DNA from: Rhynchonema sp. JSB1_4
Lineage: Eukaryota; Nematoda; Chromadorea; Monhysterida; Xyalidae
Assembly (NCBI GenBank): GCA_030248065.1
Contig: JASAMV010005756.1
Location: 1 to 64,000, forward strand
DNA length: 64,000 bases
Direction: 5' to 3'
Positions 1-64,000 of the stretch are shown here, piece after piece; positions within the stretch are counted from its first letter, which is position 1, and each line of letters opens with the position of its first letter. A program made the position numbers and the translations under genes. The notes beneath the pieces were generated by a model. It did no database searches. It saw nothing but the letters and a program-made list of their open reading frames with translations, and was not told the DNA's origin.

Positions 1-478
1 ACATTACATAGATTTTTTCATGAACCATGCTGCAATAGTGTGATAAACGGCGGACGGACAATCAAGCCGAGCCAGTTGTCCTGGATTTGGTCAACGGTTG
101 GGCCGCCCACAGACATGTATAAAAATTGAAATAAAATGGAAAACCAGAACGAACCGCAACTTAAAGCAGATAAACCCACTAAATCAGCAATTCTCATATA
201 CGCTTACATCCCGAGCATTCGGCGTGTATCTGATGTACAATTTTGGTTTTGGTGGCCGATTCGATGGTCCAGTTGGGTGGTAGGTGACCACAACTTTTAG
301 ACTTCTTGGTCGTGGCGGAGGTGTCGCTCTTGATAAAGGTTTTGGTGAAGTCGGGTGCACCTTGAATATCAGGCAAGGGTTCAGTATTGTATGAAAAGTT
401 GCCAGATGGACTCTGCCCTTTTTATCGTGATAATGTACTGTGCAATCCGTGTGACTGTGTTTCAGTATAACAGCTCAC

Positions 479-1244
479 CATACATATAAAGCCAGGGCAC
501 ACTATAATGCCTGCGCCAATTTCGACCTGCCGGTTCAAGAATGTCTTGGTGGAACCCCAAAGTTGTACAATGAAATAAGTGATAAAGTGGTATTGCGATC
601 ACTGTATCCCAAATCACCATAGGGCTGCTTCAAGTGCAAACCTCCTCCCAAATCACCTTTTTTGTGAACAACGCCCTCGTCACGTACGCGCCGAACAGTA
701 CGAAGCACATCAACAACAGCAGGCCAAAGAAGTAGACCTGGCTGCGACGGTAATGGACCAACTGCGTGATTGAAAATATTTACAATTTCAAAAATAAAAA
801 AAGCAAAAGATCTTTTTGTTCAACTAACATCAAACTGGGTCATATTCACTGTGAAGCCAAATACGCTCGTTTGTGTGAAGTACGAATCGGGTGATGGGCC
901 GCCGCGGGCAGGCATCTTGTCGGACTCTCTAAGTTTTATGAATTGCCGCAGAAATTAGTAATTTGATCGTCTTGTCATAAGTCACGCCATTTCACATAAA
1001 GTATATAGAGTGAAACTACAGATACATGAACTTTGGTTGGATGGTGCGGTTCCTGTGTGCTTGAACGTCAATTTTGAGATTGAGATACACTCAGAAGCAT
1101 GTTTAACACAATCTTTTGGTTTTCCAAAGGTCATGTTTCCGTAGTTTGACTTGTGCACGTTTTTTTGTATTGGCTAAAAATACTCATTTCTATCCACCGA
1201 GTTTCGAAAAGTCTCGGTAACATCGTACTCATGGAGTGCATAAT
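479..1244 (-). CDS. Partial gene for an unidentified membrane protein (several exons)
   Basis: Four minus-strand exons fit together with GT-AG borders and matching phases: 1198-1244 (encodes YALHEYDVTETFRNS), 829-924 (SDKMPARGGPSPDS then YFTQTSVFGFTVNM), 657-761 and 479-526. The third encodes a clear transmembrane helix (SQVYFFGLLLLMCFVLFGAY) preceded by basic residues HYRR and followed by VTRALFTKK. The fourth, read in phase, is also hydrophobic (VEIGAGIIVCPGF). A further coding-like stretch at about 190-337 (contains NWTIESATKTKIVHQ) may be the next exon, but its phase does not match the 479-526 exon, so that link is unsure. The true start lies upstream (higher coordinate) and was not found. 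I do not recognise the family; a one- or two-pass membrane protein is the safest reading. Confidence 0.45.
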
Positions 1245-2397
1245 CTTCGGGATCCAAACATGTTTATAAACGAATTTGCAGCTGTTTGTACCATACCTTC
1301 CCTATCTACCAGTGCAGTGTGCATGTGCATTTCCCGTAGGACTTCCCTGCCACGTTGTATGCAGCATTATATTTCGCTGAAATTTTAGTTCACCCCGACT
1401 TCATTGACATGCTTATTGTTAATGTTGCAGCCTTCCGTGACCAAGTACGAGTTTTGAGCACTACCTACAGTACTTATGTAGGTATGTATCACGGAAGGTT
1501 GGTATTTGGCCCATACGAAAAGTTAGCCAAGCTTAGCCTGGCAAGGCTACACAAAGAGAGGGTACCATATCGCTGTAAAACCGCCCTCAAAGCTACATAC
1601 CCTATAAAGCGGTTTATACATAGCCCAGCTCAAAGTTGCCATAATCATAACTAACAACAGCAAGCTTCAAAATCGTCACACATATCACATAAATTGGGCT
1701 GCCACAAGCGTTGCCATTTCGCAGTTCCCAAGCAACACAGCCACGACAGAGACATGCCCCACGTGGTACCACGATACAGATGTCCGATCGCACTCTTCCA
1801 TTTTCATGTCAGATAGGCCCGGCAGCAACCTCGTGTGCACCTAAATCTTAGAAATACCATAATCCAACATGCTTGGCTCTATTTTGCTGATGTTTCTTTC
1901 AACCGCTGAAACCTTAGCGGCTGTGGCCACTACCCACCCAGATGAGGCAGCATGTAATGCAATGACTCAACCGAGCATGTACAAATATGGGTCGTGCTGG
2001 TTTCTGTCGGCAGATGCTACGAATTGCACAGGTTTAAGTTGATCGATGTTTTAACAGTTATGCTTTGTGTTGGATACGTGCACAGGTGTTTGCACTCATA
2101 GGTACTCACTGTCACTATCCCCGTCCAAGATGTTGCAGTAGTTTGCGGGCCTTGAAATTAAGGCACATGAATCGGTTGTTGAGTCCTTTGGTTGCCTTTC
2201 TTAACATAACAAATTTCATATGATACGGCTTTTGAATCCTCCACGGATACAATAGGGAATTCATCTTAAACCCTTATTTGAAGTTCCAAAGCTACGGATT
2301 CGTAACTGCAAATAATTCTGAGAAAGCTCTGGGTGGCTGAAAGTGAAAACGCCCGATCCGTCGCATAATACAAATCAGGCGGCAGTTACACAACCAA

Positions 2398-2577
2398 TCA
2401 GGCGCGATGTGCCGCCATCAAGACCGGTGCCGCGGTGGCGGTGTTGTCGGATGAAACGCACTTGGACGAAGTGGTGACCACATTGGGTGCACAACGGTGT
2501 GGGGGGTTCTCGCCGTGGATTGAGATCGGAATGCGACAGACTTCCGGCGCGCCAGGTGGGGCATTGCGCGCTTTAAA
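2398..2577 (-). CDS. 3'-terminal exon of an unknown gene
   Basis: The stretch reads open on the minus strand from an acceptor (gtgtttcag) at 2578 to a TGA stop at 2398-2400. Codons strongly favour C or G in the third position, unlike the other frames. It encodes about 59 residues including GAPEVCRIPISIHGENPPHR, with four cysteines and a Ser/Thr/Ala-rich tail. The upstream exons were not found; the plus-strand ORF at 3331-5298 lies where they would be expected, so they may be beyond it or lost. No family is recognised. Confidence 0.4.
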   Translation of the reverse strand, partial: FKARNAPPGAPEVCRIPISIHGENPPHRCAPNVVTTSSKCVSSDNTATAAPVLMAAHRA

Positions 2578-3003
2578 CTGAAACACAGCACTTTTGTTCG
2601 AATACTATGAGCAAGAAGATATCCATGATACTTCATGGTTAGCGTTTACGCGGACGCGTAAGTATCCAAGTTGTCGTTTGGAGTACGACACGTGAGGGAC
2701 ACGTGAAGTCAAGGGACATAAGTACACCGATACTGTGATTGGTCGGTCGGATGTAGTCCGGAAAGCACTATGCGTGCAGGCGAGTCAACCTGCGTAAATG
2801 AGCAGTTCGGTTGATGTTCCCTTGCGTGACTGTGTTGTGTGAACGTTCGTTATTACGTGGTTAGCGATCGTTCGAGTGAGGGATTAAGTCTCTCCTTTTT
2901 GCGTGTGTCGTATGGTAAATTTGCATACTTTGCGTGCAGTAATTTCTCTTGTTTTTATAATCCATACCTTATGTGTGTGATGTATCCTTAGACACCACGT
3001 CCC

Positions 3004-3022
3004 AAAACATATATAAGCAATC
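3004..3022 (+). promoter_or_regulatory. Possible TATA box upstream of the 656-residue ORF
   Basis: The AT-rich word acatatataagc stands about 310 bases before the ATG at 3331. The spacing suits a transcript with a 5' leader of about 280 bases. No initiator or paired LTR was found, so this is only a candidate. Confidence 0.2.
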
Positions 3023-3330
3023 TTCACTTTTATTAGTTAGACACTCAAATCTTCCGCCATACCCACAGTGACCTACTATTGGAAAAGGTCGTTCGTCTCC
3101 AAGCCGATAAAAACCCTCGGAGCTTGACTTGTCGCGACGTTGGTTTTGGTTTGTGATTCGTCCTATTGCATGTATTATTTATAAACCTATGTACCTAACC
3201 TAACCTGACTGGATTTCCAGCTAGATTTTCCAGATCAGGTACCGGGGAAGCTCGATATATTCGCAACGCCGGTTACTAATCCAGTCGACAAGCTTGATAG
3301 ATTCGCGCGTCGACTCATCGGTGTGGCTTG

Positions 3331-5298
3331 ATGAAATTCGCAGCACCGATGCATCCTTCAAGCGGCGAGCCTATTCGTCGCGAACCAATGCCGGACGTCA
3401 ATTCCCGGAAGAACAATCAGGTGCCGGACGTCAATTCCCGGTCGAATAAGGCAATGCCGGATGCCAGTCTCCGGAAGGGAACCGCCGATGACCGCAGTAG
3501 TCCGCCGAGGCAGAGAGAACAGACAGGCGGATGGATAGGTCAGTCGGGCGAGACAGTGAAAAACCCACCCATCGGTCGCGGAGGGACCGGATGGCTGATG
3601 TGGGATGAGGAGAGTGATGTTTCGTTCATCGAAAGTAGCACCTTTGGGTGTTTGGGACGAGACGAAGGTAAGTTTAAGGACCAGAAGTCGGGTGGAGAAG
3701 TCGGTCAGCGTGAGGACCGCAGTGTGAAAGTCGACCAGTGGAACGGTCGCAGTGTGAAAGTCGACCAGTGGAACGGTCGCAGTGTGAAAGTCGGTCAGTT
3801 GGAGGACCGCAGTTGTGGTCAATTGGACCAGTTGGACGGAGAGGTGTACCGACCGGACATGAAAGCTGGACAGGCGCAGGCAGCGCAGGAGTTCCATGCT
3901 GGGTACCGGCGGACGGAATTATTGACCGCTAGCCAGGCGCGGAGGGCGCAAGAGATCTATGATGAATGGCTGAGCGAGGCAAGGTTGCGCAAGGCGCAGG
4001 AGATCAGTGCGGAGAAAGGACCGGAGGTCCGCTTGGAGAGAGGACAAGGAGTCCGTGTGGAGGAAGGACAGGAATGTTTGGAAGAGGAAAGGGCGCGGAA
4101 GGCGCATGAGATTCGCGTGACAGAGGAGCAGGAGAGGAAAGGGCAGGAGCCTGAACGAGCGTCGAAAGGGCAGGAGACGGGAGGAGTGCTGCCAGTGCGT
4201 CGAGCCCGTTATGTGAGTTCGGATACGGAGACCGGACGTATGTGTGTTCGTGAGAGATATCAGTCCGAGTCTGAGGCGATCGGACAGAATGCGATTGATC
4301 TGTACACGCAAGAGGAGCTTGAGGAGGACCAGATACGTGAGGTATCGTGGCAAGAGGATTGGTTGGATGCACCCAAGTTCGCTGAACCTTGGCGGTTGCA
4401 TGAAGAAGTGGTTGACATCGTGCTCACCACGCATCGATACAGTGACCATCTGTTGAAATGGTTGTATGCAGAGGAGCTACCCCATGATCGATTGCTTGCT
4501 GCCAGGATTTCGGAGTATTTGAATGTGAACTCGCTGACGCAGGAGCCTTTGTGTGAGCTTGAAGACCGGTTTTCATCCGAGGCTCGCGGATTGTTTGAGA
4601 TTGAGCAAGCACGGTCACCGAGATCCGCCAAGACGCGTCAATTGCTTGACAAGTGGGGCGAGATGCTCGATAACCGAATGCCGATACGAGTGCTACCATA
4701 TGGAGACCGCCACAGTCCGGGCATGCCACTGCAAGAGGGTTCCGAACCCGTGACTTGTGGATTGTACAATAATATGTGTCGGAATGAGGACCCGATGTTG
4801 TCCATGCCGAACGTGCTTGAGAATGCGCTCAGAGAACGCACACGGTATTTCGACCTACCCGAACTGGACTACCCAGTGCAGTCGCACACCGTCAGTGTGT
4901 CGATACGTATAGTGCCAGTCGGAAAGACGCAAACCCTGTGGCATGGTGCCCCGGTTGAAGAGTGTATGAGCAGCCAACAGGATGAAGCAGGCTGTGGCAC
5001 GCCTGAAAGTGCTACTGGAGGTCCCAACCAAACTGAACATAAACGTGAGTACGACGTACTGTACGAACCGATCGTGAAGTATGTATACTTTGAACCGGAG
5101 GGAGAGTTGAGGATGGCTGACTACAATCTCCGATTGGGTCATTTCGAAGGGGATGTGAAACGCCCGTCGATAATGTCTATTCCGGTGGAACTCGTTCTGT
5201 CGTCTAGACCCGACGGAAGGATAGTAACAGCTGTTACGCGTGGTGGTTCTTTGAACACCGAACAGCACGGAACCCGCACCACTTATGCAGACCACTAA
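3331..5298 (+). CDS. Intronless ORF with repeat-rich N-terminus, function unknown
   Basis: This is by far the longest uninterrupted ORF here (about 655 residues from the ATG at 3331 to TAA). The first third is built of repeats: three copies of a PDVNSR-type unit (residues ~20-50), three of a GRSVKVDQWN-type ten-residue unit (~130-160) and then a charged Arg/Glu/Gln-rich stretch (~185-290) with recurring AQEI or GQE words, likely helical or coiled coil. The last ~350 residues are non-repetitive and look folded (HEEVVDIVLTTHRYSDHLLK, later YDVLYEPIVKYVYFEPEGEL). There is no signal peptide, membrane segment or zinc knuckle. Being intronless among intron-rich genes suggests a retrotransposon gag-like protein, a retrocopy or a lineage-specific gene. 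No reverse transcriptase follows and no second LTR was seen. Confidence 0.6.
   Translation: MKFAAPMHPSSGEPIRREPMPDVNSRKNNQVPDVNSRSNKAMPDASLRKGTADDRSSPPRQREQTGGWIGQSGETVKNPPIGRGGTGWLMWDEESDVSFIESSTFGCLGRDEGKFKDQKSGGEVGQREDRSVKVDQWNGRSVKVDQWNGRSVKVGQLEDRSCGQLDQLDGEVYRPDMKAGQAQAAQEFHAGYRRTELLTASQARRAQEIYDEWLSEARLRKAQEISAEKGPEVRLERGQGVRVEEGQECLEEERARKAHEIRVTEEQERKGQEPERASKGQETGGVLPVRRARYVSSDTETGRMCVRERYQSESEAIGQNAIDLYTQEELEEDQIREVSWQEDWLDAPKFAEPWRLHEEVVDIVLTTHRYSDHLLKWLYAEELPHDRLLAARISEYLNVNSLTQEPLCELEDRFSSEARGLFEIEQARSPRSAKTRQLLDKWGEMLDNRMPIRVLPYGDRHSPGMPLQEGSEPVTCGLYNNMCRNEDPMLSMPNVLENALRERTRYFDLPELDYPVQSHTVSVSIRIVPVGKTQTLWHGAPVEECMSSQQDEAGCGTPESATGGPNQTEHKREYDVLYEPIVKYVYFEPEGELRMADYNLRLGHFEGDVKRPSIMSIPVELVLSSRPDGRIVTAVTRGGSLNTEQHGTRTTYADH
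3718..3800 (+). repeat. 30-bp in-frame tandem repeat inside the long ORF
   Basis: The unit beginning cgcagtgtgaaagtcgacca occurs twice perfectly and a third time with a changed end. Its length is a multiple of three, so each copy adds ten residues (RSVKVDQWNG) without breaking the frame. This points to recent slippage or unequal exchange. Confidence 0.9.
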
Positions 5299-5465
5299 CG
5301 TTGTTTTTCATCCAGACTAGCAGACTCAGGGATGCGGTACCAAACTGTCGGCGTCTGTGTGCTTGTGTGGCACGTGTTATGCATCGGATCCGTAGGATGC
5401 TGTCGGCCTCTTGCCATCTATGTAACTGGTGGTGCCCCGGTGCAGACGCGAACGCACGGGTAATG

Positions 5466-6247
5466 GGTAGTCAACACACCACAAAACACCAAAGGCTCCA
5501 CAGCACTTTGAGCGATATCAAACTTGATGATCGGATCGGACGCGATGTGATCTGTCTCGGTCACGTGACGTTTTTGAACCAAGGGTATTAAGAAATTTAG
5601 TGATGGCACTAATTTCGTCCAACATAAAAGATGTTCCACGACCTAAAATGAATAACTAATAAGCAGAACGAAATCAGCGACTCCAGTAAATTTCTGAATA
5701 TCCTTGAAGGCCGGTGTCAATTTGATGAAACTTCGTCTGCTTAGAGATCTGTCCTAGGCTGACGAAAAGATTATGTTTCAAATCGCAACCAACCCTGAGA
5801 TCTAGGGGCCCGAAATGGTCTAAAGGGGGATCGAGAATTTGTGTTACAATTTCAAATTGCCGCCTTCGAACACGAAAATTCGACTCTCGGCAGGACTGAC
5901 CGCCAAGATCCACTTCTTCTCGTAGTGTGTAAAGTCACGCGACTTGCTGTTATAGAGTACAAACGGCGCCAACTAAAACGTGTTCCACACAAATTCTCAA
6001 TCCTCTTTGAAGTCATTTTGGGACTTTGAACTCCTGAATTAATGTTTGGCATTCGTTCCAGTCTAGGACAGATCTCTAGGCAGAAGTTTCACGAAATTCT
6101 GTTATGGTGCCACTGACCTTTAATGCAAGAATCACGCGCTACTAAGGCAATTCGCATCCGATGATCAAGTTTGACATCGACTCCTGTATGTGGATAAGTA
6201 AAGGTTTCCTGGTAGGTAGCCTATGGTGCTTTGTGGTGTGTTCACAC
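5466..6247. repeat. Old foldback element (degraded long inverted repeat)
   Basis: Segments on the left return inverted on the right in matching order. Examples are tcaaacttgatgatcggat (about 5518) against the inverse of a near copy at 6151-6172, agatctgtcctag (about 5744) against ctaggacagatct (about 6062), and the hairpin ends caacacaccacaaaacacc and its partner at 6225-6243. Mismatches and gaps show age. No ORF of note lies inside. The gene-free stretch 5299-6750 otherwise shows nothing I can support. Confidence 0.55.
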
Positions 6248-6754
6248 TGGTGCAGGGTTTCGTCTCTGACGAGCCATCGCAACGAATCATCAGTCAGACC
6301 GCAGCCCATTGATCTAAAGCGCAATGCGTGCCACGAGGACCATAACTCGTTGTCAAATGGCATCGTTTGCAAATGGTCGGTACACTGCACACCATATCAC
6401 AGGAGCTTACGACTGGTGGAACTGGCTTGTACCCGATGGCACTTTGGTGCCACTTGCATCCTCCTGGTTGAGCGGTCAATGGGGAGGGGGTGACACACCA
6501 AGTACATCACAGCTGCGCATGTACTATCATACAACTGCCAGGGCGTTGGGTGATGATTCAGACAGCTGGATCACACTGGCTGTATGTCAGGTTAGCTGTT
6601 TCATAAAATGTGGATGGTAAACAGGCAAGGAACACTATGCTCAATCGCAATTGCGTGCCTAAGTTAACCCAGATGTAACCCAAAAATATAAATAGAACAC
6701 GCTTGTGGTCTGCAGCGAGACGTGCTGTACCACTCAGGAAAATTTTTGGATCGA

Positions 6755-6785
6755 TTCTTATATAGTCATTGTGCTACCAAAACCT
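6755..6785. repeat. Solo end of the TATTGGTCGCACAATG element family
   Basis: The word cttatatagtcattgtgcta followed by ccaaaacc matches the right end of the short elements at 16915-17195 and 38557-38838. No left end is visible nearby, so this is a truncated copy. Confidence 0.45.
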
Positions 6786-6802
6786 TGATAACACACTTCA
6801 CT

Positions 6803-7040
6803 TTATTGGCAGGCGCGCTCCGGATCACTGCATTTCAACAGTCTTCCAGCGACCGAAGCGACAGCGGAGACAATCGGCGCCGACGTTGACCTCTCCTCCC
6901 ATTCTTGTGCAGCCAAATGCATGCGCACGTGGCACTGTGTCGCGTACACGCACATCAAGGCACCAAGTAGGGTGTGTCGTTTGCACATGGTGCAACACAA
7001 CGATGGACGACACGTGGCCGGGGCTAACGCCGACGCCACG
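6803..7040 (-). CDS. Coding-like stretch, frame uncertain
   Basis: Two overlapping minus-strand frames stay open and have codon use like real exons. One ends in LLKCSDPERACQ before TAA at about 6803; the other ends in DCLRCRFGRWKTVEMQ before a nearby TGA. Both are rich in Cys and Arg. I cannot tell which is used, nor find clean exon borders, so this may be the last exon of an unidentified minus-strand gene or chance. Confidence 0.25.
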
Positions 7041-7351
7041 TACTTTTATGCACTTTGAAGGTTAGGGCGGAGATATCGCGCCAGTTTTTGAAACGCGTCA
7101 GTTTAGTTCAAGCAAAACACAAAATGATCTAAATTAAGAAGAATTAATATATTGGTGAGGCGTGAGAAATTGACAATATTTGATTTGATAATAAAAATTG
7201 ATAACCGGTTTATTGGCGGTAACGACTGGCGCTTTTGTCATTGACAAGGCCCAGGGCGCCATTGCAGTCCGGCATTATAGGCGGAAGCCACATGCACAGA
7301 TCTAACGCAATGCGTGCCCACAAGGCTAAATCGTATCGTTATTGCCTTCAC

Positions 7352-7422
7352 CTGCTGCGACACCAAGGCTCTAGTCTGCTGCGGTATAACCGCCGCGGAA
7401 TTTTGTGCGATTGTCGCGGTAC
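7352..7422 (-). CDS. Candidate internal exon, unknown gene
   Basis: A 71-base minus-strand segment lies between an acceptor (ctaattcaacag) and a donor (gtgaaggc). It encodes a smooth, low-complexity stretch, GTATIAQNSAAVIPQQTRAL then VSQQ, in phase 2 to 0. A second coding-like piece at 7209-7310 (contains DLCMWLPPIMPDCNGALGLV, then TAA) may be the next exon, but the phases disagree by one base. Confidence 0.3.
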
Positions 7423-7959
7423 CTGTTGAATTAGCAGTTGCCAAAACAGTTTTGTTTCGCCTTTTGGTCTTTGTTTTTGTTTTCTTTGCCCGAAATTATA
7501 TCCAATTTATACGTGGGTTCAGGCGTACCACAAACCGCGTTTGCACAGGATTATTCAGCACATTGATGGTGGCCGGCCAAATCCAGACGCCACGATAATT
7601 TTCTGTGTGCTTGAACTCACAAAAATGTTTTAGGCAAACGTTGTCATGCGTTCTACAAGATCATTTTCATCCAAATTTATGGAGCTTTCAGAAATTCAGT
7701 TTGCTTTTTACCATTTGATCTGATTATCCTTGTGTAGAAAATCGTCTTTACAACACAACACGTTCGAAATCGGGCTCGTGTTGGTGAATTTTGCTTTTAC
7801 AGTATATAAAAATTAAAGAAAGCGAATTAGAATTATATTGGAAACGTAAAAAGAAGAGAAAGTAACGTTGTTTTGTCAGGGAATATTTTGTGGAGTTTGT
7901 CATATGAAATCATGGTATCATTTATTTTGAAATTGCTTCAATAACACAGCCTGTGTGAA

Positions 7960-8096
7960 TGAAACATTTGAAAAACACACGAGCCAGATGCGTCGCTTGC
8001 TGACTGTGTGCTGAGCTTGCTGCCTGCCTCGACTTCGAATGGGAGTTTCCCCGCGTCTGTAAAAATGCATGAGGCAACGAAATTAGAAATACCATA
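7960..8096. mobile_element. Half copy of a MITE (family of 17679-17950)
   Basis: From about 7973 to 8095 the sequence follows the right half of the complete element at 17679-17950 (shared words ctgcctgcctcgacttcgaa and gcgtctgtaaaaatgcatga). The left half is absent. The stretch 7430-8520 otherwise holds no supportable gene. Confidence 0.6.
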
Positions 8097-8527
8097 GCGC
8101 ATTCACCAGACAGCAAGCACCCAGTGCACTTTACTCTACCATCTGTATGTTTTTGGCTCAATAATTTTTTGTTTAGTTTTGTCAGGGTTTATTAGTTCAT
8201 GAAATATTTCTGTATTTTTCTTTTTGGTCACTTTCAAACTGAACATCAAATGAGAAATTTAGATTTTATCACACGACATCATTAGGTAATGTACATTTGA
8301 GGTCATAGTTTATCATGATAAAATGTAATTATGATTGTGCATATCGTTTGCAATTTGCATGTTTTGAAAGCATAAATGCGTACCAAATTGAACGGTGCGG
8401 CTCCCCAAGTTTTGAATCGAGACCAGACTGATTCACTAAACATTAGTGAAAATTAGGTGCCTAGATCCGTGACTTCAACGGCCAAATATCAATATCACAT
8501 CGCTATGTACATAATCAATTTGATGTT

Positions 8528-11500
8528 TCACTGATCGTTTGCATACATCAGATACTGCATTGGACACATGGCCATGTAATTGGTGGCCGTACGCACCATC
8601 ACGAACCCGTTTTGATTGGTCTCTTCGATTGTGAGCACAACCTTAAAAAGATTCGAAGTGCGTGAAAATCTGGTTAATTTGTTTTGTAAATGTATGGTAA
8701 TTCCGTCGGTATCGGTTAGTTTTCAAACCAGTATCAACAAGCCTCAGGCTAGCTCAATGGGTTTCCACCTATATGTACGTACATACTGTACTGTAGTTCT
8801 CGTATTAACCATGCGAACCAGTTCAGAACCAGCTGGGAGCTGTTGTGCTTGCTCGTTAACTGGGGGAACTTGGTCAGAAAGGCTCTAGAACTCATAAGAA
8901 TCGAACTCCAGCTCAAAACTTGGTAGTGAATGTCGTTTAATAAATATCAGTGATATCAATGGCCATGTAGAGCACCTGATCCCTTTGCAACGGCAACACG
9001 GTGGTTCCATCCGACAGGTTGACACTTTGGCGCACTTTGGCCACCGCTTCGCCCGGATTCACCACCGTCACGCAGCTCACTGGGAATCGACCCTGCACTC
9101 GGTTGTCGGCCTCAAATCGAACACGAATAAACGAATGAACACACAATTTTGTTGTTTTTTGCAAATTAAAATATAACAACATTGAGGACCTTTTTAACAA
9201 CATACCGTAACTGTTTTGAGAACATCTTAAGACTCGAATTTTCGACCACACAGGTATGCAGTATTGTTAACTGTTGATCCTACACAATTTACCACTGTGA
9301 CAAGAAAATTTTAAAGCTTTAAGATTCTTCATTCAAACGACCACGCCAATCAGGAGACAGCGTATAGTTACATAATCTTGGATTACGCTTACTGCCGGCC
9401 AAAGTTCAGGCTTGGCCGACCCCGAATTGTTATACAGTTCAGACCCCCGATCAACCCCGACCCTGAGGCTTTTCACAGTTGACACGACAACATATCCGCA
9501 AAGATATCTCCCCCCCCCCCCCAACTCACAGCTCTGTATCCCAACAGCCATTCATTCTCTACGCAGTCCACGGCGATCAACTGTTGTCCGGCGATTACAC
9601 TCAGCTCGCCGATACTTCGTGCTCGATAGTCACGCACGGCCACGTAGCTGATGCCCATGTCTGTTGACAGCTGCGCTGAGGAACCGCCGATTTGCTGTAG
9701 CATGTGGACACATTATTGATTAGCAGTTGGGCTCGAACATGTTCAAGTACAGGCTCAGAGATACTGTAGTTCACAAACAGGTTCATAGTTAGGTCTCAGG
9801 CTTGTTCCGCAAACAAGCACTCAGCCCTGTTGCGCAAATGCAGCATGGGGCTCAGATATTTTCCTGCTTAAGTGTTTCTTTGATGACAGTTTCTTATGAT
9901 GACTAACCGGCGATGGGCAGGGCGAACAAGACGCGCTACTCCTTGGGTCGGTGTCATCTGTGCCTGTTGATGTTTCAAGTGAAGCGCCTTTAAGCAAGGC
10001 TGGGGGCAAAAGACGAGGCGGGAAACGACTGCCTGCAAAATCGGGTGTGGAATTTTTTTAAAAAGTTTTGCAAAAAAACGCCAGAAGGCCACAATACAGT
10101 TAAGCTTAACGAGTATTGGCTGACAAGTCACCATTCGCCAACCGTTATTGGGCAGTCTCCGCCGGTTAGGCGAGCTGTTGAGCGGGGTCGCCGGCGGGAA
10201 GTTTGTCTCGTTGCAATCCAACGAAATGCTCTTCATCTTATCGTTCAACATCGGTTTGCGTTCTACAACCATTTTTTGTGTTATTGTCTTAAAATAATGA
10301 CAAACCATTTCAATTTTTCAAGCTCCATAAGGCCGATGTCCGGTAGCTTGAGTATCAGATCGAACTCGATCAGTCAGGTAACATTTTCGTATTCCGGATA
10401 TTTTGACAGTAAATAATGCCATCGAAATTGGGATCAGAAATCTCACTTGTTTAATCAAGGTCACGTTACCAAGTAGATCCGATTCGATTCAATCTCGATG
10501 TTTGATTGTACTTTTCAGACCCAAAACATCATCAAACACGCACCCCTCAACATGGAGACCATATCCCTCTGTTCATTGTGATCTGATGTTTCGTGTGCAT
10601 GTGTGCCATCTAACGGTCGTGTCTGCACAAGATGTGGTGCGCTGCTGGTGGCTGCCAGTGAAACATCACCCAGTTTGACATGTTGCTGTGCACTGGCAGC
10701 ACTGGCTGTGGCTGGCGAAACAGCTGTGGTGGAGGAGAGTTTGCGATTTGAGGATGACGCGGATGAGGAGCCAGACCTTGTGTCGCGACTGCGCTGACGA
10801 GCGCCGCTGCCGCACGGCTGCAAAAATGGTGAGAATGATTGGGTGTGTGAAGGCGGAAAATATCTTGCTATAACATTTCGGTGTTTCGGTGCGGCCCAGT
10901 TCGATTTTGATGGTGTCGGTATTCGGCCCTGTCCGTTACTGTCAGTGACCAAACGCCCCACAATGACTCAAAATGCACATTCACAGCTTCAACTTTTTTT
11001 GTTACCCAAAGTCAGGTTGCGCCACTTGTTGCCTGCCACCGTGCAATGCCCAAAACATATATCTCCTGCCTGGTCAGTCCCAGGCTGTGTGTTCAAACAA
11101 ACGTTCAAACATTTATCATTGGTTCGGGTTCCAGACCACGATCTTTTGTGAGTGAATGAACAAATGGCATTTTTGTAACATAAAATCTGTGAAAAGTTCC
11201 AACCTAAAAGTTCCAGTTCCAGTTCTACGTTCTGCAAAACCGCATCTCCTAACTTATTAGCGCTCGCTAATGTTTCACTGTCTCACGTTATGTTGGTGCA
11301 CAATTATACCAAACCGGTGTGTTATTAATGTTTCCTGTGCGACGGTTTTTCATCGCGCTAACGCAACGCGCGCAGGTGCATAGAAAGCCTCAGTTATCGC
11401 ACCGAGTTTTTCGAGCTGGAATGTTTTTGGTCCGATCTACCCCATAAATTCATCCAATCGTCTCTTTTTTCTGTTCGGTGCCAGAGTCGCATCTAACTGA

Positions 11501-13134
11501 ACAGATTTCTTCCAAGCTCCGTACGGAACAACAATATGAACCTTTTTGGTGCAACTCATCGGCCGGTGAAAAGTACAAGTTTGGGTGTTTTTGTGCCTTG
11601 CTGAAAAACATACTAAACTTGTGCACGGGATGGTCCCCCAAACCAAATAGTCTGCCAAGACAACACCGAAGACACTAAATGGCACAATATTGCGTTACAG
11701 CAGGTGGCAGCTGAAGTGTGTATTCGACACAAAATGTGTACACCAAGAAAGTGTACCAAAAGGGATAAGATTGCAGCAGACCGCGGGAGTCTGTTTCACG
11801 AACCTGTCCACACCCAGTTAGCCGTGCATTCTGTTTATTTGGGGAATTTATCTCTTGCACAGATCTGAACAGTGTTTTTGAACAAGCATCTTGGAACCTC
11901 AACATACAATGGAAAACTGGCAACTATTTAAACCACCCTTGTAAAACGTACTATATACATACCACTATTACAATATCGTAGAACACAGAGCAACCTGATA
12001 CCGTGTGTTCTGTAATCGAAGACCACTCAGGGACCTGGTTCAACCTCAGAGCTCGGTTTCTGGACCGCAGACTAAACCACAAGCCAATCACCAGATGTAT
12101 ACCACCATCTCAACATAACTAAACCGCAGTTTATATTTTACGACTGAACGAAGCACTTTGAATACATTTTCTACACGTACATCAACTTTGAGTGGCCAGA
12201 TTCTACGCAGAGCAAAAATGATGGCCTGAGCATCCCAGCACACATCAGTCGGAAATCCAAAGGTGAACCACGAATCAACGTGACCGCAAGTTTCGTATCC
12301 ACCCAGCCCAACCCCCACTTGCCACCAGAAAGAGTGTACACTCCACTCCTCCCTTGAAAACACAGGCAACAAACAGCAGAACGTATTTACCTGAGTAACA
12401 TCGTTGTCACTCGAGTGCACGCTCATGCCGTCGGTATGGGATTTCCTCTCGTGTTGCCTCTTCGTGTACAGAACCTGCGCCTGTTTGATCGCCAGGTAAA
12501 CGGGGTCGACTTCTGTGAATACAAAAAAGCGTGGAGATGGGTTATGCTTTCAATGCACTATCTGGAAATAAAAAAGCCAAGCAAACTAAATAAGATCAAG
12601 GAAATAGGAAAACGAGCTGGACTGTTTTACCTTCCTCAGTCTCTGGCTGTGACTCAGCTTCTTTCTGTTGCTGTTTTGATTTCTTTCGTTCCTGCAAAAC
12701 AAATCATAATGGAAACCGACCCGCGATCGGGGTCGCAGTCGCAAAAACCGAAGGCTTATACATAAAGGTTCGATCAACGTTTTAATTTAGCTGAGTAATC
12801 TGTGAATTCAAGAGATTGTCAACGGTTTATGGGATTGTTGATTTCAGCTTGTTGGCCGGATATCCGAATTGAGGTTTTTTACAAGCGCGCATTGCGCTGT
12901 GGGCAATCAACAACGTAATCTTGAGTGTCCATTCGGTCCTGTTTTCACAGACGGGCGGTGCACCAGAACATCGTCAGTGCGAATGCACCAGATGGCCACG
13001 TGGCAGCTATTGTGCCCCTATACCTTTCTTGCGTCCGAGAATTTGCCCAGAGCGCTCACTGCGTGTAAAGCGGTTTTCCATTTGTCCCTCGGTGCTTTTG
13101 AGTGATGGTCGTTCACGGAGTCCGTTGAGCTCAT
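8528..13134 (-). CDS. Adaptor protein with two C-terminal SH3 domains (9 exons)
   Basis: Nine minus-strand exons join with GT-AG borders and consistent phases to 408 codons plus stop: 13024-13134, 12631-12691, 12391-12512, 10544-10817, 10143-10262, 9908-10032, 9530-9694, 8976-9110, 8528-8641. The ATG at 13134 follows an in-frame stop. The N-terminus has a basic amphipathic stretch (DKWKTALHAVSALGKF), then KKSKQQQKE and EVDPVYLAIKQA. Residues ~100-270 are a Ser/Pro-rich linker. SH3 domain 1 (~290-345) contains ISYVAVRDYRA, GELSVIAGQQL, NEWLLGY and GRFPVSCV. SH3 domain 2 (~355-405) contains TVLPLQRDQ, GFVMVRTATNY and MCPMQYL. Two terminal SH3 domains and this length recall STAC proteins, but I find no C1 zinc domain, so the identity stays open. 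An exon could hide in the 1.6-kb intron 10818-12390. Confidence 0.75.
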
Positions 13135-16100
13135 TGTTCAATGACGAGACTGGTTTGATGTTTCAAGGATGAATGTGCAGACTTGATTTATACGTGTTCA
13201 TTGTCGGTTTTATAAAAACCACGTTTTAACATCTGCAAAGTATGAACTGCCTAGAAAATAAATGAATAGTTTTAAAACGTTTTTTTCTTGAAAACCACGT
13301 GACCCACCGCACCTGGACAACTGGCGAATAAGCAGAATCGGAAACCGGTGTGTGTGCTGGTGAACTGCGGAAAAACTCTTGTAAAAATCGTGCATTGCAC
13401 TTCAGGGACGTACAGGTGCAAAGGGCCGGGATTGGAAACAAGTAGCGCTTGCACGATTTTCAGACGGAAGCGCGACTGATTCGTAAACACGGCCGGTACC
13501 ATTACCAATGTACGTGACTTCACTTCAAATACGGTAACACTGTACAAACATGGGGGAAGCGCCAGCGGAAAGTTTAAATTGTTAGAGGTGCGCGCGCAGC
13601 TTAGGCAGCTTCTCAAGAGTGTGCAAGTCACAGTTAAACATTTTGATGTATTATTTCTGAATCGGTTTCTCTTGTACATACTGTACATACGTGGTGTACA
13701 TATGTACCCACAGCGGAAAGATTATCAAACAAAATGCCGCCCTCAAGGCATAGCGACTGTTATGCAAACTTGAAACGTACCAAGGGTTACGTGTGCATCA
13801 AAGCAATAGTGTCAGCAAACATCGGTTTTGTCACGTGGGTTTGCGTGCTTCCCCGGCTATTTTTGGCAACAAACATTTTGGTTCAGTGGAGATCAACTAT
13901 CCCGAGATACAATGCGGAAGTACCATCGATTGTGCCTTGAAGCCATGAAAACAAAGAAACGGCCGCACAGTAGCCACCTCAGGTAGCAAATTGCGAATGT
14001 ATGTACACCTACAGTACAGCCTCAGTACGGCATGGGTTCACGACGGTAATAACAGGACGTCCGGGGCACCATATATACCTATAGGTTATTCTTCCATCTT
14101 TGTGCCCAGAGGGAAGCCCTCAATTCGACGGACAACCACATTGTATCACATGCCAATGTAAACACAAAAAAAACAAATAAGTGAACGATTCCTTTTTCTT
14201 GCGCGTCGAGAAGCAGCCCGAATTCGGAATATGGAAATGAAATGCACACAAAAACTGGTGCTTCCATGAGACACAGTATATTTCAAAGTACATCATGTAA
14301 TGTATGGATTTCAAGGGCTTGGCATTTTGAAAGGTGTAGGTGTACAAAAATGCGAACTTGATAAAAAATTAGTGTTCGCAGTTAGTAAGGTACCGTACCT
14401 CAATGTGTATTTTGTCACTGTTCGGTTCCCGCAACGCTTTGAGTGCAGATTTCAAATGAATCGTCTTCCGAGCGCTTCAGGGCCCGATAAGAACTGGTTT
14501 TTTCGACGAGGTTTGTCGAATACTGGTTTTCCGGGGATTTTTGTTTGCCCTCGGATGCAGTGTTACATCGAAATTCAAAAAGTAAAGACACTTGGAAAGC
14601 TTGTATGTACAGCTGCAAGCCAAATGTAATGGTTTACCCATGGCGATATGATTGAAGCCAGCAAGCTACATACACTATGGTATACATAAAAGTGCGCTGT
14701 TTCATTGTTTACACAACAATGTTTTGTGAATCTCTCTGTGTACTTCGTTCCGATTTGCTTCCGCGCAGGACAAAGGGGAGCAGTGTCCCGGACATGGACA
14801 ACATTATAAAACTGCCAGTGGAAAACGTCCACTGGCTTTTATTGAACCAAGTAACGTGTTGCACCATACACGTGGTGACATGCGTAGGACACTGTGGCAC
14901 TTCCTGCCGGAATTATAGAGCAAAGGGAATGTTCAGAAAGAGAGTTATGCCTGCCAGAGACTAAATTTGCTATGCTGATTTGAGACCAAAGGACAGGGAG
15001 TTGGCCATAAGATGGAAGCCAACGATTTTCTGGTCAGAAACGGATAAAGAAGCACAAAGATGAACAGACGTTTCAACTGTCTGCAACATCTGCAGAAAAG
15101 CTCAAACTGTTCGTCGAACAAGACCTGCTTAAGAGATCATCACCCAAAGGTTTTGACTTCACTGACGAATCATGAAATGATTAACGCTCATCGACTACGC
15201 TTCAACCCTTCCTTTAAACATGATCGCATATGCGATTAAGCTGCACCACTGCGTCAACCAGTTTCCAATAGCCCAAGCTGCCTAGCTCAGCCCGTCGGAT
15301 TGATGGGACAAGTGCTCTGCTGTCCAGTGGCGGGGGATAACGCAATCGCTGTGTAAATTGACATGTCGCTGACACGCCACGCCGATCCATCTTTGTTTTT
15401 CGAAATAACCGATCATCACCGAAACCAAGCAAGTTCTGATGCCGCGTTCATTTTCTTTACAGACCGACAATGCAATAAAGCTTCTTTTACACATTTGTGA
15501 AGCTGTGTTGCAGAAAGATATACTAACAAGTGGTATCGACTAGGGACAGGGAGACGAAGGTTTTTTGGCGGAAAAACTTTTCGGACATAATTATTGCACA
15601 ACAGTATCCACCATTCCCCGATTCTTTAGTTCTCTCAGAAATCTGGAAACAAGCTCTGTGGACGAAATCAGAATTCTCTGCAGATCTCAACATCAATTCT
15701 TCGCAATTCAAAAAGTTATGTGACCTCCACAAGTGCTTATAACTATACAAAAGGACAGTGTCGGATCCAAGAACCGCGTGGAGAATACGCAGCACCTCAC
15801 AAGTGTGCAACAAACAACAATGCACACCCAGAAACGTCATTGAACCGAGTGTGTAAAATGAGCGCTGGAAACTTTGGCAGATAATGCGTACAGCTAATCT
15901 GACCAGACCGGAATTATGCGACAGAAACGACGCCAGTTTGCAACACTTGTCCACTTGTCCAGCGACCAGATTATGTTTTGAGCTTCTGCTTTTTCTGGAA
16001 GGTGGAGTGCCAAACATTTATTATGGCAGTTTGACGCGTTTCGGGCTACCTCGTCTGGGAATTTGCAAAAAATCTGAGCATCTGTGTTGCAGGAAAGCAC

Positions 16101-16914
16101 AAGCTTACGCATTATCATAAGTTGCCAACGTGCCACTATGTACATTTATGAGAACAAACTAATAATCGTATTTTACTTAGGTTCAGCAAAAGTGGGCGTT
16201 TCATACATATTGACTTTTCCTGGCAGAATATTGTACAAGTGCATCCGCTCACCACTCTGTGCAGATGCCACAAAACAGACAATGTGGGGAGCTGGCATTT
16301 CTTAACAAAACGACACGAAAGACAAATTGTTGCGCTAAAACCACGTGACTTTGCACTTTGGTTTCTGACATCCTGATGCTAAAAGGGATTGAACACAGAA
16401 AGTTTGAAGACTTCGGTCTGATGCCAGTTCCATTACGCCAAGCAAGTTGAGAACAGAACTTGCCAGAAGCAAGCCTGACCCAACCTCACGTTCAAAAATC
16501 TGCTTTTCTTCAAAACTCCCAAGCGCAATGTTGCAGGTTTATAGATGGCTGGGCGCACGTTTCACCAGGCGGTTTTTATGTCTGCGGCAATAGCACGGGC
16601 TTTCGGAACCTTGTATGTACCTGAGCTTTTTTACTTGACGCCCCAGAAAACATCGAGAGAAAACGCCCCTGAGTTTACTTTATATGTGGCTTACACATGG
16701 AAATGTCCGGATACAAATTTTATAATATGAGATGCGTTGTGTGAGCTGCCAAAAGCAGGAGAAATGGGTATACATACACAGCTTTGGCTACATGTCCGCA
16801 GACATAAAAGGGCAGCACCCGCCCAAAAACTTGCAAAGCCACAATTTTTGAACGTGGCTAATTTGTGAAGGGCAGAAAGTTACATACTGTATATCACCTT
16901 ACCATACGCACATA
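13135..16914. other. Gene-poor interval, only weak ORFs
   Basis: No multi-exon model could be built here. A minus-strand ORF at 15214-15390 (starts MDRRGVSATCQFTQRL) has tolerable codon use, a candidate minus-strand exon at 13320-13370 is framed by splice-like borders, and a minus-strand frame at about 15523-16017 is open for 164 codons. None has a recognisable domain. The rest is AT-rich intergenic sequence. Confidence 0.3.
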
Positions 16915-17195
16915 GGTATTGGTCGCACAATGACTTTATAAGAATTGGTCAATTTTTTTCCTGATTCGTGAAGAGGGAAAGTGGCGGGTCAATGACGTTG
17001 CGTTGCGTGATCGCACACAAAGCATGTAGTAAAGAGAATGTTTCAGACCTGTGGCACCGTGGTTGATCTGCTAGATTATTTTTAGCTGAAAATGTTTTGT
17101 GAGAATTACAAATAGCACAGTGGTTAAGAGTGACTGAACTTGAAAATCAAGATTGATTTGATGAATTCTTATATGGCCATTGTGCGACCAATACC
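16915..17195. mobile_element. MITE with GGTATTGGTCGCACAATG ends
   Basis: The left end reads ggtattggtcgcacaatgac and the right end is its near-perfect inverse (cattgtgcgaccaatacc). Both sides are flanked by TA, as expected for Tc1/mariner-type target duplication. The inside matches 38557-38838 in opposite orientation (shared words gctgaaaatgttttgtgag and gaacttgaaaatca). It has no coding capacity. Confidence 0.7.
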
Positions 17196-17678
17196 TACAA
17201 CAAGCTGTAGCAAACAACAAAAAGCAGTCTAAACGATGCCAGAAACTTCGCCACCCAATGCGCACCAACCTGTCAGCATTAAGCCAGTTGGTTTGGTAAT
17301 TTTTCTGATTGTTTCCGAATACTGGCAAGACCAGCCACAGATTCGAAGATTCACAGCGGTACATACAAATTATGTTGAAAAACTGTAAGTGCTCCCAACT
17401 AAATTATACAAACAAAGTAATCAATGCAGCGGTGACTGTGTTTGCTGAGCAACGGGTGAATAAAAAGACATATCAACGAAAAGACGAAATGCTGTGACTC
17501 ATTCTGACTAAAAATCATTATTATTGGTTTGCTTTAAACTTGAAATTGAACGTTTTTTTTGAAATTAAGTTTTGGTGATGCCAGTGAATCTCGCCTCCGG
17601 TGGGGATTTGGGTTTTGGAAGAAGGCTCAGTTCCAAAAACTATCAATCCCAAACATTAAATATAGGCGCTGGGCATCG

Positions 17679-17950
17679 TATAGTAAGTTTCTAATTTCGT
17701 TGCCTCATGCATTTTTACAGACGCGGGAAAACTCCCGTTCGAAGTCGAAGCAGGCAACAAGCTCAACACAGTCAACAAGCCACACAGCTGACACACACAG
17801 CTTGTGTGGACTGAAACATTTGAAACGCACACGAGCCAGCTGCGTGGCTTGTTGACTGTGTGTTGAGCTGGTTGCCTGCCTCGACTTCGAACGGGAGTTT
17901 TCTTGCGTCTGTAAAAATGCATGCGGCAACGAAATTAGAAATTTACTATA
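17679..17950. mobile_element. Foldback MITE with long terminal inverted repeats
   Basis: The left arm (tatagtaagtttctaatttc then gttgcctcatgcatttttac) is repeated inverted on the right (gtaaaaatgcatgcggcaac then gaaattagaaatttactata). The arms are about 110 bases each around a short spacer, and the flanks end in TA. The family has a half copy at 7960-8096. No ORF. Confidence 0.75.
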
Positions 17951-18070
17951 ATAGATTTAGGCACGAAACCCAAACAATCATCAGGAAACAAGCTTGTGCA
18001 ACATTCTCTATGCCGGTAATTAAAACGAGCCGGGCGCAGACTTGAGCCACACGGCAACACTAGAAAAAAG

Positions 18071-18620
18071 TTTAAAGGGTGTGTCTAACGTCTTCTAACC
18101 CCATGTTTTGTTGGGTGGAATTGAAAGATGACTTCGAAAGGAAGCCGTGTGCAAAAAACCGCGTCTTCTAACTAGCCAAATCGCGAAATCTTGAGGGTTA
18201 CTTTTCGAATTAAATCAATTTCCGGACACAAAATTGAGACTGAGCTGACGGAAAAAAGCTACGAAGCGAAACACACACAAACCAGCTTCTATGTGTTAAA
18301 TGAAACATTCATTGTGTCCACAGTCAAGCCAGCAGCCAGAGCGGTGTGTGTTGAGCGTCTACGTGCATTGTATAGGCGGCTGAGCCGCGCTTAAACATGC
18401 AATGTTTCAGCAGAAAAACGTCAAACGTGAGTAGCGCCCACTCAAAAGCGCCTGGAGTTTTGTGTCCGGAAATTGATTTAATTCGAAAAGTAACCCTCAA
18501 GATTTCGCGATTTAGCGAGTTACAAGACGCGGTTTTTTGCATACGCCGGCCTGTCGAGGTCATCTTTCGATTGCACCTCATAAAACATGGGGTTAAGAGA
18601 CGTTAGACACACCCTTTAAA
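18071..18620. mobile_element. Foldback element with TTAA target site
   Basis: The left end tttaaagggtgtgtctaacg is mirrored by cgttagacacaccctttaaa on the right. Both ends abut TTAA, the piggyBac-type target. Inner arms also pair: cgcgaaatcttgagggttac with its inverse near 18500, and caatttccggacacaaaa with its inverse near 18455. It is non-coding. Confidence 0.7.
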
Positions 18621-18829
18621 TGGCTTCAGGCTATGCGAGTACGATTGAGTTTAAAACGGGAGCAGCTGGCCATAGCAAATCCTCATTGATGCTGGTCGGA
18701 AAGGAAACTATTTATTTTTTGGGTTTTCATGCAATCCGTTCACCTTCCCTCAAACACGTTTAACTCAAAACTATAAAAACGATAAACTGCCAAAACGCAG
18801 CAACAAAATGTATGTAATTTTCGGCTCAC

Positions 18830-19249
18830 CGACGAGCCGAAAGCAGATGTACTCAACCCAGAATAAAATGCAATCTGCGTCCACCAGAATAATTGCAGAC
18901 AGTTTATGTATAAGTGCTCTTCCTTTCGTATACACCATACTCTGGTTCATCTGCCGAAACTGCGGTATCAAGTTTCAAAAATGAAAATGATATACGTTAG
19001 TTCCTGGTAATATTTAGACCCGAATTTGTTCCGTTCAGTGTTTATTTTTGGTGTTATGAGTAACGACAAATAATTGTGTAACAGCGGTGAGTTTTGCCCG
19101 TTTCGGCCCGTTTTCACAGACGGGCGGGGTGCCAAGGCGAACACCTCTGGCCAATTGACCTCCAAAAAACGCACCACATTGCCCGAGTAAAACATCACTG
19201 CTGTCATCAAAAGTGCAAGTACAAAACTGAGAAAAGTGACCAAATTCAA
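18830..19249 (-). CDS. Candidate exons of a small membrane or secreted protein
   Basis: A minus-strand ATG at 19249 opens a hydrophobic stretch (MNLVTFLSFVLALLMTAVMF) followed by YSGNVVRFLEVNWPEVF and a possible donor (gtgaaaac) near 19120. A second open stretch at about 18830-18960 (QMNQSMVYTKGRALIHKLSA) starts after an acceptor-like ag and ends at gtgagc. Joining phases were not proven and no family is recognised. Signal peptide or anchor is the only supportable statement. Confidence 0.3.
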
Positions 19250-20034
19250 GGAGTGCAGAACTTTATACTTACTTGTATATAGCTAAACTTTATGAATGCC
19301 CCCGTTGGAGCATAAATGTCTTAGATTACAGTGTGCTAAAATGAGGTCTCTAAGTCATTTGTGTGACGGTGCATCTACAAACGGTACAGGTATGGGCGCT
19401 TGTTCTGGACGGTTGGTGGACTTTGTTGTGTGGACTACATACAGATTACACCGCATGCTGGTTGGATTGGTTTACGGTTTTTTTTCATGAAAGCCTCGTA
19501 AGCATGTATTTGTTGGAAAACTAATAAGGAAACGAACTGGGATTAAGATTGGGGGACCCAAAGCATAAAGACCCAAAGTGCCAGCTGAGAATATGACGCA
19601 ATCAATCACCCGACACACAGGCGTCAGGGGAACCGAAGTTGAAAATGGCTCCAATCAGCAGCGGAAATTATCGTTCCAAATTATCTTGGTTTGAACACCC
19701 CTTGCGTACTTACACAGTTGCAAACTTCAAGGCTCGATGATATTGCAGTCCAGTACCATACGTTTACGTGTTCCCTTTTCACTCGGTTTGTCACCCGGTT
19801 ACCATGTTTAATTACTGTTGCAACCGTGTTTCCTCAAAGTGCAGCCCCCTCTCTGATGCAAGCCCCTCCAAAAAGCCTGGGCCTGGCATACCCAAAAAAA
19901 TGGAAGACCCTCCCAATAAAAGTCCGCAACGCTCTGTACATGCTCGCCACAGAGAGTGATCTGCACCCCAACAATACTTCTGTGCGGTGACGGACCCAGC
20001 TTTTGGCCAAGGGAGGGATTAAATCCAAGAAGGC

Positions 20035-20395
20035 ATTCTAGAATCTATGTAGTTCTTGGTCCATTTTCGAAAAGCCATTTTTACCCAGTGCTTGTTTGGA
20101 ATTTGGCCCTTTTGGCACTAAATATTGATACTACACAAATGTTGTCATATGCGCAGAGTTTTGGCACTTTTCCACAGCCGAGACGAAATGTTTCGAAAAT
20201 GGGTCTCGCTAATACGAGAAGCGCGCGATTTTTGGAACTTTTACCGTGCATCAGAGTGAACATCACACGATCTGGGAGTCATTTTCCCTTCTTCTTTCCG
20301 AAATGGTGGCCCCTCTTGAGGGGTCAATTTCACCAAAGGGGCAAGGCCCCTGTACACCCTGGATCCGTCCTTACTTTTGTGCAGTGCAATTTGTT
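20035..20395. mobile_element. Degraded hAT-like element remnant
   Basis: The right side ends in gtgtacaccctggatccgtc, preceded by ggtggcccctcttgaggggt. This is the layout seen in the intact elements at 32110-32474 and 47906-48271 (ctggatccgccgct ends). A gcgcgcga word sits near the middle (about 20220). The left end is not clear and no target duplication was found. The flanking 19260-20030 and 20400-21250 hold no gene I can support. Confidence 0.35.
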
Positions 20396-21251
20396 GTGTG
20401 AAGTGACTTACTGCTGTGAAAGTAGTTACCATCAATACATACTTGGAACTTAGGTTCATTTCGCATATTGTATTGTCATGCAAACCAATATTTTCTGCTG
20501 ATGCCAGTTCTGCACTGCATATGGTAAGCCACAGTGGACCAGGACCACCACACCTTGACATGATACCAGGCAGCGGCGCACCAGCGTGCGAGAAACTTGG
20601 AATGGTTCTGTGCGAAAAACACAACAGCGCCGCTACCGTATGCCACTGACGCGCGTGAAATGACGCACACGCCTGTTCTTGTAGTTGCTTTGCTGGGGCG
20701 GGACCGTGCATATCTACTGTGTGTACGTGTTTGTACATTGTGTATGTCAACAAAATTGGTAAAGATTTTCTCAAAAGCTGGGTTGTGCGCCCGATTTTAT
20801 GCGATGTGGGAACCGGCCACAGCACACATACCAAACATCTTCAAGAAACCCTTGGGTTTATATCCCAAGCGGTGGGTTGAGTGAAGCATTAGCATGTGCC
20901 CTTCTCGTAGAATTCAAAACGTTTTGTTTCCATCAAGAAAGCAACGGTAAGTGTAAAATGTAACAGGAAACACGTGCAAGGTGCAACAGTTCGTTATCAG
21001 AACAAAGTGCAAAATACTCTGGTCCAAATTATAGGGTACCCACCCAGGTCACACGGTGCCCGCATATTGAACGATCTCAGAACCGAAAAGTCTTAACAAT
21101 TGAAAAAACAAAATCAAAGCAGTGCCTGTCACTCACTCACCTTTTGGTGACCATAAACAAAATTGCACAAGCCAACAATATACGTACAAAGATCCGAAAA
21201 CTTCTTTTTCACAAGTACGCTGCCTAGCATAATTGCCCAAGAAAAGCCAAA

Positions 21252-24200
21252 ATGTCACCAAAATTACACATTTTAATTTGCCTGATCAGCTTGTTTTGTT
21301 GCGAGTCTCATGGCTGGCTGCACGATGGTGTATTCACACGATTACATCCAAGTTAGTGCGGTTTTTTTGGAATGTTCAATCTATACCTATATCCTGACCT
21401 CATCGGACGAATTTCACTGGAATGGTGGTCACTTTTAAGACGCTAGACTGTATTATGGTTCTTTATAGACATCGTGGTGCGTCGGTCAGTAATTTGTGTC
21501 AACCAAAGTGCCCACTCGGTATCGATTGCCAATCCGCACGCGTGCGACACGAGGCAGGCAGCACACGCAGCCATCAAAGTGGCTGTCAATCATACTGGGT
21601 AAGCATGATGATAGTACAAGAACCGGCGAAACCTGGAAATCGTGTTCCGCTATACGTCTGCGTAGAAAAATATTGCTCCAGAAGTCATCATCAGATCCGA
21701 TCACCAATGACGATATGACTAACTTAATTTCCCCATAAACATCACGCACCTCGCATTAGCGTACAGTTGAGAAGAATGAGTTCGAACGCCTTCAACTGAC
21801 CATGTGTGTCTGTGATGCACGAGGCGAGTGCAACACATTGCGCAGCATGAGAGCCTTCAGATATCTTTGTGCGCCTTGTCTTCGCACGAACGCGATATAA
21901 GTACTGCTTGGTGAATACACGGAGGATTGTGTTCCGATGATGCCCTGGTGCACCAGACGCAAATCGGGTTTCATACATTCAACATTTTAGTTGGTCCTAC
22001 CTCGAAGTTGTCACCGATCCAAAATTCGACGATATCACGCAAGCCTACGCGGCGGGTGCTGCTGAGGGTTGGTTAATGATTGTGTGCTCAAATTACTGGC
22101 TTTCTTGACAAATTTCACTGTTTTTCGCAAATACTATTGTTAGTTTGACTTTCAGTCAGATTAGCATTGTTGTTTGGTTCCATTTCAGCTGCAGTCAGTC
22201 ACGATTTGATAGCGATGCACATCAAGAACACCTATTACTTCGACTGTATCCGACCCAAGAAAGAGTTACAGGTCAAAGTAATCACCTCATACTCAAAATG
22301 TAACAAGAACATTTAGCGCAAAAATATGCTTTTAGCCGTACTGCACGCGCCTGGGAGCGTTTCTCAATGACAATTGGAAATTCATGTTGGACCAGTTTGA
22401 ACGCAACCCAGATGATGCGTACTGGAAACAGGTTATCGTGATCGTTTATGAAACATCTGCAAGCGAAAGTTCAGCAGTTTGACACACCTAGATGTTTTCA
22501 GGTACAACTGATCTTGTACCAGTTGAGCGGTATGGAAGACGCCTTCATGCAGTTGAAGGTATCGCCCGGTGAGATACGCCCGATGAAGGTGCAACTCAAC
22601 TCTCATGCAATGTTGCTGTAAGTCACATATTCGGCTTTTTGGTGGTATTCGGCACATTAGAGCGCGAGTTTACAGTTTTGTGATCGGTCAAGCCTTCTGG
22701 TCATGTGGCTTTGTGAACAAAATGTCTATCCTAAGATTTGCGGATCGCCAAGTTTCGAACAGTGAAAAATTTGGTCAGGTATAGGACCTCTTTGCATCAG
22801 ATCCTCAAGTCTGACCCACTGGCTACAGCTTTGTGAATTTGCAATCTCTCTGTTATAACATAAAACCAGTCAGAAGAATATTTGTTCAGACTCCTACAAT
22901 TGGGTGGTGATTTGATGGACCTCGAACAAGCGCTCGGCAAACCGGCGCACCTCTGGAAACGCCAGACGGGCTATGGAGCCTGTTCGGTTCTGATCAAACC
23001 GACGAAGCACTTTCGCGATTTGTACTTTGCGCACGACACTTGGACTTCATACCAGTCCATGCTGAGAATCGCGAAGTTGTACAATTTCAATTACCATGGT
23101 TGGTCATGCGCGTGTAATAAAATCAATCAATCATTAAAAGAGCATCAGTCTTTCATGTTTTTTATTGGAAACGTAAAAAGCTAACGATAAAAATACTACC
23201 TCATTTACCTACATACAACCAAGGTGTACCCGCGCGCAGCATCTCACTGTCGGGTTATCCGGGCACCCTGCCTTCAATTGATGACTTCTATTTGACATCG
23301 GCTGGTCTGGTTGGTCCTCGTTTGCCGTTTGATGTTTCACATAATGTTTGAGGCCTGAAAGAAAGGTCCTGCCGAAAATTACAAAGGTTTGTTGGGGCCA
23401 CGTGACCAATTGGTACATTCGAAACTGAAGACGAAGACCTGGTAGGTGCACCAATAGGCTTGGTGAAAACAGGCCGAAACATGCAAAAGTGATGCACAAT
23501 TCACAATTCATTACTACAACACACACACATTTGAACGCAAGGGCGGCACAGACAACGACTACTGCATCCCAAAATACAGGCAGTCACCGAAACCACGATC
23601 GGTAACAGCAATGCCGATCTATGGACCCATGTCAAACCGAACACAGTGTTGACGTGGATCAGGGTGCAAGTGGCCACGCGCACGGCGACCGATGCCAGAA
23701 TGTGGGCGCACACGTTCGCAAGATTCAATTCCGGAACGTTGGTGGTGGTGAACAAATTGCGATTTGTTATTTTTTTGGGTAGGCTGCCCCCTAACAAGAT
23801 CGGGATCTTTTTGTCAACACTTTGGTGTAGGGCGGTCGTCTGTGGACTGGAAACCAGAGAAAGCAAAGCAGGCTTTGCAGTACTATTTATGGAGCGTCAC
23901 TATAGAGATGGTAGATTGCAGATGAGTTCATAGAAACTCCGTCCCGGCTTCCGCAAATGGTGATTCAACCCTAAACATGCCATGCGTGACCACGTCACTG
24001 TGCGTGTCATCTGTTTTTCATCTATATAATTCCCCTTGTCGTGGTATGATCACTCACAACCACAACCAGTTTCGCTAATTTTTCAAATTTTTTCTTGTTT
24101 CCAGTTACAACAACCAGTGGATGGTCGTTGACTACAAGCAGTTTGCGCCTGGTCGAAATTTCTCCAATCAACATCACTTGTTTTGGGTGTTGGAGCAGAT

Positions 24201-26995
24201 TCCGTTAGTTTCCTTCGGCGTTTTGTCCCCAAAATCTTGTGGAACCCATATTTTTCTCAAATTCGTAGAGGAGCGATTCATATGCAAGACATGACGCAAT
24301 ACTTGGCCAGAAAGGGCTATTGGCCGAGTTACAATGTGCCATATTTCCCGGGAATCTTCAACCAATCAGGTTGTTGGGATAATGTGAAGAAGTATGGTGA
24401 CTGGTTCACGTACGACAAGGTTTGTTCGAAAATTCTTTTTCCTACAGCGGCAGAGGCAGTTACCATTTTATGATTGTTCCAGGCACCAAGGGCTCAGATC
24501 TTTCAACGCGATTCACTGAAAATCAACAGCATGAAATCATTGATGAAAATCATGCGGTTAGTGTGTGTGTGCATGAACGATTACACTAAAATTCAAAAAG
24601 CATGCAACGATGCAACAGCAATAATGCGTGCAATGGCAGGCTGAAACACGCTGGAGGCATAATATCATGCACAATGTGCAATTATCGATTTTCCACACCG
24701 CAGCTCATAACAACATTCTGTTTCACTGACTGATGTATTTGATAAAACCAACCACCGGCCCATCAACGGTTAGTATCAGCTATGGATATCAGGCTGGTGT
24801 GATGCATTGTGCTGGCTTGAGATCCATTCCTGGTACACCCGCTTGGGTTGAAGTCGAAACAACGCCGTTTACCATTTTTTCATAGTATGGCTGTACAAAA
24901 ATGATTTTTTCCAAAAAAATAGAAGACAGAACCCTTTATGATTAACCAGATTTACAAAGGTATCAAACGTCATCCTGATAAAAAAAGTATGTCTTAAACT
25001 GTTATGAAATATGTGCATAAAGGCAAACTGCACCAACATGAGCCCGATTTCGCAGGTGGTGTGTATTCAAAACGAATAGAAAGAGAAAATCATCATGCTC
25101 CACTTTGTGTTCTTCAACGTGTAGCATTTCCCAAATCAGCAGCCACGTCAGAATGTTTCCCTATTCTGCCAACCTCGAAATCGAGCTCATGTTGGTGTAG
25201 TTTGCCTATACCTATGGTAGCTGCTTCATGAAATTTAGGAAAAGCCCAGAGGGAAAAATGTAAATGCGTTGTTTTTACCGGAGAATGCCAAATAAGTCCA
25301 CTGCGGGCTTGTTTGGGATACACTTTGGATTCAAGATTTAAAATAAATAGTTTCCCCAAAGAAGCCCCCAGGACAGGGTTGTTTGAAAAAGCTCTCAAAT
25401 AAAAATTACAAAAAAATTTGACGCTCTAAACAAGTTGGCAAATGAGCCGAAATGTCTAAAAAATGGCCATTTCGGGGTAAAAAAATGGTGTGAATGTGAA
25501 TATCATCAATCTTTCCACATGGTTCAAGAAGGCTGTTTTGGTTGGTAATTCAGCCGTTAAGCTGTAGACGAGACATCCGACATTAAGGCGGGTAGCACAC
25601 TGCTACACACAATAATGGGTGATATTTTCGAAACGGTGTAAAGGTCAGTTGGGTGTAAAGGTCGGTGGAAAGCTCGGTGTGAGAAAGTTCAGTGTAAGCT
25701 CGGCGAAGCTTGAAACATTGCACGCTGAGCAAGCAGCAGACGCGCGTTTCTAAACGAAAGGTCAACTTTGATGGTTTGCTGTGCAAGTGTGAAGCGTTTG
25801 TTTGCAATCTGGTTTATTTAAGCTGGTTGCACAAACGTTTTAAAGGAATGTTTGTTAGTTACATAACATTTCGCCGCAAGTCTCTTGAGAAATTGAACAT
25901 TCATTGACGACGGTGCCAAAAATTTTGACGTCACTAACTGATCGCAGCACGAAATCAAAACGGCTCCATAAACCATTACGAAATTCATAAATGTCGTTTT
26001 GAAACGCTTGTGCAACCAGCTTAAATGAACCAGATTTCAAACAAACGATTTACGCTTGTACAGCAAACTGCCAAAGTTGACCTTTCGTTTAGAAACGCGC
26101 GTCTGCTGCTTGCTCAGCGTGCAATGTTTCAAGCTTACACCGAGCTTACACTGAACTTTCTCACACCGAGCTATCCAACGACCTTTACACCCGACTGACC
26201 TTTACACCGTTTCGAAAATATCACCCAATGTTTCAGTTACAACGACTACAAGCACGATCCGTTGAGTCGATGCAACTGCACGCCCCCATTCAGTGGTGAG
26301 AATGCGATAGCAGCGAGGAGTGATCTCAACCCGGCAAATGGCACTTATCCGTTCCCGTCATTGGCGCACCGAAATCATGGCGCGACGGACATGAAGGTGA
26401 ACTGAACGTACAGTGGAGACTTCAGTGGAACGAAAGACACAAAAAATTGCGGTCTAAGAACCATTAGCACTGCCGTCACCATGGGATATGTATTGCTGGA
26501 ATTTGAAAATGTAGTTTTTCTGCATCAGTGTGATGCAAAGCCGGTTATGTATGTGAACCAGTTCGGAACCGCAGGAGAACTAGTTCGTCTTAAGAACGTA
26601 AACGGGCTCAGAACCATCGGAGAACCCTTTTATTAAATCACGGGAACTTTGAAAGAACGACGTTAGAACGCTAAAGAGAACAGAGAACTCGATTGGACCG
26701 AGGTGGTCGAATTCAATTGCACACGTCCGAAGCAAAAGCTGGCAAACGCCGTGTACTGATCGCCAAAGTCACATCGATACAATTTTCCCAGGCCACGAAC
26801 GCTAAAATAATGAAACGGCTTCGATTCGTCGGCATTTCGAGCCCGACTTACGACCAACAGCCTGCTTTCAAATGGTCGACGGCCGATTTCGGCCCGACAA
26901 CGCCGCATTACGGCCATCCTGATGAATGGAAATTCCCTCCGATTTTGATCAAATGGTCCGAGGAACATCTGAACATGCGAGAAAATATCGATTAG
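21252..26995 (+). CDS. PLBD: Phospholipase B-like (PLBD) lysosomal Ntn-hydrolase, 14 exons
   Basis: Exons: 21252-21327, 21469-21598, 21991-22067, 22189-22271, 22336-22431, 22502-22617, 22890-23098, 23224-23309, 23580-23737, 24105-24203, 24269-24419, 24483-24556, 26237-26396 and about 26684-26995. All phases agree (about 608 residues). A signal peptide (MSPKLHILICLISLFCC) starts it. Family landmarks in order: RSVICVNQS, TGWSYLEV, AYAAGAAEAAVSHDLIAMH, YQLSGMEDAF, GYGACSVLIKP (the cysteine at about residue 224 is the expected self-cleavage nucleophile), DTWTSYQSMLR, SLSGYPGTLPSIDDFYLTS, TFARFNSGTYNNQWMVVDYK, VLEQIPG, YWPSYNVPYFPGIFNQSG, FTYDKAPRAQIF, MRYNDYKHDPLSRC, GENAIAARSDLNPANGTYPF, FKWSTADFG. 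PLBD proteins are secreted or lysosomal amidase/lipase-like enzymes matured by autoproteolysis. The last intron border is unsure: the nearest in-phase acceptor (26683) adds about 22 residues before the conserved VTSI. Confidence 0.95.
25617..26230. mobile_element. Foldback element inside the PLBD intron 12
   Basis: Left end tgggtgatattttcgaaacg and right end cgtttcgaaaatatcaccca are perfect inverses. The arms (about 240 bases, including cggtgtaaaggtca, gagaaagttcagtgtaagct and cagcagacgcgcgtttctaa with their inverses) enclose a spacer of about 130 bases. The right end lies about six bases before the AG of the 3' splice site at 26236, so the polypyrimidine and branch region of the intron is supplied by the element. 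Non-coding. Confidence 0.85.
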
Positions 26996-27420
26996 GGGTC
27001 GAGAAGGGGTATTATTGAGCGTGTTTGTGTTTGACATTTGATGAAAATCTGTGAAGGTTTTCTTTTAATGTGTTTTGTGTCGCATTTGCTTGTTTTCCAC
27101 ACAGGCTTGTTGCAAATCTTGGACGTTGCAGATTAATGTTTTGGGCTTTATAGTTTAAAAATCGTTTCCAGTGTTCACCAGTTCGCGTTGAAAATGTATG
27201 AATTGCAGATTTTTAGGGTGCAATATACAAAACTTTGTTTGTCCCCTATCTGAACCTTGCGCGAAACATCAACGGGTTGTATTTATTCCTGGAAAACAAC
27301 ATACGCACCGAACATACACAAGCGTTCAAATTAGGCACGCACACAGGAAAGCATTTGCCAATCAGATCATTGTTGCAAGCGCATTTGCAGTACAAATATC
27401 CTTGTTGACTGCGTTCTCAC
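26996..27420 (+). other. PLBD 3' flank, homologous to part of each tandem unit
   Basis: Beginning in the last PLBD codons (gaacatgcgagaaaatatcg) and running to about 27330 (gaaacatcaacgggttgtat), this stretch recurs diverged at about 31440-31840 and 47230-47640. It probably contains the PLBD 3' UTR. No clear polyadenylation signal close to the stop; a gaataaat word sits at about 27457. Confidence 0.6.
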
Positions 27421-27632
27421 TATGATGCTGCTGCAGGTGCAATAATGATATGAACCGGAATAAATATGAATAAGTCTGACCGTCTTATTTGACAACCTAA
27501 CCCACATTATGAGTGAGTTTGGTTGCCTGCCGTTTTTGCAGCATTGTATTTACTCTAAATAACTTTGTATATGACAGAATAGAGTGGAATATTCCCCCCA
27601 CAAGCAGGTTAGCATATGAACGTTTTGCTTTA

Positions 27633-27769
27633 AGGCCCAACTAAACTTCGTTCTCTCGCGCGACACGAAACAATTTTTCCGATGGTGATTGGTTGTCACC
27701 CGCGCGCCAGCAATCAGCGCACGAGATTTTGTTGCGTGTTGCGTGAGAGAACGAAGTACAGTTAGGCCT
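27633..27769. mobile_element. Short MITE with TTA target duplication
   Basis: The left end aggcccaactaaacttcgtt and the right end aacgaagtacagttaggcct are inverted repeats (about 30 bases, few mismatches). TTA flanks both sides (27630-27632 and 27770-27772), as in PIF/Harbinger elements. At 137 bp it is non-autonomous. Confidence 0.7.
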
Positions 27770-28113
27770 TTATTTTGAATTACTGTCCTAAGATAGGTAC
27801 AGTGTTCGCTACCGGCTGTGTGTTGTCGTTGTGTGTGCGCTGTGGAATGGCTGCCTTGCGCATGTTGTGGTAAACATTGTGTGAGCTGTGTAGGGTTTTG
27901 AAAACTGGGAAGCACAAACAAAAATCTTGATAATTAGAGGATTTTTATTTGTAATTGACAATTTATTTCATTCACCACAGATGCTTAAAATTATACGAGT
28001 AGAAAATCCTAACAAAAAATGGCCAGGTTTCTGAAACCTTTTATGTTTTTATTCAACAATGCGGACGTTTCAATATCTATTGTGCATTGCGGTTTTCGCC
28101 ACAATGTTGGAGG

Positions 28114-28400
28114 CAGGGTTGTTTCAAAAAAAAAAGTGGTTAATTAAAAAATTTTTTTTTTAAAAAAAAAAATTTTTTTTTTGAAACTCAGATTTTGCTT
28201 TTTTTTTAATAAAAAAAAGTTGCCCAAAATGGGCTGAAATGTCCAAAAATGGCCTTTTTCGAGGCAAAAAATTGGCACTTTTTTTCTGTGGACGGGACAA
28301 TTTTTCCAAAATCGCGCCTGCGGCGCCCTGTATTGCCCCAAATTCGTACAGGGATGCGCGGGGCTGGTCTTTTACAGTGATGTGGCACCGATAATGTACT
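28114..28400. mobile_element. Remnant of a CAGGGTTG-type hAT element with A/T blocks
   Basis: The end cagggttgtttc followed by alternating runs of A and T resembles the intact hAT elements at 42432-43191 and 43885-46120. A cgcgcctgcggcgc palindrome lies at about 28313-28327, the mid-element mark of this family. The right end was not found. Confidence 0.45.
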
Positions 28401-28631
28401 ACTGCATGCTACTACACATGTATATATGCAGGTATGGTGCAAAACCGGGCGCGCAAAGTCGATCTGACACGCAAGATTTGGGCTGTAATCGATATTTTGA
28501 TGGTCGTATATCAGATATTCGGAACTAGATGCACTAAAAAACTACACAGCACCTACAAATATTAAGAGAGATCTGAGTAAAAACACCCACACCGCGGCAG
28601 AGAAAAAAAACAAACCGGCACCGCACAGCCC

Positions 28632-28725
28632 CAAATAAAAAAGTCACACCCCCCAAAAAAAAAAATCACAAAAAAAAAAAAAAAAAAAAAAAATTAAAAA
28701 AAAAAAAAAAACCAACAAAAAAATA
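28632..28725. repeat. Poly(A)-dominated low-complexity tract
   Basis: Long uninterrupted A runs broken by a few T, C or caccccc blocks, followed by C-rich repeats up to about 28850. Open frames across it (Phe/Gly-rich on the minus strand) are artefacts of composition. It may be the tail of a retroposed copy, but no source body is seen. Confidence 0.6.
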
Positions 28726-28953
28726 AATTTTCACCCCCCGAGCACCCAAACAAAACAGACCCACCAGCCCATCCCAGGCAACACACGCCAAAAAACGAAG
28801 CAACAACCGCCGCCGGAGAAAAACCCACCCCCCCCCACCCAAAAGAAGGAACGAAACAGGCACATTTTGAATGGCGGTTCACACAAAATAATTCGAAAAG
28901 CACAACCAATGATATTTTCGGAGCAAACGTAATATTTGATTGCCCGAACGAAC

Positions 28954-29190
28954 CTGGCACAGACACTTAATCACGCAGCCCTTGCTTTCCCCGACACATT
29001 TCTTCGTATCCTCTTCACATTGATCGAACTTGCTCACAAATACTGGTGGAAGCCATTCTGGAAACGCACTCCAATCCCAGCGCAAATCTCTTGATTCGGA
29101 CCCCCGAAACTGATGTCGGCCGTGATTACATGTTGCGTTCACTGCGACAAGCGCACACATGAACGACAACATTGACGAAGGACGATACAT
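28954..29190 (-). CDS. First exon of a secreted cysteine-rich small protein (member 1)
   Basis: A minus-strand ATG at 29190 leads into a hydrophobic start (MLSFMCALVAVNATC). After about 35 residues with Trp-rich DLRWDWSAFPEWLPP comes a cysteine cluster: FDQCEEDTKKC, then ESKGCVIKCLCQ. The exon ends at a GT donor (gttcgttcgg) in phase 0, exactly where the two paralogues at 42002-42130 and 54619-54747 end. The mature part is longer here (79 codons against 43). The next exon was not identified. The role is unknown; secretion is inferred from the leader and the paired cysteines. Confidence 0.55.
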
Positions 29191-29425
29191 TTTTTTGGAA
29201 AATTTGGTCAAAACTGTGAATTATTGTATACCAGGATTAAATCAGAGAGTTTGCAACCCATTACCGGAGCAATACTGAAAGTGAATCGGAGGTGGCTTTA
29301 TATGTACCGAACTTGAAAAGGAAAATGTTTTGTTGTCGGTGTTTTGGTTGCGAATAAATTACGGGACAATAAGGCATTTGCATCGGGCTCGGTAGTCTCA
29401 TTTCTGCCAACTGTACGTATATGTA

Positions 29426-29607
29426 TACATAAATGGGTCCAGGTGCAAATGATGTGCCATGCAAAATGTCGACGGAGAATCATGCTTTGCCCGAAAATAC
29501 TTCCCAGTTTTTGTATCCTGCAATTTGGTGTTTCCAGTCTGGAATGCATGGCGAAGGCGGATACTTATGCTTGGTCCAACACTATGTTTCGATCAAGCAT
29601 GGTCAAG
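29426..29607. other. Segment inverted between the two units
   Basis: This stretch (cataaatgggtccaggtgca to catggtcaagcatagg) appears in unit 2 at about 43333-43515 in opposite orientation, while flanking sequence on the right (agatcggtttatcggttgca) keeps its direction. The inverted copies differ by only a few bases. Confidence 0.75.
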
Positions 29608-29795
29608 CATAGGAGATCGGTTTATCGGTTGCATCGGTTTTTGTGTTAAAATTTGGTGATCTGACGTGCTGTGAGTTGTTACGGATGAGCTATACTTAGG
29701 TAGTTTCGTGAGGTGCCTGGTCCAGGACAACGCACGTTCGCTTTTTGTACATCTTAGGCTGAAGTGCAACACGCGTGGTTTTAATCGCTCGTGTA

Positions 29796-30220
29796 TAGTC
29801 CGACAATAACTAACGCAGAATTTATGGCAGTCAAATTGCCTGATCCGTAAAGCGGAAAACGTGCGCGCTCGCTTCAGACATGAAAATTGGAATGGTTCGA
29901 TTTGGGTTACGGTAGCAAGCAAAAAACCGCGAAAGAAAGAAAGAGAAAAAGAAGTGGCCAAAGCATGAATTTTTCTGCATAACGCCGCAGAAGAGGCAAT
30001 CATACGTAGTGGCTGAGGGCCAAAAATTACAAAAAACTTTTTGAAGGCACCGAAGCGTTGAATAAGCCGAGTCTGAAGGTGGAAAACAAGAAAGAAAAGA
30101 AAAAGAAAAAAATGTCTGCGAACTTCCGGTCTAAAACCGAGCAAGCTTATCATTGGAATTGCCGCTTTACCAATCAGGCAGTGTGGCTGCCATAAATTCT
30201 GCGTTAGCTGTTGCTGGACA
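29796..30220. mobile_element. TA-target element present only in unit 1
   Basis: The left end tagtccgacaataactaacg and right end gttagctgttgctggaca share inner inverted words (ctaacgcagaatttatggca). TA flanks both sides. Unit 2 has the uninterrupted site gctcgtgtagctcatcc at about 43786-43802, proving insertion after or excision since duplication. Length 425 bp; no transposase. Confidence 0.8.
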
Positions 30221-31439
30221 TAGCTCATCCACTACAGGACGCAAGCAAATCAAATCTTAACACAAACAACGAGACACAAAGTGTTTTCGAACGAGGTACA
30301 AAGCACTGGTGAGCAATGGTGAGCGGGTCTCTGCTGCTCTGAGCACGAACTGTAGTCAGGTGGTTCTCTTCCACAGGTGGTGTGGGTGTCTTGGTATGGC
30401 TTTCTAATACTCAGGGCGGAAAATTTGGGTGAGATCAACGCGTCAGGCACACAGTGTCAAACCAGAGAGAATATTACACCCAATCACTGCTTTCGACTCA
30501 GTATGTACCATGGCTTAATGAATGTCCACCGAGTCAAGTCTATGTACGCATACATACCATATTATGTTGCGATCACAAAAGAGACCCGGTGAGTGTAAAC
30601 CTCAGGTCATGTGAACAGTGGCAACTTTTATGCAAAAATGGCACTTTTAGCCCTAAAAAATTTGAAAAAATTTCTTTTGAGACGAACTTTTTAAAAAAAA
30701 TTTTCGACAAAAAAGTTTTTTTCAAAATCACTCCTTGGAATATCGAACAATATTCGGGGGGGAGTTGTAGAAGGAAAAGGCTCCCTTATTTTGTTTTTGG
30801 TTTTTTGGTGTGAATAAATTACGGAGGCGATACAACATTTTCTGCGAACTGATTCGTGCCCCGTATTCTCTGATTCGTGTTCCTGTTCTCACACAAGTGT
30901 TCACAGACCCTCGGAAAAAATTTGTTTGCAGTCGGAAAATGACACTTGTGTAAAACATTTCCGAACAGACCCTATTTCATTTGGCTCTGTGGTGGGGCTC
31001 AAAATGGAACACCCCGATACCCAATTTTATGTCCAGAACAAAATGCCGGCCACAGAAGCCGGCTTGCTTGCAGGCTCGAAAACACTTTTAGTGTTTTGGA
31101 ATATTCGTGTTCATTACGAAGGCAGATAGTACTTGCTTTGAATAACACGAATTTTAGATCGTTGGCCGCATGGACCCGTGTTTGCCAAGCATGGTTGGGA
31201 AGGGTGATAGAGCCCACAACTGCATGTAGAACTCGGTATCGTACATGTGTGTGTTTATTATTTGAAACAGCTTTTTAAACGTGGGCATCTCAAAGTTCGT
31301 TCATCAGACTGTGGTATTGGAATATCGAATGTGCTTTTGGTTTTCTGAAAGCCGAAAGCGAAACAGTTGACGTTACAATTTCGTTGTCATATCGTGCCTT
31401 GACAAACCATTCATTGCTTGAACAACATACATATATGTA

Positions 31440-31850
31440 TGAACATGCGAAAAATTGTCGATTAGGTCGAGATGGGATATTATTGAGCGTGATTGTGCAT
31501 GAAATTTGCCGAAAAAATTTGTGAATTTTTGTCATTCAATGTCTTTTCAGTTAAATATTCGCCTTGTGTGTCACACAGGTTTGTTTGCTCACTCAACTAT
31601 GTACCCATGCGTGTAAAAAGTTGGTGATAGTAAGTTGTAAAAACCGTTTCAGGAGTTCCGTCGTTCTCATTAAAAATGTTAAGTTCAATACTTCTTGGTG
31701 GGTGCGCTGTCAAAAAGTTTTGTTGATCTGTTTGCCCGCTGTTCGAACGTTGTGTGAAACATCAACGGGTTGTATTTATTCATGGAAAGCAGCATACCCC
31801 ACCGAACATATCACAAGCGTTCCACCAGGCATAACAAGCATAAAGTATCG
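31440..31850 (+). pseudogene. PLBD 3'-end-like block in unit 1
   Basis: gaacatgcgaaaaattgtcg and gatgggatattattgagcg follow the last PLBD codons and 3' flank at 26970-27025. Later caacgggttgtatttattca follows 27283-27302. Upstream exons are not recognisable, so only the gene end was carried along. A near-identical copy lies in unit 2 at about 47230-47650. Confidence 0.6.
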
Positions 31851-32109
31851 CAAATCAGACGGGTAATACAATGTATGTTATCTTTGAGGTGTTGCTCCCA
31901 TTCTGTCGTTCACTTTCTGTCGCAGACCTTTTGCATATGCGGTGACTTGAAATGACGGGTCCTGATTGTTCGAGTATAATAAGGACATGCTAAGCCCATA
32001 CTGATACAATATATCAAAAAACAGCATAATAACACGGTGAGCGCAAGTAATCTAGGACTAAGTAACGCTCGCAGTCGCAGAAGTTTGGGGTGAAACCAAC
32101 GGTGACTGC

Positions 32110-32474
32110 CTAGGGCGGATCCAGGGGGGCCACAGTGGCCATGGCCACCCTTTAGTCCATTTGGCCCTGAACGGGGCACCGTTTCGGAAGGAAGAATGAG
32201 AAAGGACCCCCTAAATCGCAGGATTTTGACTCTCATGCACTTCAAAAGTTCAAAAATCGCGCGCTTCGCGTGTCAGATACACCAATTTTCAATGAAACTT
32301 GACTTTCGCGCGCGTAAAAAGCGCCAAAATTTAGCGCGCTTCGCGCGCATTTTAACATTTTGTCTAATATTTGTGTCTAATATTAAAAATGACTTTTCAA
32401 AAATGGAACAAGCACTAGATAAAAATGACTTTTTGGAATTGGCCCCTCCCTTGTCAAAAGCTGGATCCGCCGCT
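32110..32474. mobile_element. hAT-type MITE, unit 1 copy
   Basis: Ends are ctagggcggatccagggggg and the inverse-like agctggatccgccgct. The flanks gtgactgc on the left and gactac on the right are remnants of an 8-bp duplication (clean in unit 2). Two small palindromes (gcgcgcttcgcgtgt at about 32267 and gcgcgcttcgcgcgc at about 32334) mark the middle. It has no coding capacity. Confidence 0.75.
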
Positions 32475-32799
32475 TGACTACGCTCAGTCACCGGATTTGC
32501 ACCGGACCACACACAAAGTTTACGCAACTGCAGTCGACAGCAATTGCCCGCAGTTGACTGCGGTTGGGTACGGCCTGTCTTGCAGCTTATTTGATTTTCC
32601 TTTTGTTTGTTCTATAGTTTAGGGCTCTTTTTGGAATAATTACATAGGTGGCATTTGTCTGGACTTTGATGTCATATTTAATATAAGCAAGAAATATGTA
32701 GATGTATGTACAAACAAAAGGGAAAGCAACAAAGCAGCACGACAGAGCCCAATCATCGCACCCAACCGCAATCAATCCCGCGACTGCGAATGTTACTTA

Positions 32800-33627
32800 G
32801 GCCGTCTTCACAATGACCCGTTTTCCCTTTTTCCGGTTTCCCGTTTTCCCGGTTTCCCGTTTTCTCCCGATCCTTGTCCATGTTGTCCTGCATTGGAAGT
32901 AGAAAAATCACATACATACAGACTGACGAAACAGACTGACAAAACAGACTGACATGAGCATCATTGACCTTGGACACTTTTGATCCACGAGCATGCTTTA
33001 AAAGTGAGCATCTTCGCTAAAAAGTGAACAAATAGTAAAGACACACAAGTAAGCTTACACGATGCTTGTTTGTCTGAAATGAACGCAAATCTATACTACT
33101 AAAACAGGAAGGCGTATGTATGTATGTATGTGTCTGTATGTGTGTCTGTGGCCCCCTCCCTCGGGTGCGGACGGGTCAATTATCACGGGTAGCTTTGGGT
33201 ATGCTAACGGGTCTTCGGGGGGGGGGGGGTGGCACGGCAGGGGCGCGGCGCTGTAGCCGGGCCGTAGGCACGGGTCCCGTCTAGTATACATAATGAATAT
33301 ACTTCCTGTACATAATTGGCACGCAAAACAGTCAATACTGCAGTTGGACATGTCCTAGCATCTAATGCACGCGTCAAATGCACCAAAACCGGATCAAAAT
33401 TAGAACCAGTTCTAATTGGGTTTTTCCGTTTTCCCGGTGCAAAATAATTAGGCCAATCCGGGAAAACGGGAAAACGGATCATTGTGAAGACACCAACCGT
33501 GAAAACGGGAAAACGGGAAACCGGGAAAACGGAAAACGGGAAAACGGATAATTGTGAAGACACAAACCGTGAAACTGGGAAAACGGGAAAACGGAAAACG
33601 GGAACACGGGTCATTGTGAAGACGGCC
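32800..33627. mobile_element. Harbinger-like element A, unit 1 copy
   Basis: Left end ggccgtcttcacaatgaccc and right end gggtcattgtgaagacggcc are perfect inverses flanked by TTA on both sides. Each end carries an array of the private word cgggaaaacgg (left as tttcccgttttcccgg). Boxes of cattgtgaagac or variants recur between array blocks on the right (about 33480, 33550 and 33610). A conserved internal motif (ttagaaccagttctaatt) lies at 33399-33416. No transposase is seen. Confidence 0.75.
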
Positions 33628-33654
33628 TTACTCGGAGATCTGTAGACTTTGTGA

Positions 33655-33725
33655 ACAAAAATGCTTTGTTCAGCCGGGATTCGAACTGCACGACTACGTG
33701 CGCTCACCATTAACCTATAGCTGTC
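33655..33725 (-). repeat. tRNA-like fragment (possible SINE head)
   Basis: On the minus strand ggttaatggtgagcgcac resembles a tRNA A-box region and cagttcgaatcccggctgaa a B-box and acceptor. The anticodon arm is missing and the stems do not pair well, so it is not a working tRNA. It is present in unit 2 at about 49437-49505. Confidence 0.3.
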
Positions 33726-34310
33726 AAAAAGCAAACTCACGTTGCAAATCAACACATACAAAATGGCGGGCAGGGGCAACGTGGTTGTGGTCCGGCACAC
33801 ATGTCGCTGCAGAAGGACACCTTATCTGCAATGACACTCAAAATCGTATAAACGCTCATTTACTAATTTGTTGAGCGTATAGATAATTCATAAATTACGG
33901 AGGTATTGGTCGTACAATCCGGTCAACAGACAATAAATCATGCAATACCTTGATATTTGTCAGCTGACGATATGCCAGTCATAGCAGATAATAAAGATTA
34001 AAGGTGGGGATTAGTGGTACAACAGTAAATATCCCTGTGCAAGCAGTCACGTATAACCAAAGCAAGACCGGATCACCAAGTTTAATAATGCCAAATGGCA
34101 ACACCGCCCTCAAACAAGTTTCGAAATGAACTACAAACAGAAATGCTTATGGCTGAAATCAGCTTATCGGTTTATACAGTAACATGTGGAGCGAAATCAA
34201 GCTTGGTAATCGGACGCCGTTCGGTCTTACCTTGGTCACGTGACTTTTTTTCGCTGCTTTTTTTCACACTTCGCGATTTACTGATATGCCGTTAATTTCG
34301 ACCAGCGTAA

Positions 34311-35309
34311 GGCTGCCTTCACAATGCATGCGCGTTTGCGCGTCAAATTGACGCGCATTTGTGTTCACAATGCATTTGCGCGTTTGCGCGTCTGCGCTTT
34401 TTTGACGCGCAAACGCGCAAAAATACGACTAGGATTGGTTCTAATTTTGCGTGCGCGTTTGGTCTGCCCGACCTGCCCGAAGCAAAAAAACATAATTATT
34501 TCAACAAATTATGTTTTAAAAACGGTCTGGCGACCGGTTACGATCATTTTACGTTAGTTATGTTATCGTTCGGCCATTGTTTATGTTTCATTTCAAAAGT
34601 CACTCTTTCACAAAAAAAACAACATGCCTAAATTTGTTTAAGTATGGGTGCAACATTTGTTATGACATTTATTACGTATGTATAGTGTTTCCTTCTTATG
34701 CAAGTCAAAGGAAACAAGCTGCCCCACGTTATAACTCAACTCCAGTTTGGGGTCGAGATTTCAGAAACCAATGAAAGAGATTAAGAATGTGTCCTTGTTA
34801 ATCCAAGCACGACACTCAGCAGCAAACGTGGTGAAATGTTTCATTGACATGAACACGGGCACGCGCGTTTCCTTGGACCAAGAAAAACAGGAAACACTAT
34901 ATGTACCTTCATATACCTTCATACATAAGGGCCCCGTAAGTAAACAAGCAATGCTGTTTGTACACTTGCAGGTACCCTACGTTCCGACTCTGGATTCCCA
35001 ACGGGTCCACACTCCACATCAGATCAAGCCATTTCCGAATAAGGCTCTGTCTCAGTATAGCTTGCCCAACTTCTTTGATTTTTATGCTACTGCCCAATAC
35101 AAAGTTCTGAAAGTTCCCTGACACGAAAATGCAAAAAAACAGCTATTCCCAATTTCATACATATGTACACACGCTATTCTAATCTGATGCGCAAACGCTC
35201 ATGTCCATTGTAAACACAGATGCGCATTTGCGCATCGAATTTGCATTGTGAACACGAATGCGCGTCAAAAAATGTGACGCGCAAACGCGCATGCATTGTG
35301 AAAGCAGCC
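34311..35309. mobile_element. Harbinger-like element B, unit 1 copy
   Basis: Left end ggctgccttcacaatgcatg and right end catgcattgtgaaagcagcc; flanks TAA on the left, GAA on the right (TAA in unit 2). The private word is gcgcgtttgcgcgtc, repeated at both ends and inverted. ttcacaatgcat boxes alternate with it. The internal motif aggattggttctaatttt is at 34431-34448. An ORF of about 124 codons at 34747-35121 is open in both units but resembles no transposase I know. Confidence 0.75.
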
Positions 35310-35312
35310 GAA

Positions 35313-35402
35313 GGGCGCGGCCAGGTAGATGCGGACTGCGGACTGCGGACATTGGATTTCCAATGTCCGCAGTCCGCAGTCCGCATCTACCTGGCCGCGC
35401 CC
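35313..35402. repeat. 90-bp palindrome P, unit 1 copy
   Basis: gggcgcggccaggtagatgc followed by two ggactgc words forms a nearly perfect hairpin with its inverse, leaving only the centre attggatttccaat. It fills exactly the gap between elements B and C and shares its end sequence with the foldback at 37475. Confidence 0.85.
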
Positions 35403-35404
35403 CA

Positions 35405-36773
35405 GGCCGGTCTCACATATGTAGCACGCGGATAGCGGGTTAGCGGATTAGCGGGCGAGATGCGCCCGCGTTTTGCTCTCACAACCTAAAAAGCAGATTA
35501 GCGGGTTGCGGGGTTGCGGGCGAGCGAAATTTCCCGCCCGCTAACCCGCCAATCCGCTCCCGCGTGTGCTCTCACAATGTCATGTAAATTGCGGGTTAGC
35601 GTTAATCCGCTTTTTACGATTAGGACTGGTTCTAATTTTTTTGCGGGTTAGCAATGGAGACGCCTGTTCGGAAGCTTATAATTTGTTTCCGAAACCTTAT
35701 CAGAGCATTAAAATGTGCTCCCGTAGATAATCAAACATGCTGTTTTCACTGAAGACATATTTGTAACTGATTATGGACGGTTAGAAACAGTCTTTCCTGT
35801 CATTACCTATCAATTTTCGTGTCCAGGTTCGACCGATGCATGATTATCAGCATGTTTGCAAGAATTTATGGTGAAAATAAGCAAAAGAACGGCAGCTGCC
35901 AAAAGAAGATAATGCTGCGACTGCTATATTGTTTCTGTGTGTAATACCATTCCAAACTTTGAAGCGCTGCATTCGTGGATCACTGCAAGGAACTAAGCGC
36001 CTGTTAGCACAAAGTATTTTCATTTGTGATCATGGTAACATTATTGTATGTAGCCTTTATATAGTGACGCGATTGTCACATGAGTTTCCGTTAACTTACA
36101 TTCGCTATGCAGAGCAGTCATCTGGAGGTTGGCAAGTTGGGACTCAAACTGGCGTTCGCCACAGATTCACTATGTGGAGGTTCACTATAGGGAGGGTCGA
36201 CTGTACCTACATGTACATGGGTAGATTTGTATCGTGACAGTTACTGGTAGATATGGCAAGCTACAGTACCTGAGGCATGGCCAGTATTGTGAATGTGGAA
36301 CTTTATCGGACAACATGGCCGAGGGACGTTATTCTGTGTTTTCTGTCGGGCGGGCGGAGGCCGGGCGATTGGACAAAGCAAGACCACTTTGAGCAAGTGA
36401 AAAAGAGCAGCGCCCGTGCGCCTTTGTGTCATTCTGTTCTTCTGGGTAGCAAACTGTTCCGTGAATTACACGTGCCATACTTAAGTACTACATGTTACTC
36501 CAGAGAGAACTTGGGCAAGCGGATAAATAAAATAAACAAATACTGGCAAATTAAACAAAATGAATGCGCTAGAGTTTCACCCGCATTTCTGCCTCCGCGT
36601 ACATTGTGAGAGCAACTGCGGGTTGCGGATTAGCGGATTAGCGGGCGGCTTCCAGGCAGACCTGCTAACCAGCTTTTCCAATTTTGCATACGAGAGCAGA
36701 AACGGGCGCTAAAAGCGGGTCTGCTAATCCGCAACCCACTTATCCGCTAACCCGCTACATTGTGAGACCGTCC
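35405..36773. mobile_element. Harbinger-like element C, unit 1 copy
   Basis: Ends are ggccggtctcacatatg and cattgtgagaccgtcc, with TAA on the right. The private word is gcgggttagcggattagcgg, in several direct and inverted copies at each end, separated by ctctcacaa or cattgtgagagc boxes. The internal motif taggactggttctaattttt is at 35621-35640. The inner part (35650-36590) has only short ORFs. Confidence 0.75.
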
Positions 36774-37123
36774 TAAAAGTTCGCTGGGAACGGGAACAAC
36801 TTTTGAGCTGGCCGATGAAATATCTTCAATGCAAGAACGTCACGTGGCCAATGCAAGCCCGGACCTGGCCGACGTATTCCGTCAACTGTGCTCCAGCATG
36901 AGACTCGAAGTCTAAAAAATACCCGACACACCTTAATTGACAAGATGCTAACCCAGGCGTGTCCGCATTTTGTTTTTATGTTTCCTTTTCTTCTTTCCCT
37001 TGCCTTTACGCATCTGTGTTGTCTCTACATGCGACAGTGAGCTTTGGCACGACTTGAGGCCAACCTATAAAATGTGAATGTAAAGGCTATGTACCGCAGA
37101 TTTCCACAAGGTCACCCTCCCCC

Positions 37124-37450
37124 CAGTGTAGTTCCTGGTCCGGCGGGGAAATTAGTGTACCTCCCTACTTTTTCGGAGGGGAAATTAGTGTACCTCCCTG
37201 GGGGGAAGGGGGGAAGACCCAAAATCAGGAAAAAGTCACTTTTTGAGGTGGAAAAGTTGACCTACTTTTACCCCTTTTTGGAAAAAAATCTTCATAAACA
37301 GGGTATTTTGCCGACTTTTGAGTACATTGACCTAAAAATCACACATTTTAGGCCTAAAAATGCCCATGTTAGGCCTAAAAATGGCCATTTTAGGCAAAAA
37401 TTGGGGAAATTAGTGTACCCGGAGGGGAAATTAGTGTACTAGTGTACCTT
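37124..37450. mobile_element. hAT-like element, left end only, word GGGGAAATTAGTGTACC
   Basis: It starts cagtgtagttcctggtccgg, the end sequence of the intact element at 57037-57425. The private word ggggaaattagtgtacc occurs four to five times. The core (cctaaaaatcacacatttta, then ttaggcctaaaaatggccat) matches the cores at 57130-57290 and 58620-58800. The right end is lost where the next foldback begins. In unit 2 the corresponding position (about 52885) has no insertion. Confidence 0.65.
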
Positions 37451-37474
37451 GGTCGAAAAAATCAGTGTGCCTTA

Positions 37475-38184
37475 GGGCGCGGCCAGGTAGATGCGGACTG
37501 CGGACTGCGGACATTGAAAAAAAAACTATGTCCAATGTCCGCAGTCCGCAGTCCGCATCTACCTGGCCGCACTTGCGGACTGCGGACTGCGGACATTGAA
37601 AAAAAACTATGTCCAATGTCCGCAGTCCGCAGTCCGCATCTACCTGGCCGCACTTGCGGACTGCGGTTTGCGGACAATCGAAACATTTTTTGATTGTGTT
37701 TGCTAGTGCGATATACAACTACAGGGTTGTGAATATAGTGTAACGTGGATTCCTGCCCTGTTGCCTGCCATTCAATACCATGAAACATTCTAACGTGTGT
37801 GTCCTTATTCTGTGATTGCTGTGTGTGATACGTGGCAGTCGTCAGTTGCGCGTGTGTTGGCAATTGATTATTGTGAGTTGGCAGATATTACATGGATGTT
37901 TCAGGCAACAACAGAAGACAACACAGTATTATGCACGGTATTGAAGTTTGCATATTTACAACCCTGTAGTTATATGCTTACTAGCAAACACAATCAATGA
38001 AATGTTTCGATTGTCCGCTGTCCGCAGTCCGCAAGTGCGGCCAGGTAGATGCGGACTGCGGACTGCGGACATTGGACATAGTTTTTTTTCAATGTCCGCA
38101 GTCCGCAGTCCGCAAGTGCGGCCAGGTAGATGCGGACTGCGGACTGCGGACATTGGACATAGTTTTTTTTCAATGTCCGCCGTG
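37475..38184. repeat. Multi-hairpin foldback built from palindrome P
   Basis: Four hairpins of about 85 bases, each gcggccaggtagatgcggac with an inverse partner and a centre of poly(A) or poly(T) plus actatgtcc, stand two at each side. The inner parts also pair (gacaatcgaaacatttttt with aaatgtttcgattgtc, and caactacagggttgtgaat with its inverse near 37965). TTA precedes the left end; the right end is cut by the hAT fragment at 38187. Confidence 0.75.
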
Positions 38185-38186
38185 CA

Positions 38187-38447
38187 GCGATTGTTGGGAT
38201 GTCTGGGAACTGTATGAGTCCATTACAACGCCATTTTAAACTGAAATATAAGCGCCGCAGGCAATTTTTTGAGAATGATGAGCAATAAAACGCATGAAAA
38301 CATACATTTTTACCTTAAAAAAGTAAGAAAATAACGAAAAAAGGGGAAAAATAATAAAAAAAAGTGGACTTACTTTTTAAAATTTTAAAATAAAAAAAGT
38401 GGCCAACTTTTACAAAAAAATTTTTATTTTTTTTTAATCCAACCCTG
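38187..38447. mobile_element. Partial CAGGGTTGG hAT element (inverted)
   Basis: From gcgattgttgggatgtctgg to ttaatccaaccctg this is the inverse of 42432-42685 in the complete hAT element. It includes the same cttttttaaggtaaaaatg-type block and the mark gcgccgcaggc. The other end is missing. Confidence 0.75.
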
Positions 38448-38556
38448 TTTATAACACAACACTGCCCGATATTGACGCACAATCGCACAGACATGATGAT
38501 CAGGAATTACAATAGAAATTCAAAATCACTGAGGCGTGATGTAGGCGGCGGGTTAC

Positions 38557-38838
38557 GGTATTGGTCGCACAATGACCATATAAGAATTCATCAAATCAAT
38601 CCTGATTTTCACGTTCAGTCACTCTTAACTACTGTGCTATTTGTGATTCTCACAAAACATTTTCAGCTGAAAATAATCCAGCAGATCAACCACGTTGCCG
38701 CAGGTCTGAAACATTCTCTTTACTACATGCTTTGTGTGCGATCACGCAAGGCAACGTCACCACCCCGTCACTTTCCCTCTTTACGATTCAGGGAAAAAAT
38801 TTGACCAATTCTTATAAAGTCATTGTACAACCAATAGC
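38557..38838. mobile_element. MITE with GGTATTGGTCGCAC end, unit 1 only
   Basis: Same family as 16915-17195. Ends are ggtattggtcgcacaatgac and gtcattgtacaaccaatagc. At this place unit 2 carries a different inverted-repeat element (53204-53488) between the same flanks (gtaggcggcgggt and agtagaacattaa). Confidence 0.7.
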
Positions 38839-38984
38839 ATAGTAGAACATTAAATATTAATGATAAGGGACGATGTTATTGACCGACACAAAAACACATG
38901 ACCGACACAGGATTCCCTGAAATTTCAAGGGCGGTAATTTGAAAAAGAAATTAAAAAAATTATTAAACGGAGGTAGTGGGTCAA

Positions 38985-39240
38985 AGATGGAAGTTCAAGA
39001 TTTAATGCACCTTATCGTGGTGGACAGGGATGGTGGACATTCAGCAACTGTTTGGAGTTTGGATTGGACAGAGATGGTGGACATTCGACAACTTTTGCGA
39101 ATTGTCGACGGAGATGGCGCCTCAAAAGTTTATACCCAGCCCACACCGTCACCATGTTGGCCAACTGTCTCCAGAAGCTTTTCACCAAAACAAGTTTCGA
39201 GAATGTTGGACGGAGATGGTGGACATTCGAGAACTTTAGC
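38985..39240 (+). repeat. Degenerate minisatellite GGACAGAGATGGTGGACATTCG
   Basis: The words gatggtggacattc and close variants occur at about 39030, 39072 and 39216, with gaattgtcgacggagatgg between. An open frame of about 100 codons spans it (KMEVQDLMHLIVVDRDGGHS), but the frame is broken or altered in unit 2 (53640-53930), so coding is doubtful. Confidence 0.5.
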
Positions 39241-39631
39241 GCTAACCTAATGATTCACTCGTTCCGTGCCACTCGGATACAACCCAACTTGAAACAACCC
39301 GAATCTGAGTGGAGGAACCTAATGCGAAACTTTTCGAAAATGTGTCCGGTCGCGCATGTGTCGGTGAAAGTGGTTTGTCAATCGACCGTAACCCGCCGAC
39401 TATATTGATACCAATTCCTTTGCAAATCCTGATTTCCACGCACAGATTGTGTGTCAATATTGGGCTGGTTTGTTCCCGAGCGGTCATGTTGGTGGATATC
39501 GATTTTGGTGGGTGGTCGTCACTTTAGTGAAGTGCGTTACGGTTAATGTTCTTGATCCCAATGCCATTTATCGATTTAAACAAAAAACCGACGTCGAAAA
39601 CCCAAAAAACAGCGGGTCCGGTGGTTTAAAG

Positions 39632-41378
39632 GGTCTCCGCCATATATATTCCAAAACCAATCTCAATGAAACTTGGCACGGTGACTGGGTTTGGTCCAAA
39701 ACACTCACGGTCAAAAAATTTTTTTCCCACATCAGCTCCCTGTCTGAGCCCGAAGGGCTGAAACGTAAAAAATTTTGACACAACACCACCGCACCATCAA
39801 AGTAAAATACCAATCTGTTTCGCATGTTCTTAGTGTGCCGTTTGATCACAAATGTTTCATAAACGCCTTAGCTCTAATCTAAATTTTTACGCACTTTTTG
39901 CCACTACCACAGCTCGCGCTATTTTGCCATAACCACGCTAATTCTAGAAAAAAAATTTTCCGTTGTATTTTTGGGCCACATAGGCAGCGCACAGAGCTTT
40001 ACTATAAAAGAGGTAACAAAGCCCATTTATCATGCTATTCAAGCGATCAAAGACCAATTTCCCATCGCTGATAAGTTTCGACAAAAGTTCGCTCAACTGT
40101 TGTGAGCCTCAACTTTTTGGCCCTTTTCTGGAGACCCCAAGCACGCTTCCATGTCATAGTTTCCTATTTTAATAACGATGTACCAAGGTGATATATGACA
40201 CGCCAGATAGTAAAAATATAATTGTTGTTAATTATGTGCAAAACTATGTTGGTTCATCTGCATACTGGAGGGAGGTACGAGCAAGAAATGAATTTTACAC
40301 AAAATCCACCACATTAACAAATTTTCGCTTCCGTCACATTTTTAGCCTACCTACTGTTGTGATGGAATTGTGGCATTTACTGTCCGATGAAGCGCCAACG
40401 CTATTGTTGTTTATCGATCAAAATCCAACATTCTAGCTCTAACGTATCTTGGGCAGAAGTCGTTCAAATGAAGGCACCGTAGACGCTGGTCCGGTTACAA
40501 GCCCGGTTGTAGTTCCAAGTCCAACGCCTCTGGCTGGACCTCAATGATCACGATTTTTCTAAAGATACATTGGAGCTAGAATTTTGGATTTTGATCGATA
40601 AACAACAATAAAGTTGGGCTTCATCGAACAGTTAATACCACACTTCCATCACAACTGCGTGTAGGCTATAAATATGACGGAAGCGAAAATTTGCTAAAAT
40701 TATGAATTTTGTGTAAAATTCATTTCTTGCTCGTACCTCCAAGTATGCAGATGAACCAACATAGTTTTGCACATAATTAACAACAATTATATTTTTACTA
40801 TCTGGCGTGTCATATATCACCTTGGTACATCGTTATTAAAACAGGAAACTATAACATAGAAGTGTGCTTGGGGTCCCCAGAAAAGGGCCAAAAAGTTGAG
40901 GCTCACAACAGTTGAGCGAACTTTTGTCGAAACTTATCAGCGATGGGAAATTGGTCTTTGATCGCTCAAACAGCGTGATAAATGGGCTTTGTTACATATT
41001 TTATAAAGCTCTGTGTGCTGTCTATGTGGCCCAAAACACAACGGAAAATTTTTTTCTAAAATTAGCGTGGTTTTGGCAATGTAGCGCGAGCTGTGGTAGT
41101 GCCAAAACAGTGAGTATAATTTTAGATAAGAGCCAAGGCGTTTATGAAACATTTGTGATCAAACGGCACACTAAGAACATGCGAAACAGATCGGTATTTT
41201 ATTTTGATGGTGCGGTGGTAGCGTCAAAATTTTTTACGTTTCAGCCCTTCGGGCTCAGACAAGAAGCTGACATGGGAAAAATTTTTCTTTGCCGTGAGTG
41301 TTTTGGACCAAATCCAGTCACCGTGCCAAGTTTCATAGAGATTAGTTTTGGTCGAATATATGTATATGTCCGAGACCC
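39632..41378. mobile_element. Giant foldback, arms about 800 bp, unit 1 only
   Basis: 39632-40440 and 40575-41378 are inverted copies with modest divergence (for example gatatatgacacgccagata at about 40190 against its inverse at 40797-40816). The spacer is about 135 bases. Unit 2 lacks the whole block 39594-41677: there aaaaaccgacgt joins gccgccggtatgc directly (54265-54290). The same 60-codon ORF (MIYDTPDSKNIIVVNYVQNY) is found in both arms; it has no known domain. Confidence 0.8.
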
Positions 41379-41382
41379 TTAA

Positions 41383-41559
41383 GGGCGAGCTTAGGTTGAA
41401 TCCGGAAATCGGAATCCGGAAATATTTCCGGAAAACGCATTATTTTGCATGTAAATTCTTGCGTTTTCCGGAAATATTTCCGGAGCCCAGAAATGTTTTG
41501 CATTTTTACGTGCAAATTATTTCCGAGTTCCGGATTCCGAATTTAACCTAAGTTCGCCC
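41383..41559. mobile_element. 177-bp MITE flanked by TTAA
   Basis: Ends gggcgagcttaggttgaatc and its near-inverse aacctaagttcgccc, with TTAA at 41379-41382 and 41560-41563. Inside are repeats of the word ccggaaatatttccgg, itself a palindrome. It sits in the outer edge of the giant foldback arm, so it is the younger insertion. Confidence 0.8.
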
Positions 41560-42001
41560 TTAAAGACCTCGGGCTTCATGAGCGAAACTCCGTCCCATAT
41601 TCGGTCACTGTGAACAATTTCACCATTAGAGTGGGAAGGCAGCTTGCCAGATTGGAAACCAAAATGCCGCTTATGCCGCCGGTATGCACTTTGCTGACAC
41701 GGTTGAGTCGAGCGGTGTCGGAGGTGCAAAATGGGTTGGCCCGCCAATGTCTTTGTTTCTATGATTTTGTCCAACGAAAAGTTTCTCACAGCTCACAGGG
41801 GAGCAACTGTTGCGTCGCGCAAAATCACAGAAGTAAAAAATCACAAGATATGGCCTGACCAATTTTGCACCTCGACCAAGCCCCGCTCGACATGCAAATG
41901 TGAGTGGAATCCGCTGTCAAACAGGGTACACTGTAAATGTTGGTTCACGTAAATTATCTAAAAACGTAAAGCCAAGGATTTTTCGGATCCCTCCAACGAA
42001 C

Positions 42002-42130
42002 ATGGCACAGACACCAAACCATGCAGTCCGTGGTTCCCATAGCGCACTGTCTCGTCTGTTGTGCGCATATAAGCCCTGTGCTCAACGCGACATGCGCAGA
42101 TGCGCACAACAACATCAAAGCACGGCGCAT
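42002..42130 (-). CDS. First exon of a secreted cysteine-rich small protein (member 2)
   Basis: ATG at 42130 opens 43 codons: a leader (MRRALMLLCASAHVALSTG) and a mature start with cysteines in the order ICAQQTRQC, TTDCMVWCLCH. It stops in phase 0 at a donor (gttcgttgg). Spacing C-x6-C-x6-C-x3-C-x-C agrees with member 3. A coding-like stretch at 41671-41800 (NSCSPVSCEKLFVGQNHRNK) may be the second exon, but its phase does not fit simply. Confidence 0.6.
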
Positions 42131-42431
42131 TTTTTCTAGGAAGGTTTTTATTTTTGGGAATGTAGGTAGGTAATGTCACCGTACGATGATCAGATACAGT
42201 ATACAGAGTTTGCACCCTACAGGTATAAACGATACTAAAAGTGAATCGGAGAAGGCTACATACATACGTACATGTACTGTATATAGCTTCAAAAGGTAAA
42301 ATGTTATTTTGGTTTTGGTTTTTTTGATGCGAATAAATTACGGAGGCGATTTGCGATTATACATTTGCTTCTAGGTAGCTGATTCGACATTCGAGTCCCG
42401 TATTCTCTGATTCGTGTTCCTGCGTTCTCAC

Positions 42432-43191
42432 CAGGGTTGGATTAAAAAAAGTAAAAATTTTCTTTTAAAAAAAGTTGGCCACTTTTTTTATTTTGAAAAG
42501 TAATTTTTTTATTATTTTTCCCCTTTATTTCGTTATTTTCTCACTTTTTTAAGGTAAAAATGTATGTTTTCATGCGTTTTATTGCTCATCATTCTCAAAA
42601 AATCGCCTGCGGCGCTTATATTTCAGTTTAAAATGGCGTTGTAATGGACTCATACAGTTCCCAGACATCCCAACAATCGCTGCATGTATTATATAGGACA
42701 CCCCATACCGTATACTGTGCAGTTATTGAGCTATCGACGTAAGCTATCGACAGACTCCACGTTGCTCGCCTATTTGCATTTGTGTGGATTTCTATTTGTT
42801 GCTTTTGCACACAACATGAGTGTGGTGTAAGTCTTTATCTCTCTTCAAATTTATCCCCAAATTCACAAACAGAAGGTTGGTCTTCCCTTTGTCATATATG
42901 CCCACAGAGTTACCTTCGGGCGGGTTCTCAAAGTTATTACCAAATGGGCTAGATCGCAAGTGATCGACATAAACAAGTCAATGGAGAAGTGGAGTCATGC
43001 AAGTCAGTGGAGAAGTTCTCTTTAATGTCCCTCAAAACATACCCAATAAGTAACATGATTTCAGAAATTTCATTTTTCTGGATACCAATTTTTTGGGGGT
43101 CCGGAATAAAAAAAGTGATTTAAAAATTTTTAAAAAGTTCTTTGTTTTAAAAAAAAGTTCGATAATAAAAAATTTTTTTAATCCAACCCTG
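42432..43191. mobile_element. Complete non-autonomous hAT element, 760 bp
   Basis: Ends cagggttggattaaaaaaag and ttttttaatccaaccctg; perfect 8-bp duplication gttctcac at 42424-42431 and 43192-43199. Alternating A/T runs fill both ends. The inner palindrome cgcctgcggcgc (about 42603) is the family mark. No transposase ORF. Confidence 0.9.
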
Positions 43192-43884
43192 GTTCTCACA
43201 CATAACGTTTACATGGCAAATGTATAATCCAACTTCAGATGGCTTCATATAAGGCCCCATGGGCTGTGATCGGAAAAACGTGGAAAAGTTTTAATGTACA
43301 GTCAACCGTGACTGCAATGACATAATGTACCTATGCTTGACCATGCTTGATCGAAACATAGTGTTGGACCGAGCATAAGTATCCGCCTTCGCCATGCATT
43401 CCAGAGTGGAAACACCAAATTGCAGGATACAAAAACTGGGAAGTATTTTCGAGCAAAGCATGATTCTCCGTCGACATTTTGCATGGCACATCATTTGCAC
43501 CTGGACCCATTTATGTTTACATACATACGTACAGTTAGTTAAAACTGATGAATACCCGCCACAATACCATGTGTAAATACAAAGTGACCCAACAATTTGG
43601 TGCTAGATCGGTTTATCGGTTGCATCGGTTTTTGTGTTAAAATTTGGTGATCTGACGTGCTGTGAGTTGTTACGGATGAGCTATACTTAGGTACTGTTTC
43701 GTGAGGTGCCTGGTCAGGACAACGCACGTTCGCTTTTTGTACATGGTAATCTCAGGCTGAAGTGCAACACGCGTGGTTTTAATCGCTCGTGTAGCTCATC
43801 CACTACAGGACGCAAGCAAATCAAATCTTAACACAAACAACGAGACACAAAGTGTTTTCGAACGAGGTACAAAGCACTGGTGAG

Positions 43885-46120
43885 CAGGGTTGGAAAAAAA
43901 AATTTTTTTTAAACAAGTTTTTTTTTAAAAAAATTTTTTTTTAAAAAAAAAATTTTTTTTTCAAAAAGTCTCAGATTCGGGGAAATTTTACCAAATTTGC
44001 CTAAAAAACGCGCAAAATCGCGAAAAAATGCAACTTTAATTGACAAGTCACTTTTGTGACTTGGTTTGCATCACTTATGAAGGGTGTTTACGTCATTTCG
44101 ATGCGATCCAACAGTCTGTGCTTGTTAAGGTGGAGTTATACTTGTCCTCATGTGGACAAATGGGTTTGAGGACATTTGTCTACACAAGAGGACATTTGGA
44201 CAGTGTGGGTCGTGTAGACAACCCATACTGTCCAAAAGTGTCCGTTTTGTCCACAAGCGAACCCATATCAAAATTGAAGAAAGAGAAAAAGCACAATTTT
44301 GCTGAAACAGCTTGCGGCTGAAAATAAGCAAGCTATCAAATCAATTAAAGTTTCTGGATCACCGAATCAACAAACTGAATCTAGAATTAAAAGTCAACGC
44401 ACAACAAAAGCTGGTAAACTGAAAAAGAAATATTTTGGGGGCCCACCCCCACCCCAAGAAACGTCACTGCCCATCAACTCTTGTCAGTGTTGAGCATATT
44501 GCTTCAATTACATCCTGATGGAGTTGATGTGTTGTGCTAATTCTTGCCTTCGATCTCGCTAATTATTCCGTGATTATGATATTCTGCTGAACATAATTAT
44601 TCCCAAGAAAAGGTCGGTCTTTTATTTTTTACTACAATCAACACACCCACAGGGTTTCGGGTGGTGGGCATTTTAGTCAGGCACGCCTCTGGGACCCGAC
44701 CAATTCTGGCCCAATCAACCGGGCCCGATCACCTGAAACCCGATCAACTAGGGCCCAGTCATCTGGGGCACCACACCAAATGAACTTTAGGCTTAGGCTT
44801 AGGCGGCTTGAGGTTAAGCTTAGGCTTGGGGTGATCTGACTCCTGTTGATCGGGCCCCACCTAATAGACTAGATTTTGATTACCACTACACTTGCAGGAG
44901 AACTTAGCACTTACAGAATGTACATATGGGTCTCAAGCGGGCCGGATCAGGCGGACCCGGCCCGGCCCGGCCCGACTTTCCCAAAGGTGGGTCCGGCCCG
45001 GACTGAACTAAATTTTTACGGTAATCTTCTGAGGCTAAATTTTTGTTTCAAGGTTACAGTTTTGTGACAAAAGTTGCGGCGTAGGACGCCACTGATCAAT
45101 TTTACGTCGAAATTGCGAGGAATTTGGGACTTTTAAACCAAGAAAAAGTTCTTTTTCACCACTTTTGGTTACGACGGGCCTATTCGGGCAGGCCATCTCT
45201 GTCCTATCTTCCACATTTCCGGCCCGGCCCGACCGAGACAGCTCCATTAAGACCTCTGGATGTGTCCCGATCCCGCACCAACTCACGGGGTCAGGGTGGT
45301 GTGCGTTCATTTGTTTTTGTTTCACTTTTGCGATTTGCGTGTGATTCAACACTTGTTTTGGGCTCTGGCACTTCCAACAAGTTGATATAAACGCACAAAG
45401 TTGCGAGGAAGGCGAGAAATCCCCATATTTCAAAGTTGTCCACAGGCCAAAAGTTCAAATTTTTGAACTCTGATCATGAGGACACTTTTGGACAGCTCGT
45501 GTGGACAAATGTCCGCATGAGATTGTCCGCATAGTGAGTTATACTTGTCCTCATCCAAGTATAACTCATCAAGAGGACAATTTGTCCAAAACTGTCCGCA
45601 AGCGTGTCCACAAGACCCAGTATGGACAAGTATAACTCCACCTTTATGGACCTATGATTGCTGCTCTGTGGTATCAGACACAACGGTTTGTGGTCGAATA
45701 AGCAAGATTCACCCATAAACCATACAGAATTGAGAATATAAGCTGCAGAAATATTTGTCGGGTCGCTGAATCAGTCGTATATGACCGACCCGATGGGGTA
45801 TGACATCAAAGTACCATGTAAGTACATGCATACTGTGTCTCATGTATCACGGGGAGGTATAATAACATCATTTGGGGCATCTTAGATACCAAATACATGC
45901 CCCAAAAGTGATTTTGTGAAGAAAATTTTTCGACCCTTGAGAAAAAATGACAAAAAATAACCCCCAAAAAGGCCATTTTTGGACGTTTTAGAACATTTTG
46001 TTCCCCCGAAAAATTTAAAAAAAAAAATTTTTTTTTTTAAAAAAAATTTTTTTCAAAAACCTTTTTTTTTAAAAAAAAAATTTTTTTTTTAAAAAAAAAT
46101 TTTTTTTTTGCCCAACCCTG
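43885..46120. mobile_element. Complete non-autonomous hAT element, 2.2 kb, with nested elements
   Basis: Ends cagggttgg and cccaaccctg, followed and preceded by long A/T runs. The 8-bp duplication ctggtgag lies at 43877-43884 and 46121-46128. Unit 1 has the single intact site at 30305-30312. The body is mostly another element (44128-45643). Confidence 0.9.
44128..45643. mobile_element. Nested element with TTA duplication, word GGACAAATGTCC
   Basis: Ends aggtggagttatacttgtcc and ggacaagtataactccacct; TTA on both sides. Near each end are repeated gtgtggacaaatgtcc-type words in both directions. Inside are stretches of ggcccggcccgg (44940-45230) and of gggcccgatcac-type words (44690-44770), both resembling element ends of the 56-64 kb island, so it has itself been entered by others. 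Confidence 0.75.
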
Positions 46121-47905
46121 CTGGTGAGCAATGGTGAGCGGGTCTCTGCTGCTCTGAGCACGAACTGTAGTCAGGTGGTTCTCTTCCACAGGTGGTGTGG
46201 GTGTCTTGGTATGGCTTTCTAATACTCAGGGCGGAAAATTTGGGTGAGATCAACGCGTCAGGCACACAGTGTCAAACCAGAGAGAATATTACACCCAGTC
46301 ACTGCTTTCGGCTCAGTACCATGGCTTAATGAATGTCCACCGAGTCAAGTCTATGTACGCATACATACATATTATGTTGCGATCACAAAAGAGACCCGGT
46401 AGCCTCAGGTCATGTGAACAGTTGCAATTTTTATGCAAAAATGGCACTTTTAGCCCTAAAAAATTTGACAAAAATTTCTTTTGAGACGAACTTTTTAAAA
46501 AAAAATTTTCGACAAAAGAGTTTTTTTCAAAATCATTCCTTGGAATATCGAACTTCGGGGGGAGTTGTAGAAGGAAAAGCTCCCTTATTTTGTTTTTGGT
46601 TTTTTGGTGCGAATAAATTACGGAAGCGATACAACATTTTCTGCGAACTGATTCGTGCTCCGTATTCTCTGATTCGTGTTCCTGTTCTCACACAAGTGTT
46701 CGCATGCCCTCGGAAAAAATTTGTTTGCAGTCGGAAAGTGACACTTGTGGAAAACATTTCAGAACAGACCCTATTTCATTTGGCTCTGTGGTGGGGCTCA
46801 AAATGGAACACCCCGATACCCAATTTTATGTCCAGAACAAAATGTCGGCCACAGAAGCGGCTTGCTTGCAGGCTCGAAAACACTTTTAGTGTTTTGGAAT
46901 ATTCGTGTTCATTACGAAGGCAGATAGTACTTGCTTTGAATAACACGAATTTTAGATCGTTGGCCGCATGGACCCGTGTTTGTCAAGCATGGTTGGGAAG
47001 GGTGATAGAGCCCACAACTGCATGTAGAACTCGGTATCGTACATGTGTGTGTTTATTATTTGAAACAGCTTTTTAAACGTGGGCATCTCAAAGTTCGTTC
47101 ATCAGACTGTGGTATTGGAATATCGAATGTGCTTTTGGTTTTCTGAAAGCCGAAAGCGAAACAGTTGACGTTACAATTTCGTTGTCATATCGTTCCTTGA
47201 CAAACCATTCATTGCTTGAACAACATACATATATGTATGAACATGCGAAAAATTGTCGATTAGGTCGAGATGGGATATTATTGAGCGTGATTATGTATGA
47301 AATTTGCCGAAAAAATTTATGAATTTTTGTCATTCAATGTCTTTTCAGTTAAATATTCGCCTTGTGTGTCACACAGGTTTGTTTGCTCACTCAACTATGT
47401 ACCCATGCGTGTAAAAAGTTGGTGATAGTAAGTTGTAAAAACCGTTTCGGGAGTTCCGTCGTTCTCATTAAAAATGTTGAGTTCAATACTTCTTGGTGGG
47501 TGCGCTGTCAAAAAGTTTTGTTGATCTGTTTGCCCCCTGTTCGAACGTTGTGTGAAACATCAACGGGTTGTATTTATTCATGGAAAGCAGCATACCCCAC
47601 CGAACATATCACAAGCGTTCCACCACGCATAACAAGCAAAGTATCGCAAATCAGACGGGTAATACAATGTATGTTATCTTTGAGGTGTTGCTCCCATTCT
47701 GTCGTTCACTTTCTGTAGCAGACCTTTTGCATATGCGGTGACTTGAAATGACGGGTCCTGATTGTTCGAGTATAATAAGGACATGCTAAGCCCATACTGA
47801 TACAATATATCAAAAAACAGCATAATAACACGGTGAGCGCAAGTAATCTAGGACTAAGTAACGCTCGCAGTCGCAGAAGTTTGGGGTGAAACCAACGGTG
47901 ACTGC

Positions 47906-48271
47906 CTAGGGCGGATCCAGGGGGGCCACAGTGGCCATGGCCACCCTTTAGCCCATTTGGCCCTGAACGGGGCACCGTTTCGGAAGGAAGAAGGAGAAAG
48001 GACCCCCTAAATCGCGGGATTTTGACTCTCATACACTTCAAAAGTTCAAAAATCGCGCGCTTCGCGTGTCAGATACACCAATTTTCAATGAAACTTGGCT
48101 TTCGCGCACGTAAAAAGCGCCAAAATTTAGCGCGCTTCGCGCGCATTCTCACATTTTGTCTAATATTTGTGTCTAACATTAAAAATGACTTTTCAAAAAT
48201 GGAACAAGCACTAGATAAAAATGACTTTTTGGAATTGGCCCCTCCCTTGTCAAAAGCTGGATCCGCCGCTG
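47906..48271. mobile_element. hAT-type MITE, unit 2 copy
   Basis: Same element as 32110-32474. Here the flanks gtgactgc (47898-47905) and gtgactac (48272-48279) form an 8-bp duplication with one mismatch. Confidence 0.8.
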
Positions 48272-48594
48272 GTGACTACGCTCAGTCACCGGATTTGCAC
48301 CGGACCACACACAAAGTTTACGCAACTGCAGTCGACAGCAATTGCCCGCAGTTGACTGCGGTTGGGTACGGCCTGTCTTGCAGCTTTTTTGATTTTCCTT
48401 TTGTTTGTTCTATGTTTTAGGGCTCTTTTTGGAACAATTACTAGGTGGCATTTGTCTGGACTTTGATGTCATATTTAATATAAGCAAGAAATACATAGAT
48501 ATGTACAAACAAAAGGGAAAGCAACAAAGCAGCACGACAGAGCCCAATCATCGCACCCAACCGCAGTCAATCCCGCGACTGCGAATGTTACTTA

Positions 48595-49409
48595 GGCCTT
48601 TTTCACAATGACCCGTTTTCCCTTTTTCCGGTGTCCCGTTTTCCCGGTTTCCCGTTTTCTCCCGATCCTTGTCCATGTTGTCCTGCATTGGAAGTAGAAA
48701 AATCACATACATACAGACTGACGAAACAGACTGACAAAACAGACTGACATGAGCATCATTGACCTTGGACACTTTTGATCACAGCATGCTTTAAAAGTGA
48801 GCATCTTCGCTAAAAAGTGAACAAATAGTAAGACACACAAGTAAGCTTACACGATGCTTGTTTGTCTGAAATGAACGAAATCTATACACTAAAACAGGAA
48901 GGCGTATGTATGTATGTATGTGTCTGTATGTGTGTCTGTGGCCCCCTCCCTCGGGTGCGGACGGGTCAATTATCACGGGTAGCTTTGGGTATGCTAACGG
49001 GTTTCGGGGGGGGGGTGGCACGGCAGGGGCGCGGCGCTGTAGCCGGGCCGTCGGCAGGGGTCCCGTCTAGATACATAATGAATATACTTCCTGTACATAA
49101 TTGGCACGCAAAACAGTCAATACTGCAGTTGGACATGTCTAGCATCTAATGCACGCGTCAAATGCACCAAAACCGGATCAAAATTAGAACCAGTTCTAAT
49201 TGGGTTTTTCCGTTTTCCCGGTGCAAAATAATTAGGCCAATCCGGGAAAACGGGAAAACGGATCATTGTGAAGACACAACCGTGAAAACGGGAAAACGGG
49301 AAACCGGGAAAACGGAAAACGGGAAAACGGATAATTGTGAAGACACAAACCGTGAAACGGGAAAACGGGAAAACGGAAAACGGGAACACGGGTCATTGTG
49401 AAGACGGCC
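48595..49409. mobile_element. Harbinger-like element A, unit 2 copy
   Basis: Same structure as 32800-33627, with TTA on both sides. Small differences lie in the word arrays (one g or c changed in places) and at the left end, where ggcctttttcacaatg replaces ggccgtcttcacaatg. Confidence 0.75.
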
Positions 49410-50095
49410 TTACTCGGAGATCTCTAGACTTTGTGAACAAAAATGCTTTGTTCAGCCGGGATTCGAATTGCACGACCACGTGCGCTCACCGTTTTCCTAT
49501 AGCTGTCAAAAAGCAAACTCACGTTGCAAATCAACACAAACAAAATGGCGGGCAGGGGCACCGTGGTTGTGGTCCGGCACACTTGTCGCTGCAGAAGGAC
49601 ACCTTATCTGCAATGACACTCAAAATCGTATAAACGCTCATTTACTAATTTGTTGAGCGTATAGATAATTCATAAATTACGGAGGTATTGGTCGCACAAT
49701 CCGGTCAACAGACAATAAAACATGCAATACCTTGATATTTGTCAGCTGACCATATGCCAGTCAAAGCAGATAATAAAGATTAAGGTGGGGATTATAGTGG
49801 CAACAGTAAATATCCCTGTGCAAGCAGTCACGTATAACCAAAGCAAGACCGGATCACCAAGTTTAATAATAACGCCAAATGGCAACACCGCCCTCAAACA
49901 AGTTTCGAAATGAACTACAAACAGAAATGCTTATGGCTGAAATCAGCTTATCGGTTTATACAGTAACATGTGGAGCGAAATCAAGCTTGGTAATCGGACG
50001 CCGTTCGGTCTTACCTTGGTCACGTGACTTTTTTTCGCTGCTTTTTTTTCACACTTCGCGATTTACTGATATGCCGTTAATTTCGACCAGCGTAA

Positions 50096-51096
50096 GGCTG
50101 CCTTCACAATGCATGCGCGTTTGCGCGTCAAATTGACGCGCATTTGTGTTCACAATGCATTTGCGCGTTTGCGCGTCTGCGCTTTTTTGACGCGCAAACG
50201 CGCAAAAATACGATTATGATTGGTTCTAATTTTGCGTGCACGTTTGGTCTGCCCGACCTGCCCGAAGCAAAAAAAACATAATTATTTCAACAAATTATGT
50301 TTTAAAAACGGTCTGGCGACCTGTTACGATCATTTTACTTAGTTATGTTATCGTTCAGCCATTGTTTATGTTTCATTTCAAAAGTCACTCTTTCACAAAA
50401 AACAACATGCCTAAATTTGTTTAAGTATGGGTGCAACATTTGTTATGACATTTATTACGTATGTATAGTGTTTCCTTCTTATGCAAGTCAAAGGAAACAA
50501 GCTGCCCCACGTTATAACTCAACTCCAGTTTGGAGGTCGAGTTTTCAGAAACCAATGAAAGAGATTAAGAATGTGTCCCTTGTTAACTCCAAGCACGACA
50601 CTCAGCAGCAAACGTGGTGAAATGTTTCATTGACATGAACACGGGCACGCGCGTTTCCTTGGACCAAGAAAAACAGGAAACACTATATGTACCTTCATAT
50701 ACCTTCATACATAAGGGCCCCGTAAGTAAACAAGCAATGCTGTTTGTACACTTGCAGGTACCCTACGTTCCGACTCTGGATTCCCAACGGGTCCACACTC
50801 CACATCAGATCAAGCCATTTCCGAATAAGGCTCTGTCTCAGTATAGCTTGCCCAACTTCTTTGATTTTTATACTACTGCCCAATACAAAGTTCTGAAAGT
50901 TCCCTGACACGAAAATGCAAAAAAAACAGCTATTCCCAATTTCATACATATGTACACACGCTATTCTAATCTGATGCGCAAACGCTCATGTCCATTGTAA
51001 ACACAGATGCGCATTTGCGCATCGAATTTGCATTGTGAACACGAATGCGCGTCAAAAAATGTGACGCGCAAACGCGCATGCATTGTGAAAGCAGCC
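50096..51096. mobile_element. Harbinger-like element B, unit 2 copy
   Basis: Same structure as 34311-35309. TAA flanks both sides here (50093-50095 and 51097-51099), confirming the 3-bp duplication that is mutated to GAA in unit 1. Confidence 0.75.
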
Positions 51097-51099
51097 TAA

Positions 51100-51189
51100 G
51101 GGCGCGGCCAGGTAGATGCGGACTGCGGACTGCGGACATTGGATGTCCAATGTCCGCAGTCCGCAGTCCGCATCTACCTGGCCGCGCCC
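51100..51189. repeat. 90-bp palindrome P, unit 2 copy
   Basis: Perfect inverted repeat including the centre (attggatgtccaat), ends gggcgcggcc and ggccgcgccc. It stands between TAA and TA, directly abutting elements B and C. Confidence 0.85.
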
Positions 51190-51191
51190 TA

Positions 51192-52568
51192 GGCCGGTCT
51201 CACATATGTAGCACGCGGATAGCGGGTTAGCGGATTAGCGGGCGAGATGCGCCCGCGTTTTGCTCTCACAACCTAAAAAGCAGATTAGCAGGTTGCGGGT
51301 TAGCGGGCGAGCGAAATTTCCCGCCAGCTAACCCGCCAATCCGCTCCCGCGTGTGCTCTCACAATGTCATGTAAATTGCGGGTTAGAGTTAATCCGCTTT
51401 TTACGATTAGGACTGGTTCTAATTTTTTTGCGGGTTAGCAATGGAGACGCCTGTTCGGAAGCTTATAATTTGTTTCCGAAACCTTATCAGAGCATTAAAA
51501 TGTGCTCCCGTAGATAATCAAACATGCTGTTTTCACTGAAGACATATTTGTAACTGATTATGGACGGTTAGAAACAGTCTTTCCTGTCATTACCTATCAA
51601 TTTTCGTGTCCAGGTTCGACCGATGCATGATTATCAGCATGTTTGCAAGAATTTATGGTGAAAATAAGCAAAAGAACGGCAGCTGCCAAAAGAAGAACCG
51701 AAAGATAATGCTGCGACTGCTATATTGTTTCTGTGTGTAATACCATTCCAAACTTTGAAGCGCTGCATTCGTGGATCACTGCAAGGAACTAAGCGCCTGT
51801 TAGCACAAAGTATTTTCATTTGTGATCATGGTAACATTATTGTATGTAGCCTTTATATAGTGACGCGATTGTCACATGAGTTTCCGTTAACTTACATTCG
51901 CTATGCAGAGCAGTCATCTGGAGGTTGGCAAGTTGGGACTAAACTGGCGTTCGCCACAGATTCACTATGTGGAGGTTCACTATAGGGAGGGTCGACTGTA
52001 CCTACATGTACATGGGTAGATTTGTATCGTGACAGTTACTGGTAGATATGGCAAGCTACAGTACCTGAGGCATGGCCAGTATTGTGAATGTGGAACTTTA
52101 TCGGACAACATGGCCGAGGGACGTTATTCTGTGTTTTCTGTCGGGCGGGCGGAGGCCGGGCGATTGGACAAAGCAAGACCACTTTGAGCAAGTGAAAAAG
52201 AGCAGCGCCCGTGCGCCTTTGTGTCATTCTGTTCTTCTGGGTAGCAAACTGTTCCGTGAATTACACGTGCCATACTTAAGTACTACATGTTACTCCAGAG
52301 AGAACTTGGGCAAGCGGATAAATAAAATAAACAAATACTGGCAAATTAAACAAAATGGATGAGCTAGAGTTTCACCCGCATTTCTGCCTCCGCGTACATT
52401 GTGAGAGCAACTGCGGGTTGCGGATTAGCGGATTAGCGGGCGGCTTCTAGGCAGACCCGCTAACCCGCTTTTCCAATTTCGCATACGAGAGCAGAAACGG
52501 GCGCTAAAAGCGGGTCTGCTAATCCGCAACCCGCTTATCCGCCAACCCGCTACATGGTGAGACCGGCC
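51192..52568. mobile_element. Harbinger-like element C, unit 2 copy
   Basis: Same structure as 35405-36773. The right end reads tgagaccggcc here, so the ends match fully in this copy (ggccggtctca). Confidence 0.75.
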
Positions 52569-53203
52569 TAAAAGTTCGTTCGTGCGCTGGGAACGGGAAC
52601 AACTTTGAGCTGGCCGATGAAATATCTTCAATGCAAGAACGTCACGTGGCCAATGCAAGCCCGGACCTGGCCGACACGTATTCCGTCAACTGTGCTCCAG
52701 TATGAGACTCGAAGTCCAAAAAATACCGGGCACACCTTAATTGACAAGATGCTAACCCAGGTGTTTCCACGCTTCGTGATTGACGCTCTCTACAACATGC
52801 GACAGTGCGCTTCGGCACGACTTGAGGCCAACCTATAAAATGTGAATGTAAAGGCTATGTACCGTAGATTTCCACAAAGTCACCTCCCCCCCGAAAGCCG
52901 TCGGTGGTTTTGTAAGTGGCAAATTTTACGTTAAAACCGGCCCGCCGCTTTTGTTTTTTTTATTTTCGACCTTGTTTTTCATCATTTATATCTTTAGTTG
53001 GCATCGAGATCAAGAACATTAGTTCTACCGAACTTCACCGAAATTGCAATTACCGCCGAAATCGATCCGCCAACATGGCCTATCGGGCACAACGCTGCCC
53101 GATATTGACGCACAATCGCACAGACATGATGATCAGGAATTACAATAGAAATTCAACATCACTGAGGCGTGATGTAGGCGGCGGGTTTGGTAGCATAAAG
53201 GCA

Positions 53204-53488
53204 GTCTACCGGAGGTTGTCACTCAGCCCCCGAATACCGTAACCCACCGCAAGCGACATCGTTGCGAGACCCATGCTGATTCGCTGCTTATCGACACGTG
53301 TAGCGGCAGCAAGCTGGAAATTGTCATCGTGCGGGTCGATCACCAAAACTTCGAAATGTTGGTTGGTGTTGGTGCTAACACGCAAAACATAGATAAAAAA
53401 CAAAATGGTCTCGACACGATCCTTGCAGATCAAAATTACGGTGGGTTACGGTATTCGGGGGCTGAGTGACAACCTCCGGTGTCCAGAC
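53204..53488. mobile_element. Inverted-repeat element carrying a coding-like segment
   Basis: Ends gtctaccggaggttgtcact and its inverse near 53465-53488; inverted repeat of about 40 bases including cagcccccgaataccgtaac. Between them a minus-strand frame is open with good codon use: ICKDRVETILFFIYVLRVST, then NQHFEVLVIDPHDDNFQLAA. It looks like part of a cellular protein with a hydrophobic segment, captured between the repeats. No such sequence is in unit 1. Confidence 0.55.
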
Positions 53489-53639
53489 TGTAGTAGAACA
53501 TTAAGTATTAATGATAAGGGACGATGTTATTGACCGACACAAAAACACATGACCGACACAGGATTTCCCTGAAATTTCAAGGGCGATAATTTGAAAAAGA
53601 AATTAAAAAAATTATCAAACGGAGGTACTAGTGGGTCAA

Positions 53640-53935
53640 AGATGGAAGTTCAAGATTTAATGCACCTTATCGTGGTGGACAGGGATGATGGACATTCAGC
53701 AACTGTTTGGAGTTTGGATTGGACAGAGATGGCGGACATTCGACAACTTTTGCGAATTGTCGACGGAGATGGCGCTTCAAAAGTTTATACCCAGTCCCCA
53801 CCGTCACCATGTTGGCCAACTGTCTCCAGAAGCTTTTCACCAAAACAAGTTTTGAGAATGGTGGACGGAGATACAAGTTTCGAGAATGTTGGACGGAGAT
53901 GGTGGACATTCGAGAACTTTACCGCTAACCTAATG
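53640..53935 (+). repeat. Degenerate minisatellite, unit 2 copy
   Basis: Equivalent of 38985-39240. It has one extra partial unit (gagaatggtggacggagata, then caagtttcgagaatgttgga), so repeat number differs between units. Confidence 0.5.
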
Positions 53936-54618
53936 ATTCACTCGTTCCGTGCCACTCGGATACAACCCAACTTGAAACAACCCGAATCTGAGTGGAGGAA
54001 CCTAATGCGAAACTTTTCGAAAATGTGTCCGTCGCGCATGTGTCGGTGAACGTGGTTTGTCAATCGACCGTAACCCGCCGACTATATTGATACCAATTCC
54101 TTTGCAAATCCTGATTTCCACGCACAGATTGTGTGTCAATATTGGGCTGGTTTGTTCCCGAGCGGTCATGTTGGTGGATATCGATTTTGGTGGGTGGTCG
54201 TCACTTTAGTGAAGTTCGTCAAGGTTAATGTTCTTGATCCCAATGCCATTTAACGATTTAAACAAAAAAACCGACGTGCCGCCGGTATGCACTTTGCTGA
54301 CACAGTTGAGTCGAGCGGTGTCGGAGGTGCAAAATGGGCTGGCCCGCCAATGTCTTTGTTTCTATGATTTTGTCCAACGAAAAGTTTCTCACAGCTCACA
54401 GGGAAGCAACTGTTGCGTCGCGCAAAATCACAGAAGTAAAAAATCACAAGATATGGCCTGACCAATTTTGCGCCCCTACCAAGCCCCGCTCGACATGCAA
54501 ATGTGAGTGGAATCCGCTGTCAAACAGGATACACTGTAAATGTTGGTTCACGTAAATTATCTAAAAACGTAAAGCCAATGATTTTTCGGAGCAGTGCAAC
54601 CGGATCCCTCCAACGAAC

Positions 54619-54747
54619 ATGGCACAGACACCAAATCATGCAGTCCCTGGTTCCCATACCGCACTGTCTCGTCTCTAGTTGGCATATCATCCCTGTGCTC
54701 AACGCGACAAGCGCAAATGCGCACAACAACATCAAAGCACGACGCAT
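54619..54747 (-). CDS. First exon of a secreted cysteine-rich small protein (member 3)
   Basis: ATG at 54747 opens 43 codons with leader MRRALMLLCAFALVALSTG and cysteines in ICQLETRQC and TRDCMIWCLCH, ending at the same donor position as members 1 and 2. Against member 2, nine residues differ but only one codon differs silently, while the surrounding non-coding sequence is nearly unchanged. Confidence 0.6.
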
Positions 54748-54789
54748 TTTTTTCTAGGAAGGTTTTTATTTTCGGGAATGTCAAAACTA

Positions 54790-56000
54790 ACGATACTAAA
54801 AGTGAATCGGAGAAGGCTACATACATATATAGCTTAAAAAGGTAAAATGTTATTTTTGTTTTGGTTTTTTTTGGTGCGAATAAATTACGGAGTCGATTTG
54901 CGATAATACATTTGCTTCTAGCTGATTCGAGCCCCGTATTCTCTGACTCGTGTTCGTTCGTTCTCACACATAATGTTCACATGGCATAAGAAATATAATG
55001 CAAATACTAACGAATTCGAATACTAACCTAGGCTGTTTTCAATACCCCATGGGCTGTGATCTGAATCGAAAAAAGGTGGAAAATTGGCATTTGCATTTCA
55101 ACCATTTTGCTCAAGTAGGGTCTCCAGGGCTCTCGGAAAAAACTGCTTGTAGTCGGTCGATGATATTTTTGTGGAAATCCGGAACCTTTCCGAACAGAGC
55201 CCTCATTTGGCTCTGGGGTGGGGCTCAAAATGGAAAACCCCGGCACCCAACTTTATTTCCAAAACAAAATGTCGGCCACAGATGCCGGCTTGCTTTTAGG
55301 CTCGAAAACACTTTTTGTGTTTATGTTTTGGAATATTCGCGTTCATTACAAAGGCAGATAGTACTTGCTTTGAATAACACGAATTTTAGATCGTTAGGCC
55401 ATGGGCCCGTGTTTGTCAAGCATGGTTGGGAAGGGTGATAAGAGCCCACAACTGCATGTAAAACTCGGCATCATACATGTGTATAGTGCAGCCACGAACT
55501 CATGAAACGACTTATTTTGAAGTTGACTTGAACGGATCCAATAATGTTCCGGTTCCACGTATTTCGGAAATGAAAGATAGAGAAACGCATGTATTTTTTA
55601 AAAACACGCTCTCCACCTCGGTGCGTAAATTCCCTTTTGACTCCCAAAACATTTGTGTGCTGAATGACGTTGCTGTTCGCGTAAGCACGCAACAAATTGA
55701 GGTCAGCCAGCTGGAACTTGCCATCATGTCGCTCGGCACAATCTCTTTCTTTTGTTTGTGAAAACCCGTGTAACCGGCGCATTTTTTAATCTGGCCAAGC
55801 AAGCTTTGAAAAAAGTCGTCTCATGAGCACGTGGCTGGACTATATGTTTTTGTTTTTTGATACCGCCTTTTTAATGTGGGCATCTCGAAGTTCGTTCAAC
55901 AGACTACAGTACTGGAATATCGAATATGGTTTTGGTTTTCTGAAAGCCGTAAGCGGAACAGTTGGTGTTGTACTTCATTCAGGCATCAGTTCGTAACAAA
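54790..56000. repeat. Start of a third, diverged tandem unit
   Basis: cgatactaaaagtgaatcgg and the following gtgcgaataaattacgg block match the starts of units 1 and 2. Later parts (cttgctttgaataacacgaa at about 55367, cgaagttcgttcaacagac at about 55885) match 31130-31330. It ends in the repeat island. Divergence is much greater than between units 1 and 2. Confidence 0.65.
55471..55761. CDS. Open in both strands, coding direction unknown
   Basis: The plus frame (55477-55761, HETTYFEVDLNGSNNVPVPR) and the minus frame (55471-55782, DGKFQLADLNLLRAYANSNV) are both open for about 95-104 codons with reasonable codon use. Units 1 and 2 lack this segment (they run from catgtgtgtgtttatt straight to the next block). 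It could be a surviving piece of the ancestral unit or an insertion. No domain recognised. Confidence 0.3.
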
Positions 56001-57036
56001 AATTACTGCTTGAAAGTCAACGAAAAAAAATGCAAGTACACTTCTCTGTTGCGCTGAATGCAAAAAAAACACAACATGTACACATGGGATGCAGATGCAC
56101 AACTCACACGTCGCACTCATATTGAATACTGCGCACAATGGGCCACAATGGTCTGCACTTTGTGGCATTTTGCTGTGGTCCCACCCCAACCTTACAGTAA
56201 CGCTACCGTAATCCCCGAAAGAGAAAAAGAAAAGCGAAATTGCAAGTTAGGTCGGCCTTACGTGAAATCAGGAGATAGAATTCACATAAACGGAATCAAA
56301 GGTGGGAATCGGGCCGGGTTCCGGCCCGACGAGGTCCTAGGGTCGGCCCGGCCCGGCCCGATTTTTTTCGGCCCGACTTTTTCTGATGATATTTTGAAGA
56401 AAATTTTTTGGTGCAAAAATTACAGTTTTTTGTTTAAAAATACCTGAAAATCATAGAAGTCGGTCCTAAGCTGCTGAATCGCAAGAAATTTTGGCTAATT
56501 TACCGTAAAAAGTCAGGAGTTTTTGTTGAAATTCGATGATGTCGGGCCTTTTCGGGCCGACCATCCCGGCCCGGCCCGGCCCGACATTCCGAAAAGCCGG
56601 CTCGGCCCGGACCGGCCCGACCAGAGATCGGAAACGGGCCGGGTAAAGTCGGCCCGGCCCGGCCCGGTCGGCGAAAAGTCCGGCCCGGTGGAGGGCTGCA
56701 GGTCGGCCCGGCCCGGCCCGTTTTGGCTTGAGGTCGGCCCGGCCCGGCCCGGTCAGCCAATTTTCAAGGGCTGAAAACTAAAAAAGTCCAAAAAAGCTGA
56801 AAAAAATTCGAAAATTTTCTGCAGAATACTTGTTTTCACTGGTTGGTACAGCTGGGGGGAAGGTAGGTAGGTAGATTGACGCGCCATCCTGATGCAGTAC
56901 GTAAGTCGCCGCCCCGGTTGGTACAGTAGTGTAGTAGGTATGGTATAATTTTTGGCTCAAAATGGTTTAAAATCGGTATTTTTCACTCCATATAGGCGAA
57001 AAATAGCGCGTGAAGCGCGAAATTAGCGCTTAAGAG

Positions 57037-57425
57037 CAGTGTAGTTCCTGGGGGGGAGGGGGGGCCCCCCTAAGGTACACTAACCGCCGCGACCAAGGTA
57101 CACTAGTACACTAACCGCCGCGCCAGGTACACTAACCGCCTCAATTTTTGCCTAAAATCGGCATTTTTAGGCCTAAAATGGGCATTTTTAGGCCTAAAAT
57201 GGGTGATTTTTAGGTCAATGATGTCAAAAGTCGCCAAAATACCCTTTTTATGGAGAATTTTTTCCAAAAAGGGGTAAAAATCGGTCAAATTTTCTACCTC
57301 AAAAAGTGACTTTTTCCTGGATTTGGGTCTTCCCCCCCCCTTCCCCCCCAGGGAGGTACACTAACCGCCGCACGAAAAAAAGGGGTAGGTACACTAACCG
57401 CCGCGCCGGACCAGGAACTACACTG
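57037..57425. mobile_element. Complete hAT-like MITE, word GTACACTAACCGCCGCG
   Basis: Ends cagtgtagttcctgg and ccaggaactacactg; perfect 8-bp duplication cttaagag (57029-57036 and 57426-57433). The private word gtacactaaccgccgcg occurs three times on the left and twice on the right. The core tttttaggcctaaaatgggc is shared with 37320-37400 and 58730-58800. Confidence 0.85.
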
Positions 57426-57515
57426 CTTAAGAGTACATTCTCATCAATATGTAGACATAAAATTTTGTTCCCGGACGACTCCCCCCAGCTCGGCCGGTCG
57501 GTACTACAGTAGGTA

Positions 57516-57926
57516 CCGTATTGTCGGAAATAGAACCCGGGGGGTCTATTTTTTCACTGGGGTCATTTTGGGGGGTTCAATTTATGGGGGGGGTCAATTA
57601 TTGGGGGGGTTATATTTTTCATTTGGCCCCCCGACGAAAAAAATCATTGTTAATAATGCCCATAAAAATGGCTTGTTTTCCGTATTTTCTGCCTTTAACA
57701 GCGTCGATTATGCTTAAAAAGCTGTATTCTGTTGTGTACGCAAGCTTAAACAACGTTTGACACAACAACACAGCCCTACCATACCACTAATCTGTGGTAC
57801 GGTGAAGGTTGGGGGTGGGGTTCTATTAATGGGGGGGGTTCTATTTTTGATTTCGAGCCATTTAGGGGGGGTTCAATTAATGGGGGGCGGGTCAATTAAT
57901 GGGGGGTTCTATTTCCGACAATACGG
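57516..57926. mobile_element. TA-target MITE, word GGGGGGTCAATTAAT
   Basis: Ends ccgtattgtcggaaatagaa and ttctatttccgacaatacgg are perfect inverses flanked by TA. The word ggggggtcaattaat (or ggggttctatt) occurs about four times at each end. The inside (57630-57790) is unique sequence with no ORF. Confidence 0.8.
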
Positions 57927-58594
57927 TAGGTTGATTGCAGGCAGGCTTTTTTGGTGGTACAGTAGGAGTAGGTTGATTGCTGCAAAGCAAAGGCCTGAGT
58001 ATGGGTAGCTACTGCTTCTTTCTTCAAAACGATGACTGAAAAGATCAAGAACTAGGAAATGTTATTGCGCGAAGCGCAAAAATTTTGAAAATTTTGGTTC
58101 AAAAAATGGTAATTTCGTTCAAATTTAGGCATACCGGGCCGGACCGGGCCGGGCTGCTCGGCCCGGCCCGGTCGACCAACTCCAAAATCGCGGCCCGGCC
58201 CGGGTACCGGGCCGGGCCGGGCCAGCCCGTTTCCGATCTCTGGGCCCGACCGTTCGGGCCGGAAACCTCGGCCCGGCCCGATTCTCCAAATCATACCTCT
58301 GACAAGCAATTTTGTACCTTTTTAAGGCAAAAATCGGCGTTTTTCGACCTTATTTTCCAAAAAATCGCGCGCGCCGCGCGCAAACCCACCCATAATACCT
58401 ATTTTTAGACGATTTTCGGCGAAAATTTGGAAAAAGCACTATTTTTGTATTCTGGGAACAATTTTTTCAGGTTCAGGTCAGTGAATTAATAGAAGCCCCC
58501 CCCCCCGGAATAGAGCCCCCCGTAATAGAGCCCCCCAAAATGGGGTCAGTGAGTTAATAGAGCCCCCTTCTATTTAGGTTTTTACGGTACCTCC

Positions 58595-58870
58595 CTGGGG
58601 GAACGGGGGGAAGACCCAGATCCAGGAAAAGTCACTTTTGGGGTAGAAAATTTGACCGATTTTTGCCCCTTTTTGGAAACAATTCTTCATAAAAATGGTA
58701 TATTGGCGACTTTTGACATCATTGACCTAAAAATCGTTCATTTTAGGCCTAAAAAGGCCCATTTTAGGCCTAAAAATGCAAACTTTAGGCAAAAATTGAG
58801 GTGGTTAGTGTACCTTATGGGGACCCCCCAGTGCACTGTAGTGGCTGGGGGGATGGGGGGATTCCCCCCC
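58595..58870. mobile_element. Truncated copy of the 57037 family core
   Basis: gggggaagacccagatccag, then cattttaggcctaaaaagg and gaggtggttagtgtacctta, matches 37190-37420 and the inverse of 57120-57330. A cagtgcactgtagtggctgg end lies at about 58829-58851. Confidence 0.55.
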
Positions 58871-59420
58871 CTAAGGGGTATCTATCTCGAGTCAACCCTT
58901 AGGGGGGGGATGGGGGGGAAGGGTATCTATCTCGAGCCGACCCCAAATGGTATCTCGAGTAAGTAGATTTATGGTTTTCAAAGGCAAAAATAGGTGTTTT
59001 TCGACCTCGGGACCCCCAAAAATCGCAGACACCCAAAAATGGTCATTTTAGGCCAATTTTCGGCAAAAATGTCAAAAAATACCCATTTTTAGGCCAATTT
59101 TGCAGTAAAATTGCATGCAAAAAACGGCCTTTTCTCGCCTTTTGACGGACCATAGGGGTATCTTGGGTAGCCTCTGGGGGGTATCTCGAGTAAGTCCGAA
59201 ACCTTCCCCCCCTACGGTATCTTGGGTCGATTGGCCTGCCACCAGTGTTGGAGGTGGGGGGGTTGGGGGGGGGGGTAGCCCCCCCCCAGTACAGTAGGTA
59301 TCCCCCCCTCGCCTGGTATAGTAGGTATCCCCCCCGATGTTTGGCATGGTACAGTAGGTATCCCCCCGATGTTCCCCCCGCTCCAGTAGGTATCCCCCCC
59401 CCCCCCGATTGTGCCCCAAA
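58870..59420. repeat. Word arrays GGTATCTATCTCGAGT and ACAGTAGGTATCCCCCC
   Basis: ggtatctatctcgagtc and related forms occur at 58876, 58921, 58945 and, as variants, at 59158-59225. acagtaggtatcccccc and related forms follow at 59290-59400 and once at 59650. Two element types are nested or abutting here; their cores contain cattttaggccaattttcgg. Confidence 0.6.
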
Positions 59421-60109
59421 AGTGCCAATTTTTGACCAAAATGGCCGAAATTAGTGCAAAATCAGTGTTTTTTACCTCAAATTACCCGAAATTCGCGCGC
59501 TACGCGCGCAAATACTACGTTTTCACACGATTCCACACATAATAAACACATAAAAAATTTTCACCCCAAAACCTAACCCCCCCCCCAACCCCCCCCCCAA
59601 ACCCCCCCCCCCTAGGTACATAACCCCCCCCCAGGCCATCGGCTCTGGTACAGTAGGTATCCCCCCTCCAGAGTACCTCCAACACTGCCTGCCACCACAC
59701 TGCCCCAGTGTAGTACTTGGTCAGGGTGTTGACCATAGTAGTGGCTGGGGGGGGGTCTCAGTACTTACCTACCACAAACCCGAGGGGGGGTTGGGGGGAG
59801 GGGTTGAGTACTTACCTCTCACAACTCCAAATCATACCTCTCACAAGCAATTTTATACCTTTTTAAGGCAAAAATCGGTGTTTTTCGACCTTATTTTCCC
59901 AAAAAACGCCCACCCATAATACCTATTTTTAGGCGATTTTCGGCGAAAATTTTGAAAAAGTACTATTTTTACCTCAATTTTTGGCCAAAATTGTATCACA
60001 AAAACGGTGTTTTTTCGCCTTTTTGGATGACCAAAATCATACCTCTCACGCTTCCGGTCCCAACCCCGCATCATACTTACCTCCCACACATGGGCCTGCC
60101 ACTACACTG

Positions 60110-61410
60110 GTGTTGACGATAGATAGATTGGGACCGGAAATGTGTTGACGATAGATAGATGACCCAAGTCCGAAATCTGGGGGGGGGTCGACCCAAACTT
60201 GTTGACGATAGATAGTGCATTAAGAAGGTAATAATGTGTAAATATTAATGGAAATGTATATAGATGTACTACGCAATTTTTTGCCTATTTGGGGCAAAAA
60301 ATACCGATTTTGAGCCATTTTGAGTCAAAAATGTCCATTTTGGGGTCGATTGTTGTTGACGATAGATAGATTGTTCCCAGAATTTGTTGACGATAGATAG
60401 ATTTGCCCATATGTGTTGACGATAGATAGATGAAATCAAAAAGTGTTGACGATAGATAGATGAATTTGGGGGGGGACCCTCCACCCCCCCCCCCCCCAAG
60501 TACTACCCTGGGACCCCCTCCCCCCAGGAACTACACTATTTTTACCTCATATTTTGGCCAAAATTGTATCGCAAAAACGGTGTTTTTTCGCCTTTTTGGG
60601 TGACCAAAATCATACCTCTCACGCGTCCGGTCCGGTCCCAACCCCGCATCACAGTGTAGTACTTGGTCAGGGTGTTGACGATAGATAGATTGGGACCCGA
60701 AATGTGTTGACGATAGATAGATGACCCAAGTCCGAAATCTGGGGGGTCGACCCAAACTTGTTGACGATAGATAGATGGTGGGGGGGATCGCCAAAAATCA
60801 AGGTATAGTGCACTTAAATGTACTAAATCCGCGCGCAGCGCGCAATTTTTTGCCTATTTGGGGCAAAAAATACCGATTTTGAGCCATTTTGAGTCAAAAA
60901 TGTCAATTTTGGGTTCGAAATGTGTTGACGATAGATAGATTTATACTTGCGGGCCGGACAAAAACCGTTTTTTTCCGAAAAAAAAAACCGAAAAAAACTT
61001 TTTATTTTTCCGGAAATTTTTCCAAGTGGCAAGTGGCAAAAATTTGCGAGATATTTTCCAAGGTTGCGAGAGGATGTTGTCAAAACCAATGTAAATCGGT
61101 ACAAAACAGTTCAAAACGAGCACTTTTTAATCTCCAGGTGCATTTTTAGACTGTTTCAGGCCATTTCCCGGCGAAATTTTCTCCAAAATAGGCGTTTTTG
61201 GACCATGGGTATCCTTAAGTACTGAAAAAATATTTGGAAAAAACCGGTTTTTTTCCGAAAAAAACTGTTTTTTTTTCCAAAAATATATTTTGCGGAAAAA
61301 TACGCAAGTATAGATATATTGTTACCAGAATTTGTTGACGATAGATAGATTTGCCCATAAGTGTTGACGATAGATAGATGAAATCAAAAAGTGTTGACGA
61401 TAGATAGATG
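60110..61410. repeat. Word array GTTGACGATAGATAGAT
   Basis: The word gttgacgatagatagat occurs about eleven times: several around 60112-60215, four at 60354-60475, three at 60675-60775, one at 60921 and three at 61333-61408. Blocks repeat (60112-60215 and 60680-60775; 60370-60470 and 61330-61410), so at least two copies of the same element are nested or partly duplicated. The core has cgcgcgcagcgcgc at about 60832. Confidence 0.65.
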
Positions 61411-62468
61411 AATTTGGGGGACCCCCCCCCCAAGTACTACCCTGCCGCATCATACTTACCTCCCACACATGGGCCTGCCACCAGTGCTGTGGCTGGGGAG
61501 GGGGTCCAAGGTCCAATGGTACCCTACCCGCCCCGCCCTGGTACCCTACCCGCCCCGATTTTTGCGCTCAAAATGCCCATTTTCGGTCAAATATGACCTA
61601 ATTTTGACCGAAAACCATTAAAAGTGCAAAAAATCGCGCGCTGCGCGCGATATATGCACTTCATAGCATATAAAAATAGGCACCCAAAAAAACCTGTATT
61701 GTACCCTACCCGCCCCGAAAAATCTTCCCCCCTCCCCCCAAACCGGATTCCCCCCCCCCCAAGATCCCAGGTTCCAGGTACACTACCCCCTACCCGCCCC
61801 GGATTTTTCCACCCAGTGCTGTGGCTGGGGGGGGGGGGGTGGGGGGTCCCCCCAATGGTGCCCTACCCGCCCCGGCCTAGTACGCTACCCCCTACCCGCC
61901 CCGCTCTTGTACCCTACCCCTCTACCCGCCCCGCCCTGGTACCCTACCCGCCCCGATTTTTAATCCCAAAATGCCCATTTTTCGGTCAAAAATGCCCAAA
62001 TTTCGACCGAAAACCCTAAAAAGTGCAAAAAATCTCGCGCTGCGCGCGATATATGCACTTTTTAGTACATAAAAACAGGCCCCCGGCCGAAAAAACTTGT
62101 GTTGTACCCTGCCCGCCCCGAAAAATCTTCACCCCCTCCTATAATTGCGTATTTTTCCGAAAAATATATTTTTGTAAAAAAAACCTTTTTTTTTCCGTAA
62201 AAAAAACCGTTTTTTTTCCAAATATTTTTCCAGTACTTAAGGATACCCATGGTCCAAAAACGCCTATTTTGGAGAAAATTTTGTCGGGAAGTGGCCTGAA
62301 ACATGCTAAAAATGCACTTGGAGATTAAAAAGTGCTCATTTTGAACTGTTTAGCACCGTTTTACATTAGTTTTGACAACATCCTTTCGTAACCCTTGAAA
62401 ATATTTCAACGGTTTTTTTTCGGTTTTTTTCCGGAAAAAAACGGTTTTTTTTCCGGCCCGGAAGTATA
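60945..62468. mobile_element. Foldback element, word ACCGGTTTTTTTCCG
   Basis: Left end tacttgcgggccggacaaaa and right end ttccggcccggaagta are inverted, and so are ggcgtttttggaccatgggt (61191) with its partner at 62246-62265. Runs of T or A broken by ccg form its private word. The region 61320-62140 inside holds the next element type. Confidence 0.6.
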
Positions 62469-62590
62469 CCCCCTCCCCTCCCCCCAAACCGGATTTCCTC
62501 CCCCCCCCCCAAAATCCCAGGTACACTACCCCCCTAACCGCCCCGATTTTTTACACCTATGTACCCTACCCCCCCCACAAAAGTAGCCAC
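61515..62590. repeat. Word array GGTACCCTACCCGCCCCG
   Basis: taccctacccgccccg occurs at 61520, 61540, 61700, 61786, 61861, 61885, 61910, 61941, 62104 (as taccctgcccgccccg) and variants up to 62575. Cores at 61555-61680 and 61955-62085 are near-duplicates, each with a gcgcgctgcgcgcg palindrome before atatatgcactt. Confidence 0.65.
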
Positions 62591-62964
62591 AGCACAGTTT
62601 CCACCTAAGTACCCTAAAAACCAAAAAAAAAGGGGGCTCTATTAACTAACAGACCCCATTTTGGGGCTCTATTACGGGGGGGCTCTGTTCCGGGGGGCCT
62701 CTATTAATTCACTGACCCGAACCTGAAAAAATTGTTCTCAGAAATAACCCCAAAAAACCCTAACAAGGGGTCTGAAAGGATGTTTTTTCGCTTGTAATCG
62801 CATTTATTCGTGTCTATTCGTCAATAAGAGGCGTATTATGTGCTCTGGAACGAACAACAAACGTGCATAAATGTACCTGTACACCACTATCAAGCCTTAA
62901 TACACTACAGTATATGGGATGTTGCTTAGGGGGGGAGCTCTATTCCGGGGCAATGGTGTGGCAG

Positions 62965-63940
62965 GGGGTGGGGGTAGGGTTAGAGGTCGCGGGGGGGGGG
63001 TACCCGACACCCGACAGCCGACACCCGACATCTGGAAGTACCCGACACCCGACATCTGAGAAAAAAAGCCGACACCCGACAGTTGCAAAAAAACCCGACA
63101 CCCGACATCTAGTTTTTGAAAAAAACCGACACCCGACACCTGTTTTTGGACCAAAAACAGGCAAATTTTTGTTCATTTGCATCATTAGTGCAATTTTTTG
63201 GCTCAAGTTACTGAATTCAAGTATTTTCACACGAAATAAACACCAAAATGTGACATTCTGCGTCTTCGGAAACATTTGGTTCGAAGAAAATTTTCTCCCA
63301 AAATTCTTCTCTCAGCAAAACTGATGTTTTGAACCGTAAGTGTCGGGTGTCGGCTGTCGGATGTCGGGTCCTAAAAAACCCGACACCCGACATCTGGAGG
63401 TACCCGACACCCGACACCTACACTTTTTTGGCACCCGACACCCGACATCTCTCTAACCCTAGTGGGGGGTCCCCCCAAGGTACAGTAGGTACGTAGGTTG
63501 ACGCTCCATCCTGGTACAGTAGGTAGGTCGCCGCCCGGCGGGGGTACCCGACACCCGACATCTGAGAAAAAAGCCGACACCCGACAGTTGCAAAAAAACC
63601 GACATCCGACATCTAGTTTTTGGAAAAAAACCGACACCCGACACCTGTTTTTGGACCAAAAAACAGGCAAGTTTTTGCTCATTTGCATCATTAGTGCAAT
63701 TTTTTGGCTCAAGCTACTGAATTCAAGTATTTTCACACGAAATGAACACCAAAATGTCACATTCTGCGTCTTCGGAAACATTTGGTTCGAAGAAAATTTT
63801 CTCTAAAAAATTCTTATCTCAGCAAAACTGATGTTTTGAACCGTGAGTGTCGGGTGTCGGGTCCCAAAAAACCGACATCTGGGGGTACCCGACACCCGAC
63901 ACCTACACTTTTTTGGCACCCGACATCTCTCTAACCCTAT
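62965..63940. repeat. Two tandem copies of an element with word CCGACACCCGACATC
   Basis: Copy one (about 62965-63455) and copy two (about 63540-63940) run in the same direction with high similarity. Each has three or four direct cccgacacccgacatc words on the left and several direct and inverted ones on the right, plus a shared core (catttgcatcattagtgcaa, cgtcttcggaaacatttgg). Copy one is bounded by tagggttagagg on the left and ctctctaaccctag on the right. Confidence 0.7.
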
Positions 63941-64000
63941 TCCCCCCTCGGGTGTACACAATCCCCCCCTCCGAAAAAAACGTGGGTCCGGTCCGCTATC

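Follow-up and report, generated by a model that had tools for sequence, protein, structure and literature searches.

Introduction

Elements of the hAT group carry short terminal inverted repeats (TIRs) starting CA/TA(G)nnG and insert at targets with the consensus nTnnnnAn; Ac, Tol2 and Tag1 also have subterminal motifs. In CACTA/EnSpm elements, which have CACTA ends and 3-bp target site duplications (TSDs), family-specific words of 10-20 bp occur in many copies at both ends. Binding of repeated subterminal motifs by hAT transposases, noted in the preliminary description of the DNA analysed here, is established in Herves (PMC3143072). The nearest precedent for the pattern reported below is found in the VANDAL elements of Arabidopsis (Mutator superfamily), whose non-coding motifs are repeated in one direction and have changed rapidly and jointly between related elements (PMC5735166), the specificity of the anti-silencing protein VANC changing along with them (PMC5735166, PMC10398659); VANC genes carry DUF1985/DUF287 (PMC5735166). 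In the piggyBac-like CMITE of corals, the internal region is more conserved between families than the termini (PMC2872659). Since VANDAL turnover and Herves binding are known, the idea of word turnover has a precedent.

The elements described here resemble Herves and other hAT elements and MITEs in their 8-bp TSD, short TIR and short motif repeated beside both ends. Unlike the motifs of Herves, Ac, Tol2 and Tag1, however, their word is longer (16-20 bp), keeps a single direction across the two arms, and varies between lineages with TIR, core and site positions in common. The single orientation (66 of 68 elements) recalls VANDAL, but VANDAL elements are long, coding and of Mutator type with VANC, whereas these are about 400 bp long with hAT ends and 8-bp TSDs. 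Moreover, VANDAL motifs change through tandem repeat formation, whereas in the two families examined most closely, A and B, the dispersed sites occupy fixed homologous positions on either side of a conserved core. The TIRs of CMITE differ between families, whereas the elements studied here keep their TIR and vary in the subterminal word; the CACTA ends and 3-bp TSDs of CACTA/EnSpm are absent. A search of the open-licence PMC literature brought up no description of hAT elements in which words at fixed sites have been replaced in concert.

Materials and methods

The window is a 64,000-nucleotide stretch of Rhynchonema sp. JSB1_4, of which positions 1-37 kb were covered by repeat, ORF and TIR scans. 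The family A core at 57143..57324 (+ strand; TTTTTGCCTAAAA...TTAGGCCTAAAA...) served as query for other copies. Transposase domains were sought across the whole genome with Pfam profiles PF05699, PF02892, PF14372, PF14291 and PF04937, complemented by a protein search with one DUF659 reading frame. The 42 places inspected came from 30 loci, 18 longer regions (17 around the same places and one new, with two matches) and ten further loci.

Results

Word arrays and their direction

The preliminary description had reported element types with partly common cores, in which short words, unrelated from type to type, were repeated near both ends and inverted between them. The arrays and the common core were recovered, and the elements proved to be bounded. 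Counted on both strands between 56308 and 63940, seven exact strings occurred 3-15 times (CCGACACCCGACA 15, GTTGACGATAGATAG 14, CGGCCCGGCC 14, TACCCGCCCCG 8, TAGGTATCCCCC 5, GGTACACTAACCGCC 4 and ATACCTCTCAC 3), against 0.00-0.04 in 50 base shuffles, the mononucleotide shuffle being a mild control; the string of word W3 was absent from this interval. The direction proved to be different: only the TIRs are inverted, and the words form direct repeats across both arms in 66 of the 68 scored elements. The two inverted cases are one element whose word is poly-A-like and the composite element at 56622-58242; poly-A-like words also occur in two of the direct elements, which carry little weight, leaving 64. 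To call the words unrelated from type to type goes too far: members of one family often have half of the word in common, as with GGTACACTA followed by a variable half. The words originally given as examples were a mixture, some coming from one family and others, namely GTTGACGATAG, CCGACACCCGACA and CGGCCCGGCC, from different TIR families.

Elements in the window and their hAT features

The 204-Mb genome that contains the window is dense in nested non-coding hAT-type elements. Flanks matched at 8 of 8 positions in 15 of 19 TIR pairs, a count that includes copies met in overlapping loci, and in none of the 19 at any of three shifted positions. Among 64 distinct elements with perfect duplications, a list selected for having them, the TSDs followed the nTnnnnAn preference, with T at position 2 in 42 and A at position 7 in 38 (80 of 128 positions, p 4e-17). 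The inverted TIRs start CAGTG, CAGGG or TAGGG, the scan having looked for such ends. A first scan of the whole window returned six TIR pairs with perfect 8-bp duplications, four of them within 56308-63940, and three more elements with TSDs (58834-59702, 59734-60109 and 59706-60510) were found by eye. As part of the explanation favoured below with moderate confidence, the elements are taken to be non-autonomous, MITE-like hAT elements of about 380-450 bp.

Family A is represented by a 389-bp element at 57037..57425 (+), with TIR CAGTGTAGTTCCTGG at both ends, TSD CTTAAGAG and word W1 (GGTACACTAACCGCCGCG) at 57074, 57106 (by eye), 57126, 57355 and 57388, all on the + strand. The common core noted earlier (ttaggcctaaaa) was verified, and the element at 37124..37475 (-), also singled out in the preliminary description, belongs to the same family with another word, W3 (GGTACACTAATTTCCCC); its core has 91% identity with that of the W1 copy, four of its sites still match, and its left end has been lost to a TGCGGAC-repeat element. 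A broken family A copy at 58620..58828 (-; core 92%) is split by later insertions, with the opposite end apparently at about 60514-60543. It has one degenerate W1-like site, read by eye, and no site within one mismatch; its fragment 58620-58797 was grouped with W1 in the core comparison by virtue of this site.

Two family B elements lie nearby, one with word W7 (GGTATCTATCTCGAGTC) at 58834..59702 (+; TIR CACTGTAGTGGCTGGGG / CAGTGTGGTGGCAGG, TSD CCCCAGTG), interrupted by a nested element at 59243..59687 (+; TIR CAGTGTTGGAGGT, word GTACAGTAGGTATCCCCC, TSD CCTGCCAC), the other with word W8 (TACTTACCTCTCACA / ATCATACCTCTCAC) at 59734..60109 (+; TSD GTGTTGAC). An element read by eye at 59706..60510 (+; TIR CAGTGTAGTACTTGG, word GTTGACGATAGATAGAT) has copies of its TSD GGACCCCC at 58821-58828, ahead of the later W7 insertion, and at 60511-60518. 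The second element with word GTTGACGATAGATAG occupies 60652..61444 (+; TSD CCGCATCA). At 56622..58242 (+), an element with TIR CAGAGATCGGAAACG, word CGGCCCGGCC and TSD GGCCCGAC contains 57037-57425 and is itself inserted in sequence that also bears this word. The interval 61482..62595 (+; starts at 61482 and 61814, right end approximate) contains one or two elements with TIR CAGTGCTGTGGCTGGGG and word GGTACCCTACCCGCCCCG, with relatives bearing TSDs at L014, L018 and L041. The element TAGGGTTAGAG...CTCTAACCCTA with word CCGACACCCGACA at 62975..63461 (+) is flanked by GGTGGGGG/GTGGGGGG, which do not form an exact duplication, a relative at L042 having an exact TSD; a second copy of the CCGACACCCGACA element, at 63540..63939 (+; start approximate), is without a recognised left end.

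One scaffold with four words in family A

Family A copies have a common TIR, a homologous core and five word positions, all occupied by one of four words per copy; different words were seen at the same positions in the left arms of 24 copies and the right arms of 19. All 123 word sites in 30 copies carried the copy's own word, 30 of the 32 core matches having been scored (one with no matching sites; the partial matches L004:1960 and L096 were set aside). The first 100 of 2803 family A right ends are all within one mismatch of W1 (50), W2 (37) or W3 (13), words that are 4-5 letters apart. The sites change in concert: within a copy they differ at 0.49 of 7 letters, and the same site differs between lineages at 3.8 of 7. 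These figures come from 13 copies (seven W1, four W2 and two W3), two W3 and six W4 copies having failed the parsing rule, and the within-copy value is raised because the partial unit of site B in W2 was parsed. The word is bipartite and either half may be exchanged: GGTACACTA is joined to ACCGCCGCG, TCTCCCCCTC or ATTTCCCCG, and a further combination is GGTACGTCTG+TTCCCCCTCC. The claim that each element has one homogenised word, which gives way to another in other lineages, was borne out on a common TIR and core.

The preliminary description had asked whether words track core phylogeny; in family A their exchange is uncoupled from core divergence. Core consensuses with different words differ at about 5% of positions (W1-W2 10/185, W2-W3 8/184, W1-W3 14/184), whereas those of W4a and W4b differ at 20% (37/185) with the same word; some family A figures rest on four W3 and three W4b copies. 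The five sites of one element are non-independent; counting each word once leaves a weak contrast between word and core (p 0.017 for W1-W2, 0.042 for W1-W3 and 0.047 for W2-W3). In this test, one typed 16-letter word per lineage stood for all sites, and single sites deviate from it (W1 site C, W2 sites A and E, W4 site C). Mean distances to the lineage consensus (W3 0.062, W1 0.038, W4a 0.025, W2 0.021, W4b 0.005) are in keeping with successive waves.

Three words in family B

Family B shows three words and one mosaic element, L092, with W9 words in its left part and W7 words in its right part. All 33 sites scored, in eight of the ten core matches, again carried the copy's own word, a count that leaves out L018:50, window 58311 and L092. 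Among the matches listed, 99 of 100 family B ends, out of 1825, are within one mismatch of W9 (53) or W8 (46). The cores differ by 19-40% between words, so word change is not clearly faster there than core change.

Search for a transposase

The search for autonomous elements recovered no full transposase, and neither an intact transposase nor a binding protein of families A or B was found in the genome-wide domain and protein searches. PF05699 was recorded in 150 scored among 330 candidate places. At 36 of the 42 places inspected, the hAT C-terminal domain lies in elements of 0.8-1.9 kb from two other TIR families, CAGTGTTCGAACGG with GATCCC words, whose unit numbers vary, and TAGGGATCGGCGTC with CCGACA words, each with one word in the stretches examined. 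The TIR pair was absent from the inspected stretch at the other six places (L010, L016/L044, L023, L026, L030/L046 and L082), of which L016, with GATCCC words, looks like a broken copy of the CAGTGTTCGAACGG family. The zf-BED domain gave 33 matches, one of which (C3828) adjoins a hAT C-terminal domain in one of these two families. DUF659 gave one match, and its protein two further ones; PF14372 and PF14291 gave none genome-wide, nor did their controls. L096 holds a broken hAT-like gene, with no word array of its own seen within its 3.2 kb.

Discussion

We consider it somewhat more probable than the opposite that the subterminal words of 16-20 bp are binding sites, read by a sequence-specific protein supplied in trans. 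The swap of a whole word set is the pattern expected of sites for a changing DNA-binding protein. The protein would most likely be the transposase of the moment, or possibly an accessory protein. If amplification were limited to elements in which all sites fit the current protein, a single word would fill all sites of a lineage; a change of the protein or of its source would let elements that bear the new word throughout expand as a new wave, selection rather than conversion spreading the word. Recombination between lineages contributes as well, helping to join arms with cores. Homogenised words replaced on a kept scaffold, as proposed in the preliminary description, survive in this account, while its inverted arrangement does not, and its link to separate transposases gained no support from the domains recovered. 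Against the binding-site account, the searches turned up no transposase or other binding protein of families A or B, symmetric end pairing would not predict a single direction at both ends, and L092 mixes W9 and W7 words.

The apparent replacement could instead be an effect of core homogenisation, the arms being old, separate families among which cores were shared out by recombination or interrupted gap repair. We regard this as possible but rather doubtful. A mosaic core lies between the W4 arms of L070, the same arms occur on cores 20% apart in W4a and W4b, L092 joins parts with two words, and several spacers differ between W1 and W2 arms, a difference that recombination explains as well. 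The exchange of arms and cores accounts poorly, however, for W1 and W3, which share most non-word arm letters: outside the words, 7 of 71 arm letters differ by eye count, made up of one letter and the spacer that separates the final two sites, whereas all five sites differ at the same four word positions (20 of 80; p 0.019). Furthermore, a half-duplicated site B is kept in all four word lineages, which makes their arms homologous.

The words may also be recognised by a chromatin protein that the element or the host encodes, as with VANC in VANDAL, and have changed to escape silencing or repression. That lineages of differing age bear differing words would suit this reading, but we judge it unlikely, the elements being non-coding and about 400 bp long, with arrays that adjoin the TIRs at both ends as transposase sites do in hAT elements. 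Neutral molecular drive, in which post-excision repair spreads a mutated word by conversion or template switching between direct repeats and no protein reads the word, is in our view quite improbable. The direct orientation would let arms exchange without inverting the core, and the partial duplication of site B persists in each lineage; against this, no foreign word occurs among the sites of 30 copies, the spread would need to halt at word edges, and one word persists in W4a and W4b through a 20% core change, which speaks for constraint. A pile of unrelated repeats with a plan shared by chance has almost no credibility left. CGGCCCGGCC, CCGACACCCGACA and GTTGACGATAG do come with other TIRs, but the situation named beforehand as fatal to the word-turnover idea, different words only with unrelated cores, does not obtain in families A and B, where the same TIR and an alignable core carry different words, and for these two families the pile is refuted.

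Within the binding-site explanation, a bolder form is offered tentatively: hAT elements in this genome may undergo successive 'key changes', each of which re-keys one and the same non-autonomous scaffold to another DNA-binding protein by altering half of the word simultaneously at every site. Related elements would in this way come to parasitise different transposases, each private to its own lineage. The one-way words would then point to a polar complex, unlike the usual symmetric end complex.

These elements bear on how a transposase or another transposable element protein shifts its DNA specificity while many sites must follow. With thousands of copies of one scaffold carrying few discrete words, the order of changes, the intermediates and the partner proteins can be derived from one genome, with the natural word swaps ready to serve as test substrates. 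The finding also bears on how non-autonomous elements evade competition or silencing.

Identity and arrangement of the elements

The window (C3535:1-64000, in a 204-Mb assembly of 5747 contigs) yielded six elements with inverted CAG-type ends and an 8-bp duplication in the end/duplication scan, and perfect 8-bp duplications were listed for 64 distinct elements across all stretches fetched from the assembly. These duplications follow the target preference nTnnnnAn, with T at position 2 in 42/64 and A at position 7 in 38/64 (p 4e-17). Flanks of TIR pairs were identical 8/8 in 15/19 cases and, in the control shifted by 8, 16 or 24, in 0/19. Duplications, target preference and flank match are together hAT marks, and by such tests as could be made the elements are hAT non-autonomous elements.

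At 56.3-64.0 kb, the window is a nest of elements inserted into one another. An element bearing word W1 (57037-57425) lies inside the CGGCCCGG element (56622-58242), and the element at 59243-59687 inside the W7 element (58834-59702). Reading by eye placed this W7 element within the left TIR of the GTTGACGATAG element (59706-60510). That GTTGACGATAG element contains the W8 element (59734-60109) and, also by eye, splits an older copy of family A. A further repeat family, with GGGGGTCAATTAATGGGGG and AATAGAGCCCCCC words around cores, is nested among the hAT elements (~57536-57920, 58480-58590, 62630-62950). Several families with different words have in common a mid-core palindrome, CGCGC(G)-x-x-(C)GCGCG, noted by eye at window ~58366, 59497, 60829, 61634 and 62037 and in L088 and L093, stretches from elsewhere in the assembly. 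The window also holds a fold-back element of TGCGGACTGCGGACTGCGGACA repeats (37476-38180), which truncates a W3 copy, and a 665 aa open frame with internal tandem repeats (3301-5298).

Two abundant 0.8-1.9 kb hAT families, CAGTGTTCGAACGG (GATCCC words) and TAGGGATCGGCGTC (CCGACA words), retain a C-terminal dimerisation piece of a transposase (L009-L038, L039-L056, L077-L086); unlike families A and B, they vary in word unit number among copies (blocks of 2 in L027, 4 in L009). An adjoining pair of CAGTGTTCGAACGG elements with 8-bp flanks GTTCTGAT/CTTCTGAT (L056:6248-8620) looks like an insertion beside an insertion, and throughout L044 a repeated unit (TTGCGTCCAA and neighbours, 14 places), partly at ~319-bp spacing, flanks a hAT C-terminal domain.

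Concerted words in family A

Family A elements have a common TIR, a homologous core and five word positions. CAGTGTAGTTCCTGGGG occurs at 4435 places in the genome, of which 20 were fetched (approximately every fifth of the first 100 listed, one shifted to the next place at a contig end); L072 had no family A core and L057 was disrupted. Together with copies met elsewhere, 32 core matches were obtained and 30 scored for words, omitting the partial matches L004:1960 (W1 arms) and L096 (W4 arms); the core alignment comprised 29 sequences, L071 being present in the word count only. W1 (GGTACACTAACCGCCGCG) was carried by 10/30 copies, W2 (GGTACACTATCTCCCCCTC) by 6/30, W3 (GGTACACTAATTTCCCC) by 4/30 and W4 (GGTACGTCTGTTCCCCCTCC) by 10/30.

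The five positions are constant (left arms, n = 24 copies; right arms, n = 19): site one follows a poly-C stretch, site two is half-duplicated, sites three and four flank the core, and site five precedes CCGGACCAGGAACTACACTG. At ≤1 mismatch, own-word sites numbered 37, 26, 18 and 42 in W1, W2, W3 and W4 copies, and no foreign word was found in the 30 scored copies; a broken W1-type copy at window 58620 had zero matching sites. In the 13 copies with five sites parsed (7 W1, 4 W2, with the partial unit of site B parsed in W2, and 2 W3; six W4 and two W3 failed the parsing rule), sites within one copy differed by a mean of 0.49 of 7 letters and the same site between lineages by 3.8 of 7. Change of the same four positions at all five sites has a chance of 9e-14 if 4/16 letters changed independently per site, a yardstick and not a model.

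Word states are discrete among the matches listed. The pattern CTA-9N-CCGGACCAGGAACTACACTG, which covers W1-W3, had 2803 genome matches; the first 100 listed comprised 47 W1, 33 W2 and 9 W3 exact matches and 11 one mismatch off (3 W1, 4 W2, 4 W3), these words being mutually 4-5 letters apart.

Consensus cores differed at 10/185 positions (W1-W2), 8/184 (W2-W3) and 14/184 (W1-W3), and divergence among W1 copies averaged 6.4%. W4a and W4b have identical words and cores different at 37/185. A tree of the cores groups the W4 copies in a single clade (0.988) and splits the W3 copies, placing one beside a W1 copy and three among W2, so word tracks core only in part. With a single idealised word per lineage, the excess of word over core change was weak when the word was counted once (p 0.017, W1-W2; 0.042, W1-W3; 0.047, W2-W3) and strong when five sites were counted (2e-5 to 5e-4), yet sites are non-independent. 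In a by-eye count of W1-W3 arms, word letters differed at 20/80 and other letters at 7/71 (p 0.019), 6/7 of the latter lying in the spacer that separates sites four and five.

Mean distances to lineage consensus were 0.062 (W3, n = 4), 0.038 (W1, n = 9), 0.025 (W4a, n = 6), 0.021 (W2, n = 6) and 0.005 (W4b, n = 3), which fits successive waves with different words, in small samples with many copies picked by exact TIR.

Family B, mosaic copies and word orientation

Family B (TIR CAGTGTAGTGGCTGG) is represented in the window by the W7 and W8 elements of the nest; W9 (GGTACCTTGCAACCA) occurs in L088, L089 and L091 and partly in L087, L090 and L092. Words lie at aligned positions, and in 8 of 10 core matches 33/33 of the sites found bore the copy's own word, mosaic L092 being left out. 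Against three full W9 copies, the W7 core differed by 19-21% and those of three longer W8 copies by 33-36%. TA-14N-GCCTGCCACTACACTG had 1825 genome matches, the first 100 listed comprising 53 W9 (50 exact), 46 W8 (37 exact) and one W7-like match 5 letters from W8.

The element at L092:13-345, with family B TIRs, left W9 words and right W7 words in reverse, is a recombinant between word lineages. L070 has W4 arms and a core W1/W3-like in its left part and W4b-like in its right; cores thus recombine.

The preliminary description had words inverted between ends; instead, they were direct in 66/68 scored elements and inverted in 2. Both inverted cases and two direct ones involve poly-A-like words or a composite element; with these set aside, 64 direct elements form the solid part. 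All scored elements of CAGTGTAGTTCC (14), CAGTGTTCGAAC (29), TAGGGATCGGCG (7) and CAGTGCTGTGGC (4) were direct.

Discussion

Arms and cores do recombine, as L070 and L092 show. Such exchange may lie behind the W1-W2 word difference; it does not readily cover that between W1 and W3. Half-word exchange, with the first half constant across W1-W3 and the second common to W2 and W4, would fit a putative two-part binding domain. Profile searches of the whole genome found no transposase of families A or B. One-way words in both arms are left unexplained by symmetric end pairing; they recall the VANC21 motifs (PMC5735166).

hAT transposases bind repeated subterminal motifs, as in Herves (PMC3143072), coral CMITEs conserve the core more than the ends (PMC2872659), and VANDAL/VANC motif repeats turn over with a changing protein via tandem repeat formation (PMC5735166). 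Here the words change in concert at dispersed positions that stay fixed on a hAT scaffold, and no report of such concerted change was found in the open-licence literature searched. On the simplest reading, each word would be the putative site of a DNA-binding protein that every site of a copy must fit, and new words would rise as that protein changes.
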